Below the pieces are notes generated by a model, which saw only the letters and a list, made by a program, of their open reading frames with translations, did not search any database and was not told the DNA's origin. From Nereocystis luetkeana (taxonomy: Eukaryota; Sar; Phaeophyceae; Laminariales; Laminariaceae): a stretch of DNA of 64,000 nt. The translations under genes were made by a program, and so were the position numbers. Below, in pieces: positions 1 through 64,000 of this stretch. The stretch covers positions 9,427,324 through 9,491,323 of the forward strand of contig JARUPZ010000024.1 of NCBI GenBank assembly GCA_031213475.1. The letters run 5' to 3'. Position 1 is the stretch's first letter; each line of letters begins with the position of its first letter.

Positions 1-264
1 ATGCCTTTTTCGATTCGAAAATATGATGGCCCAAGTCTGTCGCATATTAGGCCAAAATCTGACGACTTGGGCCATCGGGTTCTCAAATCGACTTGTCGGA
101 TTTTGCATGTCCCAAAATCCGACGACTTGGGCCATCAGACTTTCAGATCGAAAAAGATCCTATCGGATTTTGCATATTCGGACTGTACAAGCAGGCGCTT
201 TCATGTTGGGATGAAAAAAATACGGAGCTGAAGCTCGAAATCGAACTGCATAGGAAACAGCCTT
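1..264. mobile_element. Fragment of the 43-bp-TIR element (family F)
   Basis: This stretch resembles 13062-13271 in the same orientation. Both contain repeated GACGACTTGGGCCATC-like words, then GGATTTTGCATATTC, and end in CCGCATAGGAAACAGCCTTG or a close variant. It is the right-hand end of the element whose full copy is at 12491-13271. Confidence 0.7.
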
Positions 265-616
265 GATTGTGCGATATTTCGAAGGTTTCCATACGATACC
301 GGACTAATTACTTTTAAAAAAAACATCCGCCGAGGTCTCATCATTTGCCGTTCGACATTATATATACAACTATACCAGGTATATACAGCGGGTGTACTCG
401 TTTTATGCAGAATGGTTATGTTCCTGGTAATATTTTGTCGCCTGTGATACGGGAGGGTGTACCACAGCTCGTTAACTGCGGTGCACCTATTGTTATGTAC
501 CAGTACCTGGTATACCTATTATGTATATTGTTTGCTTTATTCCATCGAGACGCTTTGTTTTGTGTTGGCCTGCGTTGCGATCACGGGCTGGATTTCAGGA
601 AAATTAATTGTTGTGA

Positions 617-2030
<1,414 letters not shown>

Positions 2031-2087
2031 AGCGAGCGTGGGTGGCGCTTGCTAAAACACGTACCTGGTAACCGATACTAGTCCCTT

Positions 2088-2560
2088 GTTGGTTGACTAG
2101 TTGGTCGGTTGATGGGGGGGGGGTGATTTGACTGGCTGATTGCTTAGTTGGTTGATGGGTTTGCTGCTAGCTGACTGGTTGGTTGCTAATTGGTTTGTGA
2201 TGGAAGAAGATGCTTGCTGATTGGTTGACAGGTTGGCTGCTTGCTGATTGGTTGGCTTTCTATGTTTGATCTGCTGGCTGACTAGTTGCTGATGGGTTGG
2301 CTTATCTGGCTGACTGCTCATGATTGGTTGGCTATTTACTGGCTAGCTGTTCGCTGATTGGTTGACTTTACTGGCTGGGTCTTTGCTGTTTGTGTTTGTT
2401 GGTTGGTAGGCTGTTCGCGGATTGCCTAGGTTTTTCTGGCTGACTGCTGGCTGATTGATTGGTCGATTGATGCGATTGGTTGGTTGGCAGTTTACTGGCT
2501 AGCATCTACTACTTGAGTCAATTAGGTGATTGCTTGATCAGGTGGGTGGTTCGTTTGGTT
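2088..2560. repeat. Degenerate TTGGTTGACTGGCTGATT repeat
   Basis: About 470 bp is built from shuffled words TTGGTTGA, CTGGCTGA and GATTGGTTGG on one strand, with no fixed period. It begins about 60 bp after the TPI stop, so part may be 3' UTR. Confidence 0.7.
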
Positions 2561-5336
2561 TATAATTGGATTGTCACTCAATTTTCTTCAAGAGAATTGG
2601 GTAGCGGCGATTATAGCAGCAGCAACGGCGGCTACGGCCGGCGGGACGGCTTCATTACACTATTGATACATAGAAGCAATTAGCAAGTATGGTGGCCGCA
2701 CCGCATTATGAATTTGTGTTTCGGTGGATTGGCGTCTGCTTCAGCTGCTACAGTTCCCACGGCAGTGCCCGTCCTGTGCCGTGTCATCACGAGAGGTTGC
2801 CCTTGCCGATGCCACACCAAGGAGCGCAAGCGAGCCTGAGGGTGGATTTGCTTGGCTTTTGACTTGACGTGGCGCGGAAACGACCGTGTTTTGCGGGTCA
2901 ATCCGTCGTTTGTATATGGTGGGATTTTTGTCTTTACGTTAGGTAGAAAGCCCGCCCTTTTTTCCCCCATTCCATTCCCCCCCTTCCCTCCCTCCCTCCC
3001 TCCTCACCCCACCCCCGCCCCAACCTACGAGCATGTGTTTGTAGTTCAAACAGACTTGGTAGAGGCTGAGGTTGAGATGGTTCTGGTCCGGCATCGCATG
3101 GTATGGTATCGTATGGTGGGGTACGGTATGAGAAGGGTGTTGTGTACGGTATGGCATTATACCATGGTCGGCACGGTAGGCTGGAAGGGGGCGTTGCACC
3201 TTCCGGGGCCCAGCCCAGCAGCCTTAGTATCTGCTTTACCCGACGTTGATCCATGGTGTCAGTAAATCGGCACGTCAGTACTCGAGTAGTACTTCTTGTA
3301 CATGCTGCCAAACCCGTACCATGCTGTTCTGCCCCTATCATACTCGTACTACAGTACTTCAGAGCGTACGTTTGTCTAGCGGCCCTGACGCTTATCACTT
3401 TGGCGGAATAAAATCCTGGTGTCGGAATAGTGTTCTGGCTGTAATGAGCACGTTTTGGTTGACGGGATAAGTACTTCTGGTGACAAAATAATTTCCTGGG
3501 GACGGAACACATTTTTCTGGTGATGGATTACATTTGTGGTGACGGTGCATGGTACAGCGATGCCAGGGCACGCGGAAGAAACAAGAGCAAGGATGTTCCG
3601 GGTGCCACGTGCCAGGTACTGGATATTTTAGGCGCTAATTTGGATTTGGACTGGGAGCATCATAATTTTTGGAATCTGAATACGTAAAAATGGATAATAT
3701 GGGTTGCCATCTGACAGGAACACAGCTTTCAGGCCTATCCAGCATGTGTTTCTCTGAGTATGATGGGTTTCCACCCCAAGTTTACCAAGTAAGTCGTGAT
3801 GCAAGATCATACGTATCCGAGCATCAATCATCACGCGGCGCTACTTCTCGTACATCTCCCTATCTATGCCGCACTTTTAGACACACACCGCATGTAGTCC
3901 CGCAGCCGGGCCTGCTTCGTGTGGCCGACACCACTATAGTCTACTACTTTGTGTTGGTCCCAGGTTATCGTCAGTCATTTTCGACATGGTTTCCCTGGCA
4001 GTCCAAGTCCCAACGGAGTTAATTAAAACAGCCGTGTTTTACCGTAAGGATCCCTTGCGACTGACGCCGATACACCAACATAGTCAAATGAAGGTTATTG
4101 CACAAGACAACAAAGCATGCGTACACCGCGCCGATTGCCATTGAACAAACATGCTTGAAGGGTAACACCCACAGGGTAACCCCCACAGTAGGCAACAGCA
4201 CGGCAACGCACATGGTTGTCGTCGTGTTCGACAAGAGTCTACTAACAGTTAATGCATGGGGTACACAACCAAGGAACAATGGGCGGAGGGGGGGGGGAGG
4301 TCGCGCTAACTTGCAACACACATCGATAATTCCACAGAACGACATACAGCAGCACCACCACAAACGGCACCCACCCGCCAATCGCCTCACGACGAACCCA
4401 CCGATGTACTACCAGTCTACATCGGTACATACATACAGAAAGGCTGCGAGCATGCGTGGACTCGAGGTCTCGTTTGTGTACACACAGAACACCCACCACA
4501 ACACGCAGCATGCATGCATCAAACAAAACACACATCGTCACCTAACGACTGCAGCATAAGAGAGTCGGCGAGAGAACGAGAGAACCCGCGAGCGTGCATG
4601 GACTCGAGCTCTCGGTTGCTTACCGGATTGCTGTAGGAGTACCGCGCAACGTCGCGAGCTGGCGAGAGGTTACGTACAAGGCACACACCCACACAAGCAG
4701 ACAGGTAGGAGCAGGTGGAGATCACAAGAGACAGAAATGGCGAGTATTTGTAAGGCGCAGGCACACACGAGCAGACAGGAAGCAGAAGGAGGAGAGCAAT
4801 ACAGAGAGATACAGAAACGCGAGTGTTTTGAATCCTCGCCCGGTGGCCGGGACCCCCCCCGCCCCTGCGCGATGTGGGCGTGAAACCATCCTTGTGCAGA
4901 CGTTGGACAATGTAGCACACGATTGAGAAATTTGTCGAGACCTTGACATTGCGGGGTTTGCTCCATTGTTCAACGTCTCTACAAAATAAAAGACATTCTT
5001 ATGTCCGCATCGTGCAAGGGAGGGGATCCCGCCCGTAGAAGGGTTCCTGTAGATCGGCCGTTTCGTCTAGTCTACTTCCGCCGAGTGCGGGCGCTGCCGG
5101 CAAACACTGCTGCCGTGACGCGTGGGCGTGGCACTTCGGTTATGCATGCTGCACTGTCTGCGTACAGTATAGCAGCAGTATAGATAGAACCGCAGTCAGT
5201 AGCTCTTACCAGGCAGTACAGACTCCCTGCGGGGTGCGCAAGACCGGCCTCCGGCTTTCCTGGGCGGAATCGTGAGGAGCATTTGGGATTGCTGCTCTTA
5301 GTACCCACAAGAAACCAGGGTATACAAAACGTTATT

Positions 5337-5442
5337 TAACCCTTTTAGGACTGTAGTCTCGTTTTGGGGACAATTGGGGACAAATTACTTGGAATTTGAG
5401 TGCCTTGTCCCCAAAACGGGAATGGAGTTCTAAAGGGGTTTT
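5337..5442. mobile_element. MITE family 2, copy 1
   Basis: This is a near-palindrome. The left arm is TTAACCCTTTTAGGACTG and the right arm ends GAGTTCTAAAGGGGTT. The centre carries GGGGACAA and TTGTCCCC. It has an extra internal GGGGACAATT compared with other copies. Confidence 0.8.
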
Positions 5443-6083
5443 AAATCTCCTTCGTGACTTCCTCTTGCGAACGCCCAACCTTCATAAATTAAGCAGTGCA
5501 CTACGTAAAAGCAGTACAGCGGGGAACAGCAGGGCAACGCATATTGTTGTCTCTACTCTATGATACACAGGCGGACAAAAGCAGTGGTATACGGTGCGAG
5601 CAGAAGGCCTTTTGCGTATTGAAAGTGCCTGTTGCAGCCCCCAGATTGCTCCCTCCGCCACTCAACCATACAAACAAACGTAGTTTATACCAGGCATATA
5701 TATACATTCCCGCTCCCCCCGCGAAGGCAACTTGCTTGCGTGTTTAACTGCACGCACCCTGCACCCCAACAAAAACAAGCATCCAAAAAAAGGATCAAAC
5801 CCAATCAACCCACAGAGAAAATACTCGCAACCCACGGGGAAAACATTTGACCCTATGATACGCTTTACCAGGTAACAATATACTGCGAACAGTATCCCTA
5901 TAGGGGCAATGGCGCTATGTGCTGCCGCTATCGTACATGCTGTGGGTTGAGAGCTGAATCAGACTAGGAATCAGTGCAGCTTTCCTCCCTAACAAGCGAG
6001 CCATCGCGTTGTTTTTGGCGGCAACATCTCACACAATCGGGAGATTAAAGCAATTTGCTCTCGCCCCTCAGTTCCAGCAACTA

Positions 6084-6178
6084 TTAGCCCCTTTAGAACC
6101 GCAGTCCCGTTTTGGGGACAAACTACTCGAAATTTGAGTGGTTTGTCCCCAAAACGGGACTGCGGTTCTAAAAGGGTA
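6084..6178. mobile_element. MITE family 2, copy 2
   Basis: A clean palindrome of about 95 bp. Arms are TTTAGAACCGCAGTCCCG and its complement, with centre ACTACTCGAAATTTGAGTGG. There is no coding capacity. Confidence 0.85.
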
Positions 6179-6449
6179 GCGACATGCTATCCACACCTAC
6201 CATTCTCGACGAAAACGCAAGGACCGTTGGGCTTCATATTAGAAGTCCAACGGTTCTTACATTTTCGCCCAGGGTGGTGTCCCATCATAATCAAATCATA
6301 CCACTCCACGGGTGTTGCGTTATCATACTGCGCTGAAGGACCGCAAGTATCCTACGGACGTACACAACACCTCCCTATGGCATGTCGCTCGCAGGACGGG
6401 TAAGGTCTGGTCCAACGCACACGCACCCACCGTCGCCGGAACGCTGCCA

Positions 6450-6640
6450 GCTGCTGCTGCTGCTGCTGCTGCTGCCACCCCACCGATGCGACACCGATGC
6501 GAGCGGTTTACTGCTACCGCTACTGCTGTTGGTGCTGTTGATACCCCTGCTGCTGTTGTTGATACTTTTACCACTGCTGCTGCTGCTGCTGTTGTTGTTG
6601 CTGCTGCTACCGCTAACGCTGCCATCGCAGAGTACCACCT
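6450..6640. repeat. CTG/CTGCTAC microsatellite
   Basis: Several CTG runs separated by TACCGC-like interruptions lie just beyond the stop of the Smr gene. In three frames this gives long Ala, Leu or Ser runs, which are not evidence of coding. If the alternative donor at 6716 in the last exon were used, part of this could be exonic. Confidence 0.8.
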
Positions 6641-6656
6641 TACTATACTACAAATA

Positions 6657-6929
6657 CTACAAACGGTGACCACTACGGACGCCACTATGCCGCTGCTGCT
6701 GCTGCTGAAAACTTACGTCCAAGCCTGCCCCCCCCCCCCAACCGACATCCACCCCGGCGCCGCCGTTGTCGTATCCATGGTATCCACCGCCGCCTGCTTC
6801 TGACAGGACTCGCACCCCTGCTAGGCTAACGTCGATCACCCCCACGTGCCCCGTGCCCTGATCCGGGATGCGGCGGTAGTGGAGACCGCGAGACTGGCAG
6901 AAGTGCTCCACGGCTGGAATAAGACGCGC
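6657..6929 (-). CDS. Smr gene exon 9 (end of Smr domain, stop)
   Basis: The exon starts ARLIPAVEHFCQSRGLHYRR and continues through VGVIDVSLAG, completing the Smr fold. A Gly-rich tail and five Gln follow, then TAG at 6659-6657. The acceptor is AAACAG|GCG. A perfect-looking donor, GAC|GTAAGT at 6717/6716, could instead splice the tail to a further exon. Confidence 0.85.
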   Translation of the reverse strand, partial: ARLIPAVEHFCQSRGLHYRRIPDQGTGHVGVIDVSLAGVRVLSEAGGGGYHGYDNGGAGVDVGWGGGAGLDVSFQQQQQRHSGVRSGHRL

Positions 6930-7878
6930 CTGTTTCAATGTCAGAGTTACCAGGCAGCGCAACGCGTATCAAAAGACCGCGAAATGCACCCCACCCGATG
7001 CAAAACTAGAGACGATGTTCCTGCGACGACCTAAAACATGAAAACAAGTTATATAACGTTCCCTGAGGAACTTAATTGGTGCTACAGCGAAATCCCCCGA
7101 CCCCTGGAACGGAGACACCTTGCCGAGGCTACCAGACGGGGTCAGAAAAATGCGGAATTTGTGCCAAGTCAACACATTCATTCAGCAGTGTCCATCAATC
7201 AACATAGTATTACGGGGGACCATAGCAAACAGGACAAAATCTTGTTGGTAAAAATAGGGGAAGTATCTAGGTTTTTGTTTGTACCGTAGATCCTGTCAAC
7301 TGTGGTTCCCCGTAATAGTTCCATCGATCAACATGTGCAAGGCACACGATATGGGGGGGAAATGGCAGAAATGATAGATCATACCAGTACCTGGTATGAT
7401 AGATGACATGATACGTAGCGTGTGACGGCAGGGGTGTGCCTGCTTTTTGCTTATTTTAGCTGAGGCTACTGGCATTCCTCGCTGAAAAAGCGTCGGTGGG
7501 GTGAATAATGCACAACATCGTGATGGGATAGGACCGAAGCCATTGATAGGGATATCCTGGCCGTGGGTCATCACAAGGATTGGACTGGCAACTCCTTCTT
7601 CAAACGATAGACAGGTTCCGACTGATGGAGGCAACGCTGTGCCATCGCTGCCTGCAGGATGTAATATCCTGCGCCTTCACCGATCAATTAACCCATTTAG
7701 AACCGTAGTCCCGTTTTGGGGGGAAACTACTTGAAATTTGGCTGGCTTATCCCCAAGACGGGACTGCGGCTCTAATATAAAAGGGTTGAAGTAAGTGAAC
7801 TCGATGAGGCCTCCTTCACCAGCCGGTGGGCCTACCCATGCCTCATTGTTTTCGTGTACCTATCTCCATTGACCCCTG

Positions 7879-7910
<32 letters not shown>

Positions 7911-10900
7911 CAACATCACTTTTACTTTCCAGCCTTACTCGTGGGAGGTTTTACCCTCGACGACCTCCTGGACAAGCCGTGGTCACAGGTGTCTACCCTT
8001 CTCCCCCCCGGTACGTTCCTTTTATTTTTTGTCGCGCATAGGGTTCAGCATTCCCACTGCTCGTCGATTTTCATCGAATGTAGCTATAACTCACGCTCTC
8101 GCGCTTTCCGCTAATCAATTTCTTTTTTGCAAGAAAAAGCCACGAGCATGCACTCGGTGAGACTTGAACCCACGAAATTGATCTTGATAGGCACGCGGAC
8201 CACCTACCAAGCCACCGGGGACGCCGGCATTTGAACTGGGATCGGTTTGTCTCACTCAAACTACAGTATATTTACTGCCTCCGGTAGTTGCTGTACGTGA
8301 TGTGGCGTAGCGGTGGCTGCCCCACGGCAAAATACGCCCCCTCCCTCATTGTTGTATTAAAGTCATACGGCTGCCGGAAAGTCATTTCGCTACGAGTACG
8401 AGGCAAAATATAACAAACCTTTCAGTCCTACCAGGTATTACGGGGGACCCTAGTTAACAGGACCTATGGTATACATAAAAACCTATAAATTTAACCATTT
8501 TTACTAACAATAGTTGGTCCTGTTAACTATGGCCCCCCGTAATAGATTCAACAGCATACGGCATAAACCTAATACCCCAATGGCACAAGCCCACGAGCAA
8601 GTCACTAAGAGCGATGGTGGTGGTTGTTTTTTGCCCTTCGATTTGCACCGCCCCGAACAGAAAAAAAAAAAAAAAAAAACGACAGGGTTATCATTTCTGT
8701 CTTTGCTCTCTGTCTCTTATGTTCAAAAGTTCCTTTGTTTCGGGTGTTACATTACGGCAAAGTCGAAAGAACGTCACTATTCGTTGTTACTAGATGGGGG
8801 GAATACCACTGGAGATCATAAATAGTCATTCCTGAGCGCTCACCAAAAAACTACCAGGTCTTCTTGCTTCGTACCATAAACTCGAAGCGCTGCTCTCTAT
8901 CACAAGTCAATTATAAATAAAGCCTTGTCGCTAAGAAAACAAACCCGTGCCGCTATCAGAAGCATTACACAAATATAGCCGACATGTATAGATTGTTTTC
9001 GTTCGCTGTCCGATCATGTGCAGTGCATGATTCCTTCCAACACAGAACTACAGAATCAACTCCGTGTCCGTTGTTCCATTGTATACCGTAAAAAGGTAGA
9101 GAGCGTTTTAATCACGCCGGGGTATGATCTTTTTCAGCGCCATCATATCGATACAGTAATACGGGGGAACATAGTTAATAGGACCTATGGGATACATAAA
9201 AACCTATATATTTAACCATTTTTACTAACAATATTTGGTCCTATCAACTATGGTCCCCCGTGATACTAGTTTTTCGACAACGGCCAGGGTGGTCAAGTGG
9301 AACATTACCATCCTATTTTCGGAAGACTATCGACCAGATTTTTCCGAAAACAAGTCCGTTCGGTACTTGTGCGTGGATTTTTTTCGTTTGCTGTCCGACC
9401 TTTTCAGTTCAGGAGTGTGGATGTCGTTTCACATATTTTGTCGTACAAACAATCAACGCTTGGTCTTCATGTTGAGTCTGAAAGGTCCTCATATTACAGC
9501 CCAAAGTGTTATCTATTTCGTCCAGTAGTCCAATGCTGCTGTAGGTCAGGGTGCACTATAAATATGAGACACCAACTATTATTACTATCACGGGGGACCA
9601 TAGTTAATAGGACCAAATATTGTTAGTAAAAATGGTTAAATTTTTAGGTTTTTATGTATACCATAGGTCCTACTAACTATGGTCCCCCGCAATACATGTT
9701 TGAGATGGGCACGTGTTTCCGTATGATACACACCACACGCAAGAAAACTTCATCTCACCCCCTCGGACGATATCACGAACCGATTTCATGGACCGATTTT
9801 ATGAACCGATTTCATGAACCGATTGTCTCCCAGGAAATGGTGGCTTCGGAAACAAAGATCCCGCCGAGGTGTTTCCATAGACGGCAGACATCGTTCGGCG
9901 TCTACACTCCCCCCGATGTCTATAGGAAATAGTCCGACGGGGTACAACTCTACTTAGGTTCATTCTTATCGGAGAGCGTTTTTTTCCATAATTTCCAAAG
10001 TTTGGAAATAATTGGAGATATGTGTCAATATATGGAGGCGTTCTGTCACTATTCGCGAGATTTTCCAGAACCAAAATATCAAGTTCGTATACATTCCAAT
10101 ATTTGGGAAAAATTGGAAAAAAAAACAGGAAAATATGGAAGGTTGAAAAATTGCGCGAAAAAAATATCGAAAAATTGGGGAAAAAAACTCTCCGATAAGA
10201 ATGACCTTAGTAGGGTGTTAACTTTCGTGTCATACGGTGTTTGAATCTTCACTAAAACTTACGTGTTACCTGGTATACGGCAAGAGTAAGAGTAAGAGTA
10301 TACCTGATACTGGTATACAGTAACACGGATGCCTCGTATGCCTTAACCTTCTAGGTACTACAGTCCCGTTCAGGCGACAAACTACTTAGAATGTGACGGG
10401 TTTGCCCCTGAAACGGGACCGCAGCAGCGCTATTCCGGGGAGGGGCATAGTAAATAGGACCTACGGTAGACACAAAAACCTATATGTTTACTTACTTTTA
10501 CAAGCACTAGTTGGTCCTATTTACTATGCCCCCCCCGTCATAACAGTCCTGGAAGAGTTATAACCCTCTTTGGACTTCAGAGGAGAATATTCACGATACA
10601 AAAAGCGACCATTACAGCGGCGGCTACTGCGTGATTGGGGGATGATATGTACGATGGTTGGTGTCCGTGCTACGATGATTAATGGTTGAATGCAAGGAGC
10701 CGTGCGGTACTGGCACGACACCATCCTGCTTCTCGTGCTGCTCCTAGACGATTCAATGGTTGTTAACACCAAAGTCGTCAACCATTGTAGCATTGCTTCG
10801 GTCGCTATCTTCAACACCCACAGGGTTTGATAGCAGTGTCTATCATCAATACCTGGTAGTCCTTAGCCCTCACCTTGCTGGTCGGTCCCTTGCTGTGGTG

Positions 10901-13900
10901 GCCCGTTCCCGTCAACAGCCTAACGCTGTCTAGTCCCCGTTTGGCCAACGCCGCCAAATTCGCGTCCAAAACTTCCACGGCTTCGGACACGTGTAGACCA
11001 TGAAGATCCATCGTTTTCCGATTATACACCTGCCAAATATACAAAAGATACGAATAATGTACGAAGTATGTAGCAAAAGATATAACGGGTAATTATCACA
11101 CCAGGAAAAGATACAAAATGACATACCGGGTAACCGTCAAGACCCATCATTTTCCGGTGGTAAAGCTGCCAAATATGGAAATATATCAAACGATACGAAC
11201 ACGAAGGCGTAACCGGTAAAAGTTATACCGCAACCGGTAAATATCATACCGGGAAAGACATACCGGGAAAGACACAAAAAATGTCACCGATAAACGTACC
11301 AAGAAAGATACAAAGATACTGCCGGCAAAATACACCTGGAAACGACGACACGATATAACCGGTAAATGTCGCGCAAGACAAAAGCTTTAAACACACACGA
11401 TAAATGCCTAAACACATCGGCCGGAAACGCAAGCTTCGTTTGACTTGCACTTGGTTTTCATATCAGAGTCCCAACGGGCAAAAAAAAAAAAAAAGTTCCA
11501 GGTAAGAGTATGATACCCTGGTACATCGAGCGTACACGAAAAAAAAAAAATGACGAGCACTCCTCCTAAAAGTCAGACAGAATGAGACACATGCCACAAT
11601 GGCGACATTTCTATTAACAGACGAATGTAACAAATGTGGATACCAGGCCCTATTCCCTATAGATCGTACCGCCTGAATATCACTATAATCCTTGACGGCC
11701 ACCCTGGCTCCTCCAGGGCACTCTGAGATTACGTCCATTATTAGATTAAGTAAGATTAATAGTGCCAAATCGGTATGCCACCACACACAAACTCAAGAAA
11801 CGGAAAACCTGCTGCGGGACTACCGTCCCACAAAAATGGCATGTTAATTAGATTAGCTTTCACTTGGTTCTAGTTACCCTCCCCTGGATGCAGCTCGCCC
11901 TTCATGCGACTAAACTCAACACCTCACGGCGCTTCGCGCTTGGTGCAAGTAACGCCTGCCTGGTCGGTGAAAACCCGACGTGCTCCGTACTGGCGTTATA
12001 TGAATAGGGACTCGAGGGTCTATGGTCATACGACTAAAGCCGTGCAATATATCGAGTACCCCCTCCGCCTCTTCCCTGCCTGGACTGTCTGGGACTCGGA
12101 ATAAACGGGGTGCGTCCTGTTTTTTCTTCTTCGAATCCCCCTGGACATACACGGTACGACCCAGGCATCAGTGGTCAGGCGCGACGGCCTGTGCAAAGGA
12201 CGTTTCGGCGATGCGTCGCCCGCAGGCACAGAACAGAAAAAAATCGCCTTGCCATTTCTTTTCTTCGTGGTTACTGCTGGGCTCCTTTGCGGGTTTTGCT
12301 TCGCATGGTTTCACAAAAAGAAGCACAAGAAATGGTTTGTGGCGCCAAGTTTATCATCAAATTGTGGCATTTCTTGTGGCGTCACGACGGAATCACAAGA
12401 AACGCTGTGCGGTATTTCTTCGTGCTTTTTGTGGTCTTGCTTCACGGGCCCACGAAGGGCCCACGAGCAATCGTTTTGTGGCACCGTCCTAAGGCTGTTT
12501 CCTATGCGGTTCAAATTTTGAGCTTCAGATTTTGACCCTACTGCATTTTTAGCTGTGCCGTTCGCAAATCGAAACAGTCGTCCTATGCGGAGAAATCGGA
12601 TTTTTTTTCATGGGCGTGCAGAGATTCGAGCAAACGCCGAGACCAACTGCTGTTCAATGGTCTGGCGCCGCGAAGAGACGCGCCGAGTGCGCTGCACTGC
12701 GCGTAGGACCCAGCATCCGAGCCTACGCTGACTGCCTCTGGTCTGGGGGCGAAGAGACATGCCGAGTGCGCTGGAGTCAACCTGTCTTGGTATTTTACTT
12801 TTCACAGTGCGGCTGACTGCTGCTGCTGTAGAGTCTACGAGTACGTATCCACAGAGAGATGCGCGCCGAGTGCGCTTCTTTTCTTGCTCCCTAGGCCCGA
12901 GCCCCCGCCGGCTGACATTAGTCTGGCCACGGAGAGACGCGCCGCCCGCGGACTCAGCGTCGGGCGCGAAGCAACGCCGCTATGCAGCGGTGTCACCATC
13001 CAACTCATCGACCGTTGTGCTGCTGCTTGCTGTCGTGGATAATTAACATCTTTAATTTAGAGGCCATGCCATTTTTCGGTTTGAAAAACTGATGACCCAA
13101 GTCGTCGGACTTTGGGTCGAACTCTGACGACTTAGGCCATCGGATTCTCCAATCGAACAAAAAAAACGGTAGGATTTTGCATATTCCATTTGCATAAGCA
13201 GATGCTTTCATCTTTGGGATCGAAAAACGCTAATCTGAAGCTCGAGATCAAACCGCATAGGAAACAGCCTTGTTTGTGTGTTTTAGTTGTGTGGTTTTGT
13301 GACTTTGCTTCTTGGCCACATCAAAAGGAAGCATAGCAAAACGCTGCGCGGTCTAAATTCACGGCTTTCGTGAGTGTGCTTTCATATCGTCAACAAGTTA
13401 TCACTAGAGAAGAGCGCAACCCTCTCATGCGCTTTAATATCCGCGCCAAAACCACACCAGCCTACTACAGCTACAGTATATCTGGTAGCTCCAAGAAGAA
13501 TAAATAAGAAACACCGTCATAAGGCTCGACTTTTCGGGGGCACGCTAAGAAAATCGGACTAAGAAATCGACATCAGCGGCGAGCGCAATACTAAACCTTA
13601 CCAGGCACCAGGCACCAGGCACCAGGTATGCAATAGTCCATCAGCAAGACTACTCAAGGATTACGTCACAAAAATATTGAGGTTTCGATGCTCGCTCGGA
13701 ATACGTACGTAGGTCTTTCTTGTTGGAGGGGCCCCTGCTGTATCCTACATGATGTGTGTATCGTATCGGTATATCGTTCCGCGGATCGTTCCGCGGCTCC
13801 GTCTGTGCGTTCTTCGCGCTTAACCCTTTTAAGACCCCAGGCCCGTCTTGGGGACAAACTACTTACAACTTGAGTGATTTTTCTCCACATATGGGAGTGT

Positions 13901-16900
13901 GGTGCTAAAAGGAATAGAGGCATTCGTTCCTGGCGCAGAGGCAACACCATGTTTCGAGCAAGCAACCACAACCTATGGACCTACCGGTGGCAGGCATGAG
14001 AGAGCACGCACCTGGTCGCCCGGATTTCTGCTCGAAAAAATCTCGGCTGCGGCTTGTCGGTGCTTTTCTTTCATCATCAAGTTCAACTCTCGACCCCGCC
14101 TCGCGAGGTCTCTCGCAAGCAAGCCCTGTCCCCGCCGAAACGCCTCCGTTGCAGATGTGAAGAGCTTGTTCCGCGCCCTGTTTGTTTATAGAGCAGCGGG
14201 CGACGCAACTGGGGGTTAGGGGGCCAGACGAACGATCGCATCCCATGCCATGCCTTGCCCTAGGTAAAAAATCAAAAACGAATACACGAAAGCCTTAAGA
14301 GCTTTCAGGTGGCACAGCGAGGGGTGCGATCGATTTTTTCAGCGTTATCATATAATATTATATCATCATCATATCATATCATATCATATCATATCATATC
14401 GATAGCTTTCTCTCGCAACAACGTTAAGGAAGCCAAAATCGAACATTATATATACATATATTATACTATTAATAGGCATGCCTTACAAGGCATGTGCCTT
14501 ATTGGGTATTATACCAATAGTCAGTCACAAGTGCTACCCCAACCAGTAGCTCGCGTCACCGTAGTATACATGTCCAAAAAGATACTGACCGTTTGGCTTC
14601 AAAAATAACCTGCGAACGTTCCTACTATTAGTGGACAGAGTGGTACCGCGCAGTACCGTACAGCAGTACCGCGCAGTACCGTACAGTACCGAGGCTGAAG
14701 GTTGCACATGCCCGTCCAACTATATGATATGGTAGTTTAACTGCACCGTGCCGAACAGTAGAGAAGTGTACAGGTACAGTGCCGCAACCAGAGCTCAGAG
14801 GTGTCCGCCCACCTTGCCAGCTCCGCCGCATCTTTCCTAGATTCCCTGTACTGCGACCCCACAGCATCTCCGGTAGAAACCCACCCAGCAGGGGGAGCAC
14901 CAACAGCCGCGGTTACGCGGCCACCACACCCGCCAACGCTAACACCACTATCAACACCACCACCAATACTAACACCACTGCTAACACCGCCACCACCCCC
15001 AAGTCGAATCCAAGCGCCTGACGGAGTGGCTGCTCTCGCGGCGCCCCCGAGTTCAGAACTTGTCGAGCCGACAACGTCCGCAAACGACATCCCGCTTGTT
15101 GTACGCGCCGCCGCCGCCGCTGCTGCTGCTGCCGCCGCTGATGCTGCCGCGGCCACTGTCAACCTACCACTACCGCCGCCACCGCCGCCGTCGCTGCTGC
15201 TGCTATTAATAGCGCCGGCGTAGCGCGCAGAGGCAGCATTCGCGTTCGAGCTTGAAGCGGCGAACAGCGGTGATGGTGGTGGTCGTGGTGGTGGGGGCAG
15301 TGGTGCTGGATGGGAGAGAGATGGAACGCTGTGGCCGTTCTCGAGGCTGCTGGTGGTGGCGGTAGTGGCTGTGGTGGTGGTGGTGGTAGCGCGTAGCAAG
15401 GCCGGGAGACTTACTGCAGTGAAGCGCGTCTGACCCACGAAAAAAGGGGGGAGGGGGAAGGCGAAGGGTGGGAGTGGGGTGGGGGGGGAGGGATGTTTCC
15501 TATGCCATGCATGGATGTAGTCGTAATACCATCGACCCTCGCACCCCTATAAAAAAGGCCGGAACGAAGCACGTCGGGCTTTCACCGACCAGACACTGCT
15601 TGCACCAAACGTTTTGACGTGAGGGATGAGGCGAGTCGCATGAAGAGTGAGCTGCATCCTACAAACACCTGCTTGTGAAGCATATTTTCTTGCATTGGAT
15701 GAGAGAGTCGATTGGTTGATTTGTTTCCTGGTGTAGCCACTTCCAGAGACAGCAATGGGTACACTACGCAACTGCCCCGTGGGTGCATTGACATATATCT
15801 AACCAGGTACACACAAGGTGACCCGATCATTCTCCGCTACACCGGTCTCAGTATAAAATGTAAATGCATGTTTCGTGCAAGCATGGAGCCTACAGTGTGT
15901 GTGTCCTTTACATTAAACCGTTCATTCTACCCGTCGACATCCGACACAACCAGTGTCCGTGCCGATTCTTCAATCCTAGACGAGATGCAAGTTCTGAGGT
16001 CACAAAGCTACGCCACAGAGATACTATAGAAAGAAGCCATATACACAGAATAACAATCATAATAGCCCAAAAAAAATAGACAATACCCGTGACCTTCTCA
16101 AAAATAATACCAACCATTTGGACCCGGTTGTCACCGAAAACCGACCACCTGACGACACAACTTCACCCACCTTCCTGCCACGGCCCCCCTTCTTTACCCC
16201 CCCCCCTCCTTTTCGAGAGCCGACCACCGCCGCCAGCAAAACATCGTCGTCTGTTCGCCCACCAGCGCTCGCCCCAACCGGCACATATTGCGCCGCATCA
16301 CCCGCGGCTACCTCTACCGCCGCGGTCAATACCGCCTCCGCTGCCATCGGTCTATTACTAATAGAATCGACCGGTTTGATCATATCGACCAAATTTCGGT
16401 CCGTGCCGAACGCCGCGGCACCATTGAGCAGAGGTGTCGTAACCGCTGTGGACGATATCGACTGCGTCACTTCCGAATTTGAACTTGCAATTGAATTTCC
16501 TATCGGAGCTTTTGTCGAAGCTGAGGTTGCTGCTGAAGTTGCAGCTGATGGAGTGGAAGGTGGCGGTTTCGATACCAACGAAGGGAAGTCGTCGATTCCA
16601 AGGCCGTGGGAGCCGCCGTCGCCGCCGCCGCCGCCTGTGCTGTGACTGTGACCATGACCATGACTATTGCTGCGTAATCTCGCTCCGTCCATGCCCCCGT
16701 TCTGTTTGTAATTTGGCCACCAACGAAACCAAAGTCAGCGTCGGAAAAGTCAGCAATAGTCGGACACGGGGCGGGAGCTGACCAAGAGGACGAGCAGAAA
16801 GGACGGGGGTGACACCAACGACATTGGCGTGTGGTTAAAATGCGCTCGCAGAAAAGCAGAAGACATACAGCTTCCCGAAGGGTCGGATAGTCAAGCAAAT

Positions 16901-19900
16901 CACATCGGTGTCGGGGGAGAGGGGCAAGCAGGGGTGGCCCCAAACCAAAATCGAGAGGGACGGAAAGGGAGGGGCGTTCATCCTTGACGAGGAGGGTGCT
17001 GGTGGAAGACTCGGAGGGAACAAGAAGGGAGAAATAATGCCTGGAGAAGAGGACGACCCCGAGGCCGCAAAATAAGTCAGGAACTGAGCAGCACAATACG
17101 TACTTGCGCACCCTGGGCACACAGTGATCTACAGCGGTATTAACGGTGTACACTATATCCTCTATCACGGGGGACCATAGTTAATAGGACCTAGATGGTG
17201 TACACAAAAACCTTCAAGGTATATGTTTGCCTATTCTTACTCACAACTTTTGGTGCTATGTATTATGGTCCCCCGTAATAGTTCTTTATTTGCCGCTGTG
17301 ATGTGACGGCGTGCAGGACCTGCGTAAAACAGTTCCAAGGCAGGAAACACGTGCTACGGTACATCGTTCAGATTCTACGAGTCACACCCAGCAACATGAG
17401 CTAGATCATATGTACGACATCGAGAACAGTTGGATCTATCGGCCTTGAGCGATCTACCGTACCAGTCTGTCCCTGCTGTAAATGTAAGGGGCCGATTCTA
17501 CACTACAATTCAATGCAAACGTTCACTGTGTTCGAGGACAGAGTGCTACATAATGACGTGGAAATCGATCACCAGTCACAAACGTGGCTATTTACCTCAT
17601 ACCTCTCCGTCTTTCTGGGCGTATTGAGAAGTGTCCCATTTTCAAGCCTGTGTTTCATGTCGTCCCTCCCTTAAGGCGGGGAACCCGGCGAAACGGCTCA
17701 CACCCCTCTTGCCGTGAACCCTTTTTTGCACTACTGTACCTGGTATTAATAGTCAAAACCGTAAGTGCTTTACCGTCATATGACAACCACCACACCACAC
17801 TATTTGTTTTTCGGATCTTCCTAGGGCTCCAGCACCTTTGTGTGACCACGGACTCCTTCGTCAGAGAGTTAATGTGAGAACAACAACAACAACAACAACA
17901 ACTATTAATAGCAGTACTATTAATACCATAATATGGGACACCTATGTAAAATATGAGTAAGAAACAGGAAAAGGGCTCAGACCGGAATCCGTTTTTGAGA
18001 ATGGGCGCGTTCTATACTAACTTTAGTACAACGACTCTCGAATTCATTATTTCCCTGGAAAATATCAGCCCGACTTTCTTGTTGCTCGTTTTCGAACTAT
18101 TAATATCAACGGTTGGTGTCCTCTATGCTACTGGACATACCAGCACAAAAAATAATCCATTGCTCACCTCCCGGCTACCCTCCCCCGCAACGCCTTCCAG
18201 CTCTCCCTGAAACCCTCTCAAGACTTTCAAGATCTCCGAGTGGTCCAAGCCAACAAAGTCATCGTTCAAGTCGTGCAGAAAGTGACAGGAGTCGAAGTTA
18301 AGACACGTCCCCTGCAGCCAGTACCGGCAAGTGGTGGAAGCGAAGTCATGGCTAAAGGCGCAGTCGCTTCTCAAGCACTCCCCGCCCAGCAGATGTCGAC
18401 AAGGCTTCGAAGGCCGCTCCGGGTCGCATGCCGTCTTTACGAGGGGTTTCCATAGGCGTGCGAGGCGAATGGGAGTTAGGGATGGGGTGGGTGGAGGGGT
18501 TGGGCAGCAGCGGGGGGGGGGGGGGGGGGGGGGTACTCAATATCATGTATGGCCGTAGTCGTATGACTGGGAGAGCAACAGGGTGTGGGGGAGTGGGAGT
18601 AGGAGGAAGTAGGAAGGGGGGTGGGGTGGGGGGGGGGGGGGGGGTAGAGAAAGGCGGGTAAAGCTCCAAAAAAGGAGACTCACGACGCCCTAAACTGTAG
18701 TATCATTAAATAATTGTTATTTCGTTATCACGGAGGACAAATGGGCATATGCTTTCTTTGAGGAAGGTTCAGTACATGGTACAGACCCTGGATGTGCTCG
18801 ATGTCGCTGGGTAGAAAGGTGCTACGGTTGGATGTGGAAGAGTGCACAAACCCACCGGCCTTATGTATGTTTCATGAGGTCCATAAACAACCCGTAATAG
18901 GCGCGATCTACGTACAGTAAACTTATTATTAATAGCATGAGTACAGTAGTATTACAGCAGTAGTATTACGAGGAATCAATATTAATAGTACTATTATTAA
19001 TAGTATCACACGCATGCTACGACAAGGTTCGACGAAATCCTCCATGTAAAAACTGAGGTGTGCTGTTAACTACACGGGACCAGTCAGCGGGAGCGAGCGA
19101 AACATTCCCAACGTTCTCATTCTGGAAGCAAACACACAGAACAAAAAACAAAAACACGCATATACCTGACCAGCACGCCCAACACCGGTGTAGTGTACAA
19201 TATAATACGAGGGTTTTACCTGGAGCGTGGAGAGAACGATCGCGGAAGCTCGGTTCAAATCCCAACTGCTCTTCGCCAGAGCGACCTGTGGAAATGGGCA
19301 TCGTCATGAGCGTGGTCGCGGTTATCGTCGAAGGGGTCGTTGTGATGACGGTTGTGATGACGGTCGTGATGACGGCCGTGATGACTGTCGTGTCCTTATG
19401 GGGCGGACGCCCCGGGCAGGTTGACGTCTTGTGTGGTAGAGGCAGTGGTGTGGAGTAGACACCGAGGTGGGTCGTTCCCTCGGGTCAGAACAACACGGAA
19501 TGGAGTAAAGTGACAAACCTTACGGGTGCGACCTTGAACGTGTGAACAATGATGCGATACTATCTATAGAGGAAGCGGGCCTGGTATCCACTCCTATCTA
19601 CTTGTAAACACCAGCCTGGCGTTCTTAGTGCTCGCTTTATTATTAAATATGAATAGAAAGAGTACAAAAATAGCTGCCGTGTATATATATATAACTAAAA
19701 CATAAACAAATGTGAAATCGAGGATTTCGGGGAAGCTGACCTTTGAGAACTGTTTGTGATACTCCGAACGCGCGTACCAGGGGTTTCATATGGTCTCGTG
19801 AAGGATGCACACACATCCCATATCGAGAGGAACAAAATCTGGCAGCTGTGGAGCTCAGGGAGTGAGCACATATATTTGAAAAAATCAGCCGTGTGGAGAT

Positions 19901-22900
19901 CGAAGGTTTCCTATTACGGGGGACCACAGTGAATAGGACGGACGATGCACACAAAAACCTCTACAGTATATTGCGCTGTTTTTACCAACATTGGTCCCCC
20001 GTAATAGAAGCTCACGCCCCCCTGCGCTATGCACTATTAATACCAGGTACCAGGTATGTACTACTCGGTCGTTCGAACAAAACTTCCCAACGCACACAAG
20101 TTGAAGACAGTTACAAATACCCTGCTGTGCGAGTTCCCAGGTTGAACACCGGACGGAAATATCAGGACCGGTTACACATAAATATGAAGACAAAACGATC
20201 CCTACATTTCCGTCCAGAGGAATACCTACTACCAACTATGGACGTAAAATCGTTTTTGGATAAATACGGAGAAAAATGTCCCTCAAATGTTGCCGTCCTT
20301 GTATACGAGTACTATCACGGTGGGCGCAACGCAAATTCAAATGCAAAAAAAAACGGTCCTTAGACCTATGCCAATGGAAACGCGAAGTTCAAAAGTTTTT
20401 TTTCAAATATATCGCTTTAAAAAAACAGCCGAAAAAATTCTCGTACCGCCGCTGTGGGGGAAAAAGAGAAAAATGTTTGATTTATTCTTTTTTTTCCCCC
20501 AACGGCTGCAGGCGGCGCAATTTGTGTTTTTCTGGTCGCAAATTGTCAACACGGTGATCGAAACCAGCTCGTGCGACGATCGACGCTCGATCTCGACATA
20601 GACTCAGCCCACGGCCAACCCACTCGGTATCTGGCAAGCCCAACGAGTATAGATGACGGCCTCGAAGATATCAGGTGGATCCATGGTCTAAGGGGCGAGA
20701 GCTTGCCGGCGGCGTCCTACGGTATCCTCCCAAACCTGAAAAAAACTCTATTTTTTGCCATTCGAGACGGATGGAGAAGTTTTGTCTTCTGTTTTGTGCA
20801 AACCAGCGGCGGAATGTTTTTTTATCACACGCCTGGTCAGCTCCCGCCACGTGACACCGGCCATGGTGTGAAGACGGTGACCCTAGGGTGGGTCGGGGCC
20901 CCTAACGAGCGCACTCCGTTCAGAATTCACGACGCAATCGTTGGTTTTGTTGATCGATGTCTGTCGAGGACTCGGAATCTCGCCGCTTCGAACCAAAGAT
21001 CGGCCTGAGTTTTTCTCAAGCCGATGTTGGCCCAACATCGGCCGCAGATTTGCTTTTTTGGGGTTTTTCCAAAAGTTAGGAACTTTTCTTTTTTTTTAGG
21101 TGGCCCATAGGAAGCGTGTTCTGAATTGTTTTGGCGGGTATCTTTGAAATTCAACTTTTTATTGCAATTTCGCTGTACCATTGGCATAGGTCTTACATGT
21201 CCGTCTATATATGCTACTATAAGATGATACTGTACCAATATGGGTATAAATACAAGGACCGTTTAGACATAAATATGAAGATAAAGACGGCCCTTACACT
21301 TCCGTCCATATGCGCTACTGCTGTACCACTATAAGAACGGAAATGCACGGACAGTCACGGCATAAAAATGAACACTGAATGGTCTTCGTATAACGCTTTG
21401 GACGGGAACGCGAAGACTTTGGACGGAATTGTAAGGATCCCCACCTGCAGACACTCCGGGGAACAATCCAAAAAGCCCTCGGCCATCAGCTCCAGCATCT
21501 CCGCCTCTAGCTGCACCTGCGCATGCATCTCCTCCTGGACACCGAGGTTCGAATGCCAAGCCCCCCCTTCTACCCCCCGCCCCTCTTCCTCCCGTGTCTC
21601 CTGGCCGCTCCAGCATTCCAGAGCAACCTTTCCACGCATCGCACAGATGACGATTGGGACCAAGATCATCTGGGTCAACGTTTCCACCTATCGGTCAGAT
21701 CCTGCCTTACTGCAGATCTCACATTCGACGCAATGGGATGTTGCGGAAGATTGCAACGGTTCCCCCCCTGCCCTGTTATAAATGGGTTGGGTTGGCGTCG
21801 GTAGGCAACGACACTGTAAAACATCTACTTGAGCTAGACAAACAGGGTACAACTTTCTTTTTCTTTTTTTGGGGGGGGGGCGGTCGCCCACAGCTGGTTG
21901 TCGAGTTGGATCATTTGTGCGAGGTAAACAACCTTTGTTCCGCGCAAGTGGGAATGATCGCATCTCGTGGTGTCCGTGCTAAGGCACCCAAGAGGCAGTT
22001 ACATAGTAATCCCATTGCTGTCTCTGAAAGTGGCTACACACCGGAAATTAAACTAATTCATTGAAGCTGTCATCCATATGAAAGTCCGCCTCACAAGCGG
22101 TTCTTAGTAGGATGCAGCTCACCCTTTATGCGACACCTCACGGCGCTTCTTGGTGCAAGCAATGTCTGTCTGGTCGGTGAAAACCCAACATGCTCCCTCC
22201 CGGCGTTGTGAGGGTGTGAGGGTCTCTATGGCCATATGACTACGGTCATGCATGAGATCGAGTACATCTCTCCTAACGAGCACACACTCCCCCCCCCTCC
22301 CCATCCCCCTCCTCATCCTCCTCCTATGCTTCCTGTTCGCTCCAACATTCAGGATAAGCCTTTCCACGCCTCGGACAGCTCATTTAGGGTTTGAGCATCA
22401 AGACCATCTGGACATCTAAACTAGAGTAGGATACATTTTTTTTAGTATCGCGCTTTGCCCTCCACCCCCTGGCGTCTCCATGTTTCTCACGCCGACATCA
22501 CTGCTAATGTATCAAAATCTCGAGATCGAACTACGGTAGAATCGACTTTTAATTGTTTTTTTGCTGTTCGTCGTTGTTGTGTCGAAGTCGACTATTAATA
22601 CGTGCGATATTCAGCGCTAATCTAGACCCTGGCCAGATTCTTACATTCCCAGTCAACTTTTTCACGCGTGGGACTGACGATCTACAGATAGATAATTTAC
22701 AGATGGATCACACATATCATATAGATCCCATATCTGCCGCTATGAGATGTCGCGCAGGAGCTGTTTACGCCATACTATACAGCTCCCACCCGGCAACTTT
22801 TGTCTCTAAGTATCGCAGATTATACCTGTCATCTAAACCCCTAACTGTCGAGATCATGACATGCAATTAAAATGGTCAAATGGCGGTCTCCGACTTCTCC

Positions 22901-25900
22901 GATCTGTGCAACGATGTTCCTTGTTCGTATGATACTTAGTATAGACACACTGTACAGACGACGCTTTTCGGAGGAAGGAGCCGCATCGGCAACTTGCTCT
23001 GGCCCGCTCAGAGCTGGGAGCAGCGCTCAGCGCAATGCTGAGAGCAGCGTTGAGAGCAACGCTCGAAGCAAAAGCTCAGAGCAATGCCGGAAGCAAAGCT
23101 CAGAGCAATGCCGGAAGCAAAGCTCGGAGCAGCGGTGAAAGCAACGCTCAACGCAACGCTCAGCGCAAAGCTCAACGCAATGCTCAGCGCAATGCTGAGA
23201 GCAGCGATGAGCGCAACGTTGCACACATCGGGCTCATCACGATCAAGATTAATCTAAACCCTGACCTGCCACTAGGAGGTTTAGTGCAGGATAGTGCAGG
23301 ATCTGTGTACTGTGTAGTACAGACGCCCAGCGCAGCGCCTACATAGACGCTGAGATCAATAAACACTACGAGCAATGATAAGAGCAATGCTTAGCCCAAC
23401 GCTCAGAGCAACGCTCAGAACAGCGCTCAGCATAACGCTCAGCGCAACGTCAATAACAAAACTCGGCTCAAACGGTGCACTTCACGTTAGATACTCCCGC
23501 AACTGGTTAGGGAGAAGGACGGGAGTGGGAGAGATGCATGGGGGCGGGGGGGGGGGCGGAAACCATAAAAACACCACGCACTGCACCCGTACCGCGAGAG
23601 TAAAACATGACCTAAGCCTACCTTACCAGCCCAGTGACACTATTCATACTTTGTCGTAGAGCAGCAGCTAATTGCTTCGGTGGGGTTAGGGTGTTGTACG
23701 ATATATGCAAGGCAAAGCATCCATTAAGACCTTGCCATCCTTTTCTGATTGATAAGCCGTACTGAAGGAGCCGTGTGGCGTGGTTGGATGACGAACCTGC
23801 TCTGCTCGTTTCGTATTGTCTGACGCCAAGGGGTTGGGCATAGTTGACGAACGCAGGGCGGAGACGGCAGTCTGGGTAGCAAGGTACCAGGCGGATTAGC
23901 AGGGAGAACCTGGCTATACTACTCGTACCACAAGCTGCTGCCGCCACCTGGAAGGTGCTTTGGGCTTTGGTCGGCCTGTTATTTCCCCTTTGTTATTTTT
24001 CCTTGTTACTTTTTTCCTTGGTTCTTTGTCTTACTCTGTTTGCAAGCAGTGGTGTTTTTTCTTATTTATTTATTTTCTTTTTTTTTTCCAGCTCGTTCTT
24101 TTTCAAGTGTTGGCCACCTCGCCTGCGGGGGGGGGGCACGACAGATTGTTTCTCCTAGATTTTGCTTTCATTTTTTTCTTTTTCTCTTTCGATTTGTCTA
24201 CCTTGTTTTTGTTTTCTCTTTGATTGTTTCTTTTCGTTTCACTATTTCATAGATTGCGTATGTCGTGCCTGTCGTATCTAGTATGATGACATGGCTTTGC
24301 ATTGCCCACTGCAGTGCATACTGCACACGTGGCAACGTAGTATCTCTGTGGCGTAGCTTTGTGACCACATAACTTGTATCTCTTCTAGGATTGAAGAATC
24401 GGCACGGACACTGGTTGTGCTGGATGTCGACGGGTAGAAAGAACGGTTTAATGTGAAGAACACACACATGTAGAACAGCCGGAAAGTATTTCAGTGGGGT
24501 TGCTGTGTAGGCAAAGTAGTTTAGTACATGGGGTTGAGAAACATACAGGGAAAGGACAAGTGGGTTCAAGCCATACAGCAGTATATAGGCTAAAAATTAG
24601 GGTTGAACTATTTTGTTTTGTTTTGTTTAGACGAGACAAACTAGGTCTCACAGCTCTGGTTTAGATAATTCAGTCAAAAATATTGAAGCGAAGGAGGAGT
24701 GGGGTTGCGCTATACATGGACAAACGAAAGCCTCTCACCGCGAGACCCCCGCCCCTTCCCGCTGGCAGGGCAGAGTTGCCGCCGCCTCCTCCCGGCGTGA
24801 ACTCCTTGGCGGAGGCAGACAATGCCGACACTCCGTCTGGGTCGATGCGACACGGGCAATCGCGAAGGGGCAGACGTCAAAATGAAGGGGTTAATGCCGG
24901 GTACGGAGGGATGAGGTAAAGAGTAGGCTAAGAAAAAAACAACAACAACAAAAACAAACTACTACAAGCATATGCGGAGGAGGGGTGACGTACGTTAAGT
25001 TAGCACCCTTATAGTATCGCCAACAGTGAACACCTCGGACATATCATCCACAGGTCATCTACAGATCATCCACACATCATTTACAGATCATCTACAGATT
25101 ATATACAGATCATTTACAGATCATTCCCACCTACATTGTCAAGATCTTCCAGGGCAGATAGATAGATGATGTGTATGATCTGTATGACCTGCATGATCTA
25201 GCTCATGCTGCCGGGTGAGAAGCTGTGCAATCTGCATGATGTAAGGACAGGTTTTCTGGTTCGGATCTGTGCTGTACTGATCATATGCATACAGCATATC
25301 AAAACGGCAGGTTAACATGTAGATGATCTATCTGATCTATCTGGTATGTCCTACGCGTGAAACAACTATCTCGAAACGAGCTATTTCGAAGCAGTGTATC
25401 CGCCAAAAAGAGGTTGTACCAAGGAAACTTCGATACGTTTGGAACCAAGGTATCGCGACCACTCGACCCAGAAGGGACCCAGAAGGGACCCAGAAGGGAC
25501 CCAGAAGGGAGCCAGAAGGGAGGTAAGGCTCTCCTCAAGTTCCCATTGAAACGCCCTAGTGATACCAAAACATAACAGCAGTGTGGGAAACCACAAAATG
25601 GCTACACGGCAAAAAAAGACAGCATGATGCTACTTGGTTGTTGTCGCCTATGTCACGTTAGCCCATTGCCATAGCTTAGACCGAAGGCAAACAAACGAAA
25701 AGCTAAACCCAGCGAAACTCGTTACGGAGGGGTGCACTGGGGTGGGGTGTACATAGGGAGAGCCCGGCCTATCGCCGTCGTCGAGGGCAAACGCGAAGCC
25801 GCCTCGGGCATCAAGTTTGTAACAACTCTACCAGACAGCTCGTCCGACGGTCTACCAGGTATTGTACAAACACAAAAAAGAGGCATGCAGTGAATGTAAT

Positions 25901-26948
25901 ACACGTATTCGTCGATTTCTTTTCGCTGGGCATTGTGCTCTTTCGTTCTTCTGGGCTGCATAGACTACTACAAGAGTTCAAAACGGCTGATAGGCATTTA
26001 TTTTTTTTGGTATTTAGCTGGACAGAACGCCATCGGATGTTACCTTGTCTCACCCCAAACCCCACATCCGAATGCCTCCGAAGCGGAACCCTGCATGTGA
26101 CACCATCACACCATGACAAGGAAAAAAAAACACGCTGTTCACGGATCGGGTCAACCCTCGCGGGTCAGATCGAGTCGGGTCGGGCGGGTGACGGCGACAG
26201 GACCCGATCCACTAGAATTAAAAAACATCCTGACCCGACACGACCCGACCCGACCCGTCCCACCTCATCCCGACCCCTGAGGGATCGAAAAAATCCTGGT
26301 CCCAGCCGCGGGATGGGGTCAAGGCCCGCGAAGAATCCTGACTAAAAAATGACACGCACGAACCCATGAGGAGATGGCACACACCATGCCGCTCCAGAAC
26401 GGCACGACGGTCACACAACGGCACTCACCTAGGCCCTTCATAAGCCCCACGTCCAGGATGTCGGCGATGTCATCCGTTTCGTGAGGGACGCTGCCGCCAC
26501 TGCCGCCGAAACCACTACCAAACCCATCGCCAAGTCCCCCATGGACACCACCATCAACAACGCCACCGTCAATGCCACCATGCATATCACCACTGCAATT
26601 CATATTTATGGTGTGGTACACGAAGGAGCTCACGGGTCCAACTCCAGCTCGAGCTCCCGCTCCATTGAAGCCAACATTTCCCCCAGCACCGAAGCTGCCG
26701 CTGCTACTGCTGCTGCTGCTGCTGTTGCTGCGCCGAGCAGAAAGTCCAGCCGATCCGTCATCGAAAGGCCAGCAGCCGCCGCCGCCGCTGGCGTTGCTGG
26801 CATCGGTGTCGCCATTGCCGTTAGTGATAGCAGCAGCAGCAGTAGCAGCAGTGGTGGTGGTGGTGGTGGTTGTGCTGTTTATTGAAGGCGTCAAGCCCGC
26901 ATCAAGGCGCGTGCTGAAAGCGCTAGAGCCACAGGTAGGGGAGCTCAT
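6657..26948 (-). CDS. PAM2-CCCH-DUF1771-Smr domain protein (nine exons)
   Basis: Nine exons join in compatible phases to 2718 nt, 905 residues plus stop. Visible parts in order: Ser/Gly/Thr-rich N-terminus; PAM2 motif LSASAKEFTP (about residues 179-188), the peptide that docks on the MLLE domain of poly(A)-binding protein; two CCCH zinc fingers (C248/C256/C261/H265 and C272/C280/C286/H290); Ala/Gly/Ser linkers; DUF1771 (about 694-757); Smr domain with DLHG (771-774) and GTGHHS (804-809). Smr domains are nucleases or nucleic-acid binders. Relatives include plant CID5/6/7, yeast Cue2 and animal N4BP2, some of which cleave mRNA during ribosome-associated quality control. A cytoplasmic RNA-decay or translation-linked role is inferred. 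The exact ortholog is unknown, and a CUE domain was not recognised. Confidence 0.88.
7208..7317. mobile_element. MITE family 1, copy 1
   Basis: Palindromic element of about 110 bp. The left end is TATTACGGGGGACCATAG and the right end is its near complement CCCCGTAATA. The centre is AT-rich with AAAAATAGG. There is no coding capacity. Confidence 0.85.
7688..7787. mobile_element. MITE family 2, copy 3
   Basis: Arms TTTAGAACCGTAGTCCCG and CGGGACTGCGGCTCTAA with a mid-sequence ACTACTTGAAATTTGGCTGG. Slightly diverged, with a short insertion (TATAA) in the right arm. Confidence 0.8.
7944..8227 (-). mobile_element. SINE family 1, copy A (tRNA-derived head)
   Basis: Read on the - strand it begins CCGGCGTCCCCGGTGG with a tRNA-like A box (TGGCTTGGTAGGTGG) and B box (GGTTCAAGTCTC), then a 200-bp body ending GAGGGTAAAACCTCC. 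It matches 31252-31536 over its whole length in opposite orientation. The shared non-tRNA body shows it is a retroposon, not a tRNA gene. Confidence 0.85.
8436..8544. mobile_element. MITE family 1, copy 2
   Basis: Left TATTACGGGGGACCC, right GGCCCCCCGTAATA, centre ACCTATAAATTTAACC. It is directly preceded by CCAGG, making a CCAGGTA motif with the element's first bases. Confidence 0.87.
9157..9265. mobile_element. MITE family 1, copy 3
   Basis: Same interior as copy 2 (GGGATACATAAAAACC, TTACTAACAATA). Left end TAATACGGGGGAAC, right end CCCCCGTGATA. Confidence 0.87.
9586..9694. mobile_element. MITE family 1, copy 4 (opposite orientation)
   Basis: The interior is the reverse complement of copies 2 and 3 (ATTGTTAGTAAAAATGG ... 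TATGTATACC), so it inserted the other way round. Ends TATCACGGGGGACC and GGTCCCCCGCAATA. Confidence 0.87.
10343..10427. mobile_element. MITE family 2, copy 4 (diverged)
   Basis: An older copy: CTACAGTCCCGTTCAGG and CCTGAAACGGGACCGCAG flank AACTACTTAGAATGTGACGG. The outer arms are degraded. Confidence 0.65.
10431..10542. mobile_element. MITE family 1, copy 5 (variant)
   Basis: Ends TATTCCGGGGAGGGGCATAG and TATGCCCCCCCCGTCATA. The subtype has GCATAG in place of CCATAG, like the copy at 51051. Confidence 0.78.
10874..11029 (-). CDS. Smr gene exon 8 (Smr domain, N-terminal half)
   Basis: Fifty-two codons beginning VYNRKTMDLHGLHVSEA. It has the DLHG motif of the Smr active surface, an Ala/Leu helix and LLTGTGHHSKG. 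Acceptor TTTGGCAG|GTG, donor AGCAAG|GTGAGG, phase 0 both sides. A decayed duplicate of its 5' part lies about 135 bp upstream. Confidence 0.93.
11127..11165 (-). pseudogene. Decayed duplicate of the start of Smr exon 8
   Basis: On the - strand, ATATTTGGCAG is followed by an open stretch LYHRKMMGLDGYP and then GTATGT. Compare the real exon: the same acceptor, then VYNRKTMDLHGLH. The frame is kept, but Asp and His of DLH have become Gly and Asp, so the Smr motif is lost. It may be a dead copy or a cryptic 39-nt exon. Confidence 0.6.
11887..12060 (+). repeat. Dispersed repeat family D, copy 1
   Basis: It shares GATGCAGCTC, CACCTCACGGCGCTTC, TGGTGCAAG, CTGGTCGGTGAAAACCC and GAGGGTCTATGGTCATA with copies at 15497, 22110 and 55432. 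No coding capacity or terminal repeats were seen. Class unknown. Confidence 0.7.
12491..13271. mobile_element. TIR element, family F (781 bp, about 43-bp imperfect TIRs)
   Basis: The left end AAGGCTGTTTCCTATGCGGT, continuing to GAGCTTCAGAT, is mirrored at the right end (ATCTGAAGCTCGAGATCAAA then CCGCATAGGAAACAGCCTT). The interior has four or five diverged GACGCGCCGAGTGCGCT repeats (12660-12970). No transposase is visible, so it is non-autonomous. A fragment of the same family lies at 1-264. Confidence 0.78.
13820..13914. mobile_element. MITE family 2, copy 5 (diverged)
   Basis: The left arm is TTAACCCTTTTAAGACC and the right arm ends GTGGTGCTAAAAGG. The centre ACTACTTACAACTTGAGTG is typical, but the right inner arm has decayed (CTCCACATATGGG). 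Confidence 0.7.
14012..14177 (-). CDS. Smr gene exon 7 (DUF1771 core)
   Basis: This exon has no ATG and is easily missed. It reads ARNKLFTSATEAFRRGQG, then LLARDLARRGRELNLMMK, then HRQAAAEIFSSRN: the classic DUF1771 pattern (N..f..A..Af..G....A..L...G......M...H..Aa..If..rN). Borders ACAG|GGCG and GACCAG|GTGCGT give phases 2 and 0. Confidence 0.92.
14369..14401. repeat. ATATC microsatellite
   Basis: A run of ATCAT/ATATC pentamers in intron 6 of the Smr gene. Confidence 0.9.
14640..14695. repeat. GCAGTACCGTACA short tandem repeat
   Basis: Three to four copies of GCAGTACCG(TACA/C) in the same intron, just downstream of exon 6. Confidence 0.75.
14813..15429 (-). CDS. Smr gene exon 6 (linker and start of DUF1771)
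   Basis: After Thr, Pro, Ser, Ala and Gly runs (with MSFADVVGS), the exon ends in GWVSTGDAVGSQYRESRK and DAAELA, the start of DUF1771. Chosen acceptor GGGTCAG|ACG lies behind a C/T-rich tract; CACTGCAG at 15417 is a weaker alternative. Donor GCAAG|GTGGGC is phase 2 and matches exon 7. Confidence 0.82.
15497..15660 (-). repeat. Dispersed repeat family D, copy 2
   Basis: Reverse orientation relative to copy 1. It contains CCATGCATGGATGTAGTCG, ACCATCGACCCTCGCA, GGGCTTTCACCGACCAG, CTGCTTGCACCAA and GAGCTGCATCCTAC. Confidence 0.7.
15880..16030 (+). repeat. Dispersed repeat family E, copy 1
   Basis: GTGTCCTTTACATTAAACCG, CTACCCGTCGACATCC and GCCGATTCTTCAATCCTAG match 24330-24480 in opposite orientation. 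A partial third copy lies near 18780-18860. Class unknown. Confidence 0.7.
16171..16701 (-). CDS. Smr gene exon 5 (low-complexity linker with DFPSL)
   Basis: The exon starts AAC GGG GGC ATG after ACAAACAG, phase 0. It carries a His/Gly repeat, IDDFPSLVS, then Ala/Thr/Ser-rich sequence and a basic end GGRGRK. I chose the donor AAG|GTGGGT because it is a strong match and keeps phase 0 with exon 6. Other GTs up to about 16100 are possible. Confidence 0.72.
17163..17280. mobile_element. MITE family 1, copy 6
   Basis: Ends TATCACGGGGGACCATAG and TATGGTCCCCCGTAATA. The interior has GGTGTACACAAAAACC. It lies in Smr gene intron 4. Confidence 0.85.
17880..17902. repeat. CAA microsatellite
   Basis: Seven CAA units followed by ACTATTAATAGCAG. 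A similar GAGAACAACAACAACAA string occurs near 32780, both preceded by GTTAATGT. Confidence 0.9.
18168..18434 (-). CDS. Smr gene exon 4 (two CCCH zinc fingers)
   Basis: Eighty-nine codons. Two adjacent CCCH fingers of C-x7-C-x4-C-x3-H and C-x7-C-x5-C-x3-H form (CRHLLGGECLRSDCAFSH and CRYWLQGTCLNFDSCHFLH). Such fingers bind single-stranded RNA. The acceptor AAAG is the first AG after about 90 nt of pyrimidine-rich sequence containing CTAAC, a good branch-point match. The donor is GAG|GTGAGC, phase 0. Confidence 0.9.
18510..18650. repeat. Long G homopolymers
   Basis: G runs of about 20 or more near 18511-18533 and again near 18630-18643. On the - strand they form C-rich sequence upstream of the acceptor of the zinc-finger exon and may act as part of its pyrimidine tract. 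Confidence 0.8.
19912..20006. mobile_element. MITE family 1, copy 7
   Basis: Left TATTACGGGGGACCACAG, right TTGGTCCCCCGTAATA. It is shorter than the others, having lost part of the right inner arm. Confidence 0.82.
20363..21192 (+). mobile_element. TIR element with TTA target duplication (family T, copy 1)
   Basis: Ends GACCTATGCCAATGG and its exact complement CCATTGGCATAGGTC, flanked on both sides by TTA. TIRs plus a 3-bp TWA duplication are the hallmark of PIF/Harbinger-type transposons. The 830-bp body has an open frame (about 20571-21008) that is also open in copy 2. No transposase signature was recognised, so it is probably non-autonomous. Confidence 0.85.
20571..21008 (+). CDS. Unknown open frame inside family-T element
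   Basis: The frame gives up to 145 residues, including LPAASYGILPNLKK, GVKTVTLGWVGAPNERTPFR and a C-terminus NLAASNQRSA. Copy 2 (about 29871-30309) keeps it intact with only scattered substitutions. Diverged copies at 56.4 kb and 61.6 kb can be aligned in the same frame (YT...QTPGRR, GGWVGTLDE). I do not recognise the sequence. It could be a relic of a transposase-side protein or chance openness in a young repeat. Confidence 0.35.
   Translation: MRRSTLDLDIDSAHGQPTRYLASPTSIDDGLEDIRWIHGLRGESLPAASYGILPNLKKTLFFAIRDGWRSFVFCFVQTSGGMFFYHTPGQLPPRDTGHGVKTVTLGWVGAPNERTPFRIHDAIVGFVDRCLSRTRNLAASNQRSA
21445..21534 (-). CDS. Smr gene exon 3 (acidic helix)
   Basis: Thirty codons, EEMHAQVQLEAEMLELMAEG and on to CSPECLQ. 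Borders are GTCCAG|GAG and CTGCAG|GTGGGG, phase 0 on both sides. It looks like an amphipathic helix ending in a Cys pair. No domain was recognised; it occupies the place where CUE-like helices sit in some relatives. Confidence 0.65.
22110..22262 (+). repeat. Dispersed repeat family D, copy 3
   Basis: GATGCAGCTCACCCTTTATG, CACCTCACGGCGCTTC, CTGGTCGGTGAAAACCC and GGTCTCTATGGCCATATG, same orientation as copy 1. Confidence 0.72.
23000..23230. repeat. GCTCAGAGCAA(C/T) degenerate minisatellite
   Basis: A 12-bp-like word recurs about 18 times (CAGCGCAATGCTGAGAG, GAAGCAAAGCTCAGAG) with one longer-period block AGCAATGCCGGAAGCAAAGC duplicated. A second short patch lies at 23370-23455. Confidence 0.8.
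24330..24480 (-). repeat. Dispersed repeat family E, copy 2
   Basis: Reverse orientation of 15880-16030: CTAGGATTGAAGAATCGGC, GGATGTCGACGGGTAG and ACGGTTTAATGTGAAG. Confidence 0.7.
24739..24836 (-). CDS. Smr gene exon 2 (PAM2 motif)
   Basis: This 98-nt exon reads GVSALSASAKEFTPGGGG. Ser-x-Leu-Ser-x-x-Ala-x-x-Phe-x-Pro fits the PAM2 consensus L(N/S)xxAxxFxP. The acceptor is CGACCCAG|AC (needs phase 1, supplied by exon 1) and the donor is GCG|GTGAGA (phase 0, needed by exon 3). Confidence 0.75.
25035..25135. repeat. ACAGATCATCT minisatellite
   Basis: About eight units of (A/C)ACAGATCAT(C/T)T in intron 1 of the Smr gene. Similar words recur near 45,440-45,480. Confidence 0.75.
25464..25520. 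repeat. CCAGAAGGGA tandem repeat
   Basis: Five units of about 11 bp (AGAAGGGACCC) in Smr gene intron 1. Confidence 0.88.
26429..26948 (-). CDS. Smr gene exon 1 (start, low-complexity N-terminus)
   Basis: The ATG at 26948-26946 is the first after an in-frame TAA upstream. The exon encodes 173 residues: MSSPTCGSSAF, Thr and Ala runs, Ser-rich and Gly-rich stretches, ending ETDDIADILDVGLMKGL. It ends in phase 1 (CTAG|GTGAGT), which fits exon 2 exactly. Apart from phase and reading direction, its link to the gene rests on the PAM2 exon that follows. Confidence 0.75.
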
Positions 26949-27914
26949 TGCCTGATTATAGTTGGCAGTGTTGTTAATACTATTCTTGTGGTATTACATG
27001 TACCGGCAAATTGTATACCTGGTACCTGGGATGCTACACTCCGCGGATGTCTGGACAGCACTCCGTTGGGCCTGTTCCACGAGTACAGGGGAGGAGGAGG
27101 TCGGGCAGAGCGGGACGGTGGGTGGTGGGTGGGTGAGGTGGCGGTGGTGGCGGTAAAGGAGATTGGAATTGGTATCGATACCTTTTGGTGTTTTCTTGAG
27201 CTCAAAGTAGGTAGGAACTCCTACTGCGGCACGTTAACAAACAAAAAAGCACGACCTGCACGTGACCTCCATGGTAACGTAACAGGTACACTATATGCCC
27301 TCCAGGTGGACATATACAGCAACTGCGGTGGTAGCGTACTGTGCTCTGAAGGTTTACCGTATACTCAGGTCATGCTGGCCATGCTGGTCATGCGGGCGTC
27401 GCTATTTAGGCCCAGAGGAGTCACGACACGAGCAGTGCAGAGATACGGACAACACGATACTCAATGTCATTACTGCTGTTGCAGTGCGAGTAGCCACAAG
27501 CTGTGGTATATCTCCTAACTCCTAACCCTGCCCTCCGCAGCCCTCTCCCCTGCGCAAAAGACATTACAGTTCTAAGCATGGTATGTATGCCTCTTCATGG
27601 TGTTTGAAAAAAATGAAAAATAAAAACAAAAAAAACGCTGAACTGAGCTGTGAAGACCGCAAATTACTCAAAACTCATATTTGCAAGCTTGGTGTGATAA
27701 TTCGATCGCGCCTTCTACGGGGTGTGCAGGTTTTCATACTTGTCTACAAATCATTACAGGTTTGGAGGCAACGACGTCGCCACCCACCGAGTATGCCGCA
27801 AAGCCGACTGCTCTAGCTATGGTATACACTACCGGTACTCCCTGTATGGCGGATCAGCAAGCTGGTCTGGCATTTTTGCTTCATCAAATTTGTCGCCATC
27901 GATAGAAAGCGTTA

Positions 27915-28011
27915 TTAACCCCTTTAGAACCGCAGTCCCGTTGTGGGGACAAACTACTTGAAATTTGAGTGGTTTGTCCCCAAAACGGGACTGCGGTTCT
28001 AAAAGGGTTAA
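27915..28011. mobile_element. MITE family 2, copy 6
   Basis: Nearly perfect palindrome: TTAACCCCTTTAGAACCG left arm, CGGTTCTAAAAGGGTTAA right arm, centre ACTACTTGAAATTTGAGTGG. It looks young. Confidence 0.88.
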
Positions 28012-29536
28012 TAGGACCCGAGTTTTGGCAGCGGTGTTCCTCGGTCTGTAGCGCGTTTGTTGTTGTTGGGCTTTTTATATTCCGAGTTATTTTCGCCCAG
28101 AAATCCCATACCAGGTACCAGGTATCGATTAAACCCAATCACGTAGGAACATATATCGGTACTACTGTAGTTTATAAGAAAGTCCGATACCTTGGTGTAG
28201 GCGTTTGTTGGGGCAAGGGGAAACAACCGATACCCTCGCCACGGATCAATTCGCCCTCAACCAAAAATACTGCGTACCAGGTACATACGAACGATCCCTG
28301 TGCAAAATCTAGACACTACCATGAGAGACACAACACCTGGTTATAGCGGAGCAGTTTTGAGAATTTTGTGCAGACACGTGATTCAAAACCCAGTTGTCTG
28401 TAGGTGTTCAAGCTGGTACCACAAAAAAAAATCGAAGGATGTACCTAGTATGTTTTGGTCGATCCCTAGTGCTGTTGTAGCGCGGACTTTCACTCAAACG
28501 GTCATAATGATACCTCCTCCACTTTTTTGGGGGGGGGTACCAGCTTGATCTGTGTAACGGGCGCTATGTAAAATTCCACCCCAAAGTTCGCAAAACTGCG
28601 CTGCGAAAATCCATCGACTGTCGCGGTTGGCTCTAAGCCAAACCAGCTCGTATCTACGTCTGCTCGGTGCATGATAACGGGTAGCTTGAGTCCGTGCAGA
28701 TTGTGTTCTACACGCTTTCCCCAGCACCATAGATAGGTGCATGTTTCTCCTTGTTTAAATGCCCGATTGAATATCATGAATACTGCGCAGGTGTTTCCGG
28801 AAACGAAAAAAAGTTGACGAATACTATTTGCATGTTTGCTTCTGAATATTCAGAATATACTATATTTCAATGATACCAAGGACAGGGTTTTCAGCGGACT
28901 GTTTAGACAACGGGTTTTGACAGCGGTCGGGTTTCTGCGGGTGATCTGATACTCCTAAAAAAAACAAGAACAAAAAAGAAGAAATACGCAAAATCTGAAT
29001 CCGCAACATCATTTGTATTTCAATCTTACAAGGTTTGTATCCCACAGATGTAGAAATAGAGGCCTTATACATGCACGCAAGGGATCCGATAAAAATATAT
29101 GGATGTATTGAAACGATATTTCGATAAATATCCGTGATTTTGTTAACAAAAGCTGATTTAGCTACAGTATGGTCTTGCATTGGCCAACCTGGCACTTGAT
29201 TTTAGAGCAACCAAAAAAGAAAAATGCCAAAACAGCAGTGTTTATTCGTTATGCCCTGATCATGATTGATTGCGCTAAGCGTGTCTTGCATTTCGTCATC
29301 TTTCGAAATTTAGTATTAACACTCGTACGAGTAGTCGAAAACAGATTGGATAAAAGCTGCACTGCATCTACCTTATACCATCAAAAATAAATATCAAGTT
29401 TTTTCACGGTTACGAACCGCGGTTAGGTTGTTTTTCCTGAAATATTGCCACGGATCGGTTCGGTTCGGATCTATTAATTGCATTACAACGGTTCGGGTCG
29501 GTTCGGGCTCCGTAGAGTCCAAAACATTTCGGTTCG

Positions 29537-29588
29537 GTTGGAAGGGAAGGGAAGGGAAGGGAAGGGAAGGGAAGGGAAGGGAAGGGAA
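29537..29588. repeat. GGGAA microsatellite
   Basis: About ten GGGAA units. The flanks are GGTTCGGTTCGG-like on the left and its complement CCGAACCGAA on the right, so the whole 29450-29610 block could fold back. Confidence 0.9.
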
Positions 29589-29662
29589 AGGAGCCGAGCC
29601 GAACCGAATCGAACCGGGTACATCATATTAATACTACTGCAAGGCCAATTCCTATGCACTCA

Positions 29663-30491
29663 GACCTATGCCAATGGAAACGCGAAGTTCAAAAGTTTTT
29701 TTTCAAATATATCGCTTTAAAAAAACAGCCGAAAAAATTCTCGTACCGCCGCTGTGGGAAAAAAAAAAAAAAAAAGTTAGATTTTTTCTTTTTTTTTCCC
29801 CAACGGCTGCAGGCGGCGCAATTTGTGTTTTTCTGGTCGCAAATTGTCAACACGGTGATCGAAACCAGCTCGTGCGACGATCGACGCTCGATCTCGACAT
29901 AGACTCAGCCCACGGCCAACCCACTCGGTATCTGGCAAGCCCAACGAGTATAGATGACGGCCTCGAAGATATCAGGTGGATCCATGGTCTAGGGGGCGAG
30001 AGCTTGCCGGCGGCGTCCTACGGTATCCTCCCAAACCTGAAAAAAAGTCTATTTTTTGCCATTCGAGACGGATGGAGAAGTTTTGTCTTCTGTTTTGTGC
30101 AAACAAGCGGCCAAATGTTTTTTTATCACACGGCTGGTCAGCTCCCGCCACATGACACCGGCCATGGTGTGAAGACGGTGACCCTAGGGTGGGTCGGAGC
30201 CCCTAACGAGCGCACTCCGTTCAGAATTCATGACGCAACCGTTGGTTTTGTTGATCGATGTCTGTCGAGGACTCGGAATCTCGCCGCTTCGAACCAAAGA
30301 TCGGCCTGAGTTTTTCTCAAGCCGATGTTGGCCCAACATCGGCCGCAGATTTGCTTTTTTTGGGTTTTTCCAAAAGTTAGGAACTTTTCTTTTTTTTTAG
30401 GTGGCCCATAGGAAGCGTGTTCTGAATTGTTTTGGCGGGTATCTTTGAAATTCAAACTTTTTATTGCAATTTCGCTGTACCATTGGCATAG
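29663..30491 (+). mobile_element. TIR element family T, copy 2
   Basis: Almost identical to 20363-21192 over about 830 bp. The left TIR GACCTATGCCAATGG is intact; the right TIR stops at CCATTGGCATAG with the outer GGTC lost. No target duplication can be read. The internal frame remains open. Confidence 0.88.
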
Positions 30492-30558
30492 CTATCAGAA
30501 ACGTGAATTGAAAAGGCCGGTTTCCGATTTCCGACTGGATTGTGAATCGCTACCCTTC

Positions 30559-30936
30559 TTATCGTCCGTCGGATCGAATATACAGTTTCGTGTTTTTTCT
30601 GGAGACGTTTGATGGAACCGAATGACTTTCAATAGATTGACTTATGGGTTGACTAGCTCCAAGAAAAAAGGGTAGGGCAGGCGGAAGTCGGTTCGAAACT
30701 GTTTCGTCTAATGCCCGTGGGGTCAGGTCTTCATCTTCCAGCACCTGCGCCCAACCACACGTACATCTGATGTCTCGCTTCTTCCTCGAGCGGCGTGTAA
30801 GCTTCACACGCGGTGCGTTCTCGTCCATCTCGTCCTCGAGGCCATCCATGTGGCGCTGGATTTCTTCGAGAGTCGCCAAAGCTACAACCAGGGCAGCAGT
30901 TGGCAAAAGGTCATGGATACCGCGCACTGCGGCCAT
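30559..30936 (-). CDS. Hypothetical protein, possible degraded transposase exon
   Basis: A 125-residue open frame starting MAAVRGIHDLL, with an acidic/Leu-rich stretch, a basic patch LTRRSRKKRD and then CTCGWAQVLEDEDL. The composition looks more protein-like than its surroundings, and short similar sequence flanks it (GATTTCCGACTGG near 30525 and the complement CCAGTTGGAAATC near 31193), hinting at a mobile element. I do not recognise a family. Confidence 0.25.
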   Translation of the reverse strand: MAAVRGIHDLLPTAALVVALATLEEIQRHMDGLEDEMDENAPRVKLTRRSRKKRDIRCTCGWAQVLEDEDLTPRALDETVSNRLPPALPFFLGASQPISQSIESHSVPSNVSRKNTKLYIRSDGR

Positions 30937-31251
30937 CGGGTGCTGTCACGTGCTGCTGACGGGCGTAGATGAAAATGTATCACGCTGACTCGCGGCGAGC
31001 AGCAGCAGAAGTGACAGCAGCCAAGCCAGCGTCGCCGATGTTGTGGTGTGGAGTCGTGTCGTATGTCGTGCTGTTGTGTGGGTGTGTGATACACGTACGA
31101 GTACGTATGCGGCGGGACTTTCTAACTTTTCCGATGCATGAATCCGACTGGCGAGTTGGATCGAAAATCTCGGTTTTTTCGACTGTCTGGTCCAGTTGGA
31201 AATCATAGTCGAAAAATATTGGATTGAAAAGGCGCATTTTCAACTGCATAT

Positions 31252-31536
31252 CCGGCGTCCCCGGTGGTTTGGTATATAGGTGGTCCGCGTGCCTATCAAG
31301 ATCAATTACGTGGGTTCAAGTCTCACCGATTGCATGCTCGTAGGCGCTTTTTCTTGCATAAAAAATTATTAGCGGAAATCGCGAGAGCGTGAGTTAGCTA
31401 CATTCGATGAAAATCGATGAGCAGTGGGAATGCTGAACCCCTATGCGCGACAAAAAAAAAGGCACGTACCGGGGGGGAGAAGGGTAGACACCTGTGACCA
31501 CGGCCTGTCCAGAAGCCCGTTGAGGGCAAAACCTCC
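31252..31536 (+). mobile_element. SINE family 1, copy B
   Basis: Full-length partner of the copy at 7944-8227. tRNA-like head CCGGCGTCCCCGGTGG with B box GGTTCAAGTCTC, then a body ending GAGGGCAAAACCTCC. The TCC before TACCAGGTACC marks the end. Confidence 0.86.
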
Positions 31537-31600
31537 TACCAGGTACCAGGTAGCTGGTACCAGGTATGAGTTAGGCTAGAAAATATATATATATATTTTT

Positions 31601-31927
31601 TCATCCCATACATTATCTTCGCACATCTTCTCCTCTCTCTCCTTCCAACTCGAACTCAGATCCGGGGTCACATAGCAGGCTCTTCTATCCCCTTCCCGCT
31701 ACGGTACGTGCCTTCATTTTTATCGCGAGAAGATTTAAGCCTTTTCTTCCCTCGTCGACTCGCATCGAATTGTGCCTACCCACGCTGCAAGGCGCTCTCA
31801 ACAATTGAATCCTTTTTTATTTTTATTTTTGCAAATAAAGTCAAATGTCCGACCCACCTGGGGCTCGAACCCAGGACTCAAACACAAGTAGAATTCGAGG
31901 TTAACCACTTGAACCACCGGGGCGACC
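31601..31927 (-). mobile_element. SINE family 2, copy A
   Basis: On the - strand it starts GGTCGCCCCGGTGGTTCAAG with tRNA-like A and B boxes (GGTTCGAGCCCC), followed by a 240-bp body ending in ATGGGATGA. Copy B is at 34788-35106. It differs from SINE 1 in body and tRNA head. Confidence 0.86.
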
Positions 31928-33741
31928 GGCTTTTTTAAAAGAAATAAATAAAAGAAATAAGAAAGCCAATTTTTGTCTCCGATCGGAACCCGGAACCCGG
32001 CTTTTTCAATCCATGTTTCCGACTGAACGAATAAGAACTGGCCTAACAAACTTTGATTGCTGTTCGTTTATCATGTATACCGGTATATACTTCGAGGAAG
32101 GGGCGGAGGCCTTCATGCGGAAATGGCATACAGATGAGAAGGAGGCATCGGCAGAACGGCATAGAATAGCTGCAACCACGACCACAGCCGTTGACGCCAA
32201 CGCGAGTGCGTAGAATGGCAGGGAAGAGGGGGGGGGCGAAAGGGGGACGAGGGGGAATGGGGCGGGGGGGGGGGGGGGGGAGGCGGTCTGCCCAGCAGAC
32301 TGAAGCCTGGTTATGGCCATCATCGTCATTATGCACTCCCTTCTTTGGGACCCAAGTAACTAGCATGGTGCCACCTGGGAAACTTTGCGTGTCTGTATGC
32401 TCCAGTGCTGCCTTTCGTATTTTCTTTCCCCCCGCCCGTGATTATCGCTTTTTTGTCCCTTCTTTTTTTCATTTTTCTTTCATTCCCGTTTGTACCTCTT
32501 TGTGTCTTTGTTAGTATGGTCCGTTTTGCCATTTTTTGTGTGTTGCTATCTGCTTCTGTTTTTGTTTTGTTTTGTTTTTTTGCTTCGCTTCATCTTCTTT
32601 TTTAGGTTTTTGTCTGCTATTAATAGTCTCCTTTTTGCTTCCCTGGTGTCCGCAGTGGTGGAGTGCGTATGCTTGTTTTTCGTTTTTGCCTCTGTTTTAC
32701 TTGAGGTATTTCTTCCACTCCAGAGTTATTGGAGCCTGTCCTGCGACCACGGACTGCATTGTATTGTGAGTTAATGTGAGAACAACAACAACAACAACAA
32801 ACTTCACTGCGTCTACTTTGCTACATATGGCATACCAGGTACGAAGCGAGGTTGTTCTGTGTGCTTGCAGCTTCCACAGCAGTCCCAGCAGTAGCAGTCA
32901 GCAACGAGCAAGGGAGGGTGCCAAAAGGGTACATACCCATTTGTACCATCATCACATTAACCATCGACATCCTCGTCCAATTTTCATCTTTCAACGATAA
33001 TCTGGGTACGAGGTACGAGGTACATTAGCTAAGGTACATACATCAGAGTGAGCATATTTCTCGCGATGGTTGATGACTTGACCGACCAATCGACTACGAT
33101 ATGCCCCCGACAATCGACATTGTTAGAGAGAAATGGAGGATGAGAGAAATGGAGGATGGGCCTAGTATTGATCACCCTACGTACGGATCACCCATGCCCA
33201 CGGCTCACTTCAGCGCATCGTGTGTACCAGGCACGACGGAAGGACATAAAGCACCAGGAGTCACGTTTACTTTACACCAGGTGCATGTATATGGTTTACC
33301 TTGTATTTACGCGTAGAGTTTACTTGCGCAGGCAGTACTTTACAAAGCATCGATTTCCTGCCGCGCGGGCACAGAAGATGTTCCTGCCGAGGAGACCTCG
33401 ATTTCGTCTAGGCACCAACGCCAGGAGGTTCACCTGCTGGAACCATACACCCAACCAATGACAGGGCATAGTGAACCACTTACCTTCGAATGATTCACAC
33501 TGCGTTGTCGAGCGTGAGACGGGCGCTGCACAGCAGCGGAAAAGCTTCGATAGGCGCGTTCTCTCTTCTTACGGCGGAGCGCGCTACGAAAATGCGGGAG
33601 TTCAACAACTTCGAGATGCCTTTTAAATCCGGGGATATTTCGACATAACACCGTTCACAGTTTCTCACCTTTTGTCATCAGCACGTGGTTGGCACTGACA
33701 GCAAAGCAGGCGTGTTATCGACCGCCACGAAGTATTGATCC

Positions 33742-33929
33742 ATGAACGACGAATCGGGAGCGCGACAGGGTTCTCTACGGCGTACCCCTCGCGTGAAGAA
33801 AGAATCTGAACCTGCCGGTGCAAACGGAAATGTTGGCAACCAACGAGGAGCAGGCGGAGCAGAAAGAGGGGGGGAGGTTCCTTCCGCACCCCCAGCCGGG
33901 GCGGGCTCGCTCTCTAAAGGAGATAAAAG
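33742..33929 (+). CDS. HSF: HSF exon 1 (start)
   Basis: ATG with TGA two codons upstream. It encodes MNDESGARQGSLRRTPRVKK, then Gly/Ala-rich sequence to SLSKGDK. Donor AAAAG|GTGGGG is phase 2; AG+G forms the Arg that opens the DNA-binding domain in exon 2. Confidence 0.82.
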
Positions 33930-36900
33930 GTGGGGAGGCTCTCGGTGTGCGCGTACCTATTGCTTGCAAGTCGAGGACATGTTTATGGGTGTTGTTTTTA
34001 AAGTGATGGCTGGTGGAAAAAGTACAGCAGGCGTCAGCAGCTTATACATCATTGCTGCTGCTGGGCTCGCACCCAAGTACAAAAGTATAGCAGTACAAGT
34101 ACAACGAGCTCAAGTACAAAAGTGTACGGTAGCAGTACAGCACAGCAGTACAGCAGTATTATATTGTAATTGTGAGTACGACGCTTATTATAAGTACGAG
34201 TATAACAAAGAGTAAATGCATGCATTATACGTACATGATACATCCCTGTATCAGACAGCAGACAGCGTGTAACCAAACATCCGATGTGTGCAGTACGTCG
34301 CAGAGGGAGGGCGCGGGGGAGGGGGGGGGGGGGGGGGTTGCGCGATCGCAGGCGTAGTGATTAGGTCTTTATTGGCTGCAAGTTGCTGCTGTGCCCGTCT
34401 CTGTTCAGTTTCTGGTTTGGGATTCCACCACAGCAAGCATTTCTGTAAGACTAAAAGATGGTCAACGGACAGGACCCAGTACGTGCGTACTGCTGTGCGC
34501 TGTACGTAGTCTGTTGGACGTACGTACGGGTATTTACGTACGTACGTACGCACGTATCAACCAGGTTTATACCTGCACATGGCGAGTGCCTGGGACCGAC
34601 ACTGCTGTCTGTACTGCTGCCTTTGTACTACCTTTGTACTCCACCAGAGTAAAAGGTATCAGCAAAATGCAGTGGGTAATTGTCTGCTGCTTCTGTTGCT
34701 GCTGCTGTGCTATCCTGGTGCTCCTCAACTTCGACAACCACAAGCATATCACTCGTCAACTTTTGTTTTTCTTTTTTTTTCTTTTGCTCATCCCATACAT
34801 TATCTTCGCACATCTTCTCCTCTCTCTCCTTCCAACTCGTAACTCAGATCCTGGGTCACATAGCAGGCTCTTCTACCCCCTTCCCGCTACGGTACGTGCC
34901 TTCATTTTCATCGCGAGAAGATTTCAGCCTTTTGTTCCCTCGTCGACTCGCATCGAATTGTGCCTACCCACGCTGCAAGGCGCTCTCAACAATTGAATCC
35001 TTTTTTCTTTTTGCAAATAAAGTCAAAGTCCGACCCACCTGGGGCTCGAACCCAGGACTCAAACAAGTAGACTTCGAGGTTAACCACTGGAACCACCGGG
35101 GCGACCTATGAGTACTTGGTGTTGTCAGTACGATGGTCTGATTGTTTAAATATACATCGGATGGCCCATGAGGTAGAAGCTCAGATGTTTGAAAGTCGAT
35201 ACTATTAATACTGTAGTACTGCTGCTGTAGGTTTTGAGCCGAAACCGACCTAACTTTAGATGAGGTCCACCTCGCGGTACGCTGTTTGCTGGAGGTGCCT
35301 CATCTTGCTCGCCTCTCCCGACTTTGCCGGTGGCGGCCTCATCCGGCTCGCATTCACGCAGAGACAACACCGTAGCTATCTCGAAGGAAAAAAAACATGA
35401 ATTGCGGCTCCTGTTGTACTGCGGCTGCTACAGAACAAAGAGCTTGAACCGCGGTTGCTTTCTGCTTTCTTAGGTAACTGGGGGGATACCCGCTGTCCTG
35501 CGCGGCTTGGTGAGGCGGGACCGTCCCTTGAAATAGAGCCTGCCCCCATCACTTTGTATGCCCAGAGCACGCGCCACGGAGCTCGGCTGGGGGGGAAAGG
35601 TGTATCGTAGTGTACCAGCGGGCCTCCTGCTGCCCAGCAGCCAAAAGCACGAGCAAAGAGAGGTGGCCCCGGGGGAAAAGCTTGCAAAGGTGTACCTTGC
35701 CATACCGTACCATGCATACCATACCATAACATACCATGATACCAGCACCAGACCAGACCAGACCAGACCATGATACCAACACCATACCATACCGTACCAT
35801 GCCACGAGTGATGGGGTCCTTACGGCGACCGACGGAGGCGACAAACAACGTTGCGACGTTACCACGCATATTGGTGCCACGTCCTCGCGGTCACCAAAGT
35901 CGACATTGTCATCCCTTCGGCAATAATGCTGTCACTATGCCCTTGGCTCGGCTGGATCCATCTTATCGTCGTGATCGCTATCATTAGAACGACTCTACTA
36001 CATGTGCTGCTAATTGGACTGTCACATCGCGCGCACTGCACAACGACCCCACCCCACCCGGATTCCACCCGAACCAGACCCCACCCGGACCCTAGCCCTT
36101 CAAACTGGTCCGTGGTATATATCGCTGCCGGACAGGCTGAAAGCGAAGCGGCGGGTCGGTCACAAACCCCTTTTATTCATTTACGTTTTCATCCCATCTA
36201 TCACCTTCGTCATTTTTGCTCCTGCTCCCTCCTCGTCATAGCTGAGATCCGGATCACGTGGTAGGCTGGCTCTTTCCCCCCCCACCACCACAGTACTTTT
36301 GATATGTACTGGTACGGATACTTGCCATATTCAAGATAGCGCTGTTCACTTCCAGGTTGCGCAGATGTCCGTCGGTGGTTGGGTACGCACTATTGTATAG
36401 CAGTAGACTCTTACACTGTTGGATGGCAGTAGACCACTGTTGTGTGACAGAATATGTTGTGTATTGCGGTAGACTGTTGTATGGCAGTAGCAGCGCTGGT
36501 TGGAGATAGGGCAGGATGCGACAAAGCTATACAGTGCAGAGCGTGCAGAACCTTAGGTCTCATTCTTTTGCCGCGTACCATAGTCTTGTTTGTGACGTGT
36601 TGTACCCCCACACCCAAAATCTTGTACGAGGAGGGGCCATTGGCGTATCGTATCATATCATGGACCACCTCGCTTTTGATATTGATCTCACAATGAAATT
36701 GCGAACCGTGTATCCCGTTCGATCCCGATCAACTCTCCTACCCCCAAAATCGGCGTTGGAGCAACATTTTCTTCAAGGCGTCTTTGTCGTGTTGCCTTTT
36801 TCCGCAACAGCTATTTTTTGTCGTGTCCCTTCGTTCCGTGTTTTTTGCCGTGCTTCTTATTGTGGTTCATGGAGATCACCATGTTCGCGGATCGCGTAGG

Positions 36901-39900
36901 ATCTTCCAGTTGCCCCAAAGTTGGGCTGCCAAGACTTGTCTGGTGCGCTACTCTACTATTTTCTACTGTACGCTTTTGTATTCTAACTCTGCTATACTCT
37001 ACCCTACCCTACTTCTGCTCTCCTCCACCCTACTTTACCCTATAATTCCTACCCTACCAAACCGAACCCAACCCTGCCCTACTCTACTGCACGCCATATC
37101 GCATTTGCTCTTCCTGTCTGCAGGCCCACCGTGGCAGGCTTTCTGGGGAAGGCGTACCAAATATTTGACAATCCGAGCTGGGAGGACGTGTGCGGGTGGG
37201 GAGCGAACGGAGATACTGTGGTGATTCGCAAGCAGGTGGAGTTCGCGCAGCGCATCCTGCCGCTGTTTTTCAACCACTCCAACTTACAGAGCTTCGTCAG
37301 GCAGGTATGCTATGATGCAGTAGTCCGGTACCATTAATGGTTCATATTACAAGGATGTTAGTATTTTAATTGCATCAAAAGCAGCACGGCAGTATTGTTA
37401 GTGCTAAACAGAATTCAGGAGTATGTGAATTATATGGCATGAAAGACTGGTATGCAAAGTGCAGTGTAGGTCAGTACAGCGCCAGCTAAAGTATTGGTTG
37501 TTGTAGTCGTAGGAGTACGGTAATATTTTATGCTCTAAGTGCGTATACTGGTACACGGTAGTGTATAATGGTGCAACATATTTTATGTCTAAGTGCGTAT
37601 ACTGGTACACGGTAGTGTATAGTGGTGCAACTGCTGTGCAGCAGGGTTATTACGGCTGTTGCGGCAGAAATGTGGTCAGCGTCAAAAGTGGGTTTGACGT
37701 GACACCACGCATGCATCGCCTTCTGATTTTCGTTGTCGCAGATGTTGTAATAGACATTGTCGTAGACATTGTCGTAGACCTTGTGGCAAATGCTGTCGTA
37801 GACATTGTCGTAGACGTTGTCCCAGATATTGTCGTAGACCTGGCCCTAGACCTGGTCGTAGACTTGGTCGTAAACCTGATCGTAGACTTGGTCGTAGACT
37901 TGGTCGTAGACCTGGTTGTAAACCTGGGTTATCGCAGGCGTTGTCGCAGACGTTGTCGCAGACAGTATCCCAGACGTTGTCGTCGCAGACGCTGTCGTCG
38001 TAGACGTAGACTTTGTCGCGGACGCTGTTGCAAGTTGCAGGTGCTGTCGCAGACGCTGTCGCAGACTCTGCCGCAAACCTTGTTGTAGACCTTGTCGTAG
38101 ACCTTGTCGTAGACCTTGTCGTAGACCTTGTCGTAGACCTTGTCGTAGACCTTGTCGTAGACCTTGTCGTAGACCTTGTCGTAGACCTTGTCGTAGACCT
38201 TGTCGTAGACCTTGTCGTAGACCTTGTCGTAGACCTTGTCGTAGACCTTGTCGTAGACCTTGTCGTAGACCTTGTCGTAGACCTTGTCGTAGACCTTGTC
38301 GTAGACCTTGTCGTAGACCTTGTCGTAGACCTTGTCGTAGACCTTGTCGTAGACCTTGTCGTAGACCTTGTCGTAGACCTTGTCGTAGACCTTGTCGTAG
38401 ACCTTGTCGTAGACCTTGTCGTAGACCTTGTCGTAGACCTTGTCGTAGACCTTGTCGTAGACCTTGTCGTAGACCTTGTCGTAGACCTTGTCGTAGACCT
38501 TGTCGTAGACCTTGTCGTAGACCTTGTCGTAGACCTTGTCGTAGACCTTGTCGTAGACCTTGTCGTAGACCTTGTCGTAGACCTTGTCGTAGACCTTGTC
38601 GTAGACCTTGTCGTAGACCTTGTCGTAGACCTTGTCGTAGACCTTGTCGTAGACCTTGTCGTAGACCTTGTCGTAGACCTTGTCGTAGACCTTGTCGTAG
38701 ACCTTGTCGTAGACCTTGTCGTAGACCTTGTCGTAGACCTTGTCGTAGACCTTGTCGTAGACCTTGTCGTAGACCTTGTCGTAGACCTTGTCGTAGACCT
38801 TGTCGTAGACCTTGTCGTAGACCTTGTCGTAGACCTTGTCGTAGACCTTGTCGTAGACCTTGTCGTAGACCTTGTCGTAGACCTTGTCGTAGACCTTGTC
38901 GTAGACCTTGTCGTAGACCTTGTCGTAGACCTTGTCGTAGACCTTGTCGTAGACCTTGTCGTAGACCTTGTCGTAGACCTTGTCGTAGACCTTGTCGTAG
39001 ACCTTGTCGTAGACCTTGTCGTAGACCTTGTCGTAGACCTTGTCGTAGACCTTGTCGTAGACCTTGTCGTAGACCTTGTCGTAGACCTTGTCGTAGACCT
39101 TGTCGTAGACCTTGTCGTAGACCTTGTCGTAGACCTTGTCGTAGACCTTGTCGTAGACCTTGTCGTAGACCTTGTCGTAGACCTTGTCGTAGACCTTGTC
39201 GTAGACCTTGTCGTAGACCTTGTCGTAGACCTTGTCGTAGACCTTGTCGTAGACCTTGTCGTAGACCTTGTCGTAGACCTTGTCGTAGACCTTGTCGTAG
39301 ACCTTGTCGTAGACCTTGTCGTAGACCTTGTCGTAGACCTTGTCGTAGACCTTGTCGTAGACCTTGTCGTAGACCTTGTCGTAGACCTTGTCGTAGACCT
39401 TGTCGTAGACCTTGTCGTAGACCTTGTCGTAGACCTTGTCGTAGACCTTGTCGTAGACCTTGTCGTAGACCTTGTCGTAGACCTTGTCGTAGACCTTGTC
39501 GTAGACCTTGTCGTAGACCTTGTCGTAGACCTTGTCGTAGACCTTGTCGTAGACCTTGTCGTAGACCTTGTCGTAGACCTTGTCGTAGACCTTGTCGTAG
39601 ACCTTGTCGTAGACCTTGTCGTAGACCTTGTCGTAGACCTTGTCGTAGACCTTGTCGTAGACCTTGTCGTAGACCTTGTCGTAGACCTTGTCGTAGACCT
39701 TGTCGTAGACCTTGTCGTAGACCTTGTCGTAGACCTTGTCGTAGACCTTGTCGTAGACCTTGTCGTAGACCTTGTCGTAGACCTTGTCGTAGACCTTGTC
39801 GTAGACCTTGTCGTAGACCTTGTCGTAGACCTTGTCGTAGACCTTGTCGTAGACCTTGTCGTAGACCTTGTCGTAGACCTTGTCGTAGACCTTGTCGTAG

Positions 39901-42900
39901 ACCTTGTCGTAGACCTTGTCGTAGACCTTGTCGTAGACCTTGTCGTAGACCTTGTCGTAGACCTTGTCGTAGACCTTGTCGTAGACCTTGTCGTAGACCT
40001 TGTCGTAGACCTTGTCGTAGACCTTGTCGTAGACCTTGTCGTAGACCTTGTCGTAGACCTTGTCGTAGACCTTGTCGTAGACCTTGTCGTAGACCTTGTC
40101 GTAGACCTTGTCGTAGACCTTGTCGTAGACCTTGTCGTAGACCTTGTCGTAGACCTTGTCGTAGACCTTGTCGTAGACCTTGTCGTAGACCTTGTCGTAG
40201 ACCTTGTCGTAGACCTTGTCGTAGACCTTGTCGTAGACCTTGTCGTAGACCTTGTCGTAGACCTTGTCGTAGACCTTGTCGTAGACCTTGTCGTAGACCT
40301 TGTCGTAGACCTTGTCGTAGACCTTGTCGTAGACCTTGTCGTAGACCTTGTCGTAGACCTTGTCGTAGACCTTGTCGTAGACCTTGTCGTAGACCTTGTC
40401 GTAGACCTTGTCGTAGACCTTGTCGTAGACCTTGTCGTAGACCTTGTCGTAGACCTTGTCGTAGACCTTGTCGTTGACCTTGTCGTTGACCTTGTCGTTG
40501 ACCTTGTCGTTGACCTTGTCGTAGACCTTGTCGTTGACCTTGTCGTTGACCTTGTCGTTGACCTTGTCGTTGACCTTGTCGTTGACCTTGTCGTTGACCT
40601 TGTCGTTGACCTTGTCGTTGACCTTGTCGTTGACCTTGTCGTTGACCTTGTCGTTGACCTTGTCGTTGACCTTGTCGTTGACCTTGTCGTTGACCTTGTC
40701 GTTGACCTTGTCGTTGACCTTGTCGTTGACCTTGTCGTTGACCTTGTCGTTGACCTTGTCGTAGACCTTGTCGTAGACCTTGTCGTTGACGCTATCGTTG
40801 ACGCTATCGTTGACGCTATCGTTGACGCTATCGTTGACGCTATCGTTGACGCTATCGTAGACGCTATCGTAGACGCTATCGTAGACGCTATCGTAGGGCT
40901 TGCCGTAGATATTTTCGTTAGCGCCGTGATGGTTGTTTCCGTTCACGTTGCCGTTGTTAGTATGGATAGTGTTGCCGTTGACAGTGTCCAGTGTCCTCCT
41001 CCATGTCCTGCTCTGTACTGGTATCAATGCTGCCTTTGCATCAATGATCGTTATGCGTTGCCCTCTCCATATCCCACTGGTTTACCTCAGTACACTATAC
41101 CAATGAATCGATGCTTACACTTCTGGCGTTGGTATGCAAGCTAACATCACTCCTCGTCCAGTGCCCTATCCTGTGTCGGCTGTTCACGAATCTATTTAGG
41201 TGTGCGTTGATGTGCTCTGCTGACATGTCCTTTAATCTGTCCGTTGATGTGTCTGTTGGTGTAGTTGAATATGTACAACTTCCGCAAGATGGTGCAAGAC
41301 CCTAACAGCGGGGAATTCAAGCACGAACTCTTTCGAAAGGTGCGACCGCTTCCTCCGCTGTACCCCATCCTTGTCAAAAGGTTGCGGCCGGTGTGTTTTT
41401 GTAGATGGTCTGTTAGCCATGTATTCATAATACCTGCCCTAATTTACCGTGTATATTTACTACGATATTACAGTACGTACTGTAGTATGGATTTGTTTCA
41501 TGGTTTTTATTCGTCACTTTCACTTTCCATCTCTCTGGACAAGCCGTGGTGACAGGTGTCTTCCCTTCCCCCCCCCCGGGTACCTGCCTCTATTTTTATC
41601 GCGCTGAGGGTACATTCAGCATTCCACCGCTGGTCCATTTTCAGCGAGTTTTTTATTAGCTATGTACCAGTATATAGCACCTGGTACCAGGTATAACATA
41701 CTCTATGCATGTAGACGCTCAGCGGAGACATACCGTATCCCATGTACCAGGTACAACCTTCTGTACGGTTCCCATGGCCAACTGTGGGGCATGGTATCTT
41801 ACAGCCTACATGTAGTGTGGTATATCCCGTAACCTTATCGAGCCGTAACATACTACTGCACCAGGTATCACATATCCACTATTCAGCAGGGTATACCAGA
41901 ACAATTGTGTGATACGGTGTCCCGTAGCGTACTGTACCGGTACGGTATATTATGGTAGCCTTTCGTGGTACGGTACCCCATACAGTACAATCAACTGCGC
42001 TATTCGGTATCTATTCGGTATCCGTTCGGTATCCCATAACCTACTGCTGTGTGGTACGGTATACTAACAGGCACCAGGTACACGGTACGGTACTTTTATA
42101 TACCGGTAGACGCTAGCAGCCTGGCACGACTACTCGACACGATTGGCTCACTTAACGTCCTCCTCTCTCCTTTGTCTTGTGCATCTATCTCCCAGGGTAA
42201 CCGTCACATGTTGCACCTGATCAAGAGGAAGCAGAGTCCGGGAGCTGCTGCCTCAGCCGGGGGAGGAGGGGCTCGTGAGTCGATGCCTCTTCGCTTGCCT
42301 TGCTTGCCTTGCTTGTGGCATTACAGTATTAGTAGAACAACGCGTGTAAGCTGTTGCTGCTGTCGCACGCTATAATCCATGACTGTCTCCCTGCCTCCCC
42401 TCCTGAAACTTTGCATAGCTTGTGCTTTGAATGCTTTTTTTATGGAAATTATAGGAAATGGCACAGCCCTCAAGGAGACGCCGTCTTTATATCTGGCCCA
42501 ATAAGCTCGCAGTTATTCTCGCTTACAATTACTTTCTTTCCGTGGTTTCTCGGATATGCTTTGTATAGCTTTTATAGACTACCTACGCGAAATTTTGAGG
42601 TGACGTCGCAATAAAAACGGGGAAATTGGTGTAAATTTGCTCATTCTACCTAACTCGCTGAAAATCTCAATACCAGTCGTTTTAGTTGGGTCAAGCCGAA
42701 AAGCCTGAGACCCTTCACTTAACCGTCCGCATTCTCGCCGTTTCGCGCTAACGTATCTGCTTCTTCTTTTTTCTGTGTAAGTTTATCGGTCTGCGGGTTT
42801 GCAAAAATATAGCTCGTGCTCACCACGCTTCCACGTGCTGGACCAGGTTCCGTATAATACGGGTCGTGTTTCGAAGGCTACCCGTCACCCCCCGTTGCAA

Positions 42901-45900
42901 AAGAAGAACAAACAGCTGCTACCTCGTACATCGAAGGTAACTTCTGGCTTGCCGTTCGTGCTTCTCCTCCCAGGAGGGAAGCCGGAGTTGGATGGCAAAG
43001 GAGGCGATGCTACCGGCAGAGGGGACGGAGGGGGGGGCGCCTCTGAGAAGGCGAGAGTCGCGGGGGGCATCATGAAGGAGGCGGACAGCGTTTTGGACGA
43101 GCTGGTCAGATTACGGGAGTGGAAGGAGGAGATGGAGAGCACGTGAGTTCTGAGACCTGGAGCTGGCGCTGGCGCAGTAGTTGGTGACGGTGTTGCACGC
43201 TCCAGAAAGATCAGATCCACATTTCTTTTTCTAGATGTATGCCCCGTTTAACTATAACGACCAGCGAAAGGAAATCGGTATTAGTATATGTACGATGTTG
43301 TTTGTGCTTCGCTGTGAGAGCTCCTCGGCCTCTCTTACACTTTCTAACGACTGCAGTTTTGAGCCGTTTTTGTGATACCTAGCGATGAGAAGCACCAGGC
43401 GGTGCGCTACTTCCTTGTAGCGCTCGCCCACCCCTGCTTTGCCTACTCTTCCAGGCGCCGCCTCGGCCGTGCTCAGGACGTGCCTCACGGGCGTGTGTTG
43501 TAATGGGACCTCGGCGTTTGTTTTCTTGAGGATTTGGTGCCTTGATCGCAGGCTCGCCACACACATTTGTTTGCAGTCCCGTGCGCTCTATTTACGACTT
43601 TGGTCATTGCTGCCCACAAACGTGTCTACCGCATGCGCTCCTCAGGAGCATGTCGGAACTTTTTCTCGCGAGGCGGTCAGCGTTTTCGGTCGATTAACCC
43701 GCCCTCGTACCCGCCGGCCTGCTTTGCACTGGCCAGGGCCTCGCGTGCGCTCGTTCCGTGAACATGCGGGCGGTAGATGCTACAATATATTTTTATATAC
43801 AAGCGCTTCGCGTCGCGGGCGGTTCCGCCTGTGACGCTCGCTCACGAGGAAGAATGGAACGGAACAGACGGCCCGAACAATTCGGTACCAACAGGCGACT
43901 TGCAAATGCCAAGAGCTCCATGCTCCATCCAGGAAAAACAACCCGAACGCCGTATGCCGTACGTACGTACATACCCCAGGTAGGGTATTTTTTTTATTAT
44001 TTTGATATGATGTGCGAAAGAGAAAGCACGGCACAGCAGCACAGCAGCACCGCAAAAACAATGAAAACGAAACCGAAAATTTCAGGACGAAAAAAAAATC
44101 ATCGTCCCCTCTTATTTTATTCCTGATTGGAACTCCTTGCACCGGTCAAGAAGAAGAAAATCGAACAGCAGAGTTTCTCTCTCTGCCTCGTACGCTGACC
44201 GCCCCTCTCGCGACCACCTCGCCACCGATTCGGCCCTGGTAAAGCTTCCCTCCCTCTCTGCCACAGTGAGCCCCGCCGTCCGCCTCGTGCGAAGCCCGGT
44301 GCCCACCGCGGCCCTCGTTCGCCAGCTCGACAATGTTGGTGCTCAGACTGCGGGGCTCTCTTTGTGAACTTCAGCTTCGTCGCAAAAATAAATACCGCTT
44401 GATTTTATTTTTCAGACCAAAACGACCCCTATAGGCTCGTACATAGTATACCCAAGCCAAACCAAGAGGCTAGACAGAGCCCATTCATGCATCTCTCGTG
44501 TCTCGACGGACACGCGACGCCTAGCCACCGAAACGGCGACCGCGCTTCGTCCAACCTCCCCCCTACCCGCCAGCACCCGCTGACACCCGCGACGGCGCCG
44601 GGCTCGCCCGCGATGCTGTGTACTGTGGGTACACGCACGCACTCAAAACAAGAGAAAAAAAAGGCTCTAGCCGGCAAATGTTAGAAGGAGGCGGTGTTCA
44701 TGTGGGAGCTGTGAGAGGCCAGGGATGTACCAACGGAGCACGCTCAGAGAAAAATATATCTATAAGTCTATTGTGGTGATAGAGAACTTGCTTCTTTTTT
44801 TTGCAAAGATTGTTCCGAGGTCTATAATCGTACTCGTACTCCTACTCCTACTGCAATTACAGTTATCCCGTGATGCAGTGCTGGCAGCTCTATATACACC
44901 AGTATGTGTGTATCGGTGTGTAAATACGTAGGTGCATCTGCCGTTGTGTTTATACCATGCATATATTTTGTTGCTGCTGCTGTTCGCCTTTTGTACATCT
45001 GCCACCCGACGAGGTACTCCCCGTCTTTTTTTCTTGTGTTGATACCGACGAGCGTACTTTACTACCTTAGTGTTGACGTACGTAGACCCTTGGCAGTACA
45101 GCAGTCGACTTTGTGTCGCCTCGGTTCACCTGTTATCCTACCTCTCTTCGCCATTGCGGACATGCGCGAAGCCTCAGGCGGGCGCCAGCCCGCCTCGATG
45201 ATCCCCCCCTTGTACCTGGCTGGCATGCATGTCTTTAGTATACGATGGCTCTCAACTGTCCTCTTCACCTGTCACACCTCGCATAGACCATGCTGTACGA
45301 AGTAGAATATCTATTGTGCGTGTCTCCTCACCTGCCGTTATGATATGTAGTGCAGAATCTGTACAGCAGTACAGATCCAACCCATAAAAGCTGTCCTACG
45401 TAGATCATGCAGGTTATCCGGCTCCCAACCGGCAACATGAGCTAGATCCTACAAATCATACAGATCATACAGATCATGTATATATCTATATAGCTGCCCT
45501 GAAAAACATCTAGATTATGACTTAGGGATGGATTACCTGTCCTACAGGTGTGAAACTTTTAGAACTGCCCACACTTTTGGGTGGAGAAACAACTTGGAAT
45601 TAGTGTAGAATCGTATTAGGTCCAAGGGGGGTGATTACAAGCAGTACGTAGGGTGCGAGGGGGGGGGTGTTTCATGGCTTCAACTGCGCTGCGCTTGGCC
45701 AATGCCATGTACCCCGGTATGCAATGAGCTAATCGGTGTTCGGTTCTCTTTCGTTTTGCTGTTGTTGTTGTTGTTTTTTGCTGTTGTTTTTTTTTTTTTT
45801 TTGGCAACCAGTGTGGTGGGACTTAAGAAGAACAACAAGGAGCTACAAAGCGAGAACCAGATGCTTAAGGGCCAGGTGGCGGAGCACTCTAGCCAGCAGC

Positions 45901-48900
45901 TGGTCCTTCAAAACAAGATGCAGAAGATTCTGTTCTGCATGTGAGAGACGGATCGGATTTCTGTCGCGTGATTGCGGTAGTCGACACCACCCAACACCTT
46001 CAGAAGCGCATCCGTATATTGGGGGGCAAACTAGTTGGAACTATTTGTAGTGTGGGATAATTTTGGATTGCACCATGACGAGCGAAGCTAATGATGGTTG
46101 CTAATTTTCATGACCGCCTGTTCTTTGCTTTTGAGGGGGCATATTGGGGTGTTATTTTCTTCTTCGAGGGAAGCGAGTTACTCATCTGCACGGCCGTCTC
46201 GGAGCCACTGTAGAGCACGTGCTGCTACGAGCGCAGCGCCAGATGGTATCAGTAGTGATTTTCATGGCCGCCTCAATCCATTAGGGCCCGTTTCGGAGTA
46301 TTCTTTACTGCGAGTGAAGCTACTATTCATATTAATATTACTGTAGTCGCTAATTTACATGGCCGTCTATACCCTAGGGGCCCTGCCTGCCTTTTTATAG
46401 CACTTTTTATCACTTATATTGCCAATTCACGGCCGTCTCATCTTAGGGGCCCATTTTCAAGCACTTTTTTTAGCGAATTATATATGTAGTCGTCAATGTA
46501 CACGACTGCCTTCGTTTTAGGTGGGCGCTTTAGAGCACTTTTTATTACGAGCGAAGCTACGAATTTCACTTAAAGCGGCCGCCTTTGGGATGACGGACCG
46601 TTTCAGAGCACGTTTTAGTATTAATAGGAGCGAAGCTACTGCGAGCTGGATAAAAAATCGACTCTACACGACAAGGGAAGATTAGAGCTGGGTGAAATAT
46701 CGACGAGAGATGACGAGGTAAGATTAAAGCTGGGGGAAAAATCGACGCGACACGACTAGGCAAGATTAGATAGAGCTGGGCAGTCACAGTCAGACGACAT
46801 ACGACGAGGCAAGAAAGGGCGGAACCCTTGTCGCGACAAGAGTGCTACCGCTACTACAGCTACTGCTTGCTGCTGCTACTGCTCCAGGCAAAGCGCGTGC
46901 CGTTATGGGGAGGGCAGACAAGAGGCTAGCAGCCTAGCCTACCATGTGTGACCCAATGGTTGATCTGAGTTACGACTATTACGCAGGGCCATAGTAGCAC
47001 ATAGCATTAATACATAGTGATACATACCAAGTGCTCCAGAACCCACGACGGGTATATAACATGGCAATATCTCCCCCTATTTTCATGCCTGGTAAGCCAT
47101 GTTACCGCAGGATTTCGTACCTGGTATGCGTGTGGTCCACAGTGATGAGAGATGAAAGAGCAGAAGCAACAAGGGGGAATAAAGTATAAAATATGTGGGG
47201 ATGGGAAGAGAAAAGAATGACATGAAGTGAATTAAAGTGAAATGAAAGCGGACATCTGCGACATGCCTCGTCTTCCACCTGCGCACACGGCAAGCAGTTC
47301 ACCATGGTTAACGACAGGTACAAATATATCACCATGGTACCAGGTATTATATAAAAATACTTACGTTTATCCTTTTCTCAAAATCACTTGATCATAATAT
47401 AAGCACCTGCCTCACGCTCAGCGAGTCTCCCACGTTTTTTTGTCGCTTCTACGATCTTTGCTTTCTTCGCGTTCTTTGATTTCTTTACGTGCTTGCTTTT
47501 CGTGCCACATTTTTTTCCCCGGAACAGAAGAAAGAAAACTCGGAAAAAGAAGAAAGTCTATTTTCTTATTGTTTAGCGGTTCGGCAGCCTATCTTTCGCT
47601 TTTTTTCACCGGCTGGTTGAAATTTCTTTTGCTCTTTCAGTTATTTTTCCCTTTCATCTATCTTCCGCTTCGTGTGCGTATGTCTAAGTCGGAGCACGGC
47701 CACGCGGGCGAGCCCGGCACCGTCGCGGGTGTCGACGGATGCAGGCGGGTAGAGGGGGGGTTGCAATTAGCGCGGTCGCGGTTTTCGTGGCTAGGCGTCG
47801 TGTGTGCCTCGAGACACAAGGGAATTATGCATGGGTTCTGCCTCGCCTCCACCTGAAAATTAGACTGAGCATGTACGAGTCCATAAGGGTTGTTCGGGAT
47901 TGCAAGCTAACATCCAGGCGGGTGCTTATTTTTGCGACCACGCTGAACTATACACAGAGACGTACTTACGCCGTCCGACCACCGACATCGTCGAGCTGGC
48001 GCACGAGGGTCACGGTGAGCACCGGGCTTCACGCGGGTCAGGCGACGGGGATCACTGTGACAGAGAGGGAGGAAAGCTTCACCCGGACCGAATCGGTGGC
48101 GAGGTGGTCGCGAGAGGGGCGTGCGGCGTTCGAGGCGGAGAGAGAAGCTTTGCTGTTCTTTTTTTTTCTTCTTTGACTTTTGACTCGTGCAAGGTGTTCC
48201 AGGGGCAGACAATTATGACATGACAGGGGACGGGGATTTTCATTTTTTTTTCGCGGTGCTGCTGCTGCTGTGCCATGCTGTGCTTTCTCGTTCTTACATA
48301 TACCAGGTACATATAATACAACATATCAAAAGAAGAAAATCAGTACCCTACCTGGGGTATCTACGTACGTACGTACGGCATGTGCCTTTTGGCATTATCA
48401 AGTCGCCAATTTGCAACTACAATATTCATAAAAATATGTATCTTCAATCATCGACCTTCTGTTCGCTTCGCGTACTTTTCCTTCCTGAGTGAGCGTAGCG
48501 GGCGGCGTAGGCCGCCCGCGGAGCGAAGCGCCTTGTAAGTTCTACTGTATAATACGCGTAGTGGTACGTGTACCAAAGGTATTGCTGCTGTGCTGCTGCA
48601 TCGGTGATATATGTGCTGAACGTAGTGTGCTGTTGTCTCCTTTTTCGGTCTCCTTTATGTATGATTTACTCGTACTCGTCGGGGGCGGAATTTGCATGCA
48701 TCTAGAGGAGAAAAGCAACGAGTCATACACCCTCGCCTGGGCTTGCGAGACCCGTGTGACGTAGGGTGGGTGCTCCTGCGCTAGAAAGAGGCGGTGCGTC
48801 GCGGCAGCTTGCAGGATCAAACCACGGAACAGAACTGCCGTTGGACGCCCGAAAGGGGTGTGTGGGGCTACTGCACTCGCGCGCACCGAAATGTGAGTCC

Positions 48901-51900
48901 GGGTTCCGCTGGTCGAGACCTACCACACAACCCTCGGCGAGGTGACGGGCTCGGCGCTCGCCCACCCACACTTCGCCTCTCACGGCGTACAGACTCGGGG
49001 CCCACTTGGTGTACCCCCAACCAACGCGGTGTGCTGCCCCACGAAACAATCGTGAGGTGCACTGATCTGATCATCACCTACCGAAGGTTCCCTTTGGACG
49101 ACGGGCTCAGCAAATGACCCCTCGGCTGCACGTCCCGTCGCGTTCTTTTGCTCGAGGCTAGGTTTCGCTGATACCGTTTGTTCCTGTCTTGAATCAATTA
49201 ACTATAAGCGTTTGTAGACTAGGATTCAACGGGACTAGGCGACCTCGCCCTCCCTTTGTGTAGAGGTTTAGAGAGGGCTCGGCGCACCCAAACATGAGCG
49301 GAAGTGCGATGCGATATACAGGGGCCGGCACCCAAACACCGGACCCCTGCAGAAGCGTGCGAGGTGTGCGTGAGACTACTCCACTCGTGCCTACCGAATC
49401 CCCCCGGGCTCGGGCTCAGCCGATCGACATCTACCGCTCAACCGCTCCTGGGGGCGGGCTCGGTCCTCGATCGCTCGTGCTACATCTCGCACAGCACGAT
49501 CAGCCTACGGTCGTAGGGCTGGCCGTCGCCACGACGATGCCCACCCTCTGTGGCCACTGTGCTATCGACCCTTTCCGTGAAAGCTCGGGAACCTCCCTCC
49601 CCTCTCGGCACACGGGTAGGTTGCAACCCCACGGGTGTGACGGAGGGGGTGGTGGTCTAACAAGCCCGCTCGACATGTTCTGTCGGTGATGTGAAAATAT
49701 CAGAAACAATAACAAAACACGAACACAAAAAAACAATGAAAAAATAAATAAACACGAGACACACTAACAGTCATGCCAGGGATCATCCAGAGAAAGGAAA
49801 GGGAAGGCCATCCGTAATAAGTCGGTGACCCTCGAGTTGGTGCCAAGCACAGGCGGCCGCGTCACCGCCTGAGTCTGGTATATACACTTGGGAGTATACG
49901 AATTAGTGTCGAATATCGTATCGATTTTTTAAATGTATCGAATTATCGAAGGTGTTTCCCCTCCATCCTCTGGCATGCCCTACGCAGTATTAATAGTGCG
50001 TGTTTCTCGTTTCGATACTGAACGGGAGATTATCGATTATCGAATATCGTAACGCTTGCGATGGTTGCTTTAGTTTTTCGGTATCAAATCGAAGTCAACG
50101 CTACTACTGCTGTAATATACCAGGAATATATATATATATATTATACCATATATATACAGGTTTTGTGTGCTGTCGTCCCCTTTGCCCCCCCCCCCCCCTG
50201 TATCAGGTACGACGTGTACATGTCAGGGTCACGAGGCCCTAACGCCATCGCCTCGGATGGCGCCAGCACGAGTACGGAGCTCATGAACGCGGAGGGTAGC
50301 GGTGGCGACGTGCAACTGGAACGGCGAAGAATAGGTGATTTCACGCTACTCGTACAGCACTATCAATAGGTCATTTCAACACCATACGACGTATTAATAC
50401 AGTAGTACACAGCAGTATAGCATTGCAGTACACCGCATGCTGGTGCACTGCATATTTGCACACGGCATAGTGGCTGCAGTACATAGTACACTGGTACCCA
50501 GCATGCTGGTGCACAGCCTACTGGTACACAGCATACTGGTACACAGCATACTGGCTGTAGTACACAGTATACTGGCTGTAGTGCACAGCATGCTATTAAT
50601 AGTAAGCAGATGTGTACTGCGTGTGTGAACGTGCATGATGTGTATAGTGTGTACTTACAACTATGGTAGATTCGTAGAAGTGCTATGTGTTCGATGTGGA
50701 GATGTAGGCGAGCCGTACGATGTGTAAGATGATGTACGATAATGTATGATAATGCATGTATGCTGTGTATGATCTACAACCTGTATACGCGATGCATTGT
50801 GATGTGTATGCCTCGTATGATCTACACTATTATAACTGCATGGTGTCTTATGATGTGTATTATGTACTGTTCTGTGGCGCTGATGGCTTGAAGGAGGCGC
50901 TGATGGCTGCGCAGCCGGCACGGCCTTGGAGAGGGCGCTACAGCAGCTGGCAGCTGTCGGAGGGGAAAATATGTCTTCAAGGTTGAACGTAAGTCTTCCT
51001 CGTACGTGTTCCATGTAGTGTGCTATTCGCTACAACCTACTGGTTGTTGATATTACGGGGGACATACCTGGTATTAAATAGGACCTACGGGGCACACAAA
51101 AACCTGTATCTTTCCCTATTTTTACTTGAAACATGTGGTCCTATTTACTATGCCCCCCCGTAATAATACCTGCTGTTCGCTTCAAGCTACGTGTTGATTA
51201 TTCGTAGCCTATTGGCCTTTGTTGTTGGCTGTTATTCACTGCAACCTATTAATAAACTGTACTGGGAGGGTTTTGTGTGACCTTAGCTGCAACCTATTAA
51301 TATTGAGTAGCTGTTGTGGCTTTCGCTGCGACCTATCGATAGGTAAAATAAGCTGATGTGGCCTTTGCTCCAACCTGTAAGTAGTTAGAGCAGTAGCTGT
51401 TGTTGTGACGTTCGCTTCAACGTTTTGGGGGATACCTGGGACTATGGTAGCTGTTGTTGTAACCCTCGCTGCTACCTGTGTAAAAGCTTTGGTTGTGGCC
51501 GTGGCTGCAGCAGGAATGTCTCCTAATCATGGCTGTCGTGATGGCCTTCGCTGCAACCTACTTGTAGTCGAAAACTGCTGTCATGACCTTCGCTCCAACC
51601 TGTTGCTAGTCAACAGCTTTTGATGTAACTGCAGTCTGGAGTTGATGTGACATTTGGTTTGCTTTATGGCGTAGAGTTGTAGTGACGTTTGCGGTGGTTA
51701 CGGCGCTATGGTATGACAGTGCTCTTATGATATGGCGTTGCTCTCGTGGTGTGGTATCGCTCGATGGTATTCTGGTACCGCTGGCAGCTGCTGGACATGG
51801 ACAATCCGTGGGCTGGAGGAGTGGGCTCAGGGGGCGTTGCTTCTGGCGAAGGGCTTGCACGTTCCCCTTCCCAAGGTGGGACACGTAACCGTCATGCATT

Positions 51901-53900
51901 GAACCATCAAAAACAAGACCGCAGAAACGAAATCGTCGAATTGAAACTGGGAGAAACACATGTAGTATTCACCGAAACAAACCCGTCAACCGCACCCATC
52001 AAAGCAAAACCGGCGAGAACATAACCGTCATGAATGGGAATGTCAAGAGCGAAAATATTGAAACGAAACCGTCGAAATGAAACCATCGAAAGCGTAACCG
52101 TCACAAACGATACCCGTCGAATGAAAAACCCCGAAAACGTAACCGTCAAAACTGAAATCGTCAACAAGAAAACCGTCAAAAACGATCCCGTCCAAGACAA
52201 AACTATTGAAACGCACCCGTCAAAGTAAAACGGTCAAATGAAACTATCAGACACGAAAATGTCAAAACGAAACTATTGAAACGAGCCCGTCGAGAGCCCG
52301 TCGAAACGAAACCGTCGAAAACGAAACCGTCAAAAACGAAACTATCGAAATGAGACCGTCGAAACGAAACCGTCGAAAACTTAGACGTCTAAAACGTAAC
52401 CGTCGAAGACGAACCTCGAACGGTCGAAATAAAACCGTCGGAAACGTGAACGTCATAAACGGAACTGCTAAAAACTTACTGGCCAAATCGTTACCGTGGG
52501 AATGATCCCGTCTAAAACATGAACGTCAAAAACGAAATTATTCAATGAAACCGTCCGATGAATAGCCGTTGAAACGAAACCGTCGGAGCGCATCCTTCAA
52601 ACAGAACCGCTAACCCTTCGACACGAAGGATGAGGTGGATGGCAAGTTAAGTGGGTTTCCAAAGTAGGCCATGCCCGGACAATGAATTGTTTCCTGCGGG
52701 GCTTGAAACCACGGTACGATAGTATCGCCTAATGTTACTGGGAGTGATCGCAGTGATAATGATATAATGATACACATATCGGGCAGATCAGGTCCTCGGT
52801 TACTTGTCTGCGTACTCCGGTCTAGACGGGCCCCTGGTTGATGCGGTTGCCCGATCTGCTATAGATCATGTGAGCTCGCGTCGAACCCGCCTTGGCGCAG
52901 CCATTGCACACATATTTGCCCGTTGAGACCTCGACGAGCAGGCTCTTGCACGCATCCTTACCGGCTGGGATCTCTGTGATCTGTACGTACCTACGACGCA
53001 GATCTTGCACGCATGATTTTCCGGGGGGGATCTGCATGATCGGTGTGACACAACTCTTGCACGCATGTTGACCGGTTGGGATTGATGATCTGTACGACAC
53101 AGCTCTTGCACACATATTTTCCGGTTGGGATATTGATGATCTACATGAGACAGCTCTTGCACACATGTTTCTCCGGGTGGGATCTGCATGACACAGCTCT
53201 TGCACAATGTTTCTCCGGGTGGGATCTGGATGACACGGTTTTCGCACGCCCTCTCGTAACGGCAAGTACAGTATCTACAGTACAATGATATGGACCGTGA
53301 TCTGTTGTGATCGTCATTTGTTTGATGGTGATTCAGCCGATGTTTGGATTGATCATGATCATGATGGCATGATTTGCAATTTGCCTCTTATTTTATAAAA
53401 TTATGAAATACGTCAGCTGTGAGTTCGACTGATTATATAGTTGATACCTGGTACTCAACTTTGCAAGCTGCCTCTTAGGTATTTGAAAGAGTCTCGCAGG
53501 TGTTCGTTAGTCTTCTGTTTGATTGGTATAACGTCCGATTGGTCTAACGTTTGATTGGTCTATCGCAGGGGTGTCCGGTATTGGCAATGGCGTCATTGCT
53601 GGGGGGGGAGCTTTGACGAGAACCAGGACCGGATCGCAGTCGTCCTACGAGTGGCTTCGATCCCTCAGGTACGAACGCCTCATTTCCATATTTCTTTCTT
53701 TGATTTTTGTTGTTCCAGAAAACCCGACCGGTTGCCTGTCTGCCCCTCCTCCCCTCTGCATGCCATCTTCCCCTCCTCCCCTCCCAACGACGACCGCCTT
53801 TCTCGCTACAAACTCTTACGAGTAGTTTCAAATTTTGTCTTATTTTTTGTTTTCAGAGCCGAATCCGCCATCTGCCCCTTCTGCCCTCCTCATGCCCCCG

Positions 53901-53933
<33 letters not shown>

Positions 53934-56900
53934 CCATCTGTCAAGGACCGCCTACCCCGTAATACAGCACTTTTTTTTTTTTTCAATTTTTGCTTGGTTT
54001 TCATTGTTGTTTGTCAGAGACCCGGCCGGCCTGTTGCCTGCTCCTCCCCCCCTCTTCCCCCGCCATCGTCTGCCCAGCACTGCAAAACGTCCCCTTTCCT
54101 TGCCCTCCTCGCCTCTCCCCTCTCTCGTCTTCATCCCCTCCCCTCTTTTTCGACGACTGCCTTCCAAGTACTACAACCTCCCCCTCCCGCCCCTCCTCGC
54201 CTCCCCTCGCCGTCATCCTGTCCCCCCTTTTGAACAACCGCCTTGCGCGCGCTAAGAAATGCCCCAACTTTCCAGTGTGTCTTGGATTTGGCTTTTTTTG
54301 TTTCTCAGAGGTCCGGAGCCGCATGACCCACTCCCCCCCCTTGACAAAGAACGCCTCTTGCACTTCTTGTAAACTTGTGCAGTGTAGTTTAGTTGTTGTA
54401 GCCGTAGTTAGTTGTTGTGTTTGTGTAATTTGTGGTTCATAACTATATTTTTTATAAGTTTGTATCTTATCGTTTTCATTTCTCTTTTTTTTTTTCTTTT
54501 TTTTCAGAGACCCTGACCCCTTGGTTGCTATCGGATCCCCGAGCGAATCTTCTCCTGGTGCGGGAGCTGGAGGAGCAGGAGCAGGAGGAGGGGGCGGGGC
54601 GGGGGGGTGGGGAGGTGGAGAAGCCATCCCCTCCAATGACGTAAGCAGGGGTGCTGGCTTCGGCGTTTCATTGGGTAATACTGACAGTCCCGAACGACCG
54701 ACCAAGCGACAGAAAAGGGCACCACCGCCCTCTGCGGAAGGCGGTGGTGGGGGTGGGGAGGGGGTTGGGGGTGGTGGGGAGAGTGGGTCGGTTGGTGATG
54801 GTGGTGGGAGGGGTGGCGGTGATGGTAGCGGCGGTGGGGGTGATGGAAGTAGGGGCACTACTGGGACTGGGGGGGTTGCTGCTGGTGGTGGAGGGGGTGG
54901 GGGTGGGGGTGGGGGTGGGGGGTGGGGGTGGGGGGGTGGGGGTGGGGGTGGGGGTGGGGGTGGGGGGGGAGATGATGGCGGGGGGGTCAGGGGCCGCCTG
55001 CGTCAACAGAGTTGCGAGTTTTTCGCCCGACGCCCCGTTAGCGCTGGCTGATCTCTTTGCAGCCAGAGATGGGCGCCAGCGGAGACAAACAGCGTCACCA
55101 GCGTCACCAGCAGGAGCAACAGCGGCGTCAGGGGGGGCGGCAACGGGATGGGGTGCCGGAGTACCCGCTGGCAGCGTCAATAGTGTCCATGGAGGTGTGG
55201 AGAATCATGAACTTGAGGATATTACCGGAGGTGTTGGCGGCGGAAGTCTGCAGCAGCAGCAGCAGCAGCAGCAGCAGCACGCAAGGCAGGGTGTGGCGGC
55301 GGCAGGGGGAGGAGGAACGGACGGTGGAGGGGTGGAAGTCTGGGGGGGGGGGGGCGTTGGCGAGGACGTTGTCTGAGGGAGCGACGCAGGTGAGACGGCC
55401 GGGTAGAAGGGGGCGGGGAGGGGGGTTCCGGTATCATGCATGGCCGTACTCGTATGACCATAGACCCTCGCATCCCTACAATGCCGGGACGAAGCACTCC
55501 GAGTTTTATCCGACAAGGCAGGCATTGCTTGCACCAAGCGCGAAGCGCCGTGAAGTGGGGAGAGTGATATGTTATTTATGAATAGAAAAATACAGGTCAG
55601 CTGCGAGATGGAGTATTTGGTGGAAATTGATATTTTGCAAGATGCTGTGTGATGCTTTATTGTCGCTCGTGTTTTGCCCTTCATGATAAGGTTCAACTTA
55701 TGGGGAAAGGAGCTGCGCAGGTCAGACTACCGGCTGTATAGGGAGGGGTGGGGGAGGGGAGGGGATATGGAGGGGGGGGGGGGGGGGGAGTGTAGTATAG
55801 TTTGCGCTGCATCGTATTGTGTGAACGGTGGGGGACTGGGGGCGGGGGGGAGTACCAGATGACAATGATGATGATGCTCATGAGGATTGATTCGATTGTG
55901 GTGAGGTTGATGTCGATGATGAGTATGATCGTGGCCATGAGATCATGAATCACGATGATGATGTAATGATGTGACAATGTGATGATGATGCTGGTACCAC
56001 GACGGCGGAAGGTGGTGAGCGAGCTTGACCAAATGGGGCACCGCGAGGGGGAGGCTTTGACGAAGATCGACAGCCTGGGGTACCACCTGGCCAGTCTTCT
56101 CGATAACCACGACCACATCATCGGCCTAGATGTAAGTCACACCATCGACCTTTTTATTTACCTGGTACCAGGTACCAGGTATGTAAGTTACATACCTACA
56201 GCAGATGTGCAGTTAACCTCTAGGATATTAAGGTGACTGTGTCTACAGTAGTAGGCGCAAGAAGGCTCTCTGCTCTCTCCGTCGCCTCACGCAGTGTAGC
56301 AGCCCGAACAACAACAACCAAAAAGCTAACCAACAACAAGTAACCAAACAAATTCCTCCCTACGAGGTACATTATAGTATTCGACTGGTATAGTTATTAC
56401 AAGAGTAGTTGACTGTTTGGGACGGCGGTGTTGCAAAAAACCGTTGTCAAACTACGAATCAGAACGAATAGCGGAATACAAAAGTCATCCTCGCACGCAC
56501 CGCCGCTGTGTGAAAAACGGGGTGGGGTATGTTTTGTTTATCTGCTTATTTTTTCACGCTGCTGCACGCGGCGCCTTTTTTTTCACGTTGTGTTTTTGGG
56601 TCAACACGCTGATCGAAAAGCATCTCACGCGACGTTCCACCTTTGATCTCGACATGTTAGTTAACCCAGGTGGGTTAATAACGGTCAACCCGCTTCGTGT
56701 AGGGCAAGGCCAGTGAGTGTAGATGGCGGCCTCGAAGACATCGTGCGTATTCGTCACCTGGAGCACGAGAGGTTGCCCGCGGCGTTATACCCTCGAAAAA
56801 ACGTCCACTGTTTGCCGTCGGATAGGGATCTAAGTATGTTGTCGTCTGTTTTCTACACACGGGTGGCCGATTTTTTTTTAATTACTCAGACGCCTGGCCG

Positions 56901-58271
56901 GCGCCCGCCACCCATCACCGCCCATCGTGTGAAGGCTGTGACTCTCACGATATCACGGCGCAGTCGTTGCTTTTGTCGATCGACCTCTGTCAAGGGTTCG
57001 GAATCCCACCTGTTGGAATAGTTTTTTTCGATGATTTTTTCTCGGGCTGCTTGTTGGCCCCAGTTTTTTTTTTTTTTTTTAATCTGTTGTTCAAGATTCA
57101 CCTTCTTTTTTTTCAGTGAAGGTTCCGTGCTATTGGAAATACCGATCGGTACTTGGATATTAAGGCGGATATCTTTGATTTTCAAACTTTTTTTTGGCAC
57201 TCCAAATACGGCGTTGCCATTAGCAGCGGCCTTGCTGTAGTTTGTTTTTGCTCAGGCTGCAAGACAAGGTGTTGCAGAGAGCGAGCAGGGCCCTCTCAGA
57301 AAAGGGACCTACTGTAGACAGAGCGACCTCAAAAACGAAAAGCCGCGGTGGTGTCTGTTGCATGCGTCTGTTGTTTTGTTGTGATGTTACTACAGTATGC
57401 GAATTGTGTGTTATTGTGAGTGCAGCGCAAGTACTGATATGGATAGCTCGAGCTCCGCGATAGCAAAATATCAACGAAAACGTAAGAGCTCAAAATTACC
57501 AACTATTATAGCGGGTTGACTAACTTGGTGAGCTCTAAGTGACTTAAACTTCGTGGAGCACCAGCTAACTATACACTAGACTACCACAGTACTACACTAA
57601 CTGGTATCAGGTAACTAACTACCAGGTAACTTTTTTTTTTTTTTTTTTTCATCCTCCGGCGGATTGGTAAAAATAAAGCTTAAGCTCACCACACTTCCAC
57701 GTTCCCAGTTTCGTGTCGTGTGTCAATTTAGCCCAGTTGGGCACGTTGACCCGACCTGACCCCCGAGAGGAGCAGGTGCGGTGGAGATAGCCACCCGGGA
57801 TACTGATTGTCCGACGAAAGCAACGAACTGACGAACCAACGAATTAACTACTAACCAACCAACCAACCAACCATCCAACTAACCAACAAACCAATTGACA
57901 GGATATTTCCATGTTCGGCGAGTCCAGCGGCGACCTCACACCTTTCCCGTACTCAAGTTCGTCGCCGACAGCGGCTGCTGCTGACGGTGATTCTGCAGCT
58001 ACGGTAAGGAGTGGCGATGGCGGTGGCGATGTGCCGTCTTTGGGGGCTAAGGCGGACACCATGGGGGCGGAGAGGGTTCTCGCCGGAGTAGGCGTGGGTG
58101 GTGTTGGTGTTGGTGCTGCTGGTGCTGCTTCTTTTGGTACTGATGCTATTGGTGCTGCTACCGCTGATGCTGCTAATGTTGCTGCTGATGCTCTTTCCGC
58201 TGCTGATGCTCCTGCCGCTGGTGCTGCTTCTGCTACTCCTGCTGATGGTGCTGATGGTGCTGCTGGTGCTG

Positions 58272-58320
<49 letters not shown>

Positions 58321-58549
58321 GGCTGCCGCTAAAAATGGCGTTGCTCGCGTCGTGGAACCGATTGACACCAACAACTCCACAACCGCCCACACCGATATTG
58401 GTAGTCCCCCGGGCACGGAGGTGGTTGATGTTGGGACTGAGGAAAGAGGCCGGGCTTTTGAGCATACAGGGGATACCCCGGACACCGATGTGGAGATAGT
58501 CAATGGCAACGGCAGCATTAAACCCATCAAAATCGAGATAAACCGATGA
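33742..58549 (+). CDS. HSF: Heat shock transcription factor (thirteen exons)
   Basis: HSFs trimerise and bind nGAAn repeats to switch on chaperone genes. Joined exons give about 952 residues if two single-base breaks in G-rich tracts of exon 11 are allowed for. Parts: acidic/basic N-terminus (1-62); winged-helix DNA-binding domain (about 64-162) with SFVRQ|LNMYNFRK recognition helix, DPNSGEFKHELF and GNRHMLHLIKRK; HR-A/B coiled coil (about 205-280); NLS RPTKRQKR (about 467-474); Gly-, Gln- and Ala-rich tail. An intron lies between SFVRQ and LNMYNF, where plant HSF genes also have theirs. A TGA precedes the ATG in frame. All phases fit except within exon 11. The total is longer than typical HSFs because of the low-complexity tail. 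Confidence 0.9.
34788..35106 (-). mobile_element. SINE family 2, copy B
   Basis: Matches 31601-31927 closely over the full length: TCATCCCATACATTATCTTC at its 3' end and the tRNA-like head GGTCGCCCCGGTGG at its 5' end on the - strand. It differs by small indels such as the shortened T/A run beside GCAAATAAAG. Confidence 0.86.
35695..35810. repeat. ACCATACC / ACCAGACC short repeat
   Basis: Runs of CATACCATACC, CCAGACCAGACCAG and again CCATACCATACC in HSF intron 1. Confidence 0.8.
36188..36290 (-). mobile_element. SINE family 2, diverged 3' fragment
   Basis: TCATCCCATCTATCACCTTC and GAGATCCGGATCACGTGGTAG resemble the 3' body of SINE 2 at about three quarters of positions by eye. The tRNA head is missing. 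Confidence 0.5.
37124..37304 (+). CDS. HSF: HSF exon 2 (DNA-binding domain, first part)
   Basis: Reads PTVAGFLGKAYQIFDNPSW, then CGWGANGDTVVIRKQVEFA, then ILPLFFNHSNLQSFVRQ. This is the canonical HSF winged helix (FL.K.Y.i.d.p, I.W...g..f.i, F....LP..F.h.N..SFVRQ). Acceptor CTGCAG, donor CAG|GTATGC, phase 0. Confidence 0.96.
37735..38075. repeat. Degenerate left flank of the 12-bp satellite
   Basis: GTCGTAGACATT, GTCGTAGACGTT, GTCGTAGACTTG and GTCGCAGACGCT units with many substitutions, then homogeneous sequence begins. This is the pattern expected for the decaying edge of an array. Confidence 0.85.
38076..40893. repeat. 12-bp satellite (ACCTTGTCGTAG)n in HSF intron 2
   Basis: About 2.8 kb of near-perfect 12-bp units, roughly 230 in total. 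The core (about 38,088-40,470) is ACCTTGTCGTAG. From about 40,474 to 40,765 most units are ACCTTGTCGTTG, and from about 40,790 to 40,893 units are ACGCTATCGTTG then ACGCTATCGTAG. It fills most of the 3960-bp intron between exons 2 and 3 of the DNA-binding domain. Because 12 is a multiple of 3, five of six frames across the core lack stops. Confidence 0.98.
41265..41339 (+). CDS. HSF: HSF exon 3 (recognition helix end and wing)
   Basis: LNMYNFRKMVQDPNSGEFKH then ELFRK. It directly continues SFVRQ. Acceptor GTGTAG|TTG, donor AAAG|GTGCGA, phase 0. Confidence 0.96.
41533..41660 (-). mobile_element. SINE family 1, headless 3' fragment
   Basis: TGGACAAGCCGTGGTGACAG, then TTTTTATCGCGCTGAGGGT and CAGCATTCCACCGCTGGTCC resemble the body of SINE 1. 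The tRNA-like head is absent, as in a 5'-truncated retroposon. Confidence 0.65.
41660..42110. other. HSF: HSF intron 3, GGTA/TACC-rich stretch
   Basis: Many copies of CCAGGTA, TACGGTA and CGGTATCC without a fixed period. Apart from the SINE fragment just before it, nothing else is recognised in intron 3. Intron 4 (42275-42973) also shows nothing recognisable. Confidence 0.5.
42196..42274 (+). CDS. HSF: HSF exon 4 (end of DNA-binding domain)
   Basis: GNRHMLHLIKRKQSPGAAAS and a Gly run. GN(R)xxLLxxIKRK is the conserved end of the HSF domain. Acceptor TCCCAG|GGT, donor GCTC|GTGAGT, phase 1. Confidence 0.95.
42974..43142 (+). CDS. HSF: HSF exon 5 (linker and HR-A)
   Basis: Gly/Asp-rich linker, then IMKEADSVLDELVRLREWKE and EMES, the first heptads of the trimerisation coil. 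Acceptor TCCCAG|GA, donor AGCAC|GTGAGT, phase 2. Confidence 0.92.
43143..45811 (+). other. HSF: HSF intron 5
   Basis: A 2.7-kb intron containing the left arm of inverted repeat H, a CAGATCATACAGATCAT patch (about 45,440) and T-rich sequence before exon 6. Nothing else recognised. Confidence 0.65.
43799..44614 (+). repeat. Inverted repeat H, left arm
   Basis: From CAAGCGCTTCGCGTCGCGGG to GGGCTCGCCCGCG. It pairs with 47694-48535 read on the other strand, for example AAGCACGGCACAGCAGCAC versus GCTGTGCCATGCTGTGCTTT. Both arms contain a TACGTACGTACG stretch and a segment resembling a degraded gene piece, but no intact ORF. Confidence 0.8.
45812..45940 (+). CDS. HSF: HSF exon 6 (HR-A/B coiled coil)
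   Basis: VVGLKKNNKELQSENQMLKG, then QVAEHSSQQLVLQNKMQKIL and FCM. Heptad Leu/Val/Met positions continue those of exon 5, and the Q-rich part matches HR-B. Acceptor AACCAG, donor TGCAT|GTGAGA; both phases fit. The exon sits between two inverted repeats. Confidence 0.93.
46090..46640. repeat. Minisatellite of about 80-95 bp in HSF intron 6
   Basis: About six diverged units with the landmarks ACGAGCGAAGCTAC, AATTT(T/A)CATGGCCG(T/C)CT, TAGGGGCCC and (A)GAGCACTTTTTA. Units differ in length, so the period is approximate. Confidence 0.75.
47694..48535 (-). repeat. Inverted repeat H, right arm
   Basis: The reverse-oriented partner of 43799-44614. Shared landmarks (read here on +): GGGCGAGCCCGGCACCGTCG, TGGCTAGGCGTCGTGTG, GACCACCGACATCGTCGAGC and GCGGAGCGAAGCGCCTTG. 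The arms are diverged but collinear. Confidence 0.8.
50207..50334 (+). CDS. HSF: HSF exon 7
   Basis: The split codon AT|G gives Met, then YDVYMSGSRGPNAIASDGAS and a Glu/Gly-rich end LERRRI. Acceptor TATCAG follows a long C/T tract; donor AATAG|GTGATT, phase 1. Confidence 0.85.
50395..50600. repeat. CAGCATACTGGTACA tandem repeat
   Basis: Units of about 16-24 bp (TACACAGCATACTGG, CTGTAGTACACAGTATACTGG) in HSF intron 7, ending in CTATTAATAG. Confidence 0.8.
50915..50988 (+). CDS. HSF: HSF exon 8
   Basis: AGTALERALQQLAAVGGENM and SSRLN. Acceptor GCGCAG|CC completes the phase-1 codon of exon 7; donor AAC|GTAAGT is ideal. The frame has no ATG start of its own. A leucine-rich helix that could extend the coil or act as HR-C. 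Confidence 0.8.
51051..51165. mobile_element. MITE family 1, copy 8, with a CCTGGTA insertion
   Basis: Ends TATTACGGGGGACATA and TATGCCCCCCCGTAATA. The left arm reads CATACCTGGTATTAAATAGG where the right arm predicts CATAGTAAATAGG, so CCTGGTA has been added inside the element. Confidence 0.83.
51180..51620. repeat. Degenerate GCTGCAACCTATTAAT repeat
   Basis: About eight loose units of 45-60 bp in HSF intron 8 with landmarks (T)TCGCTGCAACCT and GTAGCTGTTGTGG. Confidence 0.65.
51788..51875 (+). CDS. HSF: HSF exon 9
   Basis: LLDMDNPWAGGVGSGGVASG then EGLARSPSQ. Acceptor CTGGCAG, donor CCAAG|GTGGGA, phase 1. The acidic and aromatic start (LLDMDNPW) resembles activator motifs of HSFs, but that is only a likeness. 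Confidence 0.78.
51895..52620. repeat. GAAACCGTCGAAAAC degenerate satellite
   Basis: About 45 loose units of 13-17 bp (AACGAAACCGTCGAAA, AACGTAACCGTCAAA) fill much of HSF intron 9. The related word AAACCG(C/T)CGAAATCGA occurs right after the HSF stop. Confidence 0.85.
52880..53250. repeat. Minisatellite of about 45-53 bp in HSF intron 9
   Basis: About seven or eight units with landmarks GCTCTTGCACACAT, TTTTCCGG(T/G)TGGGAT and ATGATCTACATGAGACA. Unit lengths vary slightly. The last units are shorter. Confidence 0.88.
53383..53480 (+). repeat. Dispersed repeat family G, copy 1
   Basis: AATTATGAAATACGTCAGC, TGTGAGTTCGACTGATTA, TAGTTGATAC and CTCAACTTTGCAAGCTGCCT match 62933-63035. This copy has CCTGGTA inserted between GATA and CTCAAC. 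Confidence 0.8.
53569..53668 (+). CDS. HSF: HSF exon 10
   Basis: GVSGIGNGVIAGGGALTRTR then TGSQSSYEWLRSL. Acceptor TCGCAG|GG, donor CTCAG|GTACGA, phase 2. Confidence 0.8.
53669..54507 (+). other. HSF: HSF intron 10 with five similar 3' splice-site modules
   Basis: Acceptor-like sites end at 53718 (GTTCCAG|AAAACCCGACC), 53856 (GTTTTCAG|AGCCGAATCC), 54017 (TTTGTCAG|AGACCCGGCC), 54308 (TTTCTCAG|AGGTCCGGAG) and 54507 (TTTTTCAG|AGACCCTGAC). Each sits after a T-rich tract and is followed by C/T-rich sequence. The last is used in the gene model because only it opens into a long frame with an NLS. The intron also contains a C run of more than 30 bases (53,898-53,932). Confidence 0.7.
54508..55389 (+). 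CDS. HSF: HSF exon 11 (NLS, Gly- and Gln-rich), with two frame breaks
   Basis: The exon begins RDPDPLVAIGSPSESSPGAG and contains ERPTKRQKRAPPP, a basic NLS. It then runs into a GGGGGT tract (54,880-54,970), after which the protein-like frame is shifted by one base (RVASFSPDAPLALADLFAAR, NHELEDITGG, nine Gln). A second shift at the G run near 55,340 restores an open path (ALARTLSEGATQ) to the donor GCAG|GTGAGA. If the second shift is not real, the frame stops at TGA 55374-55376. Confidence 0.7.
54880..54970. repeat. HSF: GGGGGT tract within HSF exon 11
   Basis: About fifteen GGGGGT-like units with variable G runs, encoding Gly. The downstream protein-like frame is displaced by one base relative to the upstream one, so the tract length is probably misread in the assembly, or a small intron lies here. 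Confidence 0.8.
55432..55560 (-). repeat. Dispersed repeat family D, copy 4
   Basis: CATGCATGGCCGTACTCG, ATGACCATAGACCCTCGCA, CATTGCTTGCACCAAGCG and GAAGCGCCGTGAAG. Located just after the donor of HSF exon 11. Short pieces of the same start occur near 18,543 and 59,219. Confidence 0.7.
56012..56131 (+). CDS. HSF: HSF exon 12
   Basis: Forty codons: VVSELDQMGHREGEALTKID and SLGYHLASLLDNHDHIIGLD, a helical leucine-patterned segment. Donor GAT|GTAAGT is strong. The acceptor (GGCGGAAG|GTG) lacks a pyrimidine tract, so the left border is uncertain. Confidence 0.65.
56420..57240 (+). mobile_element. TIR element family T, copy 3 (diverged)
   Basis: Collinear with 20363-21192: CGCTGTGTGAAAAACGG, ACACGCTGATCGAAAAGC, GATCTCGACATG, AGATGGCGGCCTCGAAGACA and CAGACGCCTGGCCGGCG. 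The terminal repeats are not clearly preserved. It lies in HSF intron 12. Confidence 0.75.
57902..58549 (+). CDS. HSF: HSF exon 13 (C-terminus and stop)
   Basis: Begins DISMFGESSGDLTPFPYSSS, then a long Ala/Gly/Asp-rich stretch encoded by GCTGCTG-type repeats, then VVEPIDTNNSTT, TGDTPDTDVEIVNGNG and IKPIKIEINR before TGA (58547-58549). Acceptor TTGACAG, phase 0. The last codons are part of an AAACC-ATCGA repeat that continues past the stop. Confidence 0.75.
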
Positions 58550-59010
58550 AACCGCCGAAATCGATAGAAGGTCGATCAAACCACCAAAATCGAGCAAAAT
58601 CGAGCAAAACCGCGAAAATCAATAAAAATTGATGAAAACCGCCAAAATCGATGTAACTGTCAAAATTGATAACAATCGATGGAACGGGGAGATGGCACAG
58701 TTTACGGGATAGTCTTAGGTTTGTTGATGAAAAGAGAGAATGGCGTGTTGACACGACTCAACCAAACGTCATATGCAGCCCCTGGTGGGCAGTGCTTGGA
58801 CGAATCAGTCGTCGTGCAAAGGTGCGAGCGAATGTCGGAGCAGAGACGGCAGACTGCACGAGCATAAGGCACTACCGTAGCTGTCAGGCTAGCAGCTACA
58901 GAAGTGGCGACATCCCGTCGAAACCGATGAAACCGTCGAAGAAAATGAAACCGTCCGATCTGATGAAGCTGCCAAAGCAAACGAAACCGGTCAAATATGG
59001 TGACACGGTC
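58540..59010. repeat. AAACCG(T/C)CGAAATCGA repeat after HSF
   Basis: Patches at about 58,505-58,680 and 58,908-59,010 separated by unrecognised sequence. The first patch includes the last HSF codons and stop. Confidence 0.75.
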
Positions 59011-60355
59011 AAACCGGTTGAATCAACTGCGATAAGCTACGTAGCAGCAAGGCGCCATCGTCGAGGCCCTTGGGGGATATGAGGTCCGTACTGGTGGTAG
59101 TAGTGGTGGTAGTTGTGGTAGTGGTAGCGATTGTCACGTGTACGGTAAAGGATTTTGACTTCGCCAGGTGGTTTGTGGCTACGAAGTATCGTTGTTGGTG
59201 TAGGGGGTGTGCACGCATGTCATGCATGGCCGTAGACGTAAGAGCATAGGGGGGGGCGTACAGGGTATGGGGGCTGGGAAGTAATAGCGTGTGGTATGGA
59301 GGGCATCACCGAGCTCGGGTTTCTGGTGTCCGATGTTTGCATCATCGATCAGGGGCGAGGGGTGATTGGCTGCAGGTGCCCTCTTAACACGGTACGGCTT
59401 GTCACTTTTGATAAGAAGGATTCAAGGGCGTGTATAGCAGGGTATATACTCTAGTGGTACCCAGGTATATCCCAGAGCATTATTAATAGTAGCATATATA
59501 CTCCTGGGGTACGGGTTTATACCCGAGTATGACCTAAACGAGCAGGGTTGGTACCCGGGTACCCGGACTGTATTCCCCAACTAAAACACGCTCTCGGAGA
59601 TGTACTGCGGGGCACATCGTGAACTTGAACGTGAAGGTTTCGTCAATGGCGGGAGAGTGAGTCACCTCAGCTCCCTACCGCAGCGACATTTTCTTTCTCC
59701 AAGCTTGCCTGTCCCGTATTTTGTACTTTCTTAGACGTTCGTTTTGATCGATCGGTGCTCAGACGGTGTGTGGGGTGAGGTGTAGCATTCAGGCAATATT
59801 GTACCGATGTACAGTAGTACCGGTTTGGTGTTTTTTCAGGGTTTATTGTGCCAATGTAGTACCGGTATGATACGATACGATGATGGTGGTGGTGACACGT
59901 CACGTCACGTCTGTCTTTTGCGGTTTTGTTCCCCCCCCCGTACTTGTTTTTCGTTTTTTGCTTTTACCTGTGGTGTGTAGTTTTGTTTTTATGCGAAATT
60001 GCTTTTGTTGGCCGGGGTCGGCACGCGGCCATCTACAGTGCGCCGGAACGCCCACCTGCGCAGTTGCACAATGATGTGCTTAGCAGAGCACTTCGACGAG
60101 GTCGCTGGATGTACCCGGGTATATACCCCGAGTATAACCCAAACCAGGTTTGATACCCGGGTATCCCCGGAGTATATACCCTACCAGGTATGTACTAAAC
60201 GCACCCTTGTAGTTGTTGTTGATTTTGTTGATGGGGACCGGTGGTGCATACGTCGAAAGTACTGAAGGTCGTCCTCGACCGTCTTCTTCCACTGTTGTCG
60301 AAAAGTGTATCACTCGACGTAATTCCATGTATTTTTTTTCCGAAAGGGGTTAAGG

Positions 60356-60462
60356 TAACCCTTTTAGAACTCCAGTCCCGTTTTGGGGACACACCAGTCA
60401 AATTCCAAGTAGTTTGTCCCAAATTGTCCCCCAAAACGAGACTGCAGTCCTAAAGGGGTTAA
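60356..60462. mobile_element. MITE family 2, copy 7
   Basis: Arms TAACCCTTTTAGAACTCC and GCAGTCCTAAAGGGGTTAA. The inner part has the duplicated AAATTGTCCC also seen in inverted form in copy 1, defining a subfamily. Confidence 0.83.
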
Positions 60463-61246
60463 CGATAGGTGGTTCATGAAGGTCCAGTTACGAGGGAAGT
60501 TTTTGAGACACGAAGAGGCTTGACTTCGTGTGGGGGGGGGGGAGGTGGTGGGGAAGGAGTCGTCAGAGGTTGATCAATTGCCGCTGTCTGAATTGCTACG
60601 TACCCCCTTTTAGGTTCAGCGAAATGGTGATGAGCGTCGATTACAGCTACTTACTGTAGCGGATTTCTTTTTTTCCCGTGGTTCTTGGCGGTTCTTCTGA
60701 GCTCAGTTTTTTTACGTGGCTCGTGGCGAGTTTTCTCGTGTAGGGCATGAACGAGCGAGTCATTCGGTCGAACCAACGAGGGCACGGAGCGGGAAGGGAC
60801 GAGGCGGGGGTGTGCATGTTGTAGTCTTTCCATAAATAGATGGGTACCAGGTACCAAGCTACGACTCTAAACAAATAAATGTCTTTCTCTTGGCGCCGCC
60901 ATTGCTTGTTTTGGTTTTCGGGAAAAAACAGCTCTCGCCGTGTTGTACGAGTATTCCCCACTTTGCGGGGGGGCTTGCTCTTTTTTTGGCAAAATTCCCA
61001 ATGTGGAAAGCGTTAAACGTGTCCGTAATCCACCAAAGTTGCCATAAAACGATGTACCGGTGGGTTGTACGCCAGTTGACGGTAGAAAGTCGGCTCAAGG
61101 CTCATCAAGGCCCAACAAACCCGAAAGAGAGATGCCGCTTTTTGTCACTGCTGCATATTGATATGTTTGTCTACGGCCCAAGACCCCCAAAAGTGTTGAT
61201 GGGATAAAGACGTATAAGCTGCCTACCGTATAACAAGGGTGATGAG

Positions 61247-61346
61247 TTGACCCTTTTACGACTGACTGCAGTCCTGTTTTGGGGACAAATTACTCAGAAT
61301 TTGACTGGTTTGTCCCCAAAACGGGGCTGCAGTCCTAAAAGGGTTA
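61247..61346. mobile_element. MITE family 2, copy 8
   Basis: Arms TTGACCCTTTTACGACTG and CTGCAGTCCTAAAAGGGTTA with centre ATTACTCAGAATTTGACTGG. Confidence 0.85.
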
Positions 61347-61569
61347 CTAACACACACCCTGGGCGCATTGAATGAAAATGGCGACGTTGGGAAGATCTCG
61401 TCGAGGTCCTTCCATAGACTGTTGTATCGCTCGACGTTGGCACCCTCCCCGTTCTCGATCAAAACAGCTTCAACACGAACAAAACAGGGTGCATTATCTT
61501 ATCACAAGTGTTATATACGGTAAGGTGTACTATCGAGGTTCAGCAAGAAACGCCAGCAAAAAAAGGCAG

Positions 61570-62075
61570 TCAGTGTCTTAGCGCTGTTGCAGTACTACAT
61601 TCATTCAACAGCATGGGCCAACAGCAGCAAACCACGACAGGCACCGCCGAGTCGCACAAGGCACTACATCGTATGCGTCGTGAGAACCTGAACGTGGCGC
61701 ACTCGTCGAGGGTTCCGACCCACCCTCCGTTCACAAGAGCCACCCGAAGGCCAGTGATATGTCGCTGGCGCCGGCCAGGCGTCTGTTCCAAAGCGTTTGG
61801 CTGCTGGTGTGTATAGAAAACAGACGACGCAAAATATATACCGCGATCTCCTTTCGATCGAAACAATACCAGGCAAATACTTTTGCGCTACGAGTAGTTT
61901 GGGTGAAGAATGAATGCCAACCCGAGCGCTAGAGCTGGATCAATAATAAGATGTATTCGAGGTCGCCATCTCAACCGATTTTTGTCCGACATAAAGCGGG
62001 TTGTGGGCGTGCGTTGATTTCATGTCGAGGTCAAAAGTCTGCCGTAGAGTGACCGTTTTCTGTCGAACGACCATT
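61570..62075 (-). mobile_element. TIR element family T, copy 4 (diverged, reverse)
   Basis: Read on -, it contains TTTTGACCTCGACATG, GATGGCGACCTCGAATACAT, CAGACGCCTGGCCGGCG and GGAGGGTGGGTCGGAACCC, matching the same order in copies 1 and 3. Ends are not resolved. Confidence 0.7.
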
Positions 62076-62419
62076 GACCAATGACTCAAAAAACAACATG
62101 TGAAGGTATGCGACTCATGACGAGAGCGGCTCGGCAGCAGCAGCAGTATAGTAGTAGTAATAGCACCATAACAGCAGCGGCAGCAGCGGCAGCAGCAAGC
62201 GTGCGCGCGTACGTGCGTGTGAACGCGGTAGGTTCGCCACACACGCGCTGTTCCCAGGTCATGGCCAGGAGGAGCGTCCGCAAGGTGAACATGAAGCGTC
62301 GGCACGGGGCTATACAGCAGTCCGGGAGGAAGGTTCTCTTTCTTGGAGAGACCGACTCTCGACGTGGTACCATCATATCTGTCAACCGTGGCGTCAAAGC
62401 CTCCAGGGTTCTACACTAT

Positions 62420-62700
62420 TTGACTTGGGTGTGGCATGGCCATGGTACTACTTACCATGGCATCCCCACGGCATCCCATGGCGTGGGATAGGATTCCATG
62501 GCGCGGTGGGGGGTGCCTTGGCATGCCATGGGTGCTACCATGGCAACCCCCGCGGCAACCGGCACGGCATTCCGTGGCAACCTCACGGCATGTCATGGCA
62601 ACCCCCACGGCCCTCTAATGCCCGTGGCACCTAGGTTAGGGTTAGGGTTAGGATTCCATGGTATGCCGTGGAGGTCCGGGGAAGGTTCTGGACTCCGGAC
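62420..62700. repeat. CATGG-rich repeat with interstitial telomere-like units
   Basis: Dense GGCATGCCATGG/CCCACGGCATCC words on both strands enclose GGTTAGGGTTAGGGTTAGG at 62634-62652, three units of TTAGGG, the telomere repeat of many stramenopiles. Confidence 0.8.
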
Positions 62701-62932
62701 TCGTCATAGATAGCGTGATGCGCACGGCACGTGTTTGGTTTACGCTTCAAAATAGCACCAGGGAACAACCGAGAGGAAAACGAAAGAGTGAACTCTTAGG
62801 AATGCTAATGCTACTATATACAAATTTTAATACTAGATTGACAGGAGCGCAAACAATATTCGTTGCCTTGCTGTTCCCTAGAGGTGCTCGCATATTTAAG
62901 GTTAGGTGGAGGCATGGGTTTTTCTGGGATAT

Positions 62933-63035
62933 CTCGGATTTTAATAGAATTATGAAATACGTCACAGCTGCTGTGAGTCCGCCTGATTAAATAGTTGATA
63001 CTCAACTCTGCAAACTGCCTCGGATTTAAATTAAA
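62933..63035 (+). repeat. Dispersed repeat family G, copy 2 (without the CCTGGTA insertion)
   Basis: AATTATGAAATACGTCACAGC, GTCCGCCTGATTAAATAG and GATACTCAACTCTGC match 53383-53480. Here GATA and CTCAAC are adjacent. Confidence 0.8.
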
Positions 63036-64000
63036 CAAAGAGAAGCGGCCAAAGCAACGTTGTATTAGGCAGACAGCAAGCAGACACATTCGGACTTTTC
63101 GTCTCCGAGATACCACCTACCTGGTAGGGAAGAAATGAGCCATGCCCATGTAGAGGGGGTTTAAAAGGCCAGTATTTTTCTCTCAAGTGTGTACAATAAA
63201 CGCTCTATACGTCGCTGACCCAGAAACCGATAACATGTCAGAAACATGTTTGTTCATCTCGATTAATATAGAAGTGTGCACGCACAGAAAATTAAGAGAC
63301 TTTTGCAGGTACATGGTACATGTTTGCGTCACAGGGAGTGCCAAGACCGAGTACCCCGGCAATCGAAATTCAGGCTGACTGCCCCCTTTATGCACTAATT
63401 ATTGGTCTGGACAGGTCTGAATGGTACCTTTTTCGGTCTTAGTCCGCTCCGAAAAAAATATAGGCGGGGGGCAGGCTGCTTCCCGAGAGCCGTTTTGTTT
63501 GTCGATACACTACTGCAGTAGTAATCCTTACCCCGACCGCCTCGAATATCTCTGAACAAATATGGTTGATGCAGAGTTATTGCGTGGACCATCAACCTTT
63601 GTGTTTTCGAAGCTGGGCCAAGTTGTAAACATCTACCTTCGGGCTAAGCCCGCTGAAGGAATCTGAATATCTGGTATTGGGCAATTCCTACTTGGCGGAT
63701 AGAGCACCGTCAGCCAGAAAACGTCGGACGGGAAAAGGTATCCACTCTGCATAACGGGTACCGTGGCATGGCTCACTTGTAGGAAGGAATAGTAGTACAA
63801 GTACTTAGCCCGAAAATGTAAGCCCTGTTTGAAATCTGACACGCAAATATAATATGTATTTAAGCTCTCTTCCCTGTCAGAGTGGTATATATTTCGGATG
63901 TCCGAGTATGTTATTATTGATAAAATTATACTGATACTCAGTGCACGGAGTCTGGATCTATATTGAACAGTTAAAAAAATATGGTAGACACCAAGAAACC

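Follow-up and report, generated by a model that had tools for sequence, protein, structure and literature searches.

An almost perfect array of 12-bp units takes up most of an inferred intron in a heat shock factor (HSF)-type gene of Nereocystis luetkeana, and is very probably an ordinary non-coding intronic minisatellite and candidate VNTR, which would be transcribed and spliced out without a product of its own. The purity of the array is striking; the kind of element is already known. Minisatellites consist of units of about 10-100 bp that are repeated head to tail, and in a VNTR the number of units differs between individuals. The array lies on the plus strand of the window, by which we mean the whole stretch of 64,000 nucleotides that was analysed. 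In PMC8096271 the term is used for units of 7 bp or more. Having 235 in-register units of 12 bp, 2.8 kb in all at a single locus, the array fits this term better than the stronger "satellite" that was used in an earlier reading made from the sequence alone (hereafter the sequence-only reading).

Structure and purity of the array

The exact unit list of positions 38077-40896 gives 235 head-to-tail 12-mers in register: one ACCTTGTTGTAG is followed by a core of 198 consecutive, identical ACCTTGTCGTAG units (38089..40464; 2,376 bp, 0 mismatches), and then by variant blocks (40465..40896) in the order four ACCTTGTCGTTG, one ACCTTGTCGTAG, 19 ACCTTGTCGTTG, two ACCTTGTCGTAG, one ACCTTGTCGTTG, five ACGCTATCGTTG and four ACGCTATCGTAG. 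The sequence-only reading had counted about 230 units, which is correct for the array, the unit that it named being found exactly in 201 of the 235; it also placed the array correctly, with ends (38076..40893) that were off by 1 and 3 bases. Its near-perfect 2.4 kb correspond to the mismatch-free core, with which the recent or continuing homogenisation that it proposed is consistent. TRF reports the array in rows with periods 12 and 36 and scores up to 5254, as compared with 204 for the highest row elsewhere in the window and a top score of 510 over 22 other loci of the same genome (97,702 bases, with overlaps counted twice; not a random sample).

On its left the array is preceded by a worn 12-bp zone with indels and mismatches (plus strand, 37733..38076), delimited by the unit list and a TRF row that starts at 37733, in which lag-12 agreement is 59-78% in 100-bp steps. 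Since the 198 identical units are thus flanked by a worn zone and by variant blocks, we favour a minisatellite. The worn zone would be the older left edge and remnant of a degenerate 12-bp array in the intron of an HSF-type gene. Replication slippage, unequal exchange or conversion may then have multiplied one unit type into about 200 identical copies, the right-hand variant units probably being amplified as separate blocks. The array would then be transcribed within the HSF pre-mRNA and removed by splicing.

Alternatively, hairpins might have driven the expansion in the manner of CTG repeats, as either strand of the unit GTC-GTA-GAC-CTT allows GTC to pair with GAC. The minimum-energy fold of 12 units is indeed a GTC/GAC ladder, but where the strands of a hairpin-prone repeat should fold better than shuffled sequence, those of the array (144 nt each) fold worse, with z-scores of +2.74 and +4.32 and all 200 of 200 DNA shuffles folding at least as well for each strand, hence we reject this extremely improbable mechanism. 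As RNA, 12 units fold slightly better than shuffles (z -1.29, 20/200 as good), and the same holds for the initial 1,000 nt of the intron (z -1.99, 2/20 as good); this mild predicted folding counts somewhat against a plain non-coding reading.

Position within an HSF gene

The gene is recognised here from its HSF-type DNA-binding domain. A first coding piece (plus strand, 37124..37304, exon start tentative), the translation of which ends in ..QSFVRQ, matches Pfam PF00447 with 48.6 bits over profile positions 1-55 of 100 (cut-off 22 bits), and was also recovered by a genome-wide family search. The rest of the domain, LNMYNFRKMVQDPNSGEFKHELFRK, is encoded by a second piece (plus strand, 41265..41339) whose frame stays open past the tentative exon end. 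When the two pieces are joined, the Pfam match strengthens from 48.6 to 78.9 bits and covers profile positions 1-88 of 100; the best PDB matches are HSF structures. Sequence, frames and joined score thus point to a phase-0 intron of 3,960 bp (plus strand, 37305..41264), with putative borders GT at 37305 and AG at 41263-41264 placed by frame and domain, that splits the domain after SFVRQ and across which the domain is continuous. The location inside the HSF domain that the sequence-only reading had proposed is therefore borne out by translation and Pfam score alike.

All four HSF paralogs that could be checked, namely those with a split domain, lack a large array in their domain introns, which argues for a minisatellite of this one intron and speaks against an array common to HSF paralogs.

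Coding potential

Frames of more than 1000 residues on both strands, as claimed by the sequence-only reading, do exist: the unit leaves five of its six frames open, and the repeat frames comprise 851 to 1086 residues on the plus and minus strands. Their meaning is a different matter, since both shuffled (0.48) and random (0.40) 12-mers most often have five open frames, four of those seen here contain no ATG while in the remaining one ATG occurs only from residue 974 of 1044, and the worn left-edge units contain frame-shifting indels. That the array would encode a repeat protein (VVDL on the plus, YDKV on the minus strand) of a nested or alternative gene is accordingly scarcely credible, even though long open frames at other loci contain related 12-bp units, for instance the VNDN repeats on contigs C1 and C13, and the right edge is N- and G-rich on the minus strand. 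A protein-coding repeat is expected to keep its frame in diverged units and to have a start codon; the C1 and C13 arrays have no frame-breaking indels, unlike the left edge studied here, where the positions of the indels hinge on simple alignment with a single unit. Moreover, read-through from the upstream exon into the intron meets a stop after 10 codons. Uninformative frames together with this early stop again favour a non-coding minisatellite.

Mismatches by triplet position (first, second, third) are less telling. The left zone as a whole shows 33, 27 and 22 (p=0.22), with 18, 4 and 15 in sub-zone A (p=0.004), where the second position is avoided, and 6, 12 and 4 in sub-zone B (p=0.08); the right blocks lean to the first position (18, 9 and 7; p=0.04) and the right edge is even (11, 11 and 10; p=0.95). 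Corresponding counts are 5, 21 and 16 for the likely coding array on C1 (p=0.003), 4, 5 and 2 for that on C13 (p=0.49) and 32, 59 and 38 for the frame-broken array on C12 (p=0.002). Read as constraint, the skew in sub-zone A and the right blocks would speak against a non-coding array, but it is given little weight because the units have a common ancestry and a skew is also seen in the C12 array, whose frame is broken. Since neither C1 nor C12 shows a clean third-position excess, indels rather than triplet counts were used as the coding test.

Distribution and second assembled copy

For practical purposes, the array occurs at one locus. All counts of repeat matches that follow are lower bounds. 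All 228 forward matches of a 33-base probe lie inside the window, and of its reverse matches, 231 in number, 230 lie on contig C410, in which the region has been assembled a second time, such that 458 of 459 matches on both strands fall in the array or its copy and one falls elsewhere; this near single-locus distribution further supports a minisatellite. Probes for variant units have 8/66 and 1/7 matches elsewhere. The genome probes detected no second large array of the ACCTTGTCGTAG unit, but a few short or degenerate relatives on C1, C12, C13, C22 and C24 (at 2.35 Mb), which speaks against a dispersed repeat family; what is found is an array of kilobase size, limited to one or a few loci, and neither a dispersed repeat nor a megabase satellite. 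Twenty-seven bases of the array had no exact match in viral and prokaryote collections, which says little since neither includes eukaryote genomes. Among the titles and abstract openings of the literature matches listed, none concerned a tandem repeat in an HSF intron.

In C410 the array lies between the same flanks, and over 36.7 kb of alignment to the window there are no substitutions and three indels, all in repeats. One of these amounts to two array units, 200 in C410 as compared with 198 in the window, a difference that may stem from an error in C410 as a redundant contig. The assembly is redundant, with 131 rbcL matches that, among those listed, lie on contigs C62 or higher at positions <63 kb. 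Redundancy and the two extra units are also what could be held in favour of an assembly artefact, either of wrong length or wrongly placed from elsewhere. This is nevertheless very unlikely, as both copies have the array between identical flanks, only one of the 459 probe matches lies outside them and a misjoin would produce neither an edge with graded wear nor variant blocks in order; the collapsed or misplaced array that the sequence-only reading had named as its refuting case thus finds no support. A two-unit difference without any substitution in 36.7 kb counts in favour of a minisatellite. The length variation that had been suggested has a hint in its favour from these 198 and 200 units, counted in the two copies of the region within one genome assembly. 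The RbcL of this genome is closest to PDB large chains that include diatom and red-algal ones, which, together with the long introns and the number of HSF genes, tentatively suggests a brown alga.

Regulatory potential

A functional length switch, by which the number of intronic units would tune how long transcription takes or how the HSF mRNA is spliced or retained, is very improbable. It is favoured by the location inside a stress-regulator gene, the possible change from 198 to 200 units and the presence, in almost all units, of an AG together with one GT or more (206 AG and 461 GT in the array), which could serve as splice decoys; in addition, PMC7214746 discusses regulatory roles of intronic repeats for Drosophila Y-loop genes. 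Against it, a 12-letter unit readily contains AG and GT by chance, and the four checkable paralogs do without a large array. HSF half-sites are GAA or TTC, and the array (38077-40896; 2,820 bp) contains neither, so that HSF binding is not supported, and is unlike an HSF-bound satellite of the satellite III kind. Equally improbable is a fast-mutating version, in which unit number would set the speed of HSF pre-mRNA synthesis or splicing, and strains or even cells would differ in heat response by slippage alone.

Long, pure and almost restricted to one locus, the array may well vary in length; situated in the gene of a likely stress regulator, it is a candidate marker locus. If its length did alter HSF expression, it would offer a simple test case of repeat-driven regulation beyond the usual model organisms.

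Comparison with known systems

The human satellite III/HSF1 nuclear stress bodies, as described in PMC8535310, likewise link a tandem repeat with a heat shock factor; there HSF1 binds pericentromeric repeats, whereas here a repeat without GAA or TTC lies inside an HSF gene. In the Drosophila Y-loop genes kl-5, kl-3 and ks-1, according to PMC7214746, simple short-unit repeats also make up most of an intron, but those introns are of megabase size with abundant satellites, compared with 2.8 kb at essentially one locus here. Closest are intronic minisatellites and VNTRs, exemplified by the human single-unit VNTR arrays of at least 500 bp in PMC10502081. The host here is a different one, an alga-like eukaryote, and the array is known from two assembled copies of one genome rather than from a population; it shares with those VNTRs a unit of more than 10 bp, one dominant unit type, kilobase length, a purity suggesting recent slippage, variant blocks at the edge and possible length variation.

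Structure and location of the array

A single array dominates the window: Tandem Repeats Finder (TRF) reports it at periods 12 and 36 and scores it as high as 5254, whereas the top rows elsewhere in the window reach 204. In exact register it spans 38077-40896, or 235 units, and 198 identical ACCTTGTCGTAG units form its core at 38089-40464. The sequence-only reading had described it as almost perfect over 2.4 kb, and the core indeed holds no mismatch in 2,376 bp, so that, by a rough 95% limit, its internal divergence since it was last made uniform is at most 3/2376 (about 0.13%). According to the unit list, the core is followed on its right by blocks of 4, 19 and 1 ACCTTGTCGTTG units, with 1 and 2 core units between them, then by five ACGCTATCGTTG and finally four ACGCTATCGTAG units. 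To the left of the array lies a worn zone (37733-38076), also of period 12, in which 59 to 78 bases per 100-bp step match the base 12 positions downstream, against 100 in the core. Across 22 other loci of the genome (97,702 bases, overlaps counted twice), taken as matches to HSF or the repeat or as neighbours of the window and not as a random sample, the maximum TRF score was 510, for a 3-bp repeat in the stretch adjoining the window (L016).

The array is enclosed by a GT-AG interval of 3,960 bp (37305-41264). In translation, the coding piece upstream of this interval ends in QSFVRQ and the downstream piece begins with LNMYNFRKMVQ. The upstream piece alone scores 48.6 bits against the Pfam HSF domain; joined, the two pieces (86 residues) reach 78.9 bits and cover profile positions 1-88 of 100. 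The interval is well supported as a predicted intron splitting the HSF domain, because it has GT-AG ends, the score rises on joining and the alignment of the joined piece to HSF4 is ungapped at the junction; the earlier placement of the array between two HSF exons thus stands. Read-through from the upstream exon would meet a stop after 10 codons, and 15 stops occur across the intron in that frame. Subtracting the repeat zone (37733-40990, limits chosen by us) leaves about 702 bp; PMC12477816 puts the median autosomal intron of the brown alga Ectocarpus at 524 bp.

Several further features were seen in the window. A separate 54-bp repeat (37523-37631; 2 copies, 96% match) lies in the HSF intron too, a short distance left of the array. 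Coiled-coil-like stretches in plus-strand frames at 42781-43143 and 45609-45941 could be later HSF exons. An 833-bp direct repeat, 97% identical (20359-21189 and 29659-30491), is perhaps a mobile element, and two segments of about 470 bp, in inverted orientation and 78% identical, are found at 44145-44612 and 47703-48177. A minus-strand frame at 18126-18536 has a cysteine/histidine pattern, which we take to resemble putative CCCH zinc fingers.

Distribution in the genome

All probe counts of repeats given here are lower bounds. A 33-base unit probe, allowing at most 3 mismatches, matched the 465-Mb assembly 228 times on the forward and 231 times on the reverse strand; its reversed control gave no match there. 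The window accounts for the 228 forward matches and contig C410 for 230 of the reverse ones, so the genome-wide search for same-unit arrays that had been proposed yielded one match elsewhere. With a TTG-variant probe 66 matches were obtained (reversed control, 3); the window and C410 copies hold 58 of them, and four further places share the remaining 8. A GCA-variant probe gave 7, six of them in these copies and the seventh in a degenerate array of 12-bp period on contig C12. A 201-base core piece identified weak relatives, about 68-72% alike, on contigs C1 and C12. Since nearly all probe matches lie in the window or C410, the array is in effect single-locus. The degenerate C12 array (L013, about 4780-5400) has ACCCTGTCGCAG as its unit, similar to that of the HSF array, and many frame-breaking indels; its likeness may reflect common origin or chance.

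A search of the genome for the HSF family gave 18 matches, which we assign to 13 loci and, in addition, the C410 duplicate. Two matches each occur at four loci, with gaps between the HSF pieces of about 7.5 (C11), 8.6 (C30), 0.9 (C2) and 0.7 kb (C32). No TRF row scoring at least 50 was found in the C11 stretch and none scoring at least 80 in the C2 loci; rows in the C30 stretch score at most 114, and the C32 loci have one 24-bp row (score 94), by our reckoning upstream of the first HSF piece. As these four split-domain paralogs lack a comparable array, split HSF domains in this genome do not share it as a family trait.

C410 (36,751 bp) duplicates the region and aligns end to end with 35089-71825 of the window and its extension, free of substitutions. 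The three gaps in this alignment all fall in repeats: 24 bp in the array core (200 units versus 198 in the window), a single G within a poly-G stretch near 55772, and 9 bp in an AGT repeat near 69610, outside the window. Such repeat-only differences are compatible both with real variation in repeat length, the DNA being identical elsewhere, and with errors in a redundant contig of low coverage. Small contigs of this assembly hold much redundancy: the large Rubisco subunit (rbcL) has 131 matches, and those listed lie on contigs C62 or higher at positions below 63 kb, most with equal scores and a few with stops, therefore many seem to be redundant plastid contigs. The 198 versus 200 units are a hint of a VNTR, not proof.

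Open reading frames

The unit is open in five of its six frames and carries TAG in the sixth. This was the commonest outcome both in 20,000 shuffles of its 12 letters (0.48; six open, 0.22) and among 20,000 random 12-mers (0.40; six open, 0.31). ATG is absent from four of the five long frames and first occurs in the fifth at residue 974 of 1044. Aligned to the unit, the worn left zone shows indels whose lengths are not multiples of three; none was found in the right-hand variant blocks. Because five open frames are commonest by chance, ATG is largely lacking and frame-breaking indels occur, our conclusion is that the frames arise as a side effect of the unit length being a multiple of three, in agreement with the explanation first offered for them. 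Triplet-position skews of mismatches were mixed.

On C1 (L012, 4703-9901) there is a coding-looking, low-complexity frame, open for at least 1733 residues, with VNDN-like 12-bp repeats, which are related to the minus-strand reading of the array unit. Neither the C1 nor the C13 12-bp array has indels of length not divisible by three.

Origin and possible role

Since like variants are grouped in neighbouring blocks, local slippage or conversion would explain the variant blocks more readily than a thorough reshuffling of units by unequal crossing over. For human genomes, PMC10502081 reports a tendency for long single-unit arrays to be minisatellites and an association of array purity with recent slippage. 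Expansion driven by DNA hairpins finds no support, as on each strand 200 of 200 shuffles folded equally well or better. For RNA, the fold of 12 units is slightly ahead of shuffled sequence (z -1.29, matched by 20 of 200 shuffles), and z is -1.99 for the first 1,000 nt of the intron, matched by 2 of 20.

The usual HSF element is built on GAA/TTC. HSF binding to the array through this element appears unlikely, because the array contains neither triplet. The boldest reading, in which the array acts as a length switch for HSF expression, we regard as very improbable; the array itself is of low interest unless its length proves to matter for the HSF gene.

Comparison with known systems

A literature search for a tandem array in an HSF intron found none at the level of titles and abstract openings. 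Saccharina japonica is reported to have 16 HSF genes with up to 12 introns (PMC12899012); in that paper 'tandem' and 'repeat' are used once each, both about methods. Intronic minisatellites are well known, and we place the present array among them. In the Y-loop genes of Drosophila, introns filled with satellite reach a far greater size (PMC7214746).
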